From Terriglobia bacterium (GTDB lineage Bacteria; Acidobacteriota; Terriglobia; Versatilivoradales; Versatilivoraceae): a stretch of DNA of 64,000 nt. The notes under the pieces were generated by a model. It was not told where the DNA came from. It saw only the letters and a program-made list of their open reading frames with translations, and did not search any database. How positions within the stretch are numbered: position 1 is the first letter of the stretch; each line of letters starts with the position of its first letter. A program made the translations under genes and the position numbers. The stretch spans positions 26,571 through 90,570 of the forward strand of contig JAKUNG010000019.1 in NCBI GenBank assembly GCA_022452285.1. The letters are read 5' to 3'. Shown here in pieces: positions 1 to 64,000 of this stretch.

Positions 1-135
1 ATGGAAGCTCATCATCTCTGTATGATGATGAGAGGAGTCCAAAAACAGAATAGCCAAACAGTTACGAGTTGCATGTTGGGTCGATTTAAGACTGATAGTA
101 AGACACGAAATGAATTTCTAGAATTCCTCAAATAA
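1..135 (+). CDS. folE: GTP cyclohydrolase I, C-terminal fragment (5' end outside window)
   Basis: Frame +1 reads [43 protein letters not shown], matching the conserved FolE C-terminus (AxHxCMxxRGV...S.TvTs...G.F...R.EFL). Not in ORF track because truncated. Confidence 0.9.
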
Positions 136-191
136 TATTTCAGTATTTATCTGTACTGGAAGTAGATCAACTAAAACTGATGTGCTGTAGT

Positions 192-1112
192 TTAATTTTT
201 GGTGGCAATTTTTTCGATTGTTCGAATAATAATTTCTCCAACAATTAGTAAACTTTTTACACTAATTTTGTCTATAGTATCTTGGGGAGTATGCCAGTAA
301 CGGTTGTTTTTTCCAAATTCATAATCAATGAGGTTTACAGAAGGAATTCCAGCTTTGAGAAATGGAATGTGGTCGTCAATTATAGTCTTAGGTGCAACAG
401 CCAGATGGTTAGAATAGCCAAGTTCCATAGCAGAGTCCCAGACTAAATCCATTAGCCAGGTAGTTGATGACCTATCTCTTTCCAGAATTAAGTTTTTGTC
501 TCCAACCATGTCAGTTAGAATCATTGCCTTGATTAGGCTTACTTGCCTACGAGATTTAAGACGTTCGACAAAATACCTGCTCCCATAGAGGCTATCCGTT
601 GAGCTCCAGATTTTTTGAGCTTCTTCGCCATCAAAAAAAACAAACCAAAAAGAAAAATTCCATTGTTGTTTTGAAAGAACTCGGGCTAATTCCAACAAAA
701 GTCCAGAACTCGATCCACCATCATTAGCGCCCAAGAAAACGCCTGATTCCATAGGGAGGGTATCGTAGTGTGATGCAAGAATTATCACATCATTTGTTAT
801 TCCCTTTTTTGCCCGTGCAATGATGTTTTTCATGGGAATGTTTCCGTTGGGAGTTAATGCCAAGAAATTTTGGTGCTCGACATCTAGGTGAAGATTTTTA
901 AGAGTTTTTGTGAGGTAGGCCTGAGATTTTTTTATTCCAGGAGAGGCGGGAGGACGTGGTCCGAAGCTGACTAGTCGTTGAACATGGGCATAGGCTTTTT
1001 CACCACTCAATGGACTTACTTCTGGGGTAGTTTGACTTAGACCAATCCCACAGTTCAAAAAAAATACAACCTGCAACCAATGAATAACTATTGTGTTTTT
1101 TTTATTAAACAT
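192..1112 (-). CDS. Secreted M28 family zinc peptidase / glutaminyl-peptide cyclotransferase-like
   Basis: N-terminal signal-like segment; motifs ASHYDT, GANDGGSSSGLLLELAR, DGEEA, characteristic of M28. Confidence 0.85.
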   Translation of the reverse strand: MFNKKNTIVIHWLQVVFFLNCGIGLSQTTPEVSPLSGEKAYAHVQRLVSFGPRPPASPGIKKSQAYLTKTLKNLHLDVEHQNFLALTPNGNIPMKNIIARAKKGITNDVIILASHYDTLPMESGVFLGANDGGSSSGLLLELARVLSKQQWNFSFWFVFFDGEEAQKIWSSTDSLYGSRYFVERLKSRRQVSLIKAMILTDMVGDKNLILERDRSSTTWLMDLVWDSAMELGYSNHLAVAPKTIIDDHIPFLKAGIPSVNLIDYEFGKNNRYWHTPQDTIDKISVKSLLIVGEIIIRTIEKIATKN

Positions 1113-1127
1113 TTTAAAAACTATGAT

Positions 1128-1958
1128 TTAATTTCTGATAACTTCAATTTCTGATTTAGGAATAGACAATTTTTTTAGTCTGTGATTCAAGTCTATCCAA
1201 AGATTAACCTCGAGATCCCCTACATTGACCAATAAACGCTGTAAGTCATAATTTTTATTGTTTATCTCTATATCTTCTATCCCTTGATCAGAAATGATAA
1301 TACCTCCAGCTATAAACTGTTGAGGAATGAAACCCAGGAATTTTTGTATGCCACCGTCAGAAAAATTGTAACGTTTTGCTAATATCAAATAATGGTGAAA
1401 GACATTGTCATCTAAAATCATCACATCTTTTTTTAATTCAATCCGTTTTTTATCTAATTGAGCATCATTGGAGAAATAGGTTACATGACTTCGGTCAGGG
1501 AGAAACCTTACTCTAGCTCTGTTTTGGCTAGAGCCAACCTCTTGAGTTATCTCGTAGGAAGTAGGCTCAAAATGCTCATTAAACTGAAGTTTTGTATTGA
1601 TGAAGAAGGTTACGGAAGTATTAGAATTTGAAGGTGATGTTGGTTGTTTGATTTCTTGATCTGATCTATTTAAAGTTCCAGGTTTTTTTTTATTAATGGT
1701 TAACTCAGTGAAACTGCTAGATCTGTAAGTAGTAGTTTGCCCTGTAATAGAAAAGTTTTCATAACCAATTGTTTCTCCAGAAAACAAAATATTGAATTGT
1801 CCATGTTCATTACCAGAATATGTGATTTCGGGAGGATCTTCAGGAAGATCTTCTGTAACAGACTGGTTTGAATCCTGACAATGAACTGAGATGTTGACAG
1901 AAAAGCTAAAAAACAATGAGATTAAAAAGAATTTGTACAAAGAAGTTATTATTTTCAT
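1128..1958 (-). CDS. Secreted hypothetical protein
   Basis: Long ORF with N-terminal signal-like hydrophobic stretch; no family recognised with confidence. Confidence 0.6.
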   Translation of the reverse strand: MKIITSLYKFFLISLFFSFSVNISVHCQDSNQSVTEDLPEDPPEITYSGNEHGQFNILFSGETIGYENFSITGQTTTYRSSSFTELTINKKKPGTLNRSDQEIKQPTSPSNSNTSVTFFINTKLQFNEHFEPTSYEITQEVGSSQNRARVRFLPDRSHVTYFSNDAQLDKKRIELKKDVMILDDNVFHHYLILAKRYNFSDGGIQKFLGFIPQQFIAGGIIISDQGIEDIEINNKNYDLQRLLVNVGDLEVNLWIDLNHRLKKLSIPKSEIEVIRN

Positions 1959-1985
1959 GGTTTAAGATCAAATTCTATTTACTAA

Positions 1986-2483
1986 TCAAAAATGGCCTTT
2001 TAACAAAATGTTATCCACAATTTGATCAGGAGATAAAGAAGCATTTATCTCTAAATCCGTTTGAGCATATATTGGCAATCTCTTGAAATATAGGTTTTTG
2101 ATAGAGCTTCTGTCTTGAAATAAAGGACGGTTATCATCTATAGGACATCTCTGTAAAACTGTTTCTAAAGGTAGGTTAAGAAAGATAGAAAACCCTAATT
2201 GTTTAATAAGAGAACGGTTTTTTTCTTCAATAAAAGTTCCTCCTCCTAGTGCAACCACGCAGTTTGGAAAATGATCTACTCCTTTTAAGGCTTCTGTTTC
2301 TAGTTGTCGAAAAAATGGTTCGCCTTTAGATTTAAAAATTTGGTGAATAGGATCACCAAAAGATTTTTCAATTTCTTTATCTAGATCTATGAAAGGCCAG
2401 GCCAGCTTCATTGCAAGGGATGCACCGACTGTTGATTTGCCAGCACCCATAAAACCAACTAGAAATATACGAGTCAAAAGCAT
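1986..2483 (-). CDS. aroK: Shikimate kinase
   Basis: Walker A GFMGAGKSTVG, FIDLDKEIE, GGGTF; 165 aa. Confidence 0.93.
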   Translation of the reverse strand: MLLTRIFLVGFMGAGKSTVGASLAMKLAWPFIDLDKEIEKSFGDPIHQIFKSKGEPFFRQLETEALKGVDHFPNCVVALGGGTFIEEKNRSLIKQLGFSIFLNLPLETVLQRCPIDDNRPLFQDRSSIKNLYFKRLPIYAQTDLEINASLSPDQIVDNILLKGHF

Positions 2484-2549
2484 CTTAAAAAAAGGCCTAG
2501 TAATTTTGGACTTAGGTTAATATTGGGGAAACATAACTAAACTTTTAGC

Positions 2550-3416
2550 CTACCATTCTTTAGGAATCTGATGCTTAATTTGAATTTTTCCACTGAACGT
2601 GGAGAGATGAACTGTAGCCTGTCCTTTGTTTGAAGTTCCGAGAAGAGATTGAAAGTTGTTGAATAAGGGTCTATGTTGCTTAGACCGGATGGGCAAATTT
2701 GATTTAATACTACCCTTTACAGTGCGTACATCCCATTCTACAGAAGCAGTTTTTGTACAAATCACAGATATTCCTCCACCAGTGCTGGAAAGATTGTAGG
2801 AGCCACCATCAATAAAATTACCTCGATAGAAAATACTACCAAGTGTTGAGTTTGCTTTAACATTGTCACTCTGTAATTGTTCAAAAATTATATTAGCCCC
2901 CACTGTAGTCGCCTGTATAGTTCCTTTAGATCGGGAAACTTTAACAACTTTTTCACCCGAAGAACGAGCGTTAAGATACCCATCGATTTTCGTCACTTTT
3001 ACGGCAGCATCTACCACATCTACAGTAACCTGTCCTTTAACGTTACTTATAAAGACATCACCAATATCGTTTCTGATCTGTAAATTTGAGTTTTCTGGTA
3101 TATATAGTTCATAATCAACCAAAGTTTCTTTTGAACTCGCCCTCTCATTCAGTACGTGACTCGCTATATAAACTCGATTCGGGGTGGCTTCAACATCGAC
3201 CTCAACATTTTCAGAATAATGAGTAGAAATCAGTTTGACAGAGGAGTTAGCCCAACCTTGAGCAGAAATTTCACCAGAATAGTTGATTAGGGTTATTGTT
3301 GGCATTTTTTCTACTTCAAATTGTTGTTCTTCCCGATTTTTTGCACTAACAAAAATGGAAAAGAATATTAAAACTACCATAGAAAAAAGGACTTTTGAAA
3401 ACGATGAATTAGACAT
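2550..3416 (-). CDS. Secreted DUF4097-like (adhesin-type beta-repeat) protein
   Basis: Signal peptide; repeating beta pattern (IRNDIGDVFISNVKGQVTVDVVDAAVKVTKIDG...) typical of DUF4097; downstream of sigma/anti-sigma pair. Confidence 0.7.
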   Translation of the reverse strand: MSNSSFSKVLFSMVVLIFFSIFVSAKNREEQQFEVEKMPTITLINYSGEISAQGWANSSVKLISTHYSENVEVDVEATPNRVYIASHVLNERASSKETLVDYELYIPENSNLQIRNDIGDVFISNVKGQVTVDVVDAAVKVTKIDGYLNARSSGEKVVKVSRSKGTIQATTVGANIIFEQLQSDNVKANSTLGSIFYRGNFIDGGSYNLSSTGGGISVICTKTASVEWDVRTVKGSIKSNLPIRSKQHRPLFNNFQSLLGTSNKGQATVHLSTFSGKIQIKHQIPKEW

Positions 3417-3448
3417 TTGAACTTTAAGATTCCCTTCCTTAGGTTTAT

Positions 3449-4138
3449 TTAGAGTAAAGAACCAGACGTAAGTAGAGTCTGCATAAGATCTACTTTTTTT
3501 TTGTATGCAGCTAGCAAATAATGGTGGACTAAAGGGTTTTGAGGATCATTTTTAAGAGCTTGTTTACATTTATTAAGAATTGAATCCATGGTCACTAGGT
3601 TGTCAGTAAAAATCTTTGCCAAAACAGGGTCTAAAGTTTCTAACTTATTTTTTGCAACAACATTTAGTTTTTCTATTGCTATCCTGTAGTTTGATTCAGC
3701 TTGTCTTAGTTGGTCTATAAGTTCCTCTTCATGAGAGCGAACAATTGTTGGATCAATAGTTACTAGTGGGTTTTTTATATAGGCATATACTACCAAAAAA
3801 CAAACGAGTATGAGTAAGGCGAAGATAGCATTGTTCCAGCCTAGCTTTGAAGAAGAAAAAGGATTTGACAGAATCTTTTCAAAAAGCGTTCTCCTAGGTT
3901 TAGAGTAGATAAAACCCTCGGCAGATAACTGTGAACGCAGATTAGTCCAAACCCTTTCTGGTGGGTTAATAGGTTCCAATAATTGAACGTTTTGTTTTAT
4001 TGATTTTAATTCGTTCAAAAAAGCTGAACAAGCTGCACATGTCTCTAAGTGACTTTTTAACTCATCGACCTGTGTTAAATCTAAATCGCCGTCAATCCAC
4101 TGGGAACAATTTTCTTGAATATCGATGCACTTGTTCAT
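3449..4138 (-). CDS. Anti-sigma factor with zinc-finger (zf-HC2) N-terminus and one TM helix
   Basis: SHLETCAACSAFL (HxxxCxxC) motif, central TM segment (AIFALLILVCFLVVYAYI), adjacent to ECF sigma gene. Confidence 0.85.
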   Translation of the reverse strand: MNKCIDIQENCSQWIDGDLDLTQVDELKSHLETCAACSAFLNELKSIKQNVQLLEPINPPERVWTNLRSQLSAEGFIYSKPRRTLFEKILSNPFSSSKLGWNNAIFALLILVCFLVVYAYIKNPLVTIDPTIVRSHEEELIDQLRQAESNYRIAIEKLNVVAKNKLETLDPVLAKIFTDNLVTMDSILNKCKQALKNDPQNPLVHHYLLAAYKKKVDLMQTLLTSGSLL

Positions 4139-4199
4139 TTTAAAATATTTTTACCTACCTCAGTTAATTTTTAGATGCTTCTATGGGTTCAATAGTTGC

Positions 4200-4760
4200 C
4201 TATTTATTTTGTTTCTTTTTATTTTTTAAATGTAGTCTCAATCTAAGTCGGGCTTTAAAGAGTTGTGACTTTGAATTGCCAATAGAGCATCCAACAATAT
4301 CAGCAATTTCATGATGTTCATAACCCTCTACATCATGCAAAATAAAAATTGTTCTGTAACCTTTTGGAAGAGTTGAAATTGCTTTTTCTAAGGTTAAGCG
4401 GTCTACTGCACCTATCAACTGGATATCATCTGATCCGAATTCTTTTTTTGAAAATGATTCATCATTTTCCGGTTCTTTATCTATTGAAACCTGCGTAGGT
4501 CGCTTTTTCCTAATTCGCATTAAAACAATGTTTACTGTTAGACGATGTAACCATGTTGAAAATTCGGAATCTCCTCTAAATGTACTAATCTTTCGGAATA
4601 GTTGCATAAAAGATTCTTGGGTTAGATCTTCTGCTTCCTCAGGGTTGCGAACCATTCTTAGGCATAAGGAGTACACTCTTTGTTTATGCATGTTATAAAG
4701 TATCTCAAAGGCATCTGAATTTCCAGAGATACATCCTTTAATAGCTTCTGATTCGTTCAT
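4200..4760 (-). CDS. ECF RNA polymerase sigma factor (RpoE-like)
   Basis: Region 2 ([45 protein letters not shown]) and region 4 ([45 protein letters not shown]). Confidence 0.95.
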
Positions 4761-5061
4761 TTAAAAGGGTTGCCTTTATTAATCAGAAGTACCAGTCCAT
4801 TGATGAATTAATACTTCTAGAAAAAAAACAAAGTATAACGATAAAATTTTCTTATTTCATGGGATTAACATTCAAATCATTTTTAGGAGTTTACTTAAAC
4901 TTGTATTTAAATGCCAAAATATAGAGAAATTTTAGCAACATTCGTTGGGAAGCTTTTTTTCTAGTTCTAACGGTTATTTTCTAAATAATGTAGTTGATTA
5001 TAAAATATTTATTAAATTTTTTCTTAGGTATTGAAAAAGAAAAGGTTAGGATGCTGCTAAC

Positions 5062-5090
5062 TTGACTTGAAAGTATGTTTCAGATAGGGT
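5062..5090 (+). promoter_or_regulatory. Possible sigma70-type promoter upstream of nrdR
   Basis: TTGACT - 17 nt - TAGGGT; good -35, weak -10. Confidence 0.25.
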
Positions 5091-5192
5091 TGTGCACGGT
5101 TATCTTCTAATGTTCTGGAGTCGTTTGATTCGTTGTATGCAGATTTTTCCAAAGATTTTAATTTTAAGGTTAGCGATTCGGTTATAGTTTTC

Positions 5193-5645
5193 ATGAAATG
5201 CCCATTCTGTGGTCACATAGAAGATAAAGTAGTTGATTCAAGAGAGAGTCGCGAGGGAGATGCCATTCGTCGTCGACGTGAGTGTCTAAGTTGTAATCGG
5301 AGGTTCACAAGTTATGAGAAAATTGCCGAGATTCCTCATAAGGTAATAAAAAAGGATGGAATCCGCGAAAATTTTGATAGACAGAAGCTTATGCTTGGCA
5401 TTACCAAGGCCTGTGAGAAACGTCCTGTTAGTAACAACCAACTTGAATTGCTTGTTGATGAACTCGAATTATTTGTTCATGAATCTTCTGATCGTGAGCG
5501 GAGTACGACAGAAATTGGGGAAATGCTAATGGAGAGGCTTCGACAACTTGATAAAGTAGCCTATGTGAGGTTTGCTTCTGTTCATATGGGTTTTACCGAA
5601 CAAGAATTTATGGCAGAACTGCGTGAGTTACTTGAAATCAAATGA
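5193..5645 (+). CDS. nrdR: Transcriptional repressor NrdR
   Basis: MKCPFCGHIEDKVVDSRESREGDAIRRRRECLSCNRRFTSYE zinc ribbon plus ATP-cone. Start chosen at internal ATG 5193 (ORF track starts at 5133) because canonical NrdR begins MxCPxC. Confidence 0.95.
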   Translation: MKCPFCGHIEDKVVDSRESREGDAIRRRRECLSCNRRFTSYEKIAEIPHKVIKKDGIRENFDRQKLMLGITKACEKRPVSNNQLELLVDELELFVHESSDRERSTTEIGEMLMERLRQLDKVAYVRFASVHMGFTEQEFMAELRELLEIK

Positions 5646-5910
5646 TTTGAACTTGAATAGGGTTTAGATTCCAAAAAAATCAATAGAGATTGAAAGCATA
5701 GAATCTATAGTTAGAACTAATAGAAAGAAAGTTTAACTGATTCTTAGTGTGGTAAAAGCAGTTTGCTTTTGGAGGAATCTAAATTTAAAAATAGTTTCAT
5801 AGTAGGTTTGTCTGACAGACAGAAAACCCCATAAAAGTTTTCATTAAGGTTAATTCACTAGAAATTATGTGTTTACTTGGGTGTCCATGTGTTACTAGGA
5901 ATGGATTGTT

Positions 5911-6924
5911 ATGTCAGCTAGTCCCCAGAACCAAAGCGAGTTAAAGCTAGTCAAACAGGTCCAAAGACTAGCTGACCAGCATCTTCCAAAAAAAACAGAA
6001 CAAATAGCTCTTCAAATTGGAGATGATGCTGCTGCATTAACCCAATATCCAGGCAAACTAACTTTAATTTCAACTGACGCTTTAGTGGAAGGCATTCACT
6101 TTGATTTGCATTATATGTGCCCAGAAGATCTTGGATGGAAGGTATTAGCTGTTAATCTCAGTGATATTGCAGCTATGGGAGGCAATCCAATAGGTTTTAC
6201 TATTTCCATAGCTGTCCCGCCACTTAAATCTGGGGCCTTTTTAACTCGTATGTACAAAGGTATGATGGAGCTAGCTACAAACACTAAAACGGTTTTGCTT
6301 GGAGGAGATACCAGCGCATCTCCAGGACCTGTATTTTTGAATTTAACAATTTTGGGTAATGTTAAACCAACAGAATTGATAACTCGAAAAGGAGCTCAAC
6401 CTGGGGACAAAATTTTTGTGACTGGTGAGTTAGGAGTGTCAGCAATTGGTTTAGAATTATTGCGTCTTGGTGCAGTAAGATCAAAAGCTGTTACTCATTT
6501 AATGAGTCAACATCTTCGCCCTCAACCGAGAATTAAAGTCGGACGATGGTTGGCTAAGAATCATTGTGCTTCAGCTCTTCTTGATCTCAGTGATGGACTT
6601 TCTACTGATTTATCCCATCTTTGTAAAGCGAGTAACGTAGGCGCTGTTATTGACTCAAAAAAAATCCCTCTTCCTACAGTGAACTCTACTATGAGTTCGT
6701 TGGTTAGTAAACCATTGCTAGATTATGGTCTTAATGGTGGTGAAGACTATGAACTATTATTTTCAGTCCCAGCAAAAAAAGAAATTCAGGTTCCTAATAA
6801 AATAGAGGGTGTTACTGTCAAACAAATAGGTTATGTTACGGATAAGCCTGAAATCTGTTTGACAAATGAAGAAGGTCGGGTAAGACCTCTTCTACCTCAA
6901 GGCTTTGATCATTTTAGAGGCTAA
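5911..6924 (+). CDS. thiL: Thiamine-monophosphate kinase
   Basis: IGDDAAAL, STDALVEGIHF, DLSDIAAMGG, LLDLSDGLSTDL, LNGGEDYELLF. Confidence 0.95.
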   Translation: MSASPQNQSELKLVKQVQRLADQHLPKKTEQIALQIGDDAAALTQYPGKLTLISTDALVEGIHFDLHYMCPEDLGWKVLAVNLSDIAAMGGNPIGFTISIAVPPLKSGAFLTRMYKGMMELATNTKTVLLGGDTSASPGPVFLNLTILGNVKPTELITRKGAQPGDKIFVTGELGVSAIGLELLRLGAVRSKAVTHLMSQHLRPQPRIKVGRWLAKNHCASALLDLSDGLSTDLSHLCKASNVGAVIDSKKIPLPTVNSTMSSLVSKPLLDYGLNGGEDYELLFSVPAKKEIQVPNKIEGVTVKQIGYVTDKPEICLTNEEGRVRPLLPQGFDHFRG

Positions 6925-6956
6925 GGTGACTTTACTTCCGATATAAAGAGGTTTTA

Positions 6957-8441
6957 ATGTATAACGCTCGCATCTTTCAATTTATTTACTTATTAAGTTT
7001 CATAATTTTTAATCACTACGCCTTAGCACAGTCATCCCCGATCATGATTCAAGGAGACATAAGGGTTTTTACCGTTATGGCTGCATTAAGGACTGCAGGC
7101 TTCGATGAAGGATTACTCTCTATTCACCCAGCTGGACAAGAGATAGCCCGAGAATTTCAGAAAATTCCCAACCCACTGAAGAAAAAACTAAAGAACTTTT
7201 ATGAAACTCATCGACAAAAAGGGAGCATAGAAGATCAAATTACTAGTTATATCTCGCTTGCTCTAGTTTTAGAAGGTCCTCCGAATTTCAAGCCGTTAAT
7301 TTCTCTTGGTCAGTTACCTCCAGACGCATGGACAGTAACAGGGTTCTCTAATCTTCTAAAAGAATTTTACTCTTCTGCTAAAGTTGAGGCTGTTTGGAGT
7401 CGATACAGACATCTTTATAGGCGTGCGATTATAGCCTACCGACCAGTTGTCAACGACCTTATTTTGAAGGCTGAAGGATATCTAAGAATAAGTTCAGCAT
7501 CTTATCGCGGTCGGCAGTTGATTTTTATACCTGAATTTTTAGTTCCCCCTAAGAGTTTCAATGCTAGAACTTATCAAAGCAGTTACTATTTTCTTTTCGG
7601 ACCTTCTGAAATTTTAACGACAAAAGAAATTCGCCATCAGTTACTCCACTTTTTACTTGATCCATACACTGCTCAATATTCATTTTCAATTGACACTCGT
7701 AAGATTTTGAACGAGATGGTAAAGGATTTGGGGGAGATTTTAGGAAATTCCAACCAAGATCTTAGGGTAATGGTTACTGAAAGCTTGATCAAAGCAGTTG
7801 AAATGAGACTTGACAAAACATCGGATGGTGCTACTGAAGGTCTATTAGAAAAAGCAATTGGTTCCGGAGCACTACTAACACAGCACTTTTATGAAGGACT
7901 AAAGAAGTTCGAAACAAAAAGAGAAGGATTTAGTGTGTACTATCGCAATTTTCTTGACGATTTGGATACTGATGAAATTAGAGTTGTTCTGGAAAATTTG
8001 GACGAAAAATCGGCTCTTGTGTCTGATACAGGTTCATTATTACCAACAAAATTAGAAAGAACTATTAAACAGGCAAAAATCAGTTTAGGTAATAATAAAC
8101 TAGAAAGAGCTGAGGAACTTTTTAAATTAGTTCTTGAACGATATGATCCTAATAATGGAGATGCTTTGTATGGATTAGGAATTATTTCTGTAAATCAAAG
8201 TAATAAAATGCTTGCCAGGGATTATTTCATTAAAGCAATAGACTCGATGTCATCTCCAGATTCAATTAAAGTATGGTCCCATATTTACCTAGGAAGATTA
8301 TTTGATATAGAAAACAATCGAACAGAAGCTATTGTCCATTATTTAGCTGCTGTTCAGCTTAAGGATGATACCCGTAATGCACAAACTGTTGCTCAACAAG
8401 GTCTTGAAAGCCCCTTTAGTCCAAATCAACCTTCTCCATGA
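6957..8441 (+). CDS. Secreted TPR-containing protein, possible degenerate metallopeptidase-like N-terminal domain
   Basis: Signal-like N-terminus; RHQLLHFLLDP segment; C-terminal TPR pattern (AEELFKLVLERYDPNNGDALYGLGIISVNQSNKMLARDYFIKAI). Confidence 0.6.
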   Translation: MYNARIFQFIYLLSFIIFNHYALAQSSPIMIQGDIRVFTVMAALRTAGFDEGLLSIHPAGQEIAREFQKIPNPLKKKLKNFYETHRQKGSIEDQITSYISLALVLEGPPNFKPLISLGQLPPDAWTVTGFSNLLKEFYSSAKVEAVWSRYRHLYRRAIIAYRPVVNDLILKAEGYLRISSASYRGRQLIFIPEFLVPPKSFNARTYQSSYYFLFGPSEILTTKEIRHQLLHFLLDPYTAQYSFSIDTRKILNEMVKDLGEILGNSNQDLRVMVTESLIKAVEMRLDKTSDGATEGLLEKAIGSGALLTQHFYEGLKKFETKREGFSVYYRNFLDDLDTDEIRVVLENLDEKSALVSDTGSLLPTKLERTIKQAKISLGNNKLERAEELFKLVLERYDPNNGDALYGLGIISVNQSNKMLARDYFIKAIDSMSSPDSIKVWSHIYLGRLFDIENNRTEAIVHYLAAVQLKDDTRNAQTVAQQGLESPFSPNQPSP

Positions 8442-8487
8442 AGATAGGGAAATGTATTTTGTGTAGTTATTTTTCTAACGGTGTTCC

Positions 8488-8539
8488 TAATGTCTAAGAA
8501 TATATTAGCTTTGTAAGGAAACTTTTAGACATTACTTTT
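8488..8539 (+). terminator. Possible rho-independent terminator downstream of the TPR gene
   Basis: TAATGTCTAA (8488-8497) / TTAGACATTA (8525-8534) inverted repeat followed by CTTTTT; loop is long (27 nt). Confidence 0.4.
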
Positions 8540-8658
8540 TGATTCATACGGTAAAATTAAATTAAAAAATACCGACTATTAAAGTTTTATAAGAAAATTT
8601 TGAGAATGAACCCTTCAGATTGATTTTTTTTGGGTCAAGGTTTAATCAAAACCTTTAA

Positions 8659-9354
8659 TTGGAGATGGAAAAAGAACCTTCAGAGTTAGAAGAAAAAATT
8701 GGATATCATTTCAAAGATCAGTCCCTCCTTGTTAAGGCTCTAACTCATAGCGCATACGCTAACGAGCATAGTCTTATTTGTGGAAACAATGAGCGACTGG
8801 AATTTTTAGGTGATTCTATCATAGGGTTTGTTGTTAGTGAATTTCTCCTCAAACAGCACCCATCATTGCAAGAAGGACCACTAACCCAACTAAAGGCACA
8901 ACTTGTCAGTGCGAGGAGCTTATCGAGAGTAGCATCTCGACTAGAATTGGGAAAATTCCTTAGACTTGGAAAAGGTGTAGAAAAAATAGGTGGTCGAGAG
9001 AATCCAGACCTACAAGTAGATGCTTTGGAAGCACTAGTAGCAGCTATATTTTTAGATGCAGGTATTCAAAGAGCAACGCATTTTTGTTTAAGTCAATTGA
9101 AAAGTCACTGGGAAAGAATTGTTTCAGACCAAGTAACTTTTAAGGATTATAAGACTCGTCTTCAAGAAAAAATGCATTCACTAGGTCGTCCACTGCCGAA
9201 ATATTCCGTAATTAAAATACTTGGCCCTGACCATAATCCAAAATTTTTTGTTCAATTAAAAATTGGAGATGAGTTTTCTTCGGAAGGACAGGGAGTTACT
9301 AAGAAAGATGCCGAGCAAGAGGCTGCTCGGTTGGCTTTAGAAACTGTGAAATGA
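8659..9354 (+). CDS. rnc: Ribonuclease III
   Basis: ERLEFLGDSIIGFVVSEFL signature, DALEALVAAIFLDAG, C-terminal dsRBD. Start TTG 8659 or ATG 8665. Confidence 0.95.
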   Translation: MEMEKEPSELEEKIGYHFKDQSLLVKALTHSAYANEHSLICGNNERLEFLGDSIIGFVVSEFLLKQHPSLQEGPLTQLKAQLVSARSLSRVASRLELGKFLRLGKGVEKIGGRENPDLQVDALEALVAAIFLDAGIQRATHFCLSQLKSHWERIVSDQVTFKDYKTRLQEKMHSLGRPLPKYSVIKILGPDHNPKFFVQLKIGDEFSSEGQGVTKKDAEQEAARLALETVK

Positions 9355-9422
9355 GAAAATAGGTTTAGTTTCACTAGATGTCTTATATTATTAACTTAAA
9401 ATGAAAAAAGTATGTTAAGACT

Positions 9423-10184
9423 ATGAAGCAATCAACTTTACGGGAGTACCTTGAAAGTTTTGCAGTAACTATTGTTCTTGCTCTTTTTGGTACAACATTT
9501 GTTGTGCAAGCATTCAAGATTCCAACTCCTTCAATGGAAGAAAATCTTTTGGTAGGAGACCATCTTCTAGTAAACAAGTTCCTCTACGGTAACCCTGACA
9601 ATTGGTTGAAGTCATTGCTACCATTTCAGGAGGTGCAACATGGTGACGTGATTGTTTTTCGATATCCTGATGATCCTTCAAAACATTATGTAAAAAGGGC
9701 TATAGGCCTCCCCGGTGACCGGATTCGTTTAGTAAATCAGAAGTTATATCGCAATGGGGAACTGGTCAAAGAACCATACGTTTTTCATAGACGCCCCGGA
9801 CGAACAGATATTGAAATTAGAGATAATCTGCCTCTTTCTGAAACTTGGATTAGTCGTTTTTCTGACTATGGATTAAATAGAGAAATTTTTTTGAGCTATA
9901 GATATTTTAAAGATTTTACTGATGGCAATGACATTGTAGTACCTGCAAACAATTATTTTGCAATGGGGGACAATAGAGATAATAGTGCTGATAGTAGATA
10001 TTGGGGGTTTGTTCCTCGAAAAAATATTGTTGGACGGGCTTTTGTAATATATTGGTCCTTTGAAACTGAGCCCAATGAATATCTACAAGACTCAATGGTC
10101 GATAGAATTAATCAGTTTGTAAATGTAATTGTAAATCTTTTCCAAAAAACCCGTTGGGAGCGCACCTTCAAGCTAGTCGAGTAA
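9423..10184 (+). CDS. lepB: Signal peptidase I
   Basis: IPTPSMEENL (Ser), YVKRAIGLPGDRI (Lys), MGDNRDNSADSRYWGFVP. Confidence 0.95.
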   Translation: MKQSTLREYLESFAVTIVLALFGTTFVVQAFKIPTPSMEENLLVGDHLLVNKFLYGNPDNWLKSLLPFQEVQHGDVIVFRYPDDPSKHYVKRAIGLPGDRIRLVNQKLYRNGELVKEPYVFHRRPGRTDIEIRDNLPLSETWISRFSDYGLNREIFLSYRYFKDFTDGNDIVVPANNYFAMGDNRDNSADSRYWGFVPRKNIVGRAFVIYWSFETEPNEYLQDSMVDRINQFVNVIVNLFQKTRWERTFKLVE

Positions 10185-10239
10185 TAGCTAAAAAAGAAAA
10201 AGTTTAAACCAATGTATATTTTCTAGTAGGAGCTGAAAG

Positions 10240-10857
10240 ATGAAAAGACTACTAATCTCTTTGTTGATTTTTCTTTTGGTGGGTACGTGTATTTGGTGGT
10301 TACAACAGTCTTCTTCTGAAGTATCCAAGCCAAATGAGTCCTGTGAAATCAATGAAACACATCTTTTTTTGAAGAAGTTAGAATTAATTTTCTCAACGAA
10401 TTTACCTTCTAAAAAAGTTGTAACAGAATTTTCAGAATTAGAGATTAACACTTTTTTAAGTCAGAAAGGTGAGGAATACTTTCCTTCAGGTATTAGTCAA
10501 ATACAAGTTGATTTGCAAGAGGATGTCGTTTTAGGTCAATTATTGGCGGATTTTGATAAGGTAAGGTCAAGTTTGAACCGACCCAGTAGTCCATTAGTTA
10601 CTACTCTTTTAACTGGGAAACATACAGTAAAGATTGAAAGTAGAATAACTACAAAAAATGGCAGTGGTCGCTATGAAATTTTAAATGTCCTATTAAATGG
10701 TCAACAGGTCCCCAAAATTTTTGTAGACTTCCTTCTTGAAAATTATGTTTTTTCTAAGTATCCAGTTGTCAAACCTAACACTCCGTTTGATCTGCCCTTC
10801 AAGATTGAGACCATTCGTATTCAACCAGACAGGATTATTATTAAGCAGGTTCCCTAA
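10240..10857 (+). CDS. Membrane-anchored hypothetical protein
   Basis: N-terminal TM/signal anchor (LLISLLIFLLVGTCIWWL), ribosome-binding-like AGGAG upstream (10228 region); no family recognised. Confidence 0.6.
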   Translation: MKRLLISLLIFLLVGTCIWWLQQSSSEVSKPNESCEINETHLFLKKLELIFSTNLPSKKVVTEFSELEINTFLSQKGEEYFPSGISQIQVDLQEDVVLGQLLADFDKVRSSLNRPSSPLVTTLLTGKHTVKIESRITTKNGSGRYEILNVLLNGQQVPKIFVDFLLENYVFSKYPVVKPNTPFDLPFKIETIRIQPDRIIIKQVP

Positions 10858-10923
10858 CATAGATATTCTTACCTTAAATTAATCCAATTGGTAAGTTCTA
10901 CCTAATAATTTTCTAAGTTGTAT

Positions 10924-11964
10924 TCAAAGAGAATTCCAACGCCTAGGTAAAAAGAGTTTTTGATAGAAGTTTAAGGCAAATCGGTCAGTCATACCTGCTA
11001 TAAAATCAGATGCATTAAGAGTTAACGGTTCTCCAGACCGTTTGTATTTTTTAGGGATTAGCACAGGGTTTTCTAGGATGTGATGATAAATATCCCCTAG
11101 AATTTTTTTAGCTTTTCTCATTTCTTCTTTGGGAATACTAAGAGCATAAACAGTTCGATAAAGAAAATGTCTTAATTCCATCATGGTCTTCAAAATTTTA
11201 GGACTCATAGTAATTCTCTCCAGTTTAATCTTCAGACTAGAGTCAATTACATCTTGAACCAAAGTATTTATTCGGAGACTATGGGTTGTACCTATATGTT
11301 GGGTCATTTCTATAGGAATGTCTGAAAATTTGATCAATCCTGATCTCAAGGCATCGTCCAAGTCGTGGTTAATATATGCAATTACATCTGCAACACGAAC
11401 AACTTGACCTTCTCTAGTTGCTGGCCTACCCTTGTCTTGGCTTGTAAAGACAGCACCACTCCCCTTGGAATGTTTTAGAATGCCATCTCTGACTTCCCAG
11501 CAGAGATTAAGTCCTTGTCCTTCTCTTTCTAATTTATCTACTATGCGAAGACTTTGGAGGTAATGTTTGAAGCCACTCGGCACTATCTCATTTAAAATAG
11601 CTTCACCTGCATGTCCAAATGGTGTATGACCCAGATCGTGGCCAAGGGCAATTGCCTCGGTCAAATCCTCATTTAGGCAAAGAGCTCTACTAATAGTTCT
11701 AGCTATCTGAGATACCTCTAGAGTATGAGTTAAACGGGTTCGGTAGTGGTCACCCTCAGGGGACAAAAAGACTTGGGTTTTGTGTTTTAACCTACGAAAA
11801 GATTTAGAGTGGAGAATTCGGTCACGGTCTCGTTGAAAAGAAGTTCGAATTGGGCAGGATACTTCTTTAATTTGACGCCCACGTGTATTCATGCTTAATG
11901 CTGCTTGGGGAGCTAATACTTTTGCTTCTCTTTTCTCTGCTTTTAGCCGAAGAGATTGTACCAT
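10924..11964 (-). CDS. dgt: dGTP triphosphohydrolase-like HD-domain protein
   Basis: [43 protein letters not shown]-type block, [30 protein letters not shown]. Confidence 0.93.
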   Translation of the reverse strand: [346 protein letters not shown]

Positions 11965-12686
11965 TAGGGAGAGATTTTTTTTAACCGTTGTTCTGCTTCA
12001 GATGAGAACTCAGAAGATGGAAAGTCTCGAATAACCTTTTCATAAATTTCAATAGCCCTTTTTTGATTTTTTTGGAGCTCATAAAGCCTTGCCAAATGCA
12101 TCGCTGTTGTTTCACTAGGTGTTGTTAGGGCATCTCGATCAACCAGTTGCTGATAGGTCTTAGTTTCTGCCTCGAGGTCCCCAGAGTCTCTATAAACTTT
12201 AGCAAGAGCAGCGAGGGCTAAGGCTCCGTAATCTGATTCTTCCTGACTCAGTGATTTCAACTGTATTATAGCTCCTTCAGTTCTTTTCAACTCACTGAGG
12301 CACAAACCAACATAGTATGTTGCAATTTTTCCAGCAGACCGGGTTTTATGTCGACTGGCGATCCCTTGTAATTGTTCCAATGCCTTTTGATATTTTTCTG
12401 TGGAAGTTGCAAAGGATGCGTTATTTCCTCCAGGAGGTGATCCTGCAATATCTTTGGTTACTGGAGTTCTATAAATCTCTAGTGCTAAAGCTAACTCATT
12501 TCTAGAGTTTTCTTCCTGTCGCGCTGAATAATATAAAAACCCTAAAAAAAAGATTAGAACTACTCCAAGAAATGCCAAACTCCTCAGAAGTTGTTTCCTG
12601 TAATCAACAAAGAACTGACGGATCTTTTCTACTAAGACCATGAAGCTGTCTTTTTCTAAAAGTTCTTGACGTGTTAACCTTGCCAA
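11964..12686 (-). CDS. Tetratricopeptide, YfgM/BamD-like membrane-anchored protein
   Basis: TM near N-terminus, TPR repeats (AIEIYEKVIRDFPSSEFSSEAEQRLKKI); stop/start overlap (TAATG) with dgt-like gene. Confidence 0.75.
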   Translation of the reverse strand: MARLTRQELLEKDSFMVLVEKIRQFFVDYRKQLLRSLAFLGVVLIFFLGFLYYSARQEENSRNELALALEIYRTPVTKDIAGSPPGGNNASFATSTEKYQKALEQLQGIASRHKTRSAGKIATYYVGLCLSELKRTEGAIIQLKSLSQEESDYGALALAALAKVYRDSGDLEAETKTYQQLVDRDALTTPSETTAMHLARLYELQKNQKRAIEIYEKVIRDFPSSEFSSEAEQRLKKISP

Positions 12687-13057
12687 GTGTTACTCCTATT
12701 CTATTTAATTTTTGCTTGAATAAAGAATTTAGTTAATACCATTAAAAGCTCCAAAAACCTAATAGGTCTTGAATAAATAAATGCTAACAGCCTAAAGAAC
12801 CGCTGTCAATTTGCTTAGGATGAACATGAGCTTATTTCATTATATTAAAGTATTGATTTAAATCAAAAATTGGAATTAGGAAAGTCTTTCAATAAACTAT
12901 ATCTAGAAAAGGATATCTATATTTTTTAAGAAATTAGAGAAGGTTTTCTTTTTAAAGTTTTACATACAGGGTTTACAAGCCTATCAAAACATCATTTAAT
13001 TTGTGGTAAGAAAATTTTTACAATATGCCATCAAATCTACTTTGGAGGTGCTATGCC

Positions 13058-13555
13058 ATGAGAATTGAAGATCTTTTTGATTTGTATGCTTATAACTCTT
13101 GGGCTAACGATCGTGTGAGGACATCAATTAAAATTTTAACAGAAGATGCATTTAAAGAGGATCTAGGAGGGAGTTTTGGCTCTATCCAAGGTACGATTAC
13201 CCACTTAGTGTCAGCACAGTGGGCTTGGCTTAAGAGATGGCAAGGAAATTCACCCAATCAGTCTCTGCAAAAAGATCAGTTCAGCACTCCAAAAGAAGGG
13301 AATAGTCTCTGGATGGAAGTTGATATAGATTTAACAAACTTTGTGAAGGGATTAGACAACAAAATGATTCAAGAAATAGTTTCCTACGAAACTTTAGAAG
13401 GGAAAAAACTTTCTAATTTTCTTTGGCAGGCTATGCTTCATCTTTTAAATCATTCTACTTATCACCGTGGACAGATTGCCATCCTTTTACGACAAGTTCA
13501 GGCAAAACCAAAATCTACAGATCTTATTCGCTATTACTGGGAAAAATCTGAATAG
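13058..13555 (+). CDS. DinB family protein
   Basis: LFDLYAYNSWANDRV, LLNHSTYHRGQIAILLRQ; start at internal ATG (ORF track 13025). Confidence 0.85.
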   Translation: MRIEDLFDLYAYNSWANDRVRTSIKILTEDAFKEDLGGSFGSIQGTITHLVSAQWAWLKRWQGNSPNQSLQKDQFSTPKEGNSLWMEVDIDLTNFVKGLDNKMIQEIVSYETLEGKKLSNFLWQAMLHLLNHSTYHRGQIAILLRQVQAKPKSTDLIRYYWEKSE

Positions 13556-13625
13556 TGCAACTAAGTAATGACCTAAAACACCAAAGATAATCTGAATCAA
13601 AAAAACTGGAGGATTTTTAAAACCT

Positions 13626-14621
13626 ATGTTTGATGCAAGAATTTTAGGTACCGGAAGTTTTTTACCAGAAAGAATAGTGCCCAATACCGAATTAGAAGAA
13701 AAAATGGATACTTCAGATGAATGGATTCAGCAACGCACTGGGATTCGAGAGCGTCGCTATGTTGAGGAGGGAGTCGGAACTTCAGATCTAGGACTGAAAG
13801 CCTCACAACGGGCACTACGATCTGCAGGTCTTACTGCTAATGATATTGACTTTATTATCTTTGCGACTCTTAGTCCCGATTACAATTTTCCAGGATGTGG
13901 TTGTTTACTGCAGGATAAGCTAGGCATTGGAAATATTGGAGCACTCGATGTTCGTAACCAATGTACAGGTTTTATTTACAGTTTGTCTATAGCTCATCAA
14001 TTTGTAAGAACTGGCACATATCAACATATCCTTGTTGTTGGGGCAGAAGTGCACTCTACAGGTCTTGAGATGCATACTCGTGGTCGAGAAGTAGCAGTTA
14101 TTTTTGGAGATGGGGCTGGGGCAGTGGTAGTTGGAAAGTCAAGTAATGATCAGAGAAAAATTCTATCAAGTCACCTGCATTCAGAAGGAAAATTTGCTAA
14201 AAAGCTATGGATTGAAGCTCCATCTTCAATTCAGCAACCTCGTTTAACAAAAGAAATGTTACAACAAGGAAGGCATTATCCCCGGATGGAGGGTCGATAT
14301 GTTTTCAAGCATGCTGTAGATCGTATGCAACAGTCAGTGCGAGAAGGCTTAGAAGCAAATAACTTGAAACTGTCGGATGTGAAACTTTTGATTCTTCATC
14401 AGGCAAATCTAAGAATATCAGAAGCGGTTGTTCGTGCCTTAAAGATTTCACCGGATCGAGTTTTCAACAACATTCAAATATATGGTAATACTACAGCTGC
14501 ATCTATTCCTATTGCGTTGGATGAAGCAACACGTCAGGGGAAGATTGGATCAGGGGACTTAATCGTGCTAGCTGCCTTCGGTTCTGGATTTACATGGGGT
14601 GCGACAGTTTTGAAGTGGTAG
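13626..14621 (+). CDS. fabH: 3-oxoacyl-ACP synthase III
   Basis: GTGSFLPE, DEWIQQRTGIRERR, DVRNQCTGFIYSL active-site Cys, LILHQANLRI, YGNTTAASIPIAL. Confidence 0.95.
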   Translation: MFDARILGTGSFLPERIVPNTELEEKMDTSDEWIQQRTGIRERRYVEEGVGTSDLGLKASQRALRSAGLTANDIDFIIFATLSPDYNFPGCGCLLQDKLGIGNIGALDVRNQCTGFIYSLSIAHQFVRTGTYQHILVVGAEVHSTGLEMHTRGREVAVIFGDGAGAVVVGKSSNDQRKILSSHLHSEGKFAKKLWIEAPSSIQQPRLTKEMLQQGRHYPRMEGRYVFKHAVDRMQQSVREGLEANNLKLSDVKLLILHQANLRISEAVVRALKISPDRVFNNIQIYGNTTAASIPIALDEATRQGKIGSGDLIVLAAFGSGFTWGATVLKW

Positions 14622-14672
14622 GAGTATTCTTAAGAAAATCTTGTAAATTTGAGGCTTGTTGGGTAGAAGAAT

Positions 14673-15722
14673 ATGTTACTTCATTCTATTTGTTTAAAAG
14701 GTAGAGCAACAAACTTTGTTTATTGGATAGGAATCTTTTCAGTTTGCTTTATATCACTTTTGCCATCAACTGCCTTTTATGCCAAGCCTTTGGGACTAGT
14801 ATTTGCTTCAGTGGCCAAAGGTAAAGAACTTTTAGTGGTAAGGGATGAGTTCATTAAACAATTAAGTCCTTTTGATAGATCTGCAAGATTAAAGGTCTCA
14901 ACAGATGTTACAGAGAAAGAATTTCTTGATTTTATAAGTAGACAAGTTCTTCCATGGCAAGTAGACGAACAAAAAATTTTTTTGAGGGCAATAAAAAGAA
15001 TTGAGTTAGAATTAACAAAGTTCTGCCTCAATTTTCCTAACACTATTTATCTAATTAAAACAACTGGTAAAGAAGAAGGGGATGCTGCCTATACTCGAGG
15101 TCAAGCAATTATTATTCCTCAAAACAGATTGGAGTCACCTCAAGAAGAATTCAATCATCTTGTTGCCCACGAACTATTCCATATCCTTTCACGTTACCAA
15201 GAGGAATTACGGGATCAACTCTATCAACTTATTGGTTTTAAAAAATACAATAAACATTTTTTTCCGACTGAGTTAGAAGATCAAAAGATAACAAATCCTG
15301 ATGCACCAATGAATCTTCATTGGATTCACATCAAATATAAAGACAACTTTTTTTGGGCTGCCCCGATTTTATTTTCTAAAACAAAGCGGTACGATTCTCA
15401 GCAAGGAGACAGCTTTTTTCAGTATTTGGAGTTTCGATTATTATTAATATCAGCTACTAGTGACGAGTTGCCTTTAATTTTGGATGAACATGAATTCGAG
15501 CTGGTTAAGATAGAAGAAGTGTCTGGTTTTTTTGATCAGATTGGTAGAAACACCCAATATGTAATCCATCCAGAGGAAATTATAGCTGAAAACTTTGCTT
15601 TTATCGTCTTGGGGAAAAACCAGTTACCTTCTTCTATAATTTTGGAGAAAATTAGAGTTTTGCTGAAAAAGAGTTCCAACAAATGTAGCAATCCTCAGTC
15701 TTTAAAAACAAGATCTTTCTAA
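14673..15722 (+). CDS. Secreted putative zinc metallopeptidase (HExxH)
   Basis: Signal-like N-terminus; NHLVAHELFHILSRYQ (HExxH at 15168-15182). Confidence 0.6.
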   Translation: MLLHSICLKGRATNFVYWIGIFSVCFISLLPSTAFYAKPLGLVFASVAKGKELLVVRDEFIKQLSPFDRSARLKVSTDVTEKEFLDFISRQVLPWQVDEQKIFLRAIKRIELELTKFCLNFPNTIYLIKTTGKEEGDAAYTRGQAIIIPQNRLESPQEEFNHLVAHELFHILSRYQEELRDQLYQLIGFKKYNKHFFPTELEDQKITNPDAPMNLHWIHIKYKDNFFWAAPILFSKTKRYDSQQGDSFFQYLEFRLLLISATSDELPLILDEHEFELVKIEEVSGFFDQIGRNTQYVIHPEEIIAENFAFIVLGKNQLPSSIILEKIRVLLKKSSNKCSNPQSLKTRSF

Positions 15723-16012
15723 AATATAAAACCTTTATTTTTGACATTTTTTCAATACTTTAAATTCTCTGCTTAAAATTTAGGTTAAGAGTTATTAATT
15801 TTTCTATCATAAATAATAGTTTGAGTTCTAAAAGAGTAAAGCGATCTAATTAATGATTAATTGCATGGAAGTTAGTGTAATGAGCTAACATTAGAAGCAA
15901 TTTACAAGGTCTTAATTGGTATGCTAATCTCCATGATGATGTTGGTAGGTTTATTACTATTTTTCTTGTGACTTAGGGTTTTAAAAATTTGTTTGGTTAG
16001 TAGCCAAAATGA

Positions 16013-16101
16013 GCCGGAGTGGCGGAATTGGCAGACGCACTAGACTCAAAATCTAGCGTGGGTTACCCCACGTGGGGGTTCAAGTCCCCCCTCCGGCACC
16101 A
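16013..16101 (+). tRNA. tRNA-Leu (anticodon CAA), 3' CCA encoded
   Basis: Acceptor GCCGGAG/CTCCGGC, anticodon stem-loop CTAGA-CTCAAAA-TCTAG, long variable arm, GGTTCAAGTCC T-arm, genomic CCA. Confidence 0.95.
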
Positions 16102-16216
16102 GTAGTAGAATTAACTAGAATACAGGAAGATTTGTCAAAAATATGGACAAGAAAATGTCTATTATCTAGATTTGATTCCACCCATAAGGAATGTCTGAAA
16201 TTAAAACTGAGAGTTT

Positions 16217-16699
16217 TTGAGTTACTCATTCAGTTTTCTTAACTTTCAAAAATTGAAAGAATATTTTTTAAAAAGAAAAACTTGGTTACCAAAGGATTTA
16301 GAAGAAGTCTTTGCTTTTTTCTCTGAACCAAGAAATTTGGAAGAAATAACACCTCCCTGGTTGCAGTTTAAGGTTCTGAAAACCACTGTTTGTTCAATGG
16401 CAGAAGGTGCTTTAATCGATTACAGTTTAAAGATTCATGGTATACCTCTGCAATGGCAAAGTGAAATTACTGGCTGGGATCCACCCCACTGTTTTGTGGA
16501 CCAGCAGCGCAGAGGTCCCTATAGATTTTGGGTACATGAACATCGATTCGTAGCAAAGGATGGAGGGACCTTGGCAGAGGACTTTGTCCGGTATGGTGTT
16601 TCAGGAGGATGGTTAGTCAATAAATTATTAGTTGCACCAGATCTACAACGAATTTTCAATTATCGAGAAAATCAGCTGGTTGCCCATTTTTCTGATTAA
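16217..16699 (+). CDS. SRPBCC-family protein (polyketide cyclase / ligand-binding-like)
   Basis: WLPKDLEEVFAFFSEPRNLEEITPPWLQF ... DQQRRGPYRFWVHEHRF; classic YfcH-associated SRPBCC pattern. Start codon uncertain (TTG). Confidence 0.85.
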   Translation: MSYSFSFLNFQKLKEYFLKRKTWLPKDLEEVFAFFSEPRNLEEITPPWLQFKVLKTTVCSMAEGALIDYSLKIHGIPLQWQSEITGWDPPHCFVDQQRRGPYRFWVHEHRFVAKDGGTLAEDFVRYGVSGGWLVNKLLVAPDLQRIFNYRENQLVAHFSD

Positions 16700-16757
16700 G
16701 ATGATTCTTTCTTTTAAATAGATCTAGTTTTGAGATCTTCAAAGAAAAACATTCCAT

Positions 16758-16958
16758 TCAATTCCCTCTGGAGAACAAATAAGAGTAGATAATTTTTAAC
16801 AAAACTAAGACAAAAATAAGTACAAAAATCCAAAAGATAAATGTCCAAATTATCCTTAGAACAAAATAACCAAATAGAACTAACCCACAACCAATACAGA
16901 TCAGTTTTAACATCCCTAACTTAAATGGCAACCATTTGTTTACATTGTGTAATGACAT
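16758..16958 (-). CDS. Small membrane protein (66 aa)
   Basis: Two hydrophobic segments (LICIGCGLVLFGYFVLRIIWTFIFWIFVLIFVLVLLKIIYSYLF); ATG with upstream AAGGAT on the minus strand. Confidence 0.45.
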   Translation of the reverse strand: MSLHNVNKWLPFKLGMLKLICIGCGLVLFGYFVLRIIWTFIFWIFVLIFVLVLLKIIYSYLFSRGN

Positions 16959-17143
16959 TGTTTCATCCTTTTAATAATAAAACTTACATGAAAAACAAAT
17001 CTTCTGCCAAGAAGCATTTTTGTTTTGTGGCGGAATAGTCTATGAAAAAGCTGCCCTTCTGGTTAAGAGTAACGTAAAATACCCTATTAGTGTTAAGTTC
17101 AGTCTTTTTATGAGTAAAAAGTTTTCAGAAAAGGAGATGTCTT

Positions 17144-17980
17144 ATGGAGAAGTACGTTGGACAAGAATTCGGACTGCCATCTGGATTAGGTAAAAAGCTT
17201 TTAGGTGTCGTAGTGGTCATTGTTGTTTTGAGTGTGCTGGGTGGATCCTTTGGGACTGTGGGTGCAGGTGAGAGAGGTGTTTTACTTCGTTTTGGAGCTG
17301 TCACCGGAAAGATTCTTGATGAGGGACTCTATTTAAAAGTTCCTTTTATGGAAGATGTGGTTTTAATGTCTACTCAAATAATGAAATATACTGCTCCCGC
17401 AACCTCTTCAAGTCAGGATTTACAGGTGGTCAGTACCGAGGTCACATTAAATTATCAGTTAGATGGCAATCAAGTTGCAGAGATTTATCGTAGCTTGAGG
17501 AGAGATTATGAATATAGAGTAATTCAACCGTATATTCAGGAAGCTGTCAAATCAACCACGGCAAACTATAATGCCGAGGAATTAATCACACAAAGACCAG
17601 CCGTTAGGAATGCCCTTCAACAGGTAGTCTCCGAGCGTCTCAAGCCTCTTGGTATGAATGTGGTCCAGTTATCAATTACTGACTTTCAATTTTCATCGGC
17701 TTTTCAACAGGCAATTGAAGCTAAGGTTACAGCTGTACAGCAGGCTTTAGAGGCAGAGAATGCATTGCAGCGTGTAGAGTTTGAAGCCAAACAACAAGTT
17801 GCACGGGCAAGAGCTGAAGCTGAAGGATTGAGATTGCAGAAAGCAAATATAACTAAAGATTTGATCGAGCTGCGGAAAATTGAAGTTCAGGGAGCTGCAG
17901 TGGATAAATGGAATGGAGTGATGCCAACGGTCGTTACTAGTGGCGGTCCAGTTCCCATGCTAGATGTGTTTTCTAAGTAA
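17144..17980 (+). CDS. SPFH/prohibitin (HflC-like) family protein
   Basis: N-terminal TM, GAGERGVLLRFGAVTGKILDEGLYLKVPF, coiled-coil VTAVQQALEAENALQRVEFEAKQQVARARAEAEG; RBS AAGGAGA upstream. Confidence 0.9.
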   Translation: MEKYVGQEFGLPSGLGKKLLGVVVVIVVLSVLGGSFGTVGAGERGVLLRFGAVTGKILDEGLYLKVPFMEDVVLMSTQIMKYTAPATSSSQDLQVVSTEVTLNYQLDGNQVAEIYRSLRRDYEYRVIQPYIQEAVKSTTANYNAEELITQRPAVRNALQQVVSERLKPLGMNVVQLSITDFQFSSAFQQAIEAKVTAVQQALEAENALQRVEFEAKQQVARARAEAEGLRLQKANITKDLIELRKIEVQGAAVDKWNGVMPTVVTSGGPVPMLDVFSK

Positions 17981-18077
17981 AGGTCATTAAATAGTATAGA
18001 GCTAGTCCAAACGGATTATAATTTTCTTCTCCTTTAGGGTTTGTTCTTCAGTTTTATTCCTATTCTATTTTAAGCTG

Positions 18078-18133
18078 AATAGACATGTTTTGGGTTCATA
18101 GTAGTTAACTATGATCCTAAAAACATGTCTATT
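18078..18133. repeat. Long near-perfect hairpin (approx. 24-bp stem, 7-nt loop)
   Basis: AATAGACATGTTTTGGG(T)TCATAG-TAGTTAA-CTATGA(T)CCTAAAACATGTCTATT with outer 14-bp arms 18078-18091 / 18120-18133 and inner arms TCATAG/CTATGA; not followed by a T-tract. Confidence 0.8.
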
Positions 18134-18384
18134 TCCTTAGTGGTCGTCTATAAGGTGCAGTGAGCTACCATATTGACGTGCAGTTTCTTGTTAAGGTTCT
18201 CAATGAGATGGCAATTGAAAGTAATGTCAAGAGCTGGTTGTATTTATTGACAAAACTCTACACAAAATTTACGTATTCTTAACAACTTCGTTTTCAGATT
18301 TGTCGTCTAATAGAGTAAGACATAACAAATAATTTTTTTGGGCTTTAGATAATGCCCAAAGTTTAAAATAAGGAGGTAAATCTC

Positions 18385-18984
18385 ATGAATTTGATCTCAA
18401 ACATAGCAAAGAAATGGGGTACAGTTTTTACTCTTTTAGTGGCTTTAGTTTTTTTGATGCAATCTGCCTTTGCCCAAAGGGATGGAAACATTCCTAGCTT
18501 TAAGGATGAAGAGCGCCGTGGTCCTGGTTTTCGTGGTGGACGTGTTAATAAAGGACCAGGAGGGTTTAAAGGCAAGAGAAAACGGGGATCAAGAGGACCT
18601 CGTCGTGGTGGATTTGGTAAGGATGCTATGATGAGTGACCTGATGATTGAATATCTTGGAATAACAGAGGCTCAGTTAGCTGATATGCAAACTTTTAAAA
18701 GAGCAGCTGCTGAACAATCCAGGCCCATCCATGAACAAATTAGAAACAATAAACGAACTTTGAGACGAGCAATGGCTGCTGGAGACATGGTACAGATTGA
18801 TACTCTGGCTGCTCAGCTAGGTCAGCTTCAGGGTCAACTTATAGCTATTGGCAGTAAGGCTAGAGTGGAAATAGGCAATGTATTAACAGTTGAGCAAAAA
18901 GATAAAAAGAAGCAATTAGGAGAGAAACGAAAGTCTAGAATGAAAAGTCGTAGGGGGAAATTTAGAGAAGGTTTAAGAAAGTAG
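18385..18984 (+). CDS. Spy/CpxP-like periplasmic protein with Gly/Arg-rich N-terminal region
   Basis: Signal peptide; GxGxGGFKGKRKRGSRGPRRGG basic stretch; helical LGITEAQLADMQTFKRAAAEQSRPIHEQI...LTVEQKDKKKQL (LTxxQ-like). Confidence 0.7.
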   Translation: MNLISNIAKKWGTVFTLLVALVFLMQSAFAQRDGNIPSFKDEERRGPGFRGGRVNKGPGGFKGKRKRGSRGPRRGGFGKDAMMSDLMIEYLGITEAQLADMQTFKRAAAEQSRPIHEQIRNNKRTLRRAMAAGDMVQIDTLAAQLGQLQGQLIAIGSKARVEIGNVLTVEQKDKKKQLGEKRKSRMKSRRGKFREGLRK

Positions 18985-19061
18985 TTTAAAAAGAAGCTAA
19001 TAATAATCAGGAACATCAATTATTAAGCAGGGATTATTCTCAGAGTCGTTTGTTAGAATGC

Positions 19062-19108
19062 CGGTAGCTATTAAGCTAAGTTAGATCTTAATAGCTACCG
19101 ATATCTTT
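19062..19108 (+). terminator. Rho-independent terminator
   Basis: Perfect 14-bp stem CGGTAGCTATTAAG / CTTAATAGCTACCG (19062-19075 / 19087-19100), 11-nt loop, then ATATCTTTTTT. Confidence 0.85.
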
Positions 19109-19194
19109 TTTAGAAGAAATGAAGTGGTTCAAGAATCAATATTTTGTAGGATTCCTTCCAAACTAAAGTAAAAAATAGACAAAATGAGGTTTCA

Positions 19195-20871
19195 TTGCTA
19201 ACACTAGGTGAAACTAATGCCTACCAGAGACGGAATGACTTAGATGCTCTCCGCACCTTTGCGATGCTGTTGGGAATTGTATTGCATGCTGGTTTATCAT
19301 TTGCAAATGTTCCTTGGGTAGTACAAGACATACAGCGAAACGATGTATTTAGCATCTTATTCGCGGCTATCCATGGTTTTCGGATGCCCTTATTTTTTGT
19401 GATGAGTGGTTTTTTTACCGCTATGCTTTGGAAAAACTTTGGATTAAAGAAGTTAGTGAAACATCGAATTCGCCGCATATTAGTTCCCCTTTTATTAGGA
19501 CTTATTACTGTTATTCCTCTCCAAAATTGGATTATTGGCTTAGCTTTAGAAAAATCTTTTAAAAATAAAAGAGAGATAGGAGCTACTAGCAATACAGAAT
19601 CTAATATCTGGATAGATGCTAAATTAGGCAATCTTAATGGAATTGATCGACACCTGACTAAGGGAGTAGATATTAATGCCTTAGATAGAAGATTAGGAAT
19701 AACTCCTTTGTGTTTGGCTTCAAGTTCTGGGGAAATAGAAGCAGTCCAGTTCATGATTCAAAAAAATGCTGAGGTAAACAGAAAAAATAGTGATGGTGGA
19801 ACTCCTTTGCATTGTGCGGCTATTTTTGGTCGAATCCAACTTGTTGATCTCCTAGTTAAGAATGGTGCAGATGTTAATGTCAGGACTAATGAAGGACTCA
19901 CAGCGATAGATGCTGCTCAGCTTGATATGCGCACAACCTTGTTTGTGGCAGGCATTTTAGACATTGAATTGGATGGGCAAAAAATTAAGGAAAATAAACA
20001 AAGAACTATAGAGATGTTAGAAAAACAGGGTTCTAAGTTAACCAAAGGTAGACCTATTCAAAAGGGAGGGCAGATTAAAAAGAAATCGGACAACTTATGG
20101 GTCGGTTTAATGTATACGCCGGTGTTACATCACCTCTGGTTTCTATGGCACCTTACTTGGCTCCTTTCATTTTTTGTTTTGATGATCCTAGTTGTTCAGT
20201 GGTTGCCATCACTAAAATATCCTGAGTGGTTAATGTCATTATCAGGATGGTATTTATTATTGGTTCCATTAACAATGATTTTTCAGTCATTTATGGGATC
20301 TGGTGGCAAAGTGTCAAGTTTTGGACCAGATCTTTCAGCTGGGATTCTACCCATACCGCATGTTCTGGGATTTTATGCCCTCTTTTTTGGTTTCGGCATT
20401 ATTTACCATGTCTGTGATGGCTTTGACAGACAAATTAGTAAAGGATGGTGGATAACCTTGCTAATTGGATTATTTGTCATCTTCCCATTTGGATTAGCTA
20501 CTACTTTTCAGTTAGATGGCAATTCTAAAATTAACTCTTTTCTTTCAGTCCTCTTCCAAGCGACATACACATGGATGATGATTTTTGGTTTAATGGGTAT
20601 GTTTAGGAAATTTTTCTCCAAGACAAGTAAAAACATACGTTATTTGTCTGATGCCTCATATTGGCTTTATTTGATGCACTTGCCTCTAATTATTCTAAGT
20701 CAAATAATAATCCAAGAATGGGAATTTCCAGCTACCCTTAAATTCTTACTAATCTGTACAGTCATTACTGCCTTTTTGCTATTGATATATCAAAACTTAG
20801 TCCGATATAGCTGGTTGGGTGCTTTACTGAATGGACGACGAAACCTAAAATCTAATCCAAAAATAGACTAA
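19195..20871 (+). CDS. Acyltransferase-3 family integral membrane protein with internal ankyrin-repeat insertion
   Basis: Acyltransferase_3 features NDLDALRTFAMLLGIVLHAGL, PLFFVMSGFF, HRIRRILVPLLLG ... LHHLWFLWHL, SYWLYLMHLPLI; ankyrin repeats ITPLCLASSSGEIEAVQFMIQKNAEVNRKNSDGGTPLHCAAIFGRIQLVDLLVKNGADVNVRTNEGLTAIDAA between them. TTG start. Confidence 0.88.
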   Translation: MLTLGETNAYQRRNDLDALRTFAMLLGIVLHAGLSFANVPWVVQDIQRNDVFSILFAAIHGFRMPLFFVMSGFFTAMLWKNFGLKKLVKHRIRRILVPLLLGLITVIPLQNWIIGLALEKSFKNKREIGATSNTESNIWIDAKLGNLNGIDRHLTKGVDINALDRRLGITPLCLASSSGEIEAVQFMIQKNAEVNRKNSDGGTPLHCAAIFGRIQLVDLLVKNGADVNVRTNEGLTAIDAAQLDMRTTLFVAGILDIELDGQKIKENKQRTIEMLEKQGSKLTKGRPIQKGGQIKKKSDNLWVGLMYTPVLHHLWFLWHLTWLLSFFVLMILVVQWLPSLKYPEWLMSLSGWYLLLVPLTMIFQSFMGSGGKVSSFGPDLSAGILPIPHVLGFYALFFGFGIIYHVCDGFDRQISKGWWITLLIGLFVIFPFGLATTFQLDGNSKINSFLSVLFQATYTWMMIFGLMGMFRKFFSKTSKNIRYLSDASYWLYLMHLPLIILSQIIIQEWEFPATLKFLLICTVITAFLLLIYQNLVRYSWLGALLNGRRNLKSNPKID

Positions 20872-21048
20872 CTAAAATTAAGATTCCATCCTATATTCTG
20901 AAAAATATTAATAGATAGGATTTGATGGCTTTGAATTGCGCTAGAGGATTGTTTTTGAAATATATCGATAAGAAAACTAGGGAAAAACATTAATGCTAGT
21001 TAACCTCCACCATATTGGCTTGGTTCAGTTGAAAGAACAACTAAATAG

Positions 21049-21621
21049 TCATGACTTTTTATTCTTACGTTTTGCCTTGTTCTTACGTTTTGCCATCTTT
21101 TCAACACGTTTTTTTAGTTCCTTGATAATTTGTTTAACTTTACTGTCTTTACCCTTGTCTTTGAGTTTGGCACGTCTTGAGTCTGCCCATATTATCTCAT
21201 CTGTAGTTCTGTCAATGATATGAACGTATGTTGTAGTTTCCTTTAGAAGCTTTGATGAACCAGATGCCCTCCCAAGTCCTGCAGAAATTTTTGGAGTCCC
21301 AGGCAATACTGGAACAGGAAGACTAGGGAGATTGCCACCAGCACTTACGGCACTACCCTTCATTTTGTAACCACTAATTTCTGCTTTGTTAGAGATCACA
21401 AAAACCAGATCTGCTTCATCAGCATCATGAATGATGCGGTATCTACCCCATTTCATAAGAACGGTATAAACTTTATCAGAAAGAGCCAAAATGCCAGTTT
21501 GGTTAACTATTGCAACACTTGTTGCATCTAAGAATATTGGAGAGGGTGGCATTTTTTTGTCGCGGCCCAAAGAAACTGAACAAAGAAACAGCCATAAAAG
21601 ACAAACTAGAAATTTATTCAT
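21049..21621 (-). CDS. Secreted hypothetical protein with Lys/Arg-rich C-terminus
   Basis: Signal peptide (FLVCLLWLFLCSVSLG), YRIIHDADEADLVFVISNK, VHIIDRTTDEIIWADSRRAK; resembles small secreted DUF-type proteins. Confidence 0.6.
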   Translation of the reverse strand: MNKFLVCLLWLFLCSVSLGRDKKMPPSPIFLDATSVAIVNQTGILALSDKVYTVLMKWGRYRIIHDADEADLVFVISNKAEISGYKMKGSAVSAGGNLPSLPVPVLPGTPKISAGLGRASGSSKLLKETTTYVHIIDRTTDEIIWADSRRAKLKDKGKDSKVKQIIKELKKRVEKMAKRKNKAKRKNKKS

Positions 21622-21822
21622 GAAGAAATTCCATTTCGTTGTGAAAACGAACTTTGTTTTGACTGCCTTAATTCCATTATTGATTAAATTCTAATTCTCT
21701 AAAAAGAATATTGAAAAGTTTTTAGAGAATCCTGAAAAATTCTGATTGCGACTAAGAATTCAAACACTCTTTTTCTATCCACTGAGAGAAAGTATGTATT
21801 TTCAAAAATGAAGGTATAATTA

Positions 21823-23256
21823 TTAAGCTAAAATTTCTTTTATTACTCTTCCATGAACATCTGTTAGTCGAAAGTCCCGGCCACTATATCGGTATGTCAG
21901 TCTTTCATGGTCAAAGCCTAGCAGATTTAAGATTGTCGCATGTAGGTCGTGAGGATGGACTTTATTTTCAACGGCCCTAAACCCAAAGTCATCTGTACTT
22001 CCATAGGTCATTCCTCCTTTTACACCGCCACCTGCCATCCAAACCGAGTAACCCCAATGGTTATGGTCTCGTCCATTTTGAACAATGCTGGCTCCACTAG
22101 TTTCGACTGCAGGAGTACGACCAAATTCACTTCCACAGACTACAAGGGTATCTTCAAAAAGTCCACGCTCCTTCAAGTCATGAAGCAAGGCTGCCATCGC
22201 AGGGTCAGCTTCACGAGCTAGCTTTTGATGAGCCATGATATCGTAGTGGCTATCCCAGGGCTGGCCTGTCCCAAAATAAACTTGAACCATTCGAACTCCT
22301 CGTTCAACCAGACGTAATGCCATAAGACAGCCTCTAGCAAAGTCCCCCTGACCATACCTTTTTATGGTCGCTGCTGTTTCTTTAGAGAGGTCGAAAACTT
22401 CGGGAGCTTCAGCCTGCATCCGATAAGCAATTTCCATTGCATGGATACTACCTTCCAATTGAGGATCATCTGGGCGTTTCTGGCCATGAAGATTATTTAG
22501 TTGTCCAAGCAAATCAAGTTGCTGACGCTGCTGAGCCGGGGTAACATGTTGATTTTGAATGTCTTGAATAAGTTTTTCAGGAGTTCTCTCGTTATTGGGT
22601 ATCCGAGTACCTTGGTATACGGCAGGGAGAAATGCTGAGTTCCATAGAGAAGTGCCTCCAGTAGGAGGGCCTCCAGAAGGGCATAGAACAATGAATCCAG
22701 GTAAATTCTGATTTTCTGTCCCTAAACCATAGGTTATCCAGGAACCTACGGAAGGACGACCTGGTTGAAGGTGCCCGGAATTCATTAAAAACATTCCTGG
22801 ACCATGGTTAGGAACATCAGTATACATAGACCGAATCACACAAATATCATCAATATGTTCAGCCACTTTAGAAAAAAGTTCACTGACCTCAATCCCACTT
22901 TGACCATATTTTTTGAACTGGAAAGGTGATCTCATAAGATTACCAGTTTTACGTTCAGTTTTGAGATATTCCCCTGGCATTGGTTGTCCATCATATTTTG
23001 TTAACATTGGTTTGGGGTCAAAAGTATCAACTTCTGAAAGACCTCCATTCATAAAGAGGTAGATGACCCGTTTCGCTTTGGCGGGGAAGTGAGTTGCCTT
23101 AATGGCCAAAGGATTACTCGGATTGGAGGCTGAATCTGCTAGGAAGCCAGAATTTTCGAGCAGACTAGCATAACCATACATTCCAAAGCCACCACCTATC
23201 ATATGCAGTAGGTCACGACGGTTAATAAAAGGATTATTAGATTTTGTATTTGTCAC
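21823..23256 (-). CDS. DUF1501 domain-containing protein (Tat signal)
   Basis: NRRDLLHMIGGGFG, RVIYLFMNGGLSEVDTFDPKP, GSEFGRTPAVE, GRDHNHWGYSVWMAGGGVKGG. Confidence 0.95.
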   Translation of the reverse strand: MTNTKSNNPFINRRDLLHMIGGGFGMYGYASLLENSGFLADSASNPSNPLAIKATHFPAKAKRVIYLFMNGGLSEVDTFDPKPMLTKYDGQPMPGEYLKTERKTGNLMRSPFQFKKYGQSGIEVSELFSKVAEHIDDICVIRSMYTDVPNHGPGMFLMNSGHLQPGRPSVGSWITYGLGTENQNLPGFIVLCPSGGPPTGGTSLWNSAFLPAVYQGTRIPNNERTPEKLIQDIQNQHVTPAQQRQQLDLLGQLNNLHGQKRPDDPQLEGSIHAMEIAYRMQAEAPEVFDLSKETAATIKRYGQGDFARGCLMALRLVERGVRMVQVYFGTGQPWDSHYDIMAHQKLAREADPAMAALLHDLKERGLFEDTLVVCGSEFGRTPAVETSGASIVQNGRDHNHWGYSVWMAGGGVKGGMTYGSTDDFGFRAVENKVHPHDLHATILNLLGFDHERLTYRYSGRDFRLTDVHGRVIKEILA

Positions 23257-23279
23257 GTCTTGTCTTCTTTTTTAACTAG

Positions 23280-26150
23280 TCAATCAATGAAAAAGAACTC
23301 ATTTGAACTCATAAGGGTCTGTAAATATTGTTGTAAGACAACTAATTGATCATTACTTTGATGATTATTGGCATTAATAAAATTCATAGCCAGTGTAATT
23401 TCATTGGACGACGGTTTTCGACCAAACATAAGTTGGTAGACTGAATCAATCGTCTGTGAACCAATGGGTTTACCATCTACGCTGAAAGTCTTAGCAAGAA
23501 TCCCAGCTTGATTCCATACCAAGTCACTATTAAGGAAAAAAAGTCTCTGTGAAGGGATATTTGTGACCAATCTTTGCTGGCTGCTCAAACTAGGGTCTGG
23601 AAAATCAAAAAGTGTTAATACATTGGCCACTTTAGACCGCTTAACTTGTCCGTAAACTGTTCGACGACTTTCATCCTTTGACAGATTTACTGAGGTCCCC
23701 CCAATACTCGAATTCATTCTGCCAGACACTGACAAAATAGAATCGCGCAAAGATTCAGCATCTAATCTACGTCGATTAGTCCGCCAAAGCCAACGATTTT
23801 CTGGATCTTTAGCATGATGAACTGCAGAATGCTGGCTACTTTGTTGATAAGTAGCTGAATGTAGAATTTCTCTGTGTAGGGCTTTTATTGAATAATTATG
23901 TTGGATAAACTGATGGGTAAGGTATTCAAGTAGTTTTGGATGAGAAGGAAACTCTCCTAAACGTCCGAAATTACTAGGAGTCCTCACAATGCCCTGGCCG
24001 AAGTGGTGTTGCCAGACTCGATTGACTATTACTCGAGCTGTTAAAGGTTGGTTAGCAATTGATTCAGCAAGTTGCAAACGGCCGCTTCCAATTTTGAATG
24101 GTTTAGGCTTTTCTTTAGTCAGGACGGTAAGGAATTTTCTAGGAGTCTTTGCTCCCAAAACATAGGGATTGCCTCGAATATGGACCTGTGAGTCCTGAGG
24201 GCTTGGGGAATCGGTCATTCCATGAGTGTAAAGGTATTTTGGAGGTTCACTTTTTTTTAGACTCTCTAGCTGACTGCGCAATGTGTCTAAATATATTTTC
24301 CATTCCCCTTCTAAAAATCTTTCCAGTTTTTTACCTTGAAGTCGAAACAGGCCATATTCTTCTTTCATGAAACTGTTTGTAAGGTCTGTATTTCCAAAGA
24401 GGTCAAGCCACAAAATGTATTTTTCTCTATTGATAGGTTCAATCGATATCTCACAGATACCACAGCCTGCTTCGGGAAGAAATCCATTGGGAAGATAAGC
24501 AACATTGAGATTTTTCTTTGGTTTGTTTGATTCCAAGATGATTTTATTTTTCTCATCTTGAATTTTTTTTTCAGAGAAGATGGTCAAAGCTAATGACTGA
24601 AAGTCAGCAGCTATTGTTTGCACCTGTTCTAAGGATCCACCCTCAGTTCTTAGCTTGTCCCACTTTTTAAGATAGGGATGTAGTCTTTCATCACTTGTTA
24701 AATATTTAAACCACCCTTCCAATAGCTCCTGATCTATTTCTTCAGACTGGGCTAGTGTTGAAAAAGAAAGGTCAGGATTATTTAGTATTTTCCAAGTAGC
24801 AATCAGATACCGAGAGGTTTTCCATGCTAACATTTCACTGAGTTGGATGGACTGTTGGTTAAGGAAATCTTTTATCGAGGATTCCAGACCTTTTAATTTT
24901 TCTTTATGTTCTTTATAAGCTTCTACTACTTCAGGGGGAGAAAGTGGGTATTCTTTATATATGGTACTAGCCATAATTCCATCTAAAGCCCAGTAGTCCT
25001 CAAAAGCAATTGGATCATACTTGTGATCGTGGCACCTAGCACAACCTACTGTCAATCCTAGGAATCCACGAGTGATTGCATCAATACGGTCAAAACGTTC
25101 ATCAGCCCGGGCCTGAGGAGGTTCAAGAACGTTATAATACCAGATACCTAGACCTAAAAATCCTGTTCCTGCCAATAGCTGTTCTCGGTTTTTTGTCTGT
25201 AGTAGGTCCCCAGCAATTTGTGATTTAACAAAAAGATCAAAAGGCATGTCATTGTTAAAGGCCTCAATTACCCAATCTCTATAACGCCAAGCATTGAGGT
25301 ATTCCGAATTTCCTTCCGGTCCAAAGATATCATCTTCGGCATATCGAGCAACGTCTAGCCAATGTCGTCCCCAGCGTTCTCCATAGTGCGGAGAGCTTAA
25401 TAGTCGATCCACCAATTTTGTCCATGCTTGTGGCGACTTATCATTCAGGAAGACCTCAATTTCTGAAGGTGTTGGAGGTAATCCTATGAGATCAAAAGTA
25501 ATTCGTCGGATTAATTCGTTCTTCGTAGCTAGTTGAGATGGATTAAGATTTACTGCTTCGAGCTGTGCCAAGATAAAATAGTCAATCGAAGATTGAGGCC
25601 ATTTTTTATCTTCTATCCTTGGTAACTGGGGTAATTGTACGGGTTGAAAAGCCCAATAATTCTTATCATTTTCTGAGATAGTAAATGTTTGGTTGTTTTC
25701 ATTGGACGGTATACTGCTAATGGGATTTTCTGGCCAGGGAGCTCCAATTTTAATCCAATGGGTCAAGTCTAATATTTCGTGATCTTTTAGTTTCTCACCA
25801 AGTGGCATACGTAATCGCTGGTGACTATGATCTATGACTTGAATGAGTAAGCTTTTTTCTGGTTTTCCCGGTACTATGGCGGGCCCCAATGTTCCACCTT
25901 GGATCAATCCATCACGGGAATCTAAGCGGAGTCCACTACTAATTACTTCACTGTGACAGCTATAACATTTATTTATTAGCAATGGGCGAATTCGAACTTC
26001 AAAGAAATCATTGGAATCTTGAGATAGTAATGGAGTTTTACCAAAAAAGGGAATCATCATAATTCCAACAAGTATTGGGCATACTTTTCCAGCAAAAGAG
26101 AAATGTAGTCTGGAATTTTTATTTGAAAACTTATTAATTAATAAAGACAT
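23280..26150 (-). CDS. PSD1 / DUF1549-DUF1553 protein with N-terminal Planctomycete-type cytochrome c domain
   Basis: KCYSCHSEVISSGLRLDSRDGLIQGG (CxxCH), DFDLIGLPPTPSEI-type, HYGERWGRHWLDVARYAEDD, GCARCHDHKYDPI, ARVIVNRVWQHHFGQGIV. Confidence 0.95.
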   Translation of the reverse strand: MSLLINKFSNKNSRLHFSFAGKVCPILVGIMMIPFFGKTPLLSQDSNDFFEVRIRPLLINKCYSCHSEVISSGLRLDSRDGLIQGGTLGPAIVPGKPEKSLLIQVIDHSHQRLRMPLGEKLKDHEILDLTHWIKIGAPWPENPISSIPSNENNQTFTISENDKNYWAFQPVQLPQLPRIEDKKWPQSSIDYFILAQLEAVNLNPSQLATKNELIRRITFDLIGLPPTPSEIEVFLNDKSPQAWTKLVDRLLSSPHYGERWGRHWLDVARYAEDDIFGPEGNSEYLNAWRYRDWVIEAFNNDMPFDLFVKSQIAGDLLQTKNREQLLAGTGFLGLGIWYYNVLEPPQARADERFDRIDAITRGFLGLTVGCARCHDHKYDPIAFEDYWALDGIMASTIYKEYPLSPPEVVEAYKEHKEKLKGLESSIKDFLNQQSIQLSEMLAWKTSRYLIATWKILNNPDLSFSTLAQSEEIDQELLEGWFKYLTSDERLHPYLKKWDKLRTEGGSLEQVQTIAADFQSLALTIFSEKKIQDEKNKIILESNKPKKNLNVAYLPNGFLPEAGCGICEISIEPINREKYILWLDLFGNTDLTNSFMKEEYGLFRLQGKKLERFLEGEWKIYLDTLRSQLESLKKSEPPKYLYTHGMTDSPSPQDSQVHIRGNPYVLGAKTPRKFLTVLTKEKPKPFKIGSGRLQLAESIANQPLTARVIVNRVWQHHFGQGIVRTPSNFGRLGEFPSHPKLLEYLTHQFIQHNYSIKALHREILHSATYQQSSQHSAVHHAKDPENRWLWRTNRRRLDAESLRDSILSVSGRMNSSIGGTSVNLSKDESRRTVYGQVKRSKVANVLTLFDFPDPSLSSQQRLVTNIPSQRLFFLNSDLVWNQAGILAKTFSVDGKPIGSQTIDSVYQLMFGRKPSSNEITLAMNFINANNHQSNDQLVVLQQYLQTLMSSNEFFFID

Positions 26151-26499
26151 CGAAAAATTATTAGGTTTAATTCTAATTTAACTAAATGTTAATAAATTTT
26201 GTGTTAATTTAACCTATTTAAATTAACAATAGAAAGTACTTTTACTCTATACTCATTACTATTATTTTACGTTACAAAATAGAATGAGTCACTTGAAACT
26301 TGAAGTTATTCGGTAGGGTTGAAGGTGACTGAGACAATTAGCTTAAATGGGGACTGATTCAAATTCAGTAAAACTGTAGACTTTATTTTGAAATTTGTAG
26401 AAAAATTTGGTTCATTTAAAACAAAGTGGGTTTAAATCAACACAAAACGATACATATATTCCCAGAATCTATTTCTTGATTATTTTTAGGTCAAATTAA

Positions 26500-26661
26500 A
26501 TGAAAAAATATGGTCCCATCGCTTCTAAATTCTATAACAATCTTGACTTTATTAATTTTGATGCATTATCACGTTGGGGAACCATCAGTCCAGAAGACCT
26601 AAAAATTTTTAAATTTGCTGACTCACCGCAGAGGGCTTTTAGCATTATAAAAAAAGTATAG
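26500..26661 (+). pseudogene. 53-aa ORF resembling the C-terminal tail of a LOG-family (TIGR00730) protein; probable remnant
   Basis: MKKYGPIASKFYNNLDFINFDALSRWGTISPEDLKIFKFADSPQRAFSIIKKV*; pattern G..I(S)PEDL.....D.P..A.......K as at LOG-protein C-termini; in-frame stop immediately upstream (26497-26499). Confidence 0.5.
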
Positions 26662-26813
26662 AGAAATTTTATCTTGAACCAGAATTTTCAACCCTAGATG
26701 GAGATCCACCCCTTCCTCTGAAACCAATTTTGTAGCTAAAGTTTGAATTAGGGTGTCTTTGCATGCTGTTTTAATGTTCATGACTCCTAAAAAAATAAAT
26801 TGTTAGCATTCAC

Positions 26814-28205
26814 TTATGCCCATGCTTCTCTACCCTCACCAATCCACTTTAGCTGCTCACGGCGTGATTGGCCATAGTAATGAAAAAAATGGTGTCGAAT
26901 TCCAGCATTTCGGGACATTTTAATTTTTTCTAATAACGGTTCTTTAGAGTTATATTGGTGCTGAATATGCATGGTTTCTGGTTCAGACCATTCTGGGACC
27001 TGACTCACTTGCTTTACTAGAGACCGTTGTTGCGCATCTTTTGTTTTTCCAAGTGGGTTAACGCCCACACGCTTTAAGTAAGGATAAAATTTGGAATAAT
27101 CAATTTTATTCATAAAACTTTGCCCAAACCGATTTTTTTTCAATTCGTAAGGTACCCTAAACGGCATCAATCCCCCACCAAACCGGTTAACAATTTCTTG
27201 GACTGACCAAAATAGACTAGTTACAGTATTAAATCTCATCTCCATATATTCCCAAAGTTTTCCCCCAAAAGCATTCTGACACCATTCCTCATCTACTTTA
27301 CCTTTATCCCATTCTGCAGGTAGTTTGGGAAGAGAATGATAGAGGTGATCTTTAACATTTCTCCGAAAAGAATAGACATCAATATTTTGCATTAAAGCTC
27401 GGTGACAACAACTAGCACAAAAACATAAGTCTAGTAGGAATTTATCTCGGGGAGAAGGTGGAACCTCTATTTTATTCAGAGTAAAACTCCACCAATTTAA
27501 TCCACCATAGCCAAGGTGTTCATAACGAATTCCATCTCCGCCATAGGTATCCATTAACTCTTCTACAACGGCTAGATCATGGGAACGAACATCTGGGTTA
27601 GCAGGGCAGAGGTAACTGCCATGTCTTTCTCCCATTACATCTACCATGCAAGTTTCCGGATAAGCACGAGCCATACTGTGATTAAAATGAAAAACAGTAA
27701 AAAAAATCATCCCCCAATTACGTTTTCTTGCTTTGTCTACAATTCGATGCATATATCCGGGAGTGTCTACGCAGGTTCCCACCACCGGTCGAATTCTGGT
27801 TTCTCTCCACCTAGGGTGTTGGGGTATAAAGAAAGCAGATCCCTCGTCCCATCGAACCATACGTTTAGGATTGTGCGGTAGCAAGAACGTGCATGCATGA
27901 TAAATTGCAGCAGCACGGATTTCATTAAGACCACAATGATCCCCGAGAAAATCATAGCAATTGTCGATACCCTCATCTGTAATATCCCAAGGGTGGATGA
28001 AAATACCACCAGAGCTACCAGTTTTTAATCGAGACTTTTGATTTGAAGGGTTTTGGGCGACGGTAATTTTAGGATTTTTAGCCTTCATCAGAGTTGGTTG
28101 TAAACTACTAATAGTAATAGCAGAAGTCTTCAGAAAATTCCGACGATTGACGCTTGGTAACATTGAGTTTCCCTCCGAAGAGATGATTGTTGAGCCTATG
28201 GCCAT
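26814..28205 (-). CDS. Tat-exported hypothetical protein, probable TIM-barrel glycoside-hydrolase-like
   Basis: VNRRNFLKTSAITISS Tat-like signal; GIFIHPWDI, FFTVFHFNHS, YLCPANPDVRSHDLAVVEELMDTYGGDGIRYEHLGYGG, LDLCFCASC patterns seen in uncharacterised GH-like barrels. Confidence 0.55.
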   Translation of the reverse strand: MAIGSTIISSEGNSMLPSVNRRNFLKTSAITISSLQPTLMKAKNPKITVAQNPSNQKSRLKTGSSGGIFIHPWDITDEGIDNCYDFLGDHCGLNEIRAAAIYHACTFLLPHNPKRMVRWDEGSAFFIPQHPRWRETRIRPVVGTCVDTPGYMHRIVDKARKRNWGMIFFTVFHFNHSMARAYPETCMVDVMGERHGSYLCPANPDVRSHDLAVVEELMDTYGGDGIRYEHLGYGGLNWWSFTLNKIEVPPSPRDKFLLDLCFCASCCHRALMQNIDVYSFRRNVKDHLYHSLPKLPAEWDKGKVDEEWCQNAFGGKLWEYMEMRFNTVTSLFWSVQEIVNRFGGGLMPFRVPYELKKNRFGQSFMNKIDYSKFYPYLKRVGVNPLGKTKDAQQRSLVKQVSQVPEWSEPETMHIQHQYNSKEPLLEKIKMSRNAGIRHHFFHYYGQSRREQLKWIGEGREAWA

Positions 28206-28590
28206 ATGATAGCATTAATGCTCCTAATTTTATCGAAGACTCCCTAAAGGATTTATGCATTTTAATTTATTTTGAAGGTGGTTTAAGTCGAAATAATCAA
28301 AAACGGTCAGTTTCTTAAAACGTTTAGGCCGAATAAGAGGACTGTGAAATCTGAGTTTACTGAGTCTTAAACAAGTCCAGGTCAAAGTTATTATTATGTG
28401 CGAGTCATTCAAAAAAATGGCGAAATGGCTTGTGCTTCTCTATCTTTGGTCATCTATTAGGGTGAAGTTGAAGACTAACATTACTCTTAAATTCCGGGAA
28501 AGGTCTGATTATTTGGAGTTTTTAGAATAAAGGGACATAAGATTTTTGCGATAAACATTAAATTAATAGTAATCAAAGGAGAAAATAGCC

Positions 28591-29658
28591 ATGGCTAAGA
28601 TCGAAATTTTGGATTCTGGAATCATTGACAATCAAGATTCAGCTTTTCCTACTCTTGTTAGATTAGACAATGGAGATATTCTGGCCGGCTTTACGGTTGG
28701 TGGAGGACCTCATGTTCATGGAGGAACTGATCTGGCACGTTCTACGGATAATGGAAAAACCTGGAAGTGGGAATCAACGATTCTAAGTCCAGGAGAATCT
28801 CTTCAGACTACCAACTCTCTTCGTTTGAGTCGGACCCCTGAAGAAATGATTATTGCCTACGGCACACGTGCTTATAAGCCAAAAGAAAAAATAGAGTGGG
28901 GAAGTGGAACAAGAAAAGAACCAATCTTTTGTACTTCTAGGGACCAGGGTAGGACATGGAGTGAACCGCAACTAATTGAAACGACGATTCAGGGTCCTTT
29001 TGAAATTGCTAGTCCCATGATAGTTACAAAAAATGGTCGATGGTTGGCTCCTGGAGCTACACTATCTGACCAACAACGTCTTGGAGAGCAACTGGTCGTT
29101 TTTATTTCAGAAGATAAGGGAAAGACGTGGTCAGATTCTGCAGTAGTAATGAAAGATCCTGAAGGCATAAAAGGCTTTTTTGAACAAAAACTGACTCGAC
29201 TTGATGCTGATCGTGTAATGGCTGTTTCTTGGACTCTTCGCATGGGAGATTACTCAGACTTTGAGGATCATTTTGCCATTTCTAATGATGGCGGATGCAC
29301 CTGGGGTCCTTTACAATCTACTGGAATTAGAGGACAAACCATGACGCCAATATGGCTTGGTGCAGACAGGTTACTAGTCTTATACAATAGGAGATATGGA
29401 AAACAAGGTGTAATTGGGTGTTTGGTTAGATTTACCGATGATGCTTGGTTAGTTGAATCCGAAGAAATTTTGTGGGATGCAAATTCCTCGAGAGAAACTG
29501 TATCTGGAGTTTCAGGGCTTGATGAGTTAGACAGTTTTTCTTTTGGTTTACCATCCGCTATTCCTTTGGATGAACAGACCTTGCTTTGTGTGCACTGGTG
29601 TAAGGAACAAGGGACACATGTTATTCGTTGGACTAAAATTCGAGTTCTATTTAAATAG
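28591..29658 (+). CDS. Sialidase/BNR-repeat family protein (cytoplasmic by N-terminus)
   Basis: Four Asp-box motifs STDNGKTW, SRDQGRTW, SEDKGKTW, SNDGGCTW; no signal peptide. Confidence 0.85.
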   Translation: MAKIEILDSGIIDNQDSAFPTLVRLDNGDILAGFTVGGGPHVHGGTDLARSTDNGKTWKWESTILSPGESLQTTNSLRLSRTPEEMIIAYGTRAYKPKEKIEWGSGTRKEPIFCTSRDQGRTWSEPQLIETTIQGPFEIASPMIVTKNGRWLAPGATLSDQQRLGEQLVVFISEDKGKTWSDSAVVMKDPEGIKGFFEQKLTRLDADRVMAVSWTLRMGDYSDFEDHFAISNDGGCTWGPLQSTGIRGQTMTPIWLGADRLLVLYNRRYGKQGVIGCLVRFTDDAWLVESEEILWDANSSRETVSGVSGLDELDSFSFGLPSAIPLDEQTLLCVHWCKEQGTHVIRWTKIRVLFK

Positions 29659-29696
29659 ATAATTGACAAGAATTTGAAATCAAAGGAGTACGTTTC

Positions 29697-31040
29697 ATGA
29701 AAGACTCGTTACTTAAGTCCCTTGCTATTCAATCGGAAAGAGGTGTGCCGCTTCGTGTTGGAGTTGTTGGAGCAGGAAAATTTTCTACTATGTTTCTTAG
29801 TCAGGCTCGATTCATTTCAGGGCTTCATATTGTAGGAATTGTAGATCTTTCTAGAAAAAAAGCATTAACTGCAGTAAAACGTGCTTGCTGGCCTGCTGAG
29901 CAGTATTGTGCCAAGAGTTTTTCTGAAGCCTTTAAAAAGGGCTCTACTTGTTTGTCAGAGGATAGGGAGGGCCTAATTTCTTTGCAGGGTCTTGACGTTA
30001 TTGTAGAAGCTACTGGAGATCCAATAGCAGGTATCACCTGCGCTTTGAAAGCAATTGAGCAGGGTAAGAATTTAGTAATGGTAAATGTCGAGGCTGATGC
30101 AGTTGCCGGGCCTCTTTTAGCTGTTCGTGCTAAACGAGCTGGAGTTGTTTATAGCTTAGCTTATGGCGATCAGCCAGCATTAATCTGTGAAATGGTGGAT
30201 TGGGCAAGATCAATTGGGTTAGAGATTGTTTGTGCTGGGAAAGGAACAAAGTATTTGCCCAAGTATCATTTTTCTACTCCAGAAACAGTATGGAAGTATT
30301 ATGGATTGAAAGAAGAAGAGGTTGTTAGGGGTGGACTCAACTCCCGAATGTTCAATTCTTTTTTGGATGGAACTAAATCTGCTATTGAAATGGCTGCTGT
30401 AGCTAACGCAACTGAGCTGCATCCGCAGCCAGAGGGACTTAAATTTCCTAGTTGTGGGGTTTCAAACCTAGCTGAGACATGCCGTCCAAGAAGCTGTGGA
30501 GGACAGTTGTCTCATTCAGGAACAGTTGAAGTTGTTTCCAGTTTAGAAAGAAATGGTCACCCCATCTCAGATGATTTACGTTGGGGAGTTTATGTTACTT
30601 TTGCTGCCTCAAATAATTATGTGAAAGATTGTTTCAATGAGTATGGTTTGATGACTGATGTAAGTGGCAGATATTCATCGCTTTATCGTCCTTATCACCT
30701 AGTTGGTTTAGAACTTCCCATCAGTGTTCTCAAAGTAGGATTAAACAGAGAAGCAACTGGAACACCAGTTGCTTTTTGTGGAGATGTTGTTGCAACGGCT
30801 AAACGATCTCTTTCAGTTAAAGAAGTCTTAGATGGCGAAGGAGGCTATACGGTTTATGGAAAATTAATGCCTGCTAAGAATTCCTTGAAAAGTAATGCAC
30901 TGCCTATTGGTCTAGCTCGCGATGTCGTTCTACGAAAAGATGTTTCTGTTGGTCAAACCATTTGTTGGTCTGACGTTGATTATGATAGAGCTAATCCTAT
31001 AATTTGTTTCCGAAGGGAGATGGAGGATACTTTTATTTGA
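29697..31040 (+). CDS. NAD(P)-binding oxidoreductase with C-terminal SAF domain (homoserine-dehydrogenase-like)
   Basis: VGVVGAGKFSTMFLSQ Rossmann motif; C-terminal GLARDVVLRKDVSVGQTICWSDVDYD SAF-like. Confidence 0.85.
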   Translation: MKDSLLKSLAIQSERGVPLRVGVVGAGKFSTMFLSQARFISGLHIVGIVDLSRKKALTAVKRACWPAEQYCAKSFSEAFKKGSTCLSEDREGLISLQGLDVIVEATGDPIAGITCALKAIEQGKNLVMVNVEADAVAGPLLAVRAKRAGVVYSLAYGDQPALICEMVDWARSIGLEIVCAGKGTKYLPKYHFSTPETVWKYYGLKEEEVVRGGLNSRMFNSFLDGTKSAIEMAAVANATELHPQPEGLKFPSCGVSNLAETCRPRSCGGQLSHSGTVEVVSSLERNGHPISDDLRWGVYVTFAASNNYVKDCFNEYGLMTDVSGRYSSLYRPYHLVGLELPISVLKVGLNREATGTPVAFCGDVVATAKRSLSVKEVLDGEGGYTVYGKLMPAKNSLKSNALPIGLARDVVLRKDVSVGQTICWSDVDYDRANPIICFRREMEDTFI

Positions 31041-31121
31041 AAGACATAATATTTAGAAATAAAGGTGTAAATCAATTATCCAAACATACTGGAACAATAA
31101 CTTAAACCTTAACAAAGAAGA

Positions 31122-31186
31122 TTAAGTTTCTTAAAGCAATTTTAATCTTAAAACTTAGGGTCCAATATCTTGGTTAAGAAACTTAA
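31122..31186. repeat. 13-bp perfect inverted repeat between convergent genes
   Basis: TTAAGTTTCTTAA (31122-31134) / TTAAGAAACTTAA (31174-31186), 39-nt spacer. Confidence 0.6.
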
Positions 31187-31220
31187 ATCCTTTCCAATTA
31201 ACATTCTTGGAGGGACATAT

Positions 31221-31856
31221 TTAACTTTGTCCCAAAAAAAGTCCAGTAGAGGCATCGACAAATATAGTACGTTTACTAGAGCCAACAGTTTCTCCCCAAA
31301 TCACTCTCCAAACAGGACTTGTAAATCTAGCGGTAAATTCTAGTAAGAAGTGAACTGGAAGATTTGGATTTTTTTTCAAAAAGGTTTCACTTTTTTTTCT
31401 AGCTGTGAAAAAAGCCTTGTCAGAGTCTATCCTAAAGAGTTGATGAATAAAGGGATTTTGCCTTCCTCTGCCAGACCAGGATTCTTGGAGTCCTATTCGT
31501 ACACCTTTACGAATACTCCGTCCAGATTTAATGACTGAGTAAGTATAGCTTCGAGATTTTCTTTTTGTCCTAGATACAAAAACCGCTTGCCATACAGCAC
31601 ATTTTCCAGAGTTGCTAGGAAGTTCTTTCAAATTAAAGTTTGAAATCTTAAGAAGTTGTGAATCGGCTGACCAAGCTTTAGCTTGTACAAATACTCGGTG
31701 GAAAGCTATTTGTGCAGTTACTGGTGACGGAGGATCAATCAGTGTTTTTGATGTTACTTTTGGAGTGACTGGTTTGGAGCAACTCACTAAAATTAAAATA
31801 AGTAACAGACTGGTTAACAAGTTTTTTTCTGATGGTAGAGCTGATTTCTTCTTCAT
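31221..31856 (-). CDS. Hypothetical lipoprotein
   Basis: LLLILILVSC lipobox; no family recognised. Confidence 0.6.
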   Translation of the reverse strand: MKKKSALPSEKNLLTSLLLILILVSCSKPVTPKVTSKTLIDPPSPVTAQIAFHRVFVQAKAWSADSQLLKISNFNLKELPSNSGKCAVWQAVFVSRTKRKSRSYTYSVIKSGRSIRKGVRIGLQESWSGRGRQNPFIHQLFRIDSDKAFFTARKKSETFLKKNPNLPVHFLLEFTARFTSPVWRVIWGETVGSSKRTIFVDASTGLFLGQS

Positions 31857-31886
31857 GATTAATTCCTAAATTTGGTTTTAATATAC

Positions 31887-34334
31887 TTAAAAACTAATTC
31901 GGATTTTTCCACTCCAAAGTCTTGGATGTCCAAAATGGGTTCCAGAAAAAGGATTTCCAAAATTATAGGCAAAGCGCTTATTAGTTAGATTCTGGATATC
32001 AAACTGAGTTCTTATTGAATGGTTTTCTCTAATAGAGAAATCCCTGCCAACTGAAAAATCAAATAAAGAGCGGGGTCTTATTCGCTGTCTTTTGAAGTTA
32101 ACTAGGTCTGATCCTGGTCGATTTTTTAAATCCTCTAACTCGTCAGAGTCAATTTCAAGCGGTGTACCACTTGCATGGCGACCTGAAAGTGAAAACCAGA
32201 TTTTAGATGGATGTCTATATAACACTCCGAACGCACCCGTATTCCTTTGGTCGTGGTCTGGATTAAATTTGATGCCTGGTCCGATATCGATGATGTCATC
32301 TTCAAGGAACAAACCACCATTAATAGGTCCTATTTGAAAAATTCGTGAGTTTGAGTAGCTTATATAACTAGACCAACCGTTTTTTTGAGGGAAATCAATT
32401 CTAGCTTCTAATCCTTGGGCTTTACCCTTATTTACAGAATTTGGAAATATGATTGAGGTGCCAAAAAATACATTTGGATCCCCAGAATTTTTAATTAGTC
32501 GCCACCAATAAGCTGCATTAAGCTGGAACCAGTTTCCAAAAGATTGTCCAAATCCAGTCTCAAAGGCATGCTGCTTTTCTGGAGGTACTGCCATACTATC
32601 AGTAGTCTGTTGGTCTGCAAAAGGAGACAAACGGAATGCTTTTTTAGATGAAGAAAGAAGAAGGTTTTCTAATTGAGGTGGTGTAAAAAGTCGATTATAA
32701 GAGGCACGGAGGACTGTCTTAGTAGTTGGTAGATAGAAAGCAGTTCCAACTCGAGGGCTTATTAGAGAGTCAGAAACCATGATTGTAGTCCGGTCAAAAC
32801 GAACTCCAGCATTAATGGTCCAGTTAGGTTTTAAAGAAAAAGTATCTTGGATATAAGCAGATCCCTGCCATCGAATAGCGGAACTTCTAAAAGAAAATGG
32901 ATTATTCCGGTCAAAAAGCATTGCCATAGGACTGATTCCAGTTTTTTCAGCCAGCGTTTTGTCAGTAATAAAAAAGGAAAAATTTTCATGGGGTGCTGCC
33001 CTTTGTCCTTCAGTTCCTACCTTTAGTGTGTGTCCTTTAACAAAGTGGACAAGGTTTAATAGTATTCCTGTACGAGAATGTTCTCTTAATTGAGCAGCCG
33101 AAAGGGGGACATCATTTGGACTAGGGAACAATTCAGAGCGAAAATAACGGTGATAAGCTCCTATGTCTGAAACGGTATAAGCTGACCAAGTCTTTTGCCA
33201 GGTCATTGACTGGTGGTCATTAGAGAGTTCCTGACGTTGTCTTTGTCCACTAAGCTCTTGATCAAGAGTGTTAGTGATCCGAAATCTGCTGCTATGAAAA
33301 CCAACGTTAAAGATTAGGGTGTCTTGATTAGTAGGATACCAATCAACTCTAGAATTGAATCGAAGTGCTCTTCCACTATTATTAAAGTTTTTTGGGTGAA
33401 TAGGATCAAGATAACGTTGACCTGATCCAGTTAGAGAGTGTCCTATGTAGAACCCTAAACGTTTTTTTAGATTACCACCTAATGTGTAACCAACTTGTCC
33501 AGTTTGGAAATTTCCTCCGCCTATATCGAGAGAACCTCCTAACTTTCTATCAATTCCGGATTTAGGAATTACTTGAACAACTGCACCTGAAGCATAACCG
33601 TATTCAACTGGAATATGACCATTGATTACCTGTATTGATTCAATTATTTCATTTTGAGGGGCTCCACCGAAGAGTGGGTCTATACGGTCAGTCAAAGGAA
33701 TTCCATCTAAGACGAAGAGTAAGCCGTTGTCGGCTCCTCTAACGTGTAATAATCCATTGTCCTCACTAATCCAGCCAGGGACAGTTCTGAGGATTTTTTG
33801 TAATCCATCTGCAGGTTTGCTGCTCGGTTGTATTTCAATGAAGCTTTGATCAAGATCAGTTTCCATTCCCAATGAGTCTTCTTCAATTAACTCTGCTACC
33901 TGAATAGTTTGGGTTTCAGATACAAGATCTAGGGATACGTTCACTATTAAGGGAAGATTAGATCGAATACGGACCTTTTGGCTAAAAGTTTGAAATCCTG
34001 CGGCCTCTACTTTTAATAGGTAATAATCAAAAGGAACATTTTTGAAGGAGAATGTTCCTTGTAAATCTGTAAGAATTTGACGGCTAAATCCTGTAGTAGG
34101 ATTGTATAGCTTAACTATAGCCCCTTTGATCACAGCCTGAGTCAGATCATTGACAGTCCCCCCTAATTTACCCGCATTGATTTGTCCCGACAAGTTTCCT
34201 AATAGCCCAACAAATAGCACCATCCAACCTAAAATGATGTGGCTAGAAATACTAGATCTAACTTGTAGGTTTATAACGTTCCACTTTTTCAAAGGCATCG
34301 GCAATGATTCGAGTGTCAAGGCTGTCAACGGCAA
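31887..34334 (-). CDS. TonB-dependent receptor with carboxypeptidase-regulatory-like N-terminal domain
   Basis: GKLGGTVNDLTQAVIKGAIVKLYNPTTGFSRQILTDLQGTFSFKNVPFDYYLLKVEAAGF; plug LLFVLDGIPLTDRIDP; C-terminal aromatic/beta signature KIRISF. True start probably downstream of the track start (overlap with next gene). Confidence 0.93.
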   Translation of the reverse strand: MPLTALTLESLPMPLKKWNVINLQVRSSISSHIILGWMVLFVGLLGNLSGQINAGKLGGTVNDLTQAVIKGAIVKLYNPTTGFSRQILTDLQGTFSFKNVPFDYYLLKVEAAGFQTFSQKVRIRSNLPLIVNVSLDLVSETQTIQVAELIEEDSLGMETDLDQSFIEIQPSSKPADGLQKILRTVPGWISEDNGLLHVRGADNGLLFVLDGIPLTDRIDPLFGGAPQNEIIESIQVINGHIPVEYGYASGAVVQVIPKSGIDRKLGGSLDIGGGNFQTGQVGYTLGGNLKKRLGFYIGHSLTGSGQRYLDPIHPKNFNNSGRALRFNSRVDWYPTNQDTLIFNVGFHSSRFRITNTLDQELSGQRQRQELSNDHQSMTWQKTWSAYTVSDIGAYHRYFRSELFPSPNDVPLSAAQLREHSRTGILLNLVHFVKGHTLKVGTEGQRAAPHENFSFFITDKTLAEKTGISPMAMLFDRNNPFSFRSSAIRWQGSAYIQDTFSLKPNWTINAGVRFDRTTIMVSDSLISPRVGTAFYLPTTKTVLRASYNRLFTPPQLENLLLSSSKKAFRLSPFADQQTTDSMAVPPEKQHAFETGFGQSFGNWFQLNAAYWWRLIKNSGDPNVFFGTSIIFPNSVNKGKAQGLEARIDFPQKNGWSSYISYSNSRIFQIGPINGGLFLEDDIIDIGPGIKFNPDHDQRNTGAFGVLYRHPSKIWFSLSGRHASGTPLEIDSDELEDLKNRPGSDLVNFKRQRIRPRSLFDFSVGRDFSIRENHSIRTQFDIQNLTNKRFAYNFGNPFSGTHFGHPRLWSGKIRISF

Positions 34335-34752
34335 ATGCCCCTGCTTGAGAGAGGTATCTCCAAGTAATGTCGTAGTCTTGTTGGTTTAAGACAGGATAAT
34401 TTCGTTCCAAACCATCAAAAAAGGCAGTGAAGGCGACACTTACAAAGAAATCAACAGCAGCCACCCGACTACTCTCTAATTTAACGGCATTCCAAACATA
34501 ACTACTTGCAACACCTACTTCTGCTTTTTGGTCAACGAGCTCTAAATCCTCACGTTTGACACTGTAACCTTCTAACTGAGCACCCTCTTTTAATCTAAAA
34601 GTTTTCCAACAGTGTCCGCAGGCAGACCACCCTTTTCCAAGTACAAAATCCCAGACGGGAGCTACTTTCATGGGTGATTTACAATCTGGACAGTCATATT
34701 CTTTCACGAAGTCTGATAAGGTTCCTAAAATTCCATCTCCTCGATCTGCCAT
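34258..34752 (-). CDS. Hypothetical zinc-ribbon protein
   Basis: YDCPDCKSPMKV...WSACGHCWKTFRL (CxxC...CxxC). Confidence 0.6.
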   Translation of the reverse strand: MADRGDGILGTLSDFVKEYDCPDCKSPMKVAPVWDFVLGKGWSACGHCWKTFRLKEGAQLEGYSVKREDLELVDQKAEVGVASSYVWNAVKLESSRVAAVDFFVSVAFTAFFDGLERNYPVLNQQDYDITWRYLSQAGAFAVDSLDTRIIADAFEKVERYKPTS

Positions 34753-34918
34753 GGTTTCAAAACCCTCCCTAAATTAAATCCAAATTAATGTTATTAAGCG
34801 TTACGATTATACCCTACTAGTTGAAAACGTCATTCATTGAATTCGAAGACTTTGTTAAAAGAATGGTAAAGAACTCATCCTTGATTCTTGAAGGGAATCA
34901 GCGTAAGCTCAGTCACCT

Positions 34919-35881
34919 ATGTTAGCCGGCCAAATAAAAAAATTAGGTCAGATTAAACTTATAGATCATCCTGAACCTGAATTGGTTAAACCAGGACAGG
35001 TGATCTTCCAACCTGAAATGGCTTGTCTTTGTGGTTCTGACAGTCCTTACTTTAATGAGAATCAGTCTTCTTATCCTCTTCCCATCGGCATGTCATTACA
35101 TGAAATGGTTGGAACCATTGTTTGTTCAAATGGTGGGAAATTAAGTGCTGGTCAGAAAGTTTTAGCGGTACCTCTTAATCATGAAGGGATTTTTGAACGA
35201 ATGGCAATTTCTGAAGACCGAGTACTTGTTTTTGAATCAAATCGTCCGTCTGAGGAAATGGTGATTGCACAACCTCTTGGAACTGTACTTTATGCACTAA
35301 GAAAACTCCCAAATTTATTAGGTTGGAAAGTTGCTGTAGTTGGCCAAGGCCCTATTGGCCAACTTTTCTGTGCTGCTCTGAAAAACCTTGGGGCTAGTGA
35401 AGTAATAGGTATTGATGTCTTGGCTTCGAGATTGGAGACAAGTAAGTTAATGGGTGCATCTGCAGTGATTGATAATAGTAAAGATAATCTAGTGCAGGCT
35501 ATTCAAGATTTGACTGGCGGAGACATGGTTGACTTGGTTATAGAGGCTGCTGGTCATCAAGAAGAGACTTTAAATTTGTGCATTGAGATATGTAAGAACC
35601 AGGGTCGACTTCACTATTTTGGAATTGCCCCTCAAACTATCAATGGAGTTGAATGGTTAAAAGTGGTAACTAAGAGTCTAAACATAACTAGTAGCCACAG
35701 TCCAGATTTTAAGATTGACTTTCCATTGGCAATTAAGTGGATTAATGAGGAACGGATTGATGTGAGGCCACTTATTACTCATAAATTACCTTTAAATAAA
35801 ATCCAACAGGCCTTTGAACTATTCTCCAAACGGCTAGATGGTGCACTTAAAGTGTGTCTGCAATTTCCTACCAGTAACTAA
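34919..35881 (+). CDS. Zinc-type alcohol dehydrogenase-like (MDR) protein
   Basis: CLCGSDSPYF, LHEMVGTIV, VAVVGQGPIGQLFCAALKNLGASEVIGIDV. Confidence 0.9.
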   Translation: MLAGQIKKLGQIKLIDHPEPELVKPGQVIFQPEMACLCGSDSPYFNENQSSYPLPIGMSLHEMVGTIVCSNGGKLSAGQKVLAVPLNHEGIFERMAISEDRVLVFESNRPSEEMVIAQPLGTVLYALRKLPNLLGWKVAVVGQGPIGQLFCAALKNLGASEVIGIDVLASRLETSKLMGASAVIDNSKDNLVQAIQDLTGGDMVDLVIEAAGHQEETLNLCIEICKNQGRLHYFGIAPQTINGVEWLKVVTKSLNITSSHSPDFKIDFPLAIKWINEERIDVRPLITHKLPLNKIQQAFELFSKRLDGALKVCLQFPTSN

Positions 35882-35912
35882 GACTAACAAAAAGCTTTTT
35901 TTAGTTATTTAT

Positions 35913-37181
35913 TTACTTTGAACCTCTTATTATCTTAGCCCCAAGAGTTTTCAGCTTGTGTTCAATTCTTTCGTATCCTCTATCTAAATGATAAACACGG
36001 TCAATTATTGTTTCACCAGTAGCGACAAGTCCAGCTAACACTAAAGAAGCGCTAGCTCTTAAATCAGAGGCAATTACATTGGCACCTGTTAAACTAGTTT
36101 TACCGAAAATAGTTGCTTGATTACCTTCAATTTTGATGTTCGCTCCCATTCGTATCATTTCACTGGCATGTAAAAATCGACTCTCAAAAACAGTTTCAGT
36201 AATAATAGAAGTGCCATGAGCTTGCGTCATAAGTCCCATAAATTGCGCCTGCATGTCAGTGGCGAATCCAGGATATTCTTTGGTGATTACGTTACAGGCT
36301 TGAATTTCGTGTGGTGCCCTTACGATACAACTATTTCTTTCAGTTTCTTCAACTATAACACCAGCCTGCCTCATTGTATTGATGACCGTGCTTAAATGAC
36401 AGGGTTGACAGCCAATTAATTCAATTTCACCTCCAGTTATGGCTCCAGCAATCATGAATGTTCCAGCCTCAATGCGGTCTGGGATAATGGTATGATCAGC
36501 TCCATTTAAATTAGAAACACCATTGATCCGAATGGTCTTAGTTCCATCTCCCTCAATCAGAGCACCCATTGAGCGAAGCATATTGGCTAAGTTAATTACT
36601 TCTGGCTCACAAGCTGCATTGAGCAGAATTGTTTCACCTTTAGCTAGTGAAGCTGCCATCATTAAGTTTTCAGTACCTGTAACGGTAATCTGATCGAAGA
36701 CTACCTTTGATCCAATTAGTTGATCAGCTCGAGCCTTAACGTAACCATGTTCAATACTTATGGTAGCCCCAAGTTTTTTCAATCCTTCAATGTGAAGATC
36801 TATAGGACGGGCTCCAATTGCACAACCACCAGGTAAAGAAACATTTGCTTGACCTAATCGTGCAAGCAGAGGTCCTAATACCAATACCGAGGCACGCATC
36901 GTTTTTACCAGTTCATAAGGAGCCTCACAAGCAATAGGGTCTTTGGCTCTTAATATGCACATATGGTTTTTAGATATTTGATCAAGTTCAGCCTCACATC
37001 CCATTTCCTGAAGCAATTTACCAGTAGTTTCAATGTCACGAACCTGCGGAAGATTTCGTAAGATTATTTGATCTTCAGTTAGTAAGGAGGCTGCCATAGT
37101 GGGTAGAGCAGCATTCTTTGCTCCACTAATGTGTACTGTACCCCTAAGAACTTCTCCACCTTTAACAAAAATTTTATCCAA
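35913..37181 (-). CDS. murA: UDP-N-acetylglucosamine 1-carboxyvinyltransferase
   Basis: SGAKNAALPTMAASLL, SLPGGCAIGARPIDLH (active Cys loop), DRIEAGTFMIAGA, YPGFATDMQAQFM. Confidence 0.97.
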   Translation of the reverse strand: MDKIFVKGGEVLRGTVHISGAKNAALPTMAASLLTEDQIILRNLPQVRDIETTGKLLQEMGCEAELDQISKNHMCILRAKDPIACEAPYELVKTMRASVLVLGPLLARLGQANVSLPGGCAIGARPIDLHIEGLKKLGATISIEHGYVKARADQLIGSKVVFDQITVTGTENLMMAASLAKGETILLNAACEPEVINLANMLRSMGALIEGDGTKTIRINGVSNLNGADHTIIPDRIEAGTFMIAGAITGGEIELIGCQPCHLSTVINTMRQAGVIVEETERNSCIVRAPHEIQACNVITKEYPGFATDMQAQFMGLMTQAHGTSIITETVFESRFLHASEMIRMGANIKIEGNQATIFGKTSLTGANVIASDLRASASLVLAGLVATGETIIDRVYHLDRGYERIEHKLKTLGAKIIRGSK

Positions 37182-38361
37182 TGGTATAGCCTATTTTACC
37201 CTTAATGATTGTAGTGTGGACACTTAGGTCGTTTAAAAGTAGTAGAACCATGTCAGCATCGTTCCCTGGGGCGAGTGAACCTTTGGAGCCTTCTATTTTT
37301 AGAGATTCAGCAGGGTTTTTGGTTAGCATGAAAATGATCTCTTGAAGGGGCAACTTACTCCAATTTAGAAGGTTCCTCATAGCCTTATCCTGAGTTAAAG
37401 TGCTACCTGCTAATTTCCCTTCTGAATTACGGCACACTCCATTCATGACTTTAACTTGAGAGTCTCCTAACTGATAGTTGCCATCCGGCATTCCTTGGGC
37501 ACTTATAGAATCAGTGATTAACAAAAGCTTTCGAGTCCCTTTTGATTGAAGTAAAAATTTAATTGTGTTAGGGGTAACATGAATACCATCCGCAATTAAT
37601 TCAGTCCAAATATTTGGGTTCGTAAGGATTGCTCCAATAATTCCAGGTTCTCTGTGATTGAAGGCCCTCATTGCATTAAAAATATGGGTAGCATTACCAG
37701 CACCTTGAGCGATGGCTTCCTGAGCATCTTTATAAACAGAATTGGAATGTCCCAGAGAAACTACTATATTTTTGGATCTAGCATAGCGAATTAAATTTTT
37801 AACCCCTTTAATTTCTGGTGCTAATGTAATAAGTTTAACTTGATTATTAGCATAAGTAAGAATTTGTTCTAACAATGAAATTGAGGCAGGATGAATATGG
37901 ATTGCAGGATGTGCCCCACACTGTTTGGGGCTTATAAAAGGACCCTCCAAATGAATTCCAATTAATTGAGCGCCCTGTCGAGACTGTCTAATTTGGTTCC
38001 CAATTCCTTTAACTGATTGAAGAGTTTTTTCTACAGATGCTGTGATAGTTGTTGCTAAATATGCAGTTGTACCGTGACGGGCCAATGATTGAGAAATTAT
38101 ATCAAGGGCAGCTTTAGTTCCTTCCATTACATCTCGACCCTGGGCTCCATGAATATGAGTGTCAATAAATCCTGGAACCAAACAATATTGAGGACCTCCA
38201 CAAACCGAGAATTCTTTTTTTGAAAATTTAACTGATTTATAATTGCCAACTTCTAGAATTTTTGTTCCCTCTACCAGCACTACTCCATCTAAAATTACCG
38301 TTTCCGGCGTAATAACTTTTCGGGCAAAAAGTGCTAATCGATTCATATTAGGTAATCTCAA
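37174..38361 (-). CDS. nagA: N-acetylglucosamine-6-phosphate deacetylase
   Basis: VPGFIDTHIHGAQGRDVMEGT, HLEGPFISPKQCGAH, LGHSNS, ATHIFNAM, LITDSISAQGMPDG. Confidence 0.95.
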   Translation of the reverse strand: MRLPNMNRLALFARKVITPETVILDGVVLVEGTKILEVGNYKSVKFSKKEFSVCGGPQYCLVPGFIDTHIHGAQGRDVMEGTKAALDIISQSLARHGTTAYLATTITASVEKTLQSVKGIGNQIRQSRQGAQLIGIHLEGPFISPKQCGAHPAIHIHPASISLLEQILTYANNQVKLITLAPEIKGVKNLIRYARSKNIVVSLGHSNSVYKDAQEAIAQGAGNATHIFNAMRAFNHREPGIIGAILTNPNIWTELIADGIHVTPNTIKFLLQSKGTRKLLLITDSISAQGMPDGNYQLGDSQVKVMNGVCRNSEGKLAGSTLTQDKAMRNLLNWSKLPLQEIIFMLTKNPAESLKIEGSKGSLAPGNDADMVLLLLNDLSVHTTIIKGKIGYTIG

Positions 38362-38391
38362 TCAGAATTTTCTAGTTGTTCTAAAAGCTTC

Positions 38392-41181
38392 TTACCAATG
38401 GTCTATGGCCTCTGTGATAATATTTGCAACTTCGCGGCGAAGTTGCTGAATGGCATTATTTTGACGAGTTGGATAAACTCGATTAGTTAATAAAACAATA
38501 AAAAGTTGACGAATTGGATCAATCCACAGTGAGGTTCCAGTGAACCCAGTATGGCCAAAGGAATCTTTAGAAAGCCATTTTCCGGCCGAACTACCTTTAC
38601 TAGGAGTATCCCAACCAAGAGCTCGACTACTACCTATTGGAAGTTGTTGACGATGGGTAAAGGTTTTGATTGTAGAATTTTTTAAAATTCTACAATGATT
38701 ATATACCCCTCCATTTAATAAGGTTTGACAAAATATTGCTAAATCTCCAACAGTTCCAAATAGACCAGCATGGGCGGCCACTCCTCCAAGTGCAAAGGCA
38801 TTTTCATCGTGAACCTCTCCACGAAGAAGACGATTCCTCCAGGGATCTTTCTCTGTAGGTGCAGTTTGAGACCGTAAGGCTAGCTTGGGTTTAAACATAG
38901 TTCGATTCATTTCTAAGGGTCTAAAAATTTGTTGATTGGCCATATCATCTAAAGTTTTCCCATTCAATTTTTCTAGAATGCTTCCTAATAGAATAAATCC
39001 TAGGTCACTATAAAGACTTTTATAGCCTGGGCTATATTGCAGCTGGATTCTCAAGAGTCTTCTTAAGATGTGCTCTTTTTCTTGGATCTTTTTGTAAAAA
39101 GGGAAGTATGGCGGAAATCCCGAGCTGTGGGTCAATAGATGCTTAACAGTAATAGTTTGTTTGTTTTGAAATGAAAAATTTGAAAAAAATTGATGGATTG
39201 GAGTATCCAATGATAGTTCCCTGTTTTCATAGGCTTGCATGACTAGTGTTGTTGTACTTATCACTTTAGTTAGTGAAGCCAAATCAAAAATGGTCTCCCG
39301 CTTTACTAAAGGACTTTTATTGTCATACGTAAATTTTCCATAACCTCTTTCGATGATTAATTTCCCATGGAAGCCAACGGCAAGAGAAGCTCCTGGAAAG
39401 CTTTGATTTTGAATACCATTATTGATAACTAGTCCCAATTTTTTTTTGAGCTCTAACACTTCACTTTTAGTTGGACTTAACTCCGATCTTGCTCTCTGAA
39501 AAGTCATATTCAAAGGCTTACGTAGAAGACCAGTCATACGGTTAGCAATTCCTGGAAGGGATACAGGCAATCTTCCTTCTACAGAGATTTCTCCAAACAA
39601 AGCTTTAACTGCTGCAATTTGCGAAGCTTTTATATGGCTATAGGTACATAGATAGCTTGAGGCTAAGGGAAACTGAATGATCGAGTAAGGATTGCCTAGT
39701 GAAACTATAACTAAATCTGGTTTGTCTTCAATCAACTTCCTAATTTGATTTGACAATTTAGAGGGGAAATTAATCTCTCCTGTTCCTGTTATCAAAGGAG
39801 TGAAAAGGGCTATTATTGTTAAGTCCATTTGTTTAGCTAATGGTTTAGTTTGGATAGGACCTTTTAAATAAAGTCGATCCACCTGCACCGATTCTATGCG
39901 AGCCCTTAGCTGTACTTCAAATTCAGTAGCACTTTTAAATTGAGGACTTCTTGTGATTAAAATCAAATGAGCTGAAGAAATTTTTCGGGAATCTAAAGGA
40001 AGCCTAGAGTAAGTATCTCTTACAATAGTGATGCCTGCTTCAGACATTTCTTGAGCTTTTTTCCTAATCTCTGGCGCATTGACTTTTTCCACTACAGCAA
40101 CAGAACTAGTTTGATGACTTTGGTTTAACTTAAGCCAAGATTTTGCTTGAAAGATTCGTTTAACTGATGCATTTATCCTTGATTTTGAGATGCGTCCTTC
40201 GGAGACGGCCTCTAATAATGCCTGAAAGACCACTTTTGGATTAGGAGGATCGAGTAGCATATCTACACCTGCTAATACAGCTTGAATTGCAGCTTCGCCA
40301 GACCAATGATTTCTAGTTAATCCCTCCATTTTCATAGAGTCTGAGACAATTAATCCTTTAAAATTTAATTGTTTACGGAGAAGTTTCTCCAGAATCGAAA
40401 GTGATAATGTTGCCGGTCTATTAGGTATTTTTTCAAGGGCAGGAACGTAAAGGTGAGCTGTCATGATTGTTTTAACACCGGCAGCAATTACCTGTTTGAA
40501 TGGAGGTAGTTCGACTTTTTCCAATCTGTGACGGCTAACTGGTATTATGGGTAGGGCTAGGTGGGAATCAATTTCAGTGTCCCCATGTCCAGGAAAATGT
40601 TTGGCTGTTGCTAGAACACCAACTGATTGTGCACCTTTTACAAAAGCACTGCTCAATTGTCCTACTAACTTAGGATCTTCTCCAAATGATCGGATATTAA
40701 TTACAGGATTGGCTGGATTATTATTTACGTCTACCACAGGTGCAAATATCCAGTTAACTCCTAAAGTCCGAGCTTGTTGAGCTGTAATTTTTCCCTGTTC
40801 ATAGGCCCATTTTTCAGACTGGGTTGCTCCTATTGTCATATTCCAAGGAAGGGATGTTGTATCGTGAATTCTGAAATTCGCACCTCGTTCAAAATCAGAT
40901 CCAATTAAGAGAGGAATCTTAGAGCTCGCTTGGAGTTTTTTAATGACAGTTACAGATTCGTAAGCTCCTCCTTCAAAGAGAATAAAGCCACCGAATTGGA
41001 TGTCTCCTGACTCACTAAAATCTTGTCTTGATTTTCTATTGTATTTATTGAAATCACTGCCTCGGATGGCGGGCATAATCATCTGACTAATTTTTTCTTC
41101 AAGAGAAAGTTGTCTCAAAATCTTCATTCCCCACGGACGTGAATTAGAAGAAATTGAGGAGTTTTTAGAATGCTTAGACAT
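38392..41181 (-). CDS. Fusion: GH3 beta-N-acetylhexosaminidase (NagZ-type) + C-terminal class C beta-lactamase-like serine hydrolase
   Basis: GH3: KHFPGHGDTEIDSHLALP, GLIVSDSMKMEGL. Serine hydrolase: IFDLASLTKV (SxxK), LLTHSSGFPPY, LYSDLGF, GHTGFTGTSLWIDP. Confidence 0.93.
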   Translation of the reverse strand: MSKHSKNSSISSNSRPWGMKILRQLSLEEKISQMIMPAIRGSDFNKYNRKSRQDFSESGDIQFGGFILFEGGAYESVTVIKKLQASSKIPLLIGSDFERGANFRIHDTTSLPWNMTIGATQSEKWAYEQGKITAQQARTLGVNWIFAPVVDVNNNPANPVINIRSFGEDPKLVGQLSSAFVKGAQSVGVLATAKHFPGHGDTEIDSHLALPIIPVSRHRLEKVELPPFKQVIAAGVKTIMTAHLYVPALEKIPNRPATLSLSILEKLLRKQLNFKGLIVSDSMKMEGLTRNHWSGEAAIQAVLAGVDMLLDPPNPKVVFQALLEAVSEGRISKSRINASVKRIFQAKSWLKLNQSHQTSSVAVVEKVNAPEIRKKAQEMSEAGITIVRDTYSRLPLDSRKISSAHLILITRSPQFKSATEFEVQLRARIESVQVDRLYLKGPIQTKPLAKQMDLTIIALFTPLITGTGEINFPSKLSNQIRKLIEDKPDLVIVSLGNPYSIIQFPLASSYLCTYSHIKASQIAAVKALFGEISVEGRLPVSLPGIANRMTGLLRKPLNMTFQRARSELSPTKSEVLELKKKLGLVINNGIQNQSFPGASLAVGFHGKLIIERGYGKFTYDNKSPLVKRETIFDLASLTKVISTTTLVMQAYENRELSLDTPIHQFFSNFSFQNKQTITVKHLLTHSSGFPPYFPFYKKIQEKEHILRRLLRIQLQYSPGYKSLYSDLGFILLGSILEKLNGKTLDDMANQQIFRPLEMNRTMFKPKLALRSQTAPTEKDPWRNRLLRGEVHDENAFALGGVAAHAGLFGTVGDLAIFCQTLLNGGVYNHCRILKNSTIKTFTHRQQLPIGSSRALGWDTPSKGSSAGKWLSKDSFGHTGFTGTSLWIDPIRQLFIVLLTNRVYPTRQNNAIQQLRREVANIITEAIDHW

Positions 41182-41579
41182 AGAAAAGTATAGTGAAAAC
41201 CTAATTAGTTTCTATTTTTTAAGTAGTATTAGGACTAAAGAAATACCTGTAGACATTATTTAATATTTAAAGATAAGACCTATAATTTTATAACATAAAC
41301 TCCCTAAACAATTAGTCAATTTCCCAATACATCCGCTTTTTTTGAACTTGTTAGTTCTCCCTAGATTAATAGTTCAGAAACATTTTGTCTTTTAAGATGT
41401 GACAACGGTTCTTTCATATAGTATTAACTGATAGTACCTATATCTTTAAGGTTCGGGCAGGAGGTAATGGATATTTTAAAAAGAAGAACGATTAATGTTT
41501 TACAACAGAAAATCTGAGCTATGATATTTTATAATGGTATTTGATGAAATAAAACTACTGAAAGCTCCTTATTATTCCT

Positions 41580-42716
41580 ATGTCAACCTTAATCTCTTAC
41601 TTCCAAACAATAGAGCCACAAATGATTGAGTGGCTCAAAAATTTAATTAATATTGATTCTCCTTCTAACGACAAGGTAGCCCTTGATACCTTAGCTCGAA
41701 ATCTGGGCGAGCAGTTAAGCAATGATGGAGGAGCTGTTGAAATCATTCCTAATAAAGTTGGAGGAAATCATTTGATAGCTAGATTTGCTGGGCATTCTGA
41801 TGATCTTAAGCCAATCCTGATTTTAGGACACTTAGACACAGTATGGGATAAAGGGGAGTCTGGGCGTCGACCTGCTCGTTTAGAAAATGGAAAACTTTTT
41901 GGACCAGGAGCATTTGATATGCGGGGTGGAATTACTTTAATTTTGGCTATGGTCCATTATTTGTCAAAAAATAAATCGCAGATAAAACGGCCCTTTACGA
42001 TTCTTTTTGATTCAGATGAAGAGGTGGGAACCCCAACTGCACGAACCCTGATTGAAAGCGAAGCAAAAAAATCTGCAGTTACATTGGTTCTTGAACCCTG
42101 CATTCCTGGAGGGGCACTTAAGACAGCCCGGAAAGGTGTTGGAACATTCAAAATAACCGCTAGCGGGCTGGCTGCACATGCTGGCATTGATTATCACAAT
42201 GGGGTGAGTGCTATTCAGGAAGTAGCTCATCAAATTCTCCAGCTATATGACTTGAATGATTTTGATAAGGGAACTACTGTTAATCCTGGCGTAATAAGAG
42301 GCGGATCTCGTTCCAATGTTGTTGCTGATCAAGCCGAGATTGAGGTTGATATTCGAGTGAAAACGATTAGTGAAGGCAAAAGACTAGTTCAAAAAATAAA
42401 CGCACTTCAAACAAAACTGAAGGGCACTGTGATCAAAATTGAAGGAAGTCTCAATCGTCCTCCTCTTGAACGAACCACACAAGTAATTCAATTATTTCAG
42501 CGAGCTCGGAAACTAGCAACTGAATTAGGCATCGAATTGAGAGAAGGTTCAACTGGGGGAGGTAGTGATGGATGTTTTACTGCTGACATGGGGATTCCTA
42601 CTCTCGATGGCTTGGGGCCAGATGGATCAGGTGCACATGCTCTGGATGAACATGTCGTGGTAGAGAGTCTTGTACCTAGGGCCGCTCTTCTAACCCATTT
42701 GGTACTAAATTTATGA
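41580..42716 (+). CDS. M20 family metallopeptidase (CPG2/ArgE-like)
   Basis: LGHLDTVWDKG, GPGAFDMRGGITLIL, FDSDEEVGTPTARTLIE, STGGGSDGCFTADMGIPTLDGLGPDGSGAHALDEHV. Confidence 0.93.
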   Translation: MSTLISYFQTIEPQMIEWLKNLINIDSPSNDKVALDTLARNLGEQLSNDGGAVEIIPNKVGGNHLIARFAGHSDDLKPILILGHLDTVWDKGESGRRPARLENGKLFGPGAFDMRGGITLILAMVHYLSKNKSQIKRPFTILFDSDEEVGTPTARTLIESEAKKSAVTLVLEPCIPGGALKTARKGVGTFKITASGLAAHAGIDYHNGVSAIQEVAHQILQLYDLNDFDKGTTVNPGVIRGGSRSNVVADQAEIEVDIRVKTISEGKRLVQKINALQTKLKGTVIKIEGSLNRPPLERTTQVIQLFQRARKLATELGIELREGSTGGGSDGCFTADMGIPTLDGLGPDGSGAHALDEHVVVESLVPRAALLTHLVLNL

Positions 42717-43831
42717 AAATTGAACAGATTGAGATGAGAGAAGTACAAATGCCACTCATTTCTTTTTTTGAGACGAGTTTTGGTCGTACTACGCTCCGAC
42801 GTGTAATATTAATTAGGGTTTTTTCAGATGGAGTGGTTGGTTATGGAGAAGCAACTTCTCCTGAGGGTCCTTTCTATAACCATGAATCAACAGAAACAGC
42901 TTGGCACATTCTCGAAGACTTTGTGATTCCACCAATTTTAAATGCAAAGATTGATCATCCTCTTGATGTGGCCCCATTGCTTAAGAGGATTCGAGGTCAT
43001 AACATGGCTAAAGCTGCTTTAGAAACAGCCATATGGGATCTGTACTCCCGCAATTTAAAAAAACCAATATATCAGCTATTGGGTGGTAGCCGACAAACTT
43101 TGGATTGTGGAGTGTCTATTGGAATTCAAGAGAGTATTGATGAACTTTTAACGAAGATCGAGCGGGAATTGGAAGCTGGCTACCAAAGAATTAAAATAAA
43201 AATTAAACCTGGCTGGGATGTTAGAGTTGTTCAGGAAATTCGAAAACGTTTTCAGAAAATTGTACTGATGTGTGATGCGAACTCAGCATATAAGCTTCAA
43301 GACTTAGAACATTTGAAATCCTTAGATGATTTTGGGCTCTTAATGATTGAACAACCCCTAGCCTGGAATGACATTCTAGATCACGTTCAACTGCAAAAGG
43401 CCCTAAAAACGCCAATCTGTCTGGATGAATCTATTTTGGATGCTGAGGATGCTCGTAAAGCTATTGAGGCAGGGGCTTGCCAGATTATCAACATTAAGTT
43501 AGGTAGAGTAGGTGGTTATAGCGAGGCTATAAAAGTTCATAATGTCTGCCATTCTCGTCAAATTCCTGTTTGGTGTGGTGGAATGTTGGAATCTGGTATA
43601 GGTCGGGCTCATAACATAGCTCTCTCAACTCTACAAAATTTTTCATTACCTGGGGATGTGTCTGCAAGTAAACGTTATTTTCATGAGGACATCGTTGACC
43701 CAGCAATTGAGGTAGATCCGGCGGGAAAAATTCATGTTTCACCTGGATTGGGGATAGGTTTTCAACCAAAAATGTCAAGAATTAACAAAGTGACTGTACG
43801 AATGAAATGTTTTCGATCTAAACAAAGTTAA
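42713..43831 (+). CDS. Enolase-superfamily o-succinylbenzoate synthase / N-acylamino acid racemase
   Basis: AALETAIWDLYSRNLKKPIYQLLGG, KIKIKPGWD (KxK), MCDANSAY, LDESI, NIKLGRVGGYSEA, GGMLESGIGRAHN typical of MenC/NSAR. Confidence 0.92.
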   Translation: MKIEQIEMREVQMPLISFFETSFGRTTLRRVILIRVFSDGVVGYGEATSPEGPFYNHESTETAWHILEDFVIPPILNAKIDHPLDVAPLLKRIRGHNMAKAALETAIWDLYSRNLKKPIYQLLGGSRQTLDCGVSIGIQESIDELLTKIERELEAGYQRIKIKIKPGWDVRVVQEIRKRFQKIVLMCDANSAYKLQDLEHLKSLDDFGLLMIEQPLAWNDILDHVQLQKALKTPICLDESILDAEDARKAIEAGACQIINIKLGRVGGYSEAIKVHNVCHSRQIPVWCGGMLESGIGRAHNIALSTLQNFSLPGDVSASKRYFHEDIVDPAIEVDPAGKIHVSPGLGIGFQPKMSRINKVTVRMKCFRSKQS

Positions 43832-43908
43832 AAAGAAAACTTTGTAGCAGGAATCTAAGTAATTTTTAGAAAAATAGGATCATATAGATGAATATTTAAA
43901 ATCAATTT

Positions 43909-45057
43909 CTAGGTTGTTCTGACAGCTCCAATCCTTACTAGTAATCGATTTACTGCCTGTTTGACTTGGTCTGGGGTAATACTTAAGATGCATTTAGGCT
44001 CATCATAAACATAGCATCGGTGAAAAGGGCAGGGGTTACATTCAAAAGCGTTTTGAACTATTTCATGTTCTACTTGCCAGGGGTACCATACTTTTGAATC
44101 TGAAGGGCCAAATAATACAATTGTTGGCACAGCAAGTGCTGCAGCAAGATGCGTAGGACCACAATCATTTCCAATATAGATTAGGGCTTGCTTTAACACC
44201 CAAATAAGCTCTGAAATTGATAATCCTCCTAAAACAATCGGAGAAGTTTTACAGAGACTGGCAATTCTTCTAAGTCTGGATGTTTCATTAACATCTCCAA
44301 CTAGTACAGTGGAGTAGCCAAAGTATTCTTGTAGGTAGTCTACAATTTTTGCAAATCCATCTTCAGTCCATTCCTTAGTGTAAAAACGAGAACTTGGTTG
44401 AATGGCACAGTAGGGTTGATTTGGAGATATACCAGCCTGTTCAAGTTGAACATTTATTTTTGATTTTAACTTAGGGTCAGGAACTAGCTGGAGGGAAGGA
44501 ATAGTAGCTTCAGGAAGACCTAATTGGCGAAGCCATTCCATTTGGTATCTTACTGAGTGCCAATGAGTTTTTGTTGTTAATTTTGGAACCTTAATTCGAT
44601 GGTTATAACAAAAAGCATTTCTAAAATTGTAAAGTCCAATGCGGTGGCGAGCTTTACTCATGAGAGTAATCAATGCGCTGGTTGATCCTCCGTGTAGGTT
44701 AATACAACAATCAAAACGTTCTTTCCTAATTTTCCAAAGCGCCTTCCAACGTAAACTGGAAGTGAACTGTTGCCTAGAAGGAGTCTTAGACGGCATCAGA
44801 AAAATGCTAGACAAGTTAGGATTGCCTTTTAAGACCTCATCGTAAGGATTTTCCACAAGTACCGATAATTGTAAATCTGGTCTCCAAGTCTTCAGGGCAG
44901 CATATAATGGGGTAGACAAGACGACATCCCCTAAAGAACGGAGTCTAATAAACAATAATCTGGATCTATGGGGTAATCCATTCAGTAATCCTGTTCCACT
45001 GTTCATCGAGAAACCTCCAGTTAAGTTTCTCTTTATAAAATTAAAGATAGTTATCAT
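43909..45057 (-). CDS. Glycosyltransferase family 9 (ADP-heptose:LPS heptosyltransferase-like)
   Basis: LLFIRLRSLGDVVLSTPLYAALK, YIGNDCGPTHLAAALAVPTIVLFGPSD, NPCPFHRCY. Confidence 0.93.
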   Translation of the reverse strand: MITIFNFIKRNLTGGFSMNSGTGLLNGLPHRSRLLFIRLRSLGDVVLSTPLYAALKTWRPDLQLSVLVENPYDEVLKGNPNLSSIFLMPSKTPSRQQFTSSLRWKALWKIRKERFDCCINLHGGSTSALITLMSKARHRIGLYNFRNAFCYNHRIKVPKLTTKTHWHSVRYQMEWLRQLGLPEATIPSLQLVPDPKLKSKINVQLEQAGISPNQPYCAIQPSSRFYTKEWTEDGFAKIVDYLQEYFGYSTVLVGDVNETSRLRRIASLCKTSPIVLGGLSISELIWVLKQALIYIGNDCGPTHLAAALAVPTIVLFGPSDSKVWYPWQVEHEIVQNAFECNPCPFHRCYVYDEPKCILSITPDQVKQAVNRLLVRIGAVRTT

Positions 45058-45527
45058 ACCCTAAATTAGCTACCTGATTACAGTCTGCAACTCTAATCCT
45101 TGTCTAGATACTCATTAGTTAGCTTTATACTCATTCAAAAAAGGAATTTCAGATTGTTTGCCCCCACAAACGAGTCAGAACAATTGTTTGAATGAAATTT
45201 ATTTTTTAGACTGGAGAATGACAAAAGCTGCAGTATTTCAAGAAGAAATAATAAATCCTAGATTTAAGAATTCTGACATTTTTTTCCATTGATGACGAAG
45301 AAAAATTTCTGGATCTTACTTTGTGAATCATTATCTGAATGCTAAGATGGTCGAAGTCAATTACTTGAAAAATAATTTTGAAGTAGATTGGCAGTATTAG
45401 TTTAAAAATGTTGATTACTAGGTTAGTACCCAGTTTTCTGCGTAAACTGACGTTAGAGTTATATTTTCTTTTTTCGTTCTTTAGAAATTAAAGTGAACAA
45501 TCTTAAAAATTAAATTCTGTAGCTTCT

Positions 45528-46850
45528 ATGAAAAAAATAGGACTTGTTAGTCTCGGTTGTGAAAAAAATTTGGTTGATAGTGAAGTGATGCTTGGAGTTT
45601 TGGACAAGAAAGGATACGAGATTACGTCTGAACCTGAGCAAGCAGATGTAATCGTAATTAATACCTGTGGCTTTATTGATAAAGCTAAAACGGAAAGTGT
45701 GGATACTATTTTGGAAATGGCTGAGTTTAAACACAAAGGCCAGTGTTCTCGCTTGATAGTTACAGGTTGTTTGGTAGAACGTTATCGAAAAGACATCCAA
45801 AAAGAAATTCCTGAAGTGGATGCTGTCTTGGGCACAACCCAAATAAATTCAATCATAGATGTTTGTGAAGATATTTCTCTACCTCAAATTGAAAATCCTT
45901 ATTATGTTTATGATGAAAAAACCCCTCGTCTTCTGACAACTCCCTCCTTTACTGCCTATATCAAAATCGCTGAGGGATGTGATAGACCTTGTTCATTTTG
46001 TGTCATTCCCCAGATTAGGGGTTCACACCGAAGTAGACCAATGACTTCTATTATTAATGAAGCTAGATTTTTAGCTTCTAGCGGAGTAAAAGAAATTGTT
46101 TTAATTTCTCAAGAAACCACTCGTTACGGCGATGACATAGGTATTAGTCATGGATTGTCCCAGCTATTAAAGGAACTAACTAAAATTGAGGACCTGAAGT
46201 GGATTCGATTTCTTTACGCTTTCCCCTCTCAATTAAGTGATGATGTACTAAGAACAATGAATGAAGAGGAAAAGATTTGTCGGTATCTTGATATGCCACT
46301 TCAGCATGTTAGTAGAAGAATTCTTAAGTCTATGAGACGAGGTGGAAATAGTGATAGTCTGACTCGATTACTTGATCATGTTCGTCTCTTAGTTCCTGGT
46401 ATAACGTTGCGAACATCGATGATTGTTGGCTATCCTGGAGAGACTGAAGAAGAATTTACTGAACTTTGTGACTTTGTAAAGCAGATTCAATTTGATCGAC
46501 TAGGGACTTTTAGTTTTTCAGATGAGAAAGAAGCTGCCACTTATGAATTACAGGACAAAATTAAAGAAACACTTATTGAAAAACGAAAAAAAGTTCTCAT
46601 GAAAATTCAAGCTAAAATCTCTAAAACAAAAAACCAGCAAGAAATAGGCAAAAGACATTTAATTTTAATTGAGGGACAGTCAACGGAAAGTGATCTTCTT
46701 TTACAGGGTCGATTAGAATCACATGCTCCCCGCATTGATGGGGTTGTGTTGATCAACGATGTAGAAGGAGTTTTTCCTGGGGCAGGAGAGTTCAGCACCG
46801 TTGAAATTACTCAGGCTATGGAATATGATTTAGTAGGTAAGTTACTTTGA
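45528..46850 (+). CDS. rimO: Ribosomal protein S12 methylthiotransferase
   Basis: SLGCEKNLVDSEVMLG, CGFIDKAK, AEGCDRPCSFCVIPQIRGSHRSRP radical-SAM cluster, TRAM-like C-terminus. Confidence 0.96.
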   Translation: MKKIGLVSLGCEKNLVDSEVMLGVLDKKGYEITSEPEQADVIVINTCGFIDKAKTESVDTILEMAEFKHKGQCSRLIVTGCLVERYRKDIQKEIPEVDAVLGTTQINSIIDVCEDISLPQIENPYYVYDEKTPRLLTTPSFTAYIKIAEGCDRPCSFCVIPQIRGSHRSRPMTSIINEARFLASSGVKEIVLISQETTRYGDDIGISHGLSQLLKELTKIEDLKWIRFLYAFPSQLSDDVLRTMNEEEKICRYLDMPLQHVSRRILKSMRRGGNSDSLTRLLDHVRLLVPGITLRTSMIVGYPGETEEEFTELCDFVKQIQFDRLGTFSFSDEKEAATYELQDKIKETLIEKRKKVLMKIQAKISKTKNQQEIGKRHLILIEGQSTESDLLLQGRLESHAPRIDGVVLINDVEGVFPGAGEFSTVEITQAMEYDLVGKLL

Positions 46851-46997
46851 GCCTATTGAAAAGTTCATGATAGTATAAATAGTTTTTACTTTTAGTAAGA
46901 TTTTTTCAGTACTGTCTAACTGTAACTCACATTTTTCTGGATCAGAATACATTAAAGAAAAAATTTTAGTGTCATTACCGACAAAATAAGACGAATA

Positions 46998-47516
46998 ATG
47001 GAGACTCCTAGAGGCAAGAGAACTTTAGGAAAAAAGGACCGCCTGGCTTTATTAATAGCCACTGGATTTGGAGTTGGATATTCCCCGGTGGCACCAGGGA
47101 CAGTTGGCTCTTTTATTGGAATTCTTCTAATTTTATTTCTTTCTCGTTGGGAACTCCTTGGTGGTCAAAGAGTTATAGTTAACTGGGTAGTGGTTGTTTT
47201 AATTAGTGTTGTAGGTGTCTGGGCTGCTTCTAGAGCTGAAAATATTTTAGGTAAGCGTGACCCCCCAGTTGTTGTAGTTGATGAAATTGTGGGCCAACTT
47301 TTAACATTTGGATTAATTTTCAGGAATCCTCAGTTCAACCTACTTTTTCTCGGGTTTATTTTTTTTAGGCTTTTTGATATTTACAAACCATTCCCGATTA
47401 AATCTTTAGAGAAAGTCCCTCTAGGATTTGGAATTGTTCTTGATGACTTAGCAGCGGGTTTTTATGCATCATTAGTTTTGTTTTTAATTAATTTGTCTTG
47501 GTCTTATTTCTTTTAA
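46998..47516 (+). CDS. pgpA: Phosphatidylglycerophosphatase A
   Basis: ATGFGVGYSPVAPGTVGSFIGI, DPPVVVVDEIVGQLLTF, FRLFDIYKPFPI, DDLAAGFYASLV. Confidence 0.95.
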   Translation: METPRGKRTLGKKDRLALLIATGFGVGYSPVAPGTVGSFIGILLILFLSRWELLGGQRVIVNWVVVVLISVVGVWAASRAENILGKRDPPVVVVDEIVGQLLTFGLIFRNPQFNLLFLGFIFFRLFDIYKPFPIKSLEKVPLGFGIVLDDLAAGFYASLVLFLINLSWSYFF

Positions 47517-47569
47517 TTGATAATGATAAAAAAACATTTAAAAGCTTCCTTTGGAGAAATTTTTTAAAG

Positions 47570-48553
47570 ATGATCAAAATTTTGAGCTTATCACCAGCTG
47601 CAGTCATACCTGGTGGAGATATTTTTATTAACTGTAGTGGTTTAAAAATTAGGAACTACTCAATGCCAGAAGTAATGATTCATCAAATTCCCAGTCACAT
47701 AATTTCTTCGTCATTAAACTTGATCGTTGCCCAAGTGCCATTAGAGTCTTGTAGTGGAGATCTCTGGGTTTCGACAGGTGACAATAAAAGTAATCATATC
47801 TCTTGTAAGGTGGCTGAACTTGTAGCAGATAATTTACATCCAGTTACCAATCCTGTTTTAGACATAGAAGGCAACCTTTATACGACGATAAGTGGACAAA
47901 AAGGTCAAAAACTTCCTAATTCAGTTTTTAGGATTGATGTAAAGGGAAATGTTGAACCATGGGCAACAGATTTAATTAATCCCACTGGTTTAGCTGTAAA
48001 TCACCAAGGAGACCTCTTTGTTTCTAGTCGCCATGAAGGAAACATTTATAGAATATCTTCTAAAAATGAGAAGGTTATATATGCTAAAGGAATGGGAATA
48101 GCAACAGATATTGTCTTTGACCAAGATGATAATCTTTATGTTGGAGATCGCAGTGGTACTATTTTTAAGATAGACAAGAAACGAGAAATATTTGTTTTTG
48201 CTACTCTCGAAGCAAGTGTTTCAGCGTACCATCTAGCTTTTGATCAATCAGGGAATCTCTACGTAACAGGTCCGACCACTTCTTCATATGATAATGTTTA
48301 TAAAATTACCCAGAACGGTGTCGTAGAAGTCTTTTACACTGGTTTAGGCCGTCCTCAAGGTGTAGCCTTTGACACTGAAGGTAACTTATATGTTGCTGCT
48401 TCTCTAAAAGGCCGTCGAGGAATTATTAAAATTGATCGCAAAGGTGAAGCACAGATTGTTATTGCCGGGTCTAACATAATAGGATTGGCCTTTGGCTATG
48501 GAAAAGCAGTGTATGTGGCTAGTTCGAGTTCTATTTATCGAATCAATTTGTAG
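47570..48553 (+). CDS. IPT/TIG-like + NHL/SMP-30-type beta-propeller protein
   Basis: ILSLSPAAVIPGGDIFINCSGL (IPT-like) followed by repeated DxxGNLYVxxxxxxxIYRIS blades. Start taken at internal ATG 47570. Confidence 0.75.
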   Translation: MIKILSLSPAAVIPGGDIFINCSGLKIRNYSMPEVMIHQIPSHIISSSLNLIVAQVPLESCSGDLWVSTGDNKSNHISCKVAELVADNLHPVTNPVLDIEGNLYTTISGQKGQKLPNSVFRIDVKGNVEPWATDLINPTGLAVNHQGDLFVSSRHEGNIYRISSKNEKVIYAKGMGIATDIVFDQDDNLYVGDRSGTIFKIDKKREIFVFATLEASVSAYHLAFDQSGNLYVTGPTTSSYDNVYKITQNGVVEVFYTGLGRPQGVAFDTEGNLYVAASLKGRRGIIKIDRKGEAQIVIAGSNIIGLAFGYGKAVYVASSSSIYRINL

Positions 48554-48656
48554 ATTAGGGGGTAACCTTTGATCTGGTTGTCTGCTAATCAGTGACAACT
48601 ATAATTAACGTAACTAGAATGGTTTAACCCTCAAAAATATTTTCTTCCATAATTCT

Positions 48657-49895
48657 ATGGCAAGCACTGCCGAAATTATTGCTATCGGTTCTGAATTACT
48701 TACTCCTCACCGTGTTGACTCTAACTCACTATACTTAACAAAACAACTTAACTCCATTGGAATTGAAGTTGGCGTTAAGGTAGTTGCTGGTGATGATGAA
48801 GGTTGTTTAGAGCAAGTGGTTAGGGTAGCAATAGGACGGTCTTCTCTGGTAATCGCTACTGGTGGTCTAGGACCTACTGAAGATGATATCACCAAGAAGG
48901 TTTTTGCCAGAGTCCTTCATCGACAAATGGTTCTTGAGGAACAGATTTTAAAAGATATCAAGTCTCGGTTTCTGAGTAGGGGCTTAGATATGCCAGCTAA
49001 TAATGCGAGACAAGCTCTAGTTCCAGTGGGAGCACAGGTTCTTGAAAATCCGACTGGAACTGCCCCAGGTTTATGGATAGAAGAGGGTGACTGTGTAGTA
49101 ATTTTGCTACCAGGTGTGCCCAGTGAAATGAAAACAATTTTTGAAACTTCATGTCTGGCGGTTTTGAAACAACGATCTGGAAACTCCCGGATGTTTTCAA
49201 AAGTTTTAAAGACAACAGGAATGGCTGAATCTCAATTAGACGAAAAAATTGCTCCAATTTACACCGAGTATAGAAACCCTGTAACTACTATCTTGGCTAG
49301 TCAGGGAGAAGTGCAGATTCACCTGACAGGTCGAGGTAAGACAGAAAAGGAAGCAGAGATTTTAGTGAATGAACTTTCTGACAAGATGGAATTAGTTTTA
49401 GGTGAATATATTTTTTCACGAGGCACGGAGTCTTTGGAACAGATTGTTGGTTACTATCTTCTAATGCGACAAAAGACCTTGTCCATCGCGGAGAGCTGCA
49501 CTGGAGGATTAATCTCAGAAAGAATGACTCGTGTCCCAGGGAGTTCTGAGTATTTTCTTTGTGGTGTTACTTGTTATAGTAACCAGTCGAAGATAAATTT
49601 AGCAGAAATCCCTCCACTGGTTATTGAAATGAATGGAGCTGTGAGCTCAGAAGTTGCAAAATCCCTTGCGGAAGGAATTAGGGAAAAAACTGGTTCAAAT
49701 TTAGGTCTGGGTATAACTGGTATAGCAGGCCCTTCAGGAGGAAGCCCTGAGAAACCAGTAGGCTTAGTTTATATAGCTTTAGCTACTGAGGCTACGGTGG
49801 CATGCCAGAAATTTCAGTTTGGTGGTGATAGGGAACGTGTACGTTTTTGGGCTTCTCAGACAGCTTTAGATATGGTGAGGCGGAGCCTAATTTAA
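48657..49895 (+). CDS. cinA: CinA family competence/damage-inducible protein with C-terminal nicotinamide-nucleotide amidase domain
   Basis: EIIAIGSELLTPHRVDSNSLYL, ATGGLGPTEDDITK, GTAPGLWIE, LPGVPSEMK, AESCTGGLISERMTRVPGSSEYF, GITGIAGPSGGSPEKPVGLVYIA. Confidence 0.96.
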   Translation: MASTAEIIAIGSELLTPHRVDSNSLYLTKQLNSIGIEVGVKVVAGDDEGCLEQVVRVAIGRSSLVIATGGLGPTEDDITKKVFARVLHRQMVLEEQILKDIKSRFLSRGLDMPANNARQALVPVGAQVLENPTGTAPGLWIEEGDCVVILLPGVPSEMKTIFETSCLAVLKQRSGNSRMFSKVLKTTGMAESQLDEKIAPIYTEYRNPVTTILASQGEVQIHLTGRGKTEKEAEILVNELSDKMELVLGEYIFSRGTESLEQIVGYYLLMRQKTLSIAESCTGGLISERMTRVPGSSEYFLCGVTCYSNQSKINLAEIPPLVIEMNGAVSSEVAKSLAEGIREKTGSNLGLGITGIAGPSGGSPEKPVGLVYIALATEATVACQKFQFGGDRERVRFWASQTALDMVRRSLI

Positions 49896-50206
49896 ATCTT
49901 GTTTGGATTAATAAAGATTTGATCACCAGAAAGATTTTCTAAAATCTCATTAGGATATAAAAAAACATGACTGCATTCTTGCTATAAAATAAATATATTC
50001 AATGGTTTAACCTAAAAGTATGGATAGAATAATGCCAGATGTGTAGTTTCCGTGGTTTCAACGTTTAATCCTCTATTTTTTGTTTCTCTATTACTGCTAT
50101 TGAAAAGGGGTAAGACAAGTGATCTTGCCATAGCTTTTAGGGAATTATTGTGATGGGTCGTATGTATTTTCGGTGGATTGTTGAGGAACTTAACAAGGGG
50201 AATTAA

Positions 50207-50803
50207 ATGTTTTTTCTATTTAGTTTGTGTGCCTACCTTGTGGGTTCAATTCCTTTTGGATATCTCATTGTCCTAATTTTCGAAGGTAGCGATATTCGTT
50301 TAACAGGCAGTGGTAATATTGGTGCAACAAATGTGATGAGAAAGTTAGGACCTTTAGGAGCAGTATGTACGCTAATTTTGGATATTGCTAAAGGATACCT
50401 AGTTGTTTTATTTACTAACTATATGGAGCCAAACAATTCAATAATTGTTGCACTGGTAATGATCTCAGTCGTCGTGGGTCATGTTTTCCCAGTATTTTTA
50501 AGATTTAAGGGGGGTAAGGGTGTTGCTACTAGTGCTGGTGTTCTTCTATGCCTGTCACTCACTTGTATCTTGATAACATTTATCATTTTTGGGTTGGTTG
50601 TTGTCTTTACCCGTTTAGTCTCTCTAGGATCAATCATAGCGGCAATGTCCTACCCCATAATATATTTTTTCTTTGTTTACCGTCAGGAGCCCATTCTTCC
50701 AATTTTCTTGGCAAGCTTAAGTTGTTCTGTATTAGTCATATGGCGTCACTGGAAAAATATTTGTCGTATTCTAGCTGGAAGTGAAAGTAGATTGATTGGG
50801 TAA
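50207..50803 (+). CDS. plsY: Glycerol-3-phosphate acyltransferase PlsY
   Basis: YLVGSIPFGYLI, GSGNIGATNVMRKLG, GHVFPVFLRFKGGKGVATSAGVL. Confidence 0.96.
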   Translation: MFFLFSLCAYLVGSIPFGYLIVLIFEGSDIRLTGSGNIGATNVMRKLGPLGAVCTLILDIAKGYLVVLFTNYMEPNNSIIVALVMISVVVGHVFPVFLRFKGGKGVATSAGVLLCLSLTCILITFIIFGLVVVFTRLVSLGSIIAAMSYPIIYFFFVYRQEPILPIFLASLSCSVLVIWRHWKNICRILAGSESRLIG

Positions 50804-51806
50804 AACAATGAAACATATTGCAATTATTGGTGGAGGGAGTTGGGGGACAGCGCTAGCAATTGCATCATCTGAGTTGGGTCATTCAGTTAAACTCTGGGTT
50901 TATGAACCAGAGCTTGTGACACTTATTAATCAGAGTCACTGTAATGAAATTTATCTGAAGGATTTTTCAATTCCGCAGAATGTTGTTGCCTCGAATTCAC
51001 TTGCTAAGTCTTTAGAGGCTGCCCAGATTGTTTTAACTGCTGTCCCAGCTAATCATTGTCGAAGCCTCTATCAAGCTATGGTCCCATATCTTACCCCAGA
51101 TATGATATTTGTAAGTGCTACCAAAGGTATTGAAAGTAAAAGCCTTCAGAGGATGTCACAAATTATGGAGGATCTATTTTCTCCGTCTTTTCAGCCTCGT
51201 ATTGCAGTTATTTCAGGACCTTCATTTGCTAAAGAAGTAGCTCGGGGTGATCCTACAGCTATGGTAGTTGCAGGGCCCAATAAAAAGATTAATGAAACAA
51301 TTCAGTCAGAATTTTCTGGATCCACACTTCGCTTGTACACTAATAATGATATTGTGGGTGTGGAACTTGCTGGTGCTGTTAAAAATGTGATAGCAATCGC
51401 TGCGGGAGTTTGCGCCGGTTTAGGATTTGGATCCAACTCTTTAGCTGCAGTTGTGACAAGAGGTTTAGCTGAAATGACCCGATTAGTAACAGCCTGTGGA
51501 GGAAGCCGTCAAACCATGTCTGGTTTAGCAGGTGTGGGTGATTTAGTTCTTACATGTAATGGCAAACTGAGTCGAAATAGAAGTGTAGGTTTTCAGCTCG
51601 GTCAAGGCCGAAAGTTGACAGAAATTACTGCTGGAATGCAAACAGTCGCTGAAGGAATTCCAACTACTGAAGCCGCTTTGGGTTTGGCGAAACGATATAA
51701 AATAGAGATGCCAATTACTGAGCAAATGAACTTGTTGCTTCATCATAATAAGAATGCACATGATGTAATTAAGGACTTAATGGAGAGAAGGTTAAAAAAC
51801 GAATAG
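50796..51806 (+). CDS. gpsA: NAD(P)H-dependent glycerol-3-phosphate dehydrogenase
   Basis: IIGGGSWGTALAI, SGPSFAKEVARGDPTAMVVA, ELAGAVKNVIAIAAGVCAGLGFGSNSLAAVVTRGL, GLAGVGDLVLTC. Confidence 0.97.
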   Translation: MGKTMKHIAIIGGGSWGTALAIASSELGHSVKLWVYEPELVTLINQSHCNEIYLKDFSIPQNVVASNSLAKSLEAAQIVLTAVPANHCRSLYQAMVPYLTPDMIFVSATKGIESKSLQRMSQIMEDLFSPSFQPRIAVISGPSFAKEVARGDPTAMVVAGPNKKINETIQSEFSGSTLRLYTNNDIVGVELAGAVKNVIAIAAGVCAGLGFGSNSLAAVVTRGLAEMTRLVTACGGSRQTMSGLAGVGDLVLTCNGKLSRNRSVGFQLGQGRKLTEITAGMQTVAEGIPTTEAALGLAKRYKIEMPITEQMNLLLHHNKNAHDVIKDLMERRLKNE

Positions 51807-51832
51807 AAGAGGTGTCAGATTTACATGGAGGT

Positions 51833-52414
51833 TTAGATTTTTAGACCTATTACCTTTAAGAAGTCCCTTATAATTTGAGCAGTAAGACCCCAAACATCTA
51901 GACCCTGAAAATCGTAGTGATAGACTTTAACTCTTTCATTTAGACGTTGGCGTATTTCTGTTCTAAGAAGTTCTGGTTTTTGGAATAAACTAAAAGGTAC
52001 CTTAATTACTTCCTCTACTTCTTCTGGATTCTTTTGAATTACCAGAGGAGGTTCAATCCGTCCTACAAAAGGAGTAACAATTAATTTTGTAGTTGATAGG
52101 TACTCATCAAACTGGCCTAAGATACGAATCTGATTATCGGAAATACCTATTTCCTCTTGAGTCTCTCGAAGTGCCGTTTGAACTAGAGGTTCCTCTGTTG
52201 AGTTGCGCATTCCGCCAGGGAAAGAAATTTGTCCCTTATGAGTTTGTACTTTTTTTGTCCTTAAGGTTAATAGAAAAGATAAAGATTCATCTTCTTTCCA
52301 TATAGGAATTAGTACTGCTGCTCGACCTACATTGTCAATGTTGATTTTACGTAGTTTTCTCGCAGACAATTTTGAAGAAATTTCTTGATCTGACCACAGA
52401 GAGGTGATTGGCAA
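51833..52414 (-). CDS. nudL: CoA pyrophosphatase-like NUDIX hydrolase
   Basis: TLRTKKVQTHKGQISFPGGMRN...ALRETQEEIGI Nudix/CoAse motifs. Confidence 0.85.
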   Translation of the reverse strand: MPITSLWSDQEISSKLSARKLRKINIDNVGRAAVLIPIWKEDESLSFLLTLRTKKVQTHKGQISFPGGMRNSTEEPLVQTALRETQEEIGISDNQIRILGQFDEYLSTTKLIVTPFVGRIEPPLVIQKNPEEVEEVIKVPFSLFQKPELLRTEIRQRLNERVKVYHYDFQGLDVWGLTAQIIRDFLKVIGLKI

Positions 52415-52509
52415 AATCTTGATCTCAACAAGAATAAGAAATGGCGAATATTCTAATAAACAGATAACATTGCGTCAACTTCTACTTAGGATTGATTGGA
52501 AAATTATAA

Positions 52510-52968
52510 ATGGTTAGGGATAAAGGTTACATTTTCAGTATTCAGAAATGTTTGGGTACAAGACAAGCAATGAAACAGTTAGGAAAAGCCAATTTGAACA
52601 AAAATATTGGTATGGAAGGGGATCATCATGCACGAGTAGGAAGTCAGCGGCAGTTACTCCTTGTAGAGTTAGAAGTTCTTCAATTATTTGATTTGGATGT
52701 AGCTGAAATAAAAGAAAATATAACTACTTGTGGAATCGCTTTGAGTAAAATTGTTAGAGGTCAAAGACTAAAGATAGGGAAAGTAGTTCAGTTGAGTATA
52801 ACTAAACCATGCGAACCCTGCAGTAGATTGGATGAAATCCGAATGGGTCTTCAAAAAGAATTGATGGGTCAACGTGGCATGTTGGCAACTGTAGTTGTTG
52901 GCGGAATGATTTCTATTGGTGATCCTATTGATGTTTTGCCAGTTATTGAAAAAGGTTTTGTACATTGA
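52510..52968 (+). CDS. MOSC domain-containing protein
   Basis: GMEGDHHARVGSQRQLLLVE, TTCGIALSKIVRGQRLKIGKVVQLSITKPCEPCSRLDE. Confidence 0.88.
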   Translation: MVRDKGYIFSIQKCLGTRQAMKQLGKANLNKNIGMEGDHHARVGSQRQLLLVELEVLQLFDLDVAEIKENITTCGIALSKIVRGQRLKIGKVVQLSITKPCEPCSRLDEIRMGLQKELMGQRGMLATVVVGGMISIGDPIDVLPVIEKGFVH

Positions 52969-53118
52969 ATTTATGTTGTTTTGGGCAATATACCCAAATA
53001 TCTGTTTGGATTTATCAGTCAGCACGGTTAATCAAAGAATAAGCTAGAACAAAGTAGCTACGTTTTAACATTATAGACTCCCCTTGTCTTTTTCATTACA
53101 ATCAGACAGTTTTATATT

Positions 53119-53208
53119 GGAGAGATGGCCGAGTGGCTGAAGGCGCACGCTTGGAAAGCGTGTTTAGGGGAAACTCTAACGTGGGTTCGAATCCCACTCT
53201 CTCCGCCA
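53119..53208 (+). tRNA. tRNA-Ser (anticodon GGA), 3' CCA encoded
   Basis: Acceptor GGAGAGA/TCTCTCC, anticodon loop TTGGAAA, long variable arm, GGGTTCGAATCCC T-arm, genomic GCCA. Confidence 0.95.
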
Positions 53209-53318
53209 ACAACTAGGAATTACTTTTTTAGTAGTGGGACGAATAGTAGTTGCAGGTAATTCAGTTTTGTTTGAGTTATAATTTTAAAAGACTATTTGAG
53301 GACAAAAAAACAGTAATT

Positions 53319-54011
53319 ATGAAAAAAATATTATTTTTAGCTCTTATGATGATTTATGCCTGCAATCTCCAAACCTCAAAAGTAATAAAGAATGATGGCG
53401 TTCTTCAGAAGGATATACTCTCAAAAAAATCAGAAAGAGGACTCAGCTTTTTTATTACTAGTCGTGGTGTGGGTAATGGAGCAAATCTAGGTGGTTTGTC
53501 AGGTGCTGATCAGCACTGCAAAAGCCTTGCCAGTGATGTAGGTGAAGGCAATAAGAAATGGCGAGCCTATTTAAGTTCTAGTGCCACCAAAACAGAACCA
53601 GCAGTGAATGCACGTGACCGAATTGGAATTGGACCTTGGTACAATGCAAAGAATATTCAGATTGCCCAAGATGTGACGGAGTTACATTCAGATCAAAATA
53701 AGTTAAGTAAGGACTTGTCTCTAACTGAAAAAGGAACAATAGTTAATGGTAGGGGAGATGAGCCAAATGAACACGATATCCTGACAGGTTCGCAAGTAAA
53801 TGGTACAGCATTTGATGATGATAAGGATCATACCTGCGAGAATTGGACAAGTAGCAGTGAAGGAAGTGCCCAAGTGGGCCATCATGACAGAATTGGGGGT
53901 GGTTCCAGGCCAACATCATGGAATTCTTCACATGGATCCCGAGGATGTAGTCAATCAAACCTTCAGGGTACTGGAGGAAATGGCTATTTTTACTGTTTTG
54001 CAAGTAATTGA
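53319..54011 (+). CDS. Secreted/lipoprotein DUF1554-like (lectin-fold-like) protein
   Basis: MKKILFLALMMIYAC signal; LGGLSGADQHCKSLA...WRAYLSS...CENWTS...SRGCSQSNLQGTGGNGYFYCFASN pattern. Start at ATG 53319 rather than 53250. Confidence 0.7.
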   Translation: MKKILFLALMMIYACNLQTSKVIKNDGVLQKDILSKKSERGLSFFITSRGVGNGANLGGLSGADQHCKSLASDVGEGNKKWRAYLSSSATKTEPAVNARDRIGIGPWYNAKNIQIAQDVTELHSDQNKLSKDLSLTEKGTIVNGRGDEPNEHDILTGSQVNGTAFDDDKDHTCENWTSSSEGSAQVGHHDRIGGGSRPTSWNSSHGSRGCSQSNLQGTGGNGYFYCFASN

Positions 54012-54041
54012 AAATTGGATTAAGAATATGAGTAGGTTTAA

Positions 54042-55034
54042 ATGGTAACTCTGGAAGATGTACAAGCAGCACAGAAGAGAATTGCAGGGGTAATTGCTAA
54101 GACTCCTTTGATTCAATACACTGATGCTGTAACAAAAAAGCTCACCTTCCCTAAACCAGAAAACTTCCAACCGATCGGGACTTTTAAGTTGCGTGGTGCC
54201 TATAATAAGATTGCATCTCTCTCTCCAAGAGAAAGAGCAAAAGGTGTGATTGCTTTTTCTAGCGGTAATCATGCCCAAGGTGTCGCTTATGCTGCCCGTG
54301 CTCTTGGAAGTAGAGCGGTAATTGTAATGCCAGAAAAAGCTCCAGCCATTAAAAAGGCTAAAACTCTAGAACTTGGTGCTGAAGTGATTACAGTAGATGG
54401 AGGAAGTGAGGAAGATTGGAGAATCACAGCTGAAGACTTGGCAGATAGACATGGTTTGACAATGGTGCCGCCATTCAATGATGAAGCTATTATTGCAGGT
54501 CAAGGTACGGTGGGCCTTGAAATTATTCAGGAGCTGCCAGATGTTGAGTTAGTGCTCGTACCCATTGGTGGGGGTGGTCTAATCAGTGGGATAGCTGCAG
54601 CCCTAAAATTAACGCGACCTAGTATTCAAATTGTAGGTGTTGAGCCAGACTGTGCTAATGATGCTCAAACTAGTTTTCGAACCGGAAAGATTGTGGAATT
54701 ACCTCTTGAAAGAACTGGTCGTACAATTGCTGATGGTATGAGAGCTACTTGTATTGGAGATATTCCCTTTAAGCACATTCAAACTTTTGTTGATGATATT
54801 GTAACTGTTAGCGAAGATGAGATTCAAAAAGCTTTGTGTGTTTTGGCCCTGGATGCGCATCTAATAGTGGAACCTAGTGGTGCTGTCCCTTTTGCAGCTT
54901 TTTTGTATCATCAAAAAGAACTTCCTGCAGTAAATAGAAGTGTTACTGTTATTAGTGGTGGAAATGTAGATCCCAACCTTTTAAATCAAATCCTCTCTAA
55001 ATATAAAGAATCAACAGGTTCTCTACTACATTAG
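54042..55034 (+). CDS. PLP-dependent threonine/serine ammonia-lyase
   Basis: PKPENFQPIGTFKLRGAYNKI (PLP Lys), FSSGNHAQGVAYAA, PIGGGGLISGIA, VISGGNVD. Confidence 0.93.
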   Translation: MVTLEDVQAAQKRIAGVIAKTPLIQYTDAVTKKLTFPKPENFQPIGTFKLRGAYNKIASLSPRERAKGVIAFSSGNHAQGVAYAARALGSRAVIVMPEKAPAIKKAKTLELGAEVITVDGGSEEDWRITAEDLADRHGLTMVPPFNDEAIIAGQGTVGLEIIQELPDVELVLVPIGGGGLISGIAAALKLTRPSIQIVGVEPDCANDAQTSFRTGKIVELPLERTGRTIADGMRATCIGDIPFKHIQTFVDDIVTVSEDEIQKALCVLALDAHLIVEPSGAVPFAAFLYHQKELPAVNRSVTVISGGNVDPNLLNQILSKYKESTGSLLH

Positions 55035-55037
55035 TAT

Positions 55038-56168
55038 TTAAATTATCTGGGATCCAATCTCACTTAACTTTACCCATCTCTGTTCAATATGAGAGATCTC
55101 ACAAGCTTTGATAATCTCTTGAGTTAAAAGTCCGTCTGAGATCTTAGGAAGGTATGGCACCATCTCATGCAAGTAGTCTTTATGCCGAACTGCAGTTACA
55201 AAATCAGCAATTAACCGATTCCATGTATGTTGACCGGACAAAATTTCAGATGGTTGCTTGTCTTCCTCTGCAATTCTTAGACGAATAGGATTAAGATTAT
55301 TACCTTTTTGTATTTGGGTAAAAATTTCGTTACCTAGAATTAGAGGGTTTTTATTTTGTTTACCTTTTTGTATGGTAACCCAGTCATTATTTAGTATAAG
55401 CGTGCCTAACTCACCACTAATTATTATTCGTCGCTCTGGTTCTCCTAGAGTAATGCCAAGATTAAAAGCTGCTAATTTTTGATTAGATAGTTCACATAAT
55501 ATCCAGGCATAAGTTTCTGAACCAGTTGAATATTTCTTAGGATTGATCATATCTGAAGAGTCATAGGATCTAAGATGACATATTAAGCGTTTAACATCAC
55601 AACCAGTCAGAAAACGTATTCGATCGAACTCATGGCTGCCCGCTTCACGCAGTGATCCACTGGCTGAAGACCAAGATCGTAGTGCACTAATACGAAGTCT
55701 CCAGTCACTGCGAGTATTTAATAATTGACCGATCTGTTGTTGGTGTAGAGCTCTTCGCATAGTCTGACAAGCAGGAGAATAACGCCAATTAAAGCTAATT
55801 GCTGTTACTAGCTTAGTTTTTTTGGCTAAAGTAGACATTTCATGGGCTTCGCAAAAATTTAGGGACAAAGGTTTTTCTACAAGTATGTGTTTTTGGTTTG
55901 CCAAAGCCTCTAAGAAAGGTTTTCGACGGAAGATTGGATCAGTAGTAATACTGACAGCATCTACTTGTTCGTCTTGGATTAAATCACGCCAGTGATCGTA
56001 AATTTTGAGATTAGTTTGATTAAGAGAAGCTGCAAATTTTTCAGCTTTAGCACGGGTCCTATTCCAAAGACTAGTAATGTTGACTCCTTGAAGACGTGAG
56101 TAGGCTGTAGCATGGCATTGACCTGCTCTACCAGTCCCAAGAATTCCAACTCGCAACGGTGTAAACAT
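55038..56168 (-). CDS. Gfo/Idh/MocA family oxidoreductase
   Basis: VGILGTGRAGQCHATAYSRL, HILVEKPLSLNFCEAHEM. Confidence 0.92.
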   Translation of the reverse strand: MFTPLRVGILGTGRAGQCHATAYSRLQGVNITSLWNRTRAKAEKFAASLNQTNLKIYDHWRDLIQDEQVDAVSITTDPIFRRKPFLEALANQKHILVEKPLSLNFCEAHEMSTLAKKTKLVTAISFNWRYSPACQTMRRALHQQQIGQLLNTRSDWRLRISALRSWSSASGSLREAGSHEFDRIRFLTGCDVKRLICHLRSYDSSDMINPKKYSTGSETYAWILCELSNQKLAAFNLGITLGEPERRIIISGELGTLILNNDWVTIQKGKQNKNPLILGNEIFTQIQKGNNLNPIRLRIAEEDKQPSEILSGQHTWNRLIADFVTAVRHKDYLHEMVPYLPKISDGLLTQEIIKACEISHIEQRWVKLSEIGSQII

Positions 56169-56183
56169 AATTTTAGAGAGAAA

Positions 56184-57545
56184 TTAAAATGTTGGTCGAG
56201 CTACACCTAAAAGTTTTTGAATTTCTTCGAGGTTAGCTGTTCCTCCATCCAGTAACTCAGGTGGTAAATCTAACTTCATTACTGCATCAAGCTGAGAAAA
56301 CACTTTCCAAAAGCCATTGGCGATATAATCAATAATTTTTTTATTTGCTGCAGTGGGTGCTTCCATTACTAAGGAAGTTTCCTGCACAAGTTTAATAGCT
56401 TCTGGGTAATCTTGAGGTTTGTAGGTGTAGTTTTGTTGCCAAGGTCTTTGCCATGGATATTGGGATTCAAAAGTTTCTGGTTTAGTAAAGATAGGCAGAG
56501 ACGGGATAATCCAATTCATCCAAGCACGACAGAGAACACCTTCTGCACCGAGAGCTGCTACTACCTTAGCCCTAAATTCTGAGGGAGGAACTTGAAGTCC
56601 TACTGATTTTGGGTCAAAACGAACTCGATAAAGATGGTAGGCATGGGTCCTGTCTGTAGGTACGTGTGGTGGAATTACACCTGGAATTCTATCAAGTTGT
56701 GCAGAGAGACGTTCACACAATTGACGCCTTGTTCCATTTAGTTCATCTAGTCTAGCCAGTTGACCTCTAGCTAAGGCTGCAGCAATAACACTGCAGCGAT
56801 AGTTATATCCAAGAGTTGCCAGTGGATATTTCATTTCTTCACGGGGCTTGTGAAACCTAACCCTCAACCAAAGACCATCAATACGATCAAAAAATTCCTG
56901 ATGTTGAGTACTAAAAATACCAGCTTCACCAGCCGGCAGGTTTTTCATTGCATTGATGCTGAGTGCAGAGGCATCCGCTAGATTTCCAACCATTTTCCCT
57001 TTATAAATTGCTCCGGGGGCATGGGCTGCATCTTCGATTACTACTAATCCATACTTTTTAGCAATTGTATTGATTTCATCCATATCTGCAGGTAGACCCC
57101 CAAGATGGACTGGAATAATAGCCTTGGTCTTAGGAGTTATACACTTTTCTATCTGAGATGGGTCCATATTGTAAGAATCGGGTTGAATATCAACAAAAAT
57201 TGGAACAGCCCCCTGATGTAGGACACTTAGTGCTCCTGAAAGAAAAGTGTATGCCGGCACTAAAACCTCATCACCTTTGCCTATACCTGCAGCCCATAAG
57301 GCCATATGAAGAGCAGCTGTTCCTGATCCCACTGCACAGCAATAGGGTGTGCCAATTTTTTGGGACCATTCTTCCTCCAGTTTGAGAATCTGTGGTGCAT
57401 CACAACCACCTATTTGTTCCTCTCGAAGAACCCGACACAGTTCTTCAAGTTCACTATCGTTGTATCGTGGCCATCGTGTTCTTTCTATACCTTCTGGCAT
57501 AGCACTTTGACCACCAAAAACCGCAAGCTTTTCTTTTGAATTCAC
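56184..57545 (-). CDS. DegT/DnrJ/EryC1/StrS family aminotransferase
   Basis: AVGSGTAALHMALWAAGIGKGDEVLVPAYTF, VIEDAAHAPGAIYKGKMVG, NAMKNLPAGEAGIF. Confidence 0.92.
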   Translation of the reverse strand: MNSKEKLAVFGGQSAMPEGIERTRWPRYNDSELEELCRVLREEQIGGCDAPQILKLEEEWSQKIGTPYCCAVGSGTAALHMALWAAGIGKGDEVLVPAYTFLSGALSVLHQGAVPIFVDIQPDSYNMDPSQIEKCITPKTKAIIPVHLGGLPADMDEINTIAKKYGLVVIEDAAHAPGAIYKGKMVGNLADASALSINAMKNLPAGEAGIFSTQHQEFFDRIDGLWLRVRFHKPREEMKYPLATLGYNYRCSVIAAALARGQLARLDELNGTRRQLCERLSAQLDRIPGVIPPHVPTDRTHAYHLYRVRFDPKSVGLQVPPSEFRAKVVAALGAEGVLCRAWMNWIIPSLPIFTKPETFESQYPWQRPWQQNYTYKPQDYPEAIKLVQETSLVMEAPTAANKKIIDYIANGFWKVFSQLDAVMKLDLPPELLDGGTANLEEIQKLLGVARPTF

Positions 57546-57907
57546 TTTGCCTCCTTTTTAGTAGGCAAGCAGACAATAGCTAATTTAGAACCCTTACTTA
57601 GATTAATGAAATGATTAACTATGTATTACGTTTTAAAAAAAATCTTTTCAGTCATGTTTTTTCATTTAACTTAAATATTATCATTGTTCCTCATTCGGGA
57701 TATCTAAAAGTTATTCTTAAATATATTTCAGTTTTGTTTAAAAGTCTGGTTCTTTGCTGTGAAAAAAGAGGAAAAGAACAAAAACACTTTGTTAAATTAC
57801 TTGCTTTTTGTTCCTCTCGATTGACAAAGGATCTTAAGCAGGTCTAGAATCCCTTTTAAATCAATAGTTAGCTAACTATTTTCATTTGAGAGCACAAAGG
57901 GAATAAA

Positions 57908-59758
57908 TTGGATTTATCTTTTAACTTCATTAGAAATTTGAAACGTGGATGCATTGCCATTTTAGGTTTAGTTATTGTGCAGTTTTCTTGTCTGTCTGCT
58001 GCCGAATATTCTAGCGAACCTATAATTCATTCAGTTTTTCCATTAGGAGGTCAAATAGGTCAAACATTTCCAATAAAACTTCGAGGAGAATATCTAAATG
58101 AATCCTACGATCTGTGGTTTGATAGTGATTTTATTTCAGCAACTATTTTGGGATTAGAGACCGATTCAACCTCAGGAAATAATAAAGTGCAAGAAACTAA
58201 GAGTGGGATTAATTCGAAGTTAATCCAAGTTCTTAACGTACAGCTTCATGTTTTGCGAGGGGCGACTCCAGGCAGACATTCTTTACGGGTAATTACAACT
58301 AGGGGAATTTCCAATTCCTTAAGCTTTTGGATACACACTGAACCATCTTATAAGGAAACAAATACTCCTCATGAAGTGGTTACTCAGTCAGAACAATTAG
58401 ATTTTTTTCCCATCGCAGTGCATGGAGTTTTAGCTAATCCTGGTGAAGTTGACTACTATTCATTTGAACTACTTAAATCTGAGGCATTGATTTTTCAAGT
58501 CCATTCGACCGCTTTATCAGACACGGCTCTTTCACTATACGAGCCAATTGGAAGTTGGTTTGATCCAGATCGATCTCATAGAATTGCCTTTAATGATGAA
58601 CCAATCTTTCACCCTGATTTACCTACTGAGCCTATACTTGAACATCACTTTAAGAAGAGTGGTAAATTTATAGTACGAGTAAGTGGTTTTCTGGGTGAAG
58701 GAGGGCCTGATCATTCATATTTTCTTCGTATTGCTCGAGCTTCTTCTCATAAAAATAGAGATGACTTAGTTCCTGACAACACAATTTGGGAGGAACGGTT
58801 ATGGACTCGACCACTTCAATCAAACTACATAAAAAAACTTCAGTTACGGGCAGTAAATTTGTCAAGTAAGCAAGATCTTTCTAAAAGAGGGTCTTCAGCA
58901 AACATAGAAGGTGACTTGTCTGCTAAAATCCCTTCTTTTTACTTGAGAGAAACAGATCAAGAGCAAAGTGTACCACCAGTAATTACTCTTCCAGTCTTGT
59001 TAGTAGGAAAGATCGACGTTCCAGGTGACATCGATCAAGTACGTTTTTCTGCAAAGGTAGGTTTTGGAATAGCTATTGAAATTGAGACTCCGAACAAAAC
59101 GGTACCTATTTTTAATCCATATATAAGAGTTACTGATTTACAGGGTGAAGAAGTTTTTACTAATGTGCATTCTTTCCTTAATGCAAATACCGAGATTCAG
59201 AAGCAAATTAAGCCTAAAACAATTCATTCTTTTCCGCGCTCTGGTGAATTTACTTTGGAAATTAGAGATATTACTGCAGTGTTTGGTGACTCATTTATGG
59301 ATTACCGCGTTCTCATTAGAGAGCAGGTACCCCATATGGGGAAAATACATGTTGAAGATGACTATTTGAATTTGATTCCTGGTAGGTCTACAAAACTAAA
59401 TGTGATTACTGATCAGGAAGAAGGATTTAGTGGATCTATTGCTTTAACACTGGAAGGATTGCCTCCAGGAGTAAGAGCATTGACAGCGACCGAGTCAGAT
59501 TCTGATAAACCTTTACCAGTTAACGATGGGAAAAAAGATCGTTATCTAGCTAAGAGTAGAAAAGCGACTTTTGTTTTGATTGTTAATAAAGATGTGAAAC
59601 CTACACGGTTTCCAGTAAAGGTCAGATTATTAGCTCAGCCAGTTATGAACGGTAGGCTTGGAATTGAAACACCTGTAAAAGAATTAATTGTTATGGTGGT
59701 CGCTTCTAATGAAGACAATAATTTAGGAGCAAATGATTCTGTTGAAAGTTTTCGATGA
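57908..59758 (+). CDS. Secreted IPT-like / PPC (pre-peptidase C-terminal) domain protein of the PSD1 gene set
   Basis: Signal-like N-terminus; SVFPLGGQIGQTFPIKLRGEYL; VHGVLANPGEVDYYSFELLKSEALIFQVHS (PPC pattern). TTG start. Confidence 0.8.
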   Translation: MDLSFNFIRNLKRGCIAILGLVIVQFSCLSAAEYSSEPIIHSVFPLGGQIGQTFPIKLRGEYLNESYDLWFDSDFISATILGLETDSTSGNNKVQETKSGINSKLIQVLNVQLHVLRGATPGRHSLRVITTRGISNSLSFWIHTEPSYKETNTPHEVVTQSEQLDFFPIAVHGVLANPGEVDYYSFELLKSEALIFQVHSTALSDTALSLYEPIGSWFDPDRSHRIAFNDEPIFHPDLPTEPILEHHFKKSGKFIVRVSGFLGEGGPDHSYFLRIARASSHKNRDDLVPDNTIWEERLWTRPLQSNYIKKLQLRAVNLSSKQDLSKRGSSANIEGDLSAKIPSFYLRETDQEQSVPPVITLPVLLVGKIDVPGDIDQVRFSAKVGFGIAIEIETPNKTVPIFNPYIRVTDLQGEEVFTNVHSFLNANTEIQKQIKPKTIHSFPRSGEFTLEIRDITAVFGDSFMDYRVLIREQVPHMGKIHVEDDYLNLIPGRSTKLNVITDQEEGFSGSIALTLEGLPPGVRALTATESDSDKPLPVNDGKKDRYLAKSRKATFVLIVNKDVKPTRFPVKVRLLAQPVMNGRLGIETPVKELIVMVVASNEDNNLGANDSVESFR

Positions 59759-59776
59759 TGAAACGATAATATATAG

Positions 59777-62380
59777 ATGTTTTCTAAAGTGCCATTTTTG
59801 ACAATAACCTTTAAACCCGTTCAGTTTGTTACCTTATTGCTTGTTATTTTAGTGGCATCCGTTTGTGCCAGTGAACTGATCGTAAGTAGTCCTTTAGTTG
59901 GTCCATCTGAAAATCAACTCAGCTCATTAAGGTTAATACCTAAGAAGGTTCTCCTCCAAGGCAAAAATGCTTCTCAGCAATTTTTGTTGATAGGAACTTT
60001 AAAAAATGGTCGGGAAAAAGATTTTACTAGCCAGGCTAAATTCACATTAAGCAATTCAATGGTAGCTAGTCTTGGTGAACCACAGGGGAAGATCGAAGCT
60101 CTAAATGATGGAAAAACAACTGTTTTAGCAATGGTTGGGCGACATAGTGCCAAGGCAGTAGTCAGCATTAAAGAATCGGACCAAGTTCGACCCTTTAGTT
60201 TTGCTAGAAGAATCAATGGAATATTTACTCGCCGAGGGTGTAACGATGTAAATTGTCATGCTGGAGTGAAAGGGCAGGGGGGGTTCAAACTATCGGTTAA
60301 TGCTGCTCACCCTCAACAGGATTACGATTGGATTATTAATGGTGGAATTTATCAGGTGTTGACCGACAAACCTGGGCAACCAAGAATTCCCCGAATTAAT
60401 CTAAAACATCCTGAACAAAGCCTAATTCTTAAAAAAGCTACTCTTCAAATACCTCATGGAGGTGGATTGAGGATAGAAAAGGATTCGGGTGATTATCGTA
60501 CTATCTTAGAGTGGATTCAAAAAGGTGCACATTATTCAGATTTGACTGATGGTGATGCTTCAGCCAGGGTTGTGCAACTAGAAGTAAATCCTAGAGAAGT
60601 ATTAATGCAAAAGGGAGAATTTCAGAATTTTATCGTCACTGCCCAGTTTTCAGATGGAAGGTCAGAAGATTTTACTTCTCAGGTACGGTTTGAATCAAAA
60701 CAAGGAGAAGTAGCAGAAATAGTCTCTCAGGGAATGGTAAAAGCTTTTAATCCTGGGGAGACGGCTATTCTGGTAAGAGGATCAGGATTTGAAGTTCGTT
60801 CAGATATTGGTGTAATTGCTGAATGGATTCAAGATTATCCGGAAATACCTAAGGTTAATTTTATTGATGAACAAGTATTCTCTAAGCTAAGAAAGTTTAA
60901 TATCCTTCCGTCAAGACTTTCTAGTGATACCGAGTTTTTACGAAGGGTTTGTCTTGATTTGACGGGTCGACTTCCTCCTAAACAGAAGGTTCGAGAATTT
61001 CTATCTAACAATAACCCTAAAAAGAGAGAACAATTAATAAACATCCTAATAGATTCTCCTGAGTTTGTGGACTATTGGACATTTCGTTTTGCAGATCTCT
61101 TCAGAGTTGCCGTTTTTCCAGTGGGAATTAATCCAAAGTGGACACAATCCTATTGGGAGTGGATAAGAAATGCTGTTGCCCAAAACCTTCCTTACAATCA
61201 AGTGGCACGAGAAAGGATTGCTGCGCAGGGGTATAGTCCTGCTTCACGGCACTATTTACCTTATCTTGTAATTCCTCCTCCAGAAAATATGATGGGAGAG
61301 GAAGTTCGAGTATTTTTTGGACGAAGGTTAGATTGTGCGCAATGCCATGACCATCCCTATGAGAGTTGGACACAGGATCAGTTTTGGGGCATGGCGGCCT
61401 TTTTTGGTTCTATGTTTAAGTTAGGTGGAAATGAGCGTTCTGTTATTTTTGACCATCCTGGGGGGCAGGAGGTAGCTCCAGACGTTCCTAGCCCTACGGA
61501 CCTTAGAACCCTTCATCCACGAACAGGTCAGGAGGTTACACCAACCCTTTTAAATGGAACTCAGGTAGCTCATACCAATGTTAATTATCCTCGAGGAGAA
61601 TTGGCTCAGTGGATGACTGCCCATCCCTATTTTTCAGAGGCAGCTGTGAATCGTTTGTGGAGTTATTTCTTTGGAAGAGGTATTGTTAATCCTGTTGATG
61701 ATTTTCACAGTACTAATCCCCCTACTCATCCAGAACTTTTGCGTTTGCTGGCAGAATATTTTTCTGAATCTGGCTATAATATTAGGAGTTTGTTTAAGCT
61801 GATAGTGAGTTCGCGTACTTATCAACTGACAAGTGCCAGCAATGATACAAATCGAGCAGACCTATCAAACTATTCACATGCCTTAAGTCGTCCGTTAAAT
61901 GCAGAAATACTCCTAGATGCCATTTGTGATGTAACCGGTGTGCCAGAAATTTTTGATAATTGGTTACACAAAAAGAAAGGTAAGGGTGCTGCTCCCAAAG
62001 GAACTAGAGCAGTTCAATTAAAAGAAACAGATTTGTACGCTTCGACCTTCTTGGACACTTTTGGACGACCTAACAGGTTTTCTATTCCTGAGCGTAATGG
62101 GAAATCTAATCTAAGTCAGGCATTGCACCTTCTGGTTGGATCAACCTATAACGACAAACTTTGGACCAAAGGCGGTCATGTGTATAAGCAGTTTAAAGGA
62201 GGAAGGTCTGATAGAGAAATTATTGAAGACCTCTATCTTGCTGCGTACTCTCGAATTCCTTCTGCCCGAGAAATGAAAGAATTGAAGGATTTAATACTGA
62301 AAACTTCAACCCGGGAACAAGCTTTGAAGGATCTGCAATGGTCAATAATCAGTTCTCGAGAATTTGCTGAAAACCACTAA
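59777..62380 (+). CDS. PSD1 / DUF1549-DUF1553 protein with N-terminal Ig-like (BIG2-type) domains
   Basis: FTRRGCNDVNCHAGVKGQGGFKLS; RRVCLDLTGRLPPKQKVREFL; RLDCAQCHDHPYESWTQDQFWGMAAFF; VNRLWSYFFGRGIVNPVDDF. Confidence 0.95.
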   Translation: MFSKVPFLTITFKPVQFVTLLLVILVASVCASELIVSSPLVGPSENQLSSLRLIPKKVLLQGKNASQQFLLIGTLKNGREKDFTSQAKFTLSNSMVASLGEPQGKIEALNDGKTTVLAMVGRHSAKAVVSIKESDQVRPFSFARRINGIFTRRGCNDVNCHAGVKGQGGFKLSVNAAHPQQDYDWIINGGIYQVLTDKPGQPRIPRINLKHPEQSLILKKATLQIPHGGGLRIEKDSGDYRTILEWIQKGAHYSDLTDGDASARVVQLEVNPREVLMQKGEFQNFIVTAQFSDGRSEDFTSQVRFESKQGEVAEIVSQGMVKAFNPGETAILVRGSGFEVRSDIGVIAEWIQDYPEIPKVNFIDEQVFSKLRKFNILPSRLSSDTEFLRRVCLDLTGRLPPKQKVREFLSNNNPKKREQLINILIDSPEFVDYWTFRFADLFRVAVFPVGINPKWTQSYWEWIRNAVAQNLPYNQVARERIAAQGYSPASRHYLPYLVIPPPENMMGEEVRVFFGRRLDCAQCHDHPYESWTQDQFWGMAAFFGSMFKLGGNERSVIFDHPGGQEVAPDVPSPTDLRTLHPRTGQEVTPTLLNGTQVAHTNVNYPRGELAQWMTAHPYFSEAAVNRLWSYFFGRGIVNPVDDFHSTNPPTHPELLRLLAEYFSESGYNIRSLFKLIVSSRTYQLTSASNDTNRADLSNYSHALSRPLNAEILLDAICDVTGVPEIFDNWLHKKKGKGAAPKGTRAVQLKETDLYASTFLDTFGRPNRFSIPERNGKSNLSQALHLLVGSTYNDKLWTKGGHVYKQFKGGRSDREIIEDLYLAAYSRIPSAREMKELKDLILKTSTREQALKDLQWSIISSREFAENH

Positions 62381-62541
62381 CAATATAGATTGAATCCTGA
62401 GGAAGATTTGGAGTTGGTGATTAGCCTTTAAAGTCGTATACTTTTACAAAATTAAGAGTTTTAAATTTTGTTACCCCATGAATTTTTTTACTAGCATTGA
62501 ACGGGTTGTGAGTAGCTTTTGTTTGAAATAGGAGCAGTACT

Positions 62542-63882
62542 TTGCTAAAACAAAACGGTTGTTTGCGTGGCACTCAGGAACAATTTAATCGCCGTGATTT
62601 TATTAGGGTTGGTTCTCTAGGCTTTTTGGGGATTAATTTAAGTCAAGCCCTGCGTCTTGAGGCTGCATTCAAGCAAATAAATGAGAAATCAGAAAAAAAG
62701 GCTAAAGCGTGTATCCTAGTTTGGTTAGAAGGAGGACCCAGTCAGGTTGATACTTGGGACCCAAAATCAAATAGTTCTTTTAGACCTATTTCAACTAATG
62801 TTCCTGGAATTCAAATTTCAGAACTTCTACCCCTGCTAGCCAAAAGAATGGATAAGTTGGCTTTAATCCGAACTATTAAATCGTTTGGTAACGATCACCC
62901 TCAAGCAGTGCACTACTCGGCTACAGGCCATTTGCATAACCCTGCTATGCAATTCCCTAGTCTTGGTTCAGTAGTGGCTAAAGAGTTGGGATCCCAAAAG
63001 AATATGCCTCCCTATGTAATTGTGCCTCGATGGGAGCGTAATACACAATACCAGGATTATTTTAAGTCTGCATTTCTAGGACCTGATTATGCTCCAATGA
63101 CCATTCCCGACCCTTCAAATCAAGATTTTGAGGTGCCTAATCTAACTCTACCTAAATCTTTAATGCCTGCTGCTGTTGAAAATAGACGTTCCTTTCTAGA
63201 TACAGTAGATCGTCTTTATCGACAAAAAGTAGAGAGTGTTGAACATACCAAGTTAGATGCTTTTATAGAAAAGGCATGGAATATGATTCTAACACCAGGA
63301 GTAGGAAAAGCATTTGATTTGTCAGAGGAATCTCAGAAAACTCGGGATACTTATGGACAAGATTCAGTTGGACAAAGTTTGCTACTGGCTAGGCGTTTGG
63401 TTGAGGCTGGAACTCGTTTTGTAACAGCAGCCGGTTTTCATGAAAATTCATGGGATACCCATTTGGATAACGATAAGGGTCACCGAGACAAACTTACCCC
63501 ACCCTTGGATCGATCACTATCTGCGTTGATAGATGACCTTGAAGAAAGAGGACTTTATGAATCAACCATTGTGCTCGTGATGGGAGAATTTGGTCGTACT
63601 CCTCATATTAATCCTGCTCTGGGACGAGATCACTGGCCTCTATGTTGGTCTTTGGCTATTGGTGGTGGGGGTATTAAAACTGGACAAGTAGTAGGTCGAA
63701 GTGATGAACAGGGTGCTTATATTCTAGATCGTCCAGTTAGTATAGGAGATGTATTTGCAACAGTTTATAAGGCTCTTGGAATAGATTGGCATAAAGAGTA
63801 TATGACACCTGTAGGCCGACCTATTAAGATTGCAAATTCTTTTGATGATCTTACTGGAAAGCCATTAGTGGAATTAATTTAA
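62542..63882 (+). CDS. DUF1501 domain-containing protein (Tat signal)
   Basis: NRRDFIRVGSLGFLG, ILVWLEGGPSQVDTWDPK, VMGEFGRTPHINPALGRDHWPLCWSLAIGGGGIKTG. TTG start. Confidence 0.95.
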   Translation: MLKQNGCLRGTQEQFNRRDFIRVGSLGFLGINLSQALRLEAAFKQINEKSEKKAKACILVWLEGGPSQVDTWDPKSNSSFRPISTNVPGIQISELLPLLAKRMDKLALIRTIKSFGNDHPQAVHYSATGHLHNPAMQFPSLGSVVAKELGSQKNMPPYVIVPRWERNTQYQDYFKSAFLGPDYAPMTIPDPSNQDFEVPNLTLPKSLMPAAVENRRSFLDTVDRLYRQKVESVEHTKLDAFIEKAWNMILTPGVGKAFDLSEESQKTRDTYGQDSVGQSLLLARRLVEAGTRFVTAAGFHENSWDTHLDNDKGHRDKLTPPLDRSLSALIDDLEERGLYESTIVLVMGEFGRTPHINPALGRDHWPLCWSLAIGGGGIKTGQVVGRSDEQGAYILDRPVSIGDVFATVYKALGIDWHKEYMTPVGRPIKIANSFDDLTGKPLVELI

Positions 63883-63936
63883 CTAGTTTTTCTAAATCAA
63901 ATTTAGCAATTAAAATTATACGCTTTGTTAGATTAG

Positions 63937-64000
63937 CTAAACGATTAAGTCGTGAACGACACGGCCATGGACATCGGTTAACCGGAAATCCCTTCCAGAG
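63937..64000 (-). CDS. DUF1501 protein C-terminus, truncated by right window edge
   Basis: Reverse strand reads SGRDFRLTDVHGRVVHDLIV*, nearly identical to the C-terminus of the 21823-23256 DUF1501 protein (SGRDFRLTDVHGRVIKEILA*). Not in ORF track. Confidence 0.85.
   Translation of the reverse strand, partial: SGRDFRLTDVHGRVVHDLIV

Follow-up and report, generated by a model that had tools for sequence, protein, structure and literature searches.

An acyltransferase-3 membrane protein with an ankyrin module built into its TM3-TM4 loop

The AT3-ankyrin gene and its surroundings

We analyzed a 64,000-nt stretch of a contig from a Terriglobia bacterium (assembly GCA_022452285.1, contig JAKUNG010000019.1; hereafter, the window), which carries a gene for an acyltransferase-3 (AT3) protein interrupted by ankyrin repeats (Table 1). 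The first-pass annotation of this DNA, made from the letters alone, had described an AT3 fold split by an ankyrin insert within a single frame, and both the Pfam matches and an AlphaFold2 model agree with this description. The frame is open throughout, with no internal stop. Moreover, the domain scan that the annotation had named as a check on its own reading found Acyl_transf_3 together with the ankyrin families (Ank_4/Ank_2) in all 23 full or near-full insert-bearing proteins, the window protein included. The single frame and the recurrence of the same architecture in dozens of genomes rule out an assembly chimera. A foreign contig is likewise ruled out: an HflC-like gene near the AT3-ankyrin gene is 74-77% identical to its counterparts in genomes of the same family, so that the contig (C11) can be considered native. 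No full-length match to the AT3-ankyrin protein was found on plasmids.

Table 1. Features of the AT3-ankyrin gene, in window coordinates
Feature	Position	Strand	Basis or remarks
GAGG, possible ribosome-binding site, 5 nt 5' of TTG	19186..19189	+	Read directly
AT3-ankyrin gene	19195..20871	+	558 aa, TTG start; ORF calling, Pfam, homologues
AT3 N-terminal part, TM1-TM3 (residues 14-128)	19234..19578	+	Pfam 14-116; helices 14-36, 50-82, 84-128
R-X10-H motif (R20, H31), TM1	19252..19287	+	Invariant 23/23; motif as in PMC9833829
RXXR motif (R91, R94), cytoplasmic end of TM3	19465..19476	+	Invariant 23/23
Ankyrin module, four repeats and C-terminal cap helix 261-277	19603..20025	+	Pfam, AlphaFold2, module HMM positions 1-141
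Low-confidence basic linker (residues 278-292)	20026..20070	+	pLDDT falls to 43-51
Short helix before TM4 (residues 293-307)	20071..20115	+	Insert-free relatives keep pre-TM4 helix
AT3 C-terminal part, TM4-TM10 (residues 312-547), starts HHLWFLW	20128..20835	+	Pfam second stretch; helices
FGPDLS, outer loop TM5-6 (GPDTS in nearly all relatives)	20320..20337	+	G377, P378, D379 invariant 23/23

Elsewhere in the window, a 349-aa protein (14673-15722, + strand) gave a borderline match to eCIS_core (21.8 bits, cut-off 22), and the stretch 21823-26150 (- strand) holds a DUF1501 gene and, following it, a 956-aa gene resembling a planctomycete-type cytochrome protein. DUF1501 genes also occur near AT3-ankyrin genes at four other loci (L115, L116, L117, L127), possibly by chance, such genes being abundant. 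The same assembly contains a second AT3 N-terminal fragment (L002, G000:C30:7224-7656), which is cut by the contig end right at a possible start of an ankyrin module (IEDIWTPIF); this contig may be a contaminant, the contamination of the assembly being 7%.

An intact AT3 core

The window protein belongs to the AT3 family by its match to the Acyl_transf_3 profile (PF01757; 99.1 bits against a cut-off of 31, E 3.4e-28), which falls into two stretches flanking the ankyrin families. The AlphaFold2 model (mean pLDDT 84.9, pTM 0.78, most ankyrin blocks 81-98) contains ten long helices outside the ankyrin part and, together with the positive-inside charges described below, predicts the 10-TM, N-in arrangement of AT3 proteins. 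The protein stops after TM10 in this model, and Pfam gave no match to an SGNH domain. In addition to the motif residues listed in Table 1, H60, R63, W315 and F316 are invariant in 23/23 homologues, and the AT3-ankyrin proteins keep the R-X10-H, RXXR, HGFRM, LWF, GPD and YW..H residues.

Structural searches with the whole protein were dominated by its repeats. The fold search with the whole model returned mostly DARPin/ankyrin matches (E about 3e-6 to 1e-5), and the best 60 rows of the PDB sequence search were nearly all ankyrin/DARPin chains and fusions aligned to the ankyrin part. With an insert-free relative, the PDB sequence search gave no matches, and the fold search placed HGSNAT among the top matches (probability up to 0.90, TM 0.35-0.43) at a non-significant E value. 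Transmembrane acyl transfer is established for AT3 proteins and, as the window protein preserves both its catalytic and its CoA-side motifs, would be the expected chemistry here as well. This protein is a membrane enzyme of the AT3 kind with an ankyrin domain built in.

A capped ankyrin module at a constant site

The ankyrin part matched Pfam families above their curated cut-offs (Ank_4, 1.4e-19; Ank_2, 1.9e-16, residues 142-230; Ank, 5.3e-15). The first-pass annotation had recognized ankyrin repeats correctly and counted about three; the AlphaFold2 model instead contains four helix pairs (138-155, 171-189, 204-222 and 237-255), followed by the cap. Of the limits it had given for the insert, about 19600-20090, the start holds (19603), whereas the module with its cap ends at 20025 and gives way to the low-confidence linker. 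Its placement of the insert in a loop between AT3 helices is borne out and can be made specific: in the model, the module sits between TM3 and the pre-TM4 helix, in the TM3-TM4 plug loop.

The insertion point is the same across homologues. Between RXXR..P and LWF lie 34-65 aa in proteins without the insert and 169-381 aa in those with it, a bimodal distribution, and some AT3 proteins (L026, L092-L095) contain two modules. The intact AT3 core motifs, the insertion point and the four repeats with their cap are all well supported computationally.

The module is predicted to face outward

In published AT3 topology, the N-terminus and RXXR are cytoplasmic, and in OafB the TM3-TM4 loop is periplasmic and described as a movable plug of a central acyl-CoA pore, the proposed route of acyl-CoA to the outer face (PMC9833829). 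The charge distribution of the AT3-ankyrin family points the same way: across 23 homologues, K+R per residue is 0.12-0.34 in predicted inner loops, 0.015-0.086 in outer loops and 0.085 in the insert, which is net acidic on average (16.8 K+R vs 28.2 D+E). The agreement between these positive-inside charges and the published OafB topology supports the predicted extracytoplasmic location of the ankyrin domain.

The opposite arrangement, in which the topology would be inverted relative to known AT3 proteins and a cytoplasmic ankyrin domain would bind a cytosolic regulator, appears highly improbable to us. Ankyrin repeats are in general mostly cytosolic and the linker of the window protein is basic, its insert as a whole being slightly basic (28 K+R, 23 D+E), unlike the acidic family average; nevertheless, this arrangement runs against the charge pattern of the 23 homologues, the cytoplasmic N-terminus and RXXR of published AT3 proteins, and the position of the module in other proteins, where a TM segment or signal peptide precedes it (see below).

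A widespread but patchy architecture with a probable old insertion

Our scan of genome contigs yielded 41 loci with relatives, and about 37 homologues share the AT3-ankyrin architecture. The insert-bearing loci come mostly from Planctomycetota, with one from Verrucomicrobiia, one from Dehalococcoidia and others from Ilumatobacteraceae/Actinobacteria; the architecture is kept at about 30-45% identity in Planctomycetota, Chloroflexota, Actinomycetota and the phylum of the window. Of the named genomes compared, the Verrucomicrobiia genome came nearest for the FabH-like protein of the window (43%), at most a hint about the window's phylum. When the same query and threshold were applied to sampled genomes, matches were found in 18 of 392 from the phylum of a Phycisphaera genome (17 with the insert, G760 being insert-free) and in 2 of 396 from the window's own phylum. 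The full AT3-ankyrin protein was present in 0/11 genomes of the window's family. The architecture is therefore widespread yet patchy, the latter particularly near the window, as the counts of 2/396 and 0/11 indicate, and horizontal acquisition of the gene is plausible. No empty site could be recognized in the same-family genomes because HflC alone is conserved at the locus.

A tree of the AT3 core with the insert removed (47 rows) requires three changes in insert presence, best read as one old gain followed by two losses (L046 and L097), with weak support for the branch marking the gain (84/51). Forcing the insert-bearing proteins into one clade made the tree 46 log units worse and was mildly rejected (p-AU 0.03), a result expected from nested insert-free losses, although several gains would fit it too. 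A common origin of the architecture is well supported computationally. Apparently lost at least twice, the module seems dispensable in some relatives, and L046, which is 47% identical to the window protein, retains the AT3 fold.

These losses, the varying number of modules (one or two) and the weakly conserved linkers would suit a tolerated passenger, that is, an old insertion in a length-tolerant loop with no special role. We consider this explanation unlikely, given the constant insertion site and a conserved cap kept across four phyla at about 30-45% identity.

At a separate locus (L075, G021:C71), one contig carries two AT3 copies, one intact and insert-free; the frame of the second departs from AT3 sequence in the TM3-TM4 region, and a transposase-like ORF lies between the copies.

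The module in other proteins and the gene neighborhood

We built an HMM of the module from window residues 137-277. Its full-length matches, cap included, were confined to AT3-ankyrin proteins and two other protein kinds. The first is a single-TM protein with two modules after the TM, encoded directly 5' of the AT3-ankyrin gene at three loci (L009, L011, L013), and the second is a signal peptide-module-TM protein in L011; in every case seen outside AT3 proteins, the capped module thus follows a single hydrophobic segment or a signal peptide. Generic ankyrins, judged by the best matches in relatives, end near HMM position 105-116, without the cap. By a crude test, a hydrophobic segment lies 5' of the repeats in 20/28 generic ankyrin frames (L047-L074), such that exported ankyrins look common at these loci.

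In L009 and L013, a sigma-70 region 2 gene directly precedes the gene for the two-module TM protein. One could imagine that, in some planctomycetes, the AT3 enzyme and a preceding anti-sigma-like sensor share the module for the dedicated purpose of interaction outside the cytoplasm; via module-module or common-ligand binding, the sensor would inform the sigma factor of the state of the enzyme or of its acceptor. We regard this elaboration as quite improbable; the label 'anti-sigma-like' reflects layout and position, since the N-terminus of the two-module proteins has no Pfam match. The sigma-70 region 2, two-module TM and AT3-ankyrin genes abut or overlap at both loci (L009:2942-6428, L013:4114-7579). 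At three loci, the gene directly 3' of the AT3-ankyrin gene encodes a protein that combines a beta-propeller with a MauG-like cytochrome (L013:7582-10857, L016:1499-4846, L026:5314-8652).

Over about 40 loci, no conserved gene neighborhood or operon was found except in small lineage groups. The first-pass annotation had suggested that a partner regulates the enzyme or serves as its scaffold, which is a reasonable inference, although no partner was found and neighbors are conserved in one planctomycete lineage alone.

Discussion

We favor, with modest confidence, a reading in which an outward docking domain over the pore ties acyl transfer to an extracytoplasmic partner or acceptor. The inner-membrane AT3/TmAT core of ten helices would draw an acyl group from cytosolic acyl-CoA, carry it through the core and present it at the outer face. 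Above the pore and outside the membrane, the TM3-TM4 plug loop would hold the folded, capped ankyrin module, whose surface might dock or recognize a partner or acceptor outside the cytoplasm. Acyl transfer would then be tied to that partner, possibly through movement of the plug; we only infer the docking function and any gating.

The surface of the module also invites a second, more direct reading. Surface positions that normally vary in ankyrins hold conserved aromatics (FFGR, with F at 78% and 62%), and the GR in the cap is conserved; given, in addition, its location outside the membrane above the active face, the module might bind the acceptor glycan or lipid carrier itself as a substrate-specificity domain, playing, within one polypeptide and minus catalysis, the role of the SGNH domain of OafB. 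We hold this to be possible but doubtful: ankyrin domains generally bind proteins, the module is without catalytic residues, and a glycan-gene neighborhood was not found at the loci compared. It does accord with the action of AT3 enzymes on glycans described in PMC9558356.

Fusions of AT3 with SGNH and alanine racemase have been described (PMC9558356, PMC12423673), and PMC9833829 notes both of these as well as other fusions in Eukarya. Term searches of PMC9558356 and PMC12423673 showed no mention of ankyrin where this word was among the terms, and among the papers searched none paired ankyrin with Acyl_transf_3 or with acyltransferase-3 and domain architecture, further literature searches yielding nothing relevant; the pairing may be listed in Pfam/InterPro architecture tables. 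Hence, we found no description of the AT3-ankyrin design in the literature searched, the AT3 and ankyrin kinds themselves being known. Many bacteria modify their surface glycans with AT3 enzymes. A natural family with a folded, removable domain in the plug loop offers a direct test of the role of this loop, a comparison aided by insert-free relatives at 40-50% identity and by the two apparent losses. The design further extends ankyrin repeats to an extracytoplasmic role within membrane enzymes.

Among known systems, the AT3 part finds its best match to a curated family in MdoC/OpgC (NF003014, E 3e-43), an AT3 enzyme that adds succinyl groups to osmoregulated periplasmic glucans in a pathway where MdoG is needed for glucan synthesis. 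The insert-free relative L046 aligns with MdoC end to end, whereas the window protein differs by its ankyrin insert; it scores 148 bits, and its relatives 121-151, against an equivalog cut-off of 338, which excludes them from membership. MdoG is absent from the window's genome (G000) and was found in 2/25 genomes tested, being absent from the other 23. Both the low score and the missing MdoG speak against the classical glucan pathway, and periplasmic-glucan succinylation is not supported. HGSNAT, of the TmAT superfamily, shares transmembrane acyl transfer; the relation is remote, and HGSNAT has no ankyrin domain. Exported bacterial ankyrins of the periplasmic AnkB type likewise place ankyrin repeats outside the cytoplasm but are stand-alone, and the generic ankyrins examined are without the cap helix of the module. 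The AT3-SGNH fusions, such as OafB, have in common with the window protein the AT3 core, R-X10-H, RXXR and an extra soluble domain outside the membrane. In these fusions, however, the extra domain is catalytic and follows TM11, whereas the window protein carries non-catalytic repeats inside the TM3-TM4 plug loop itself.
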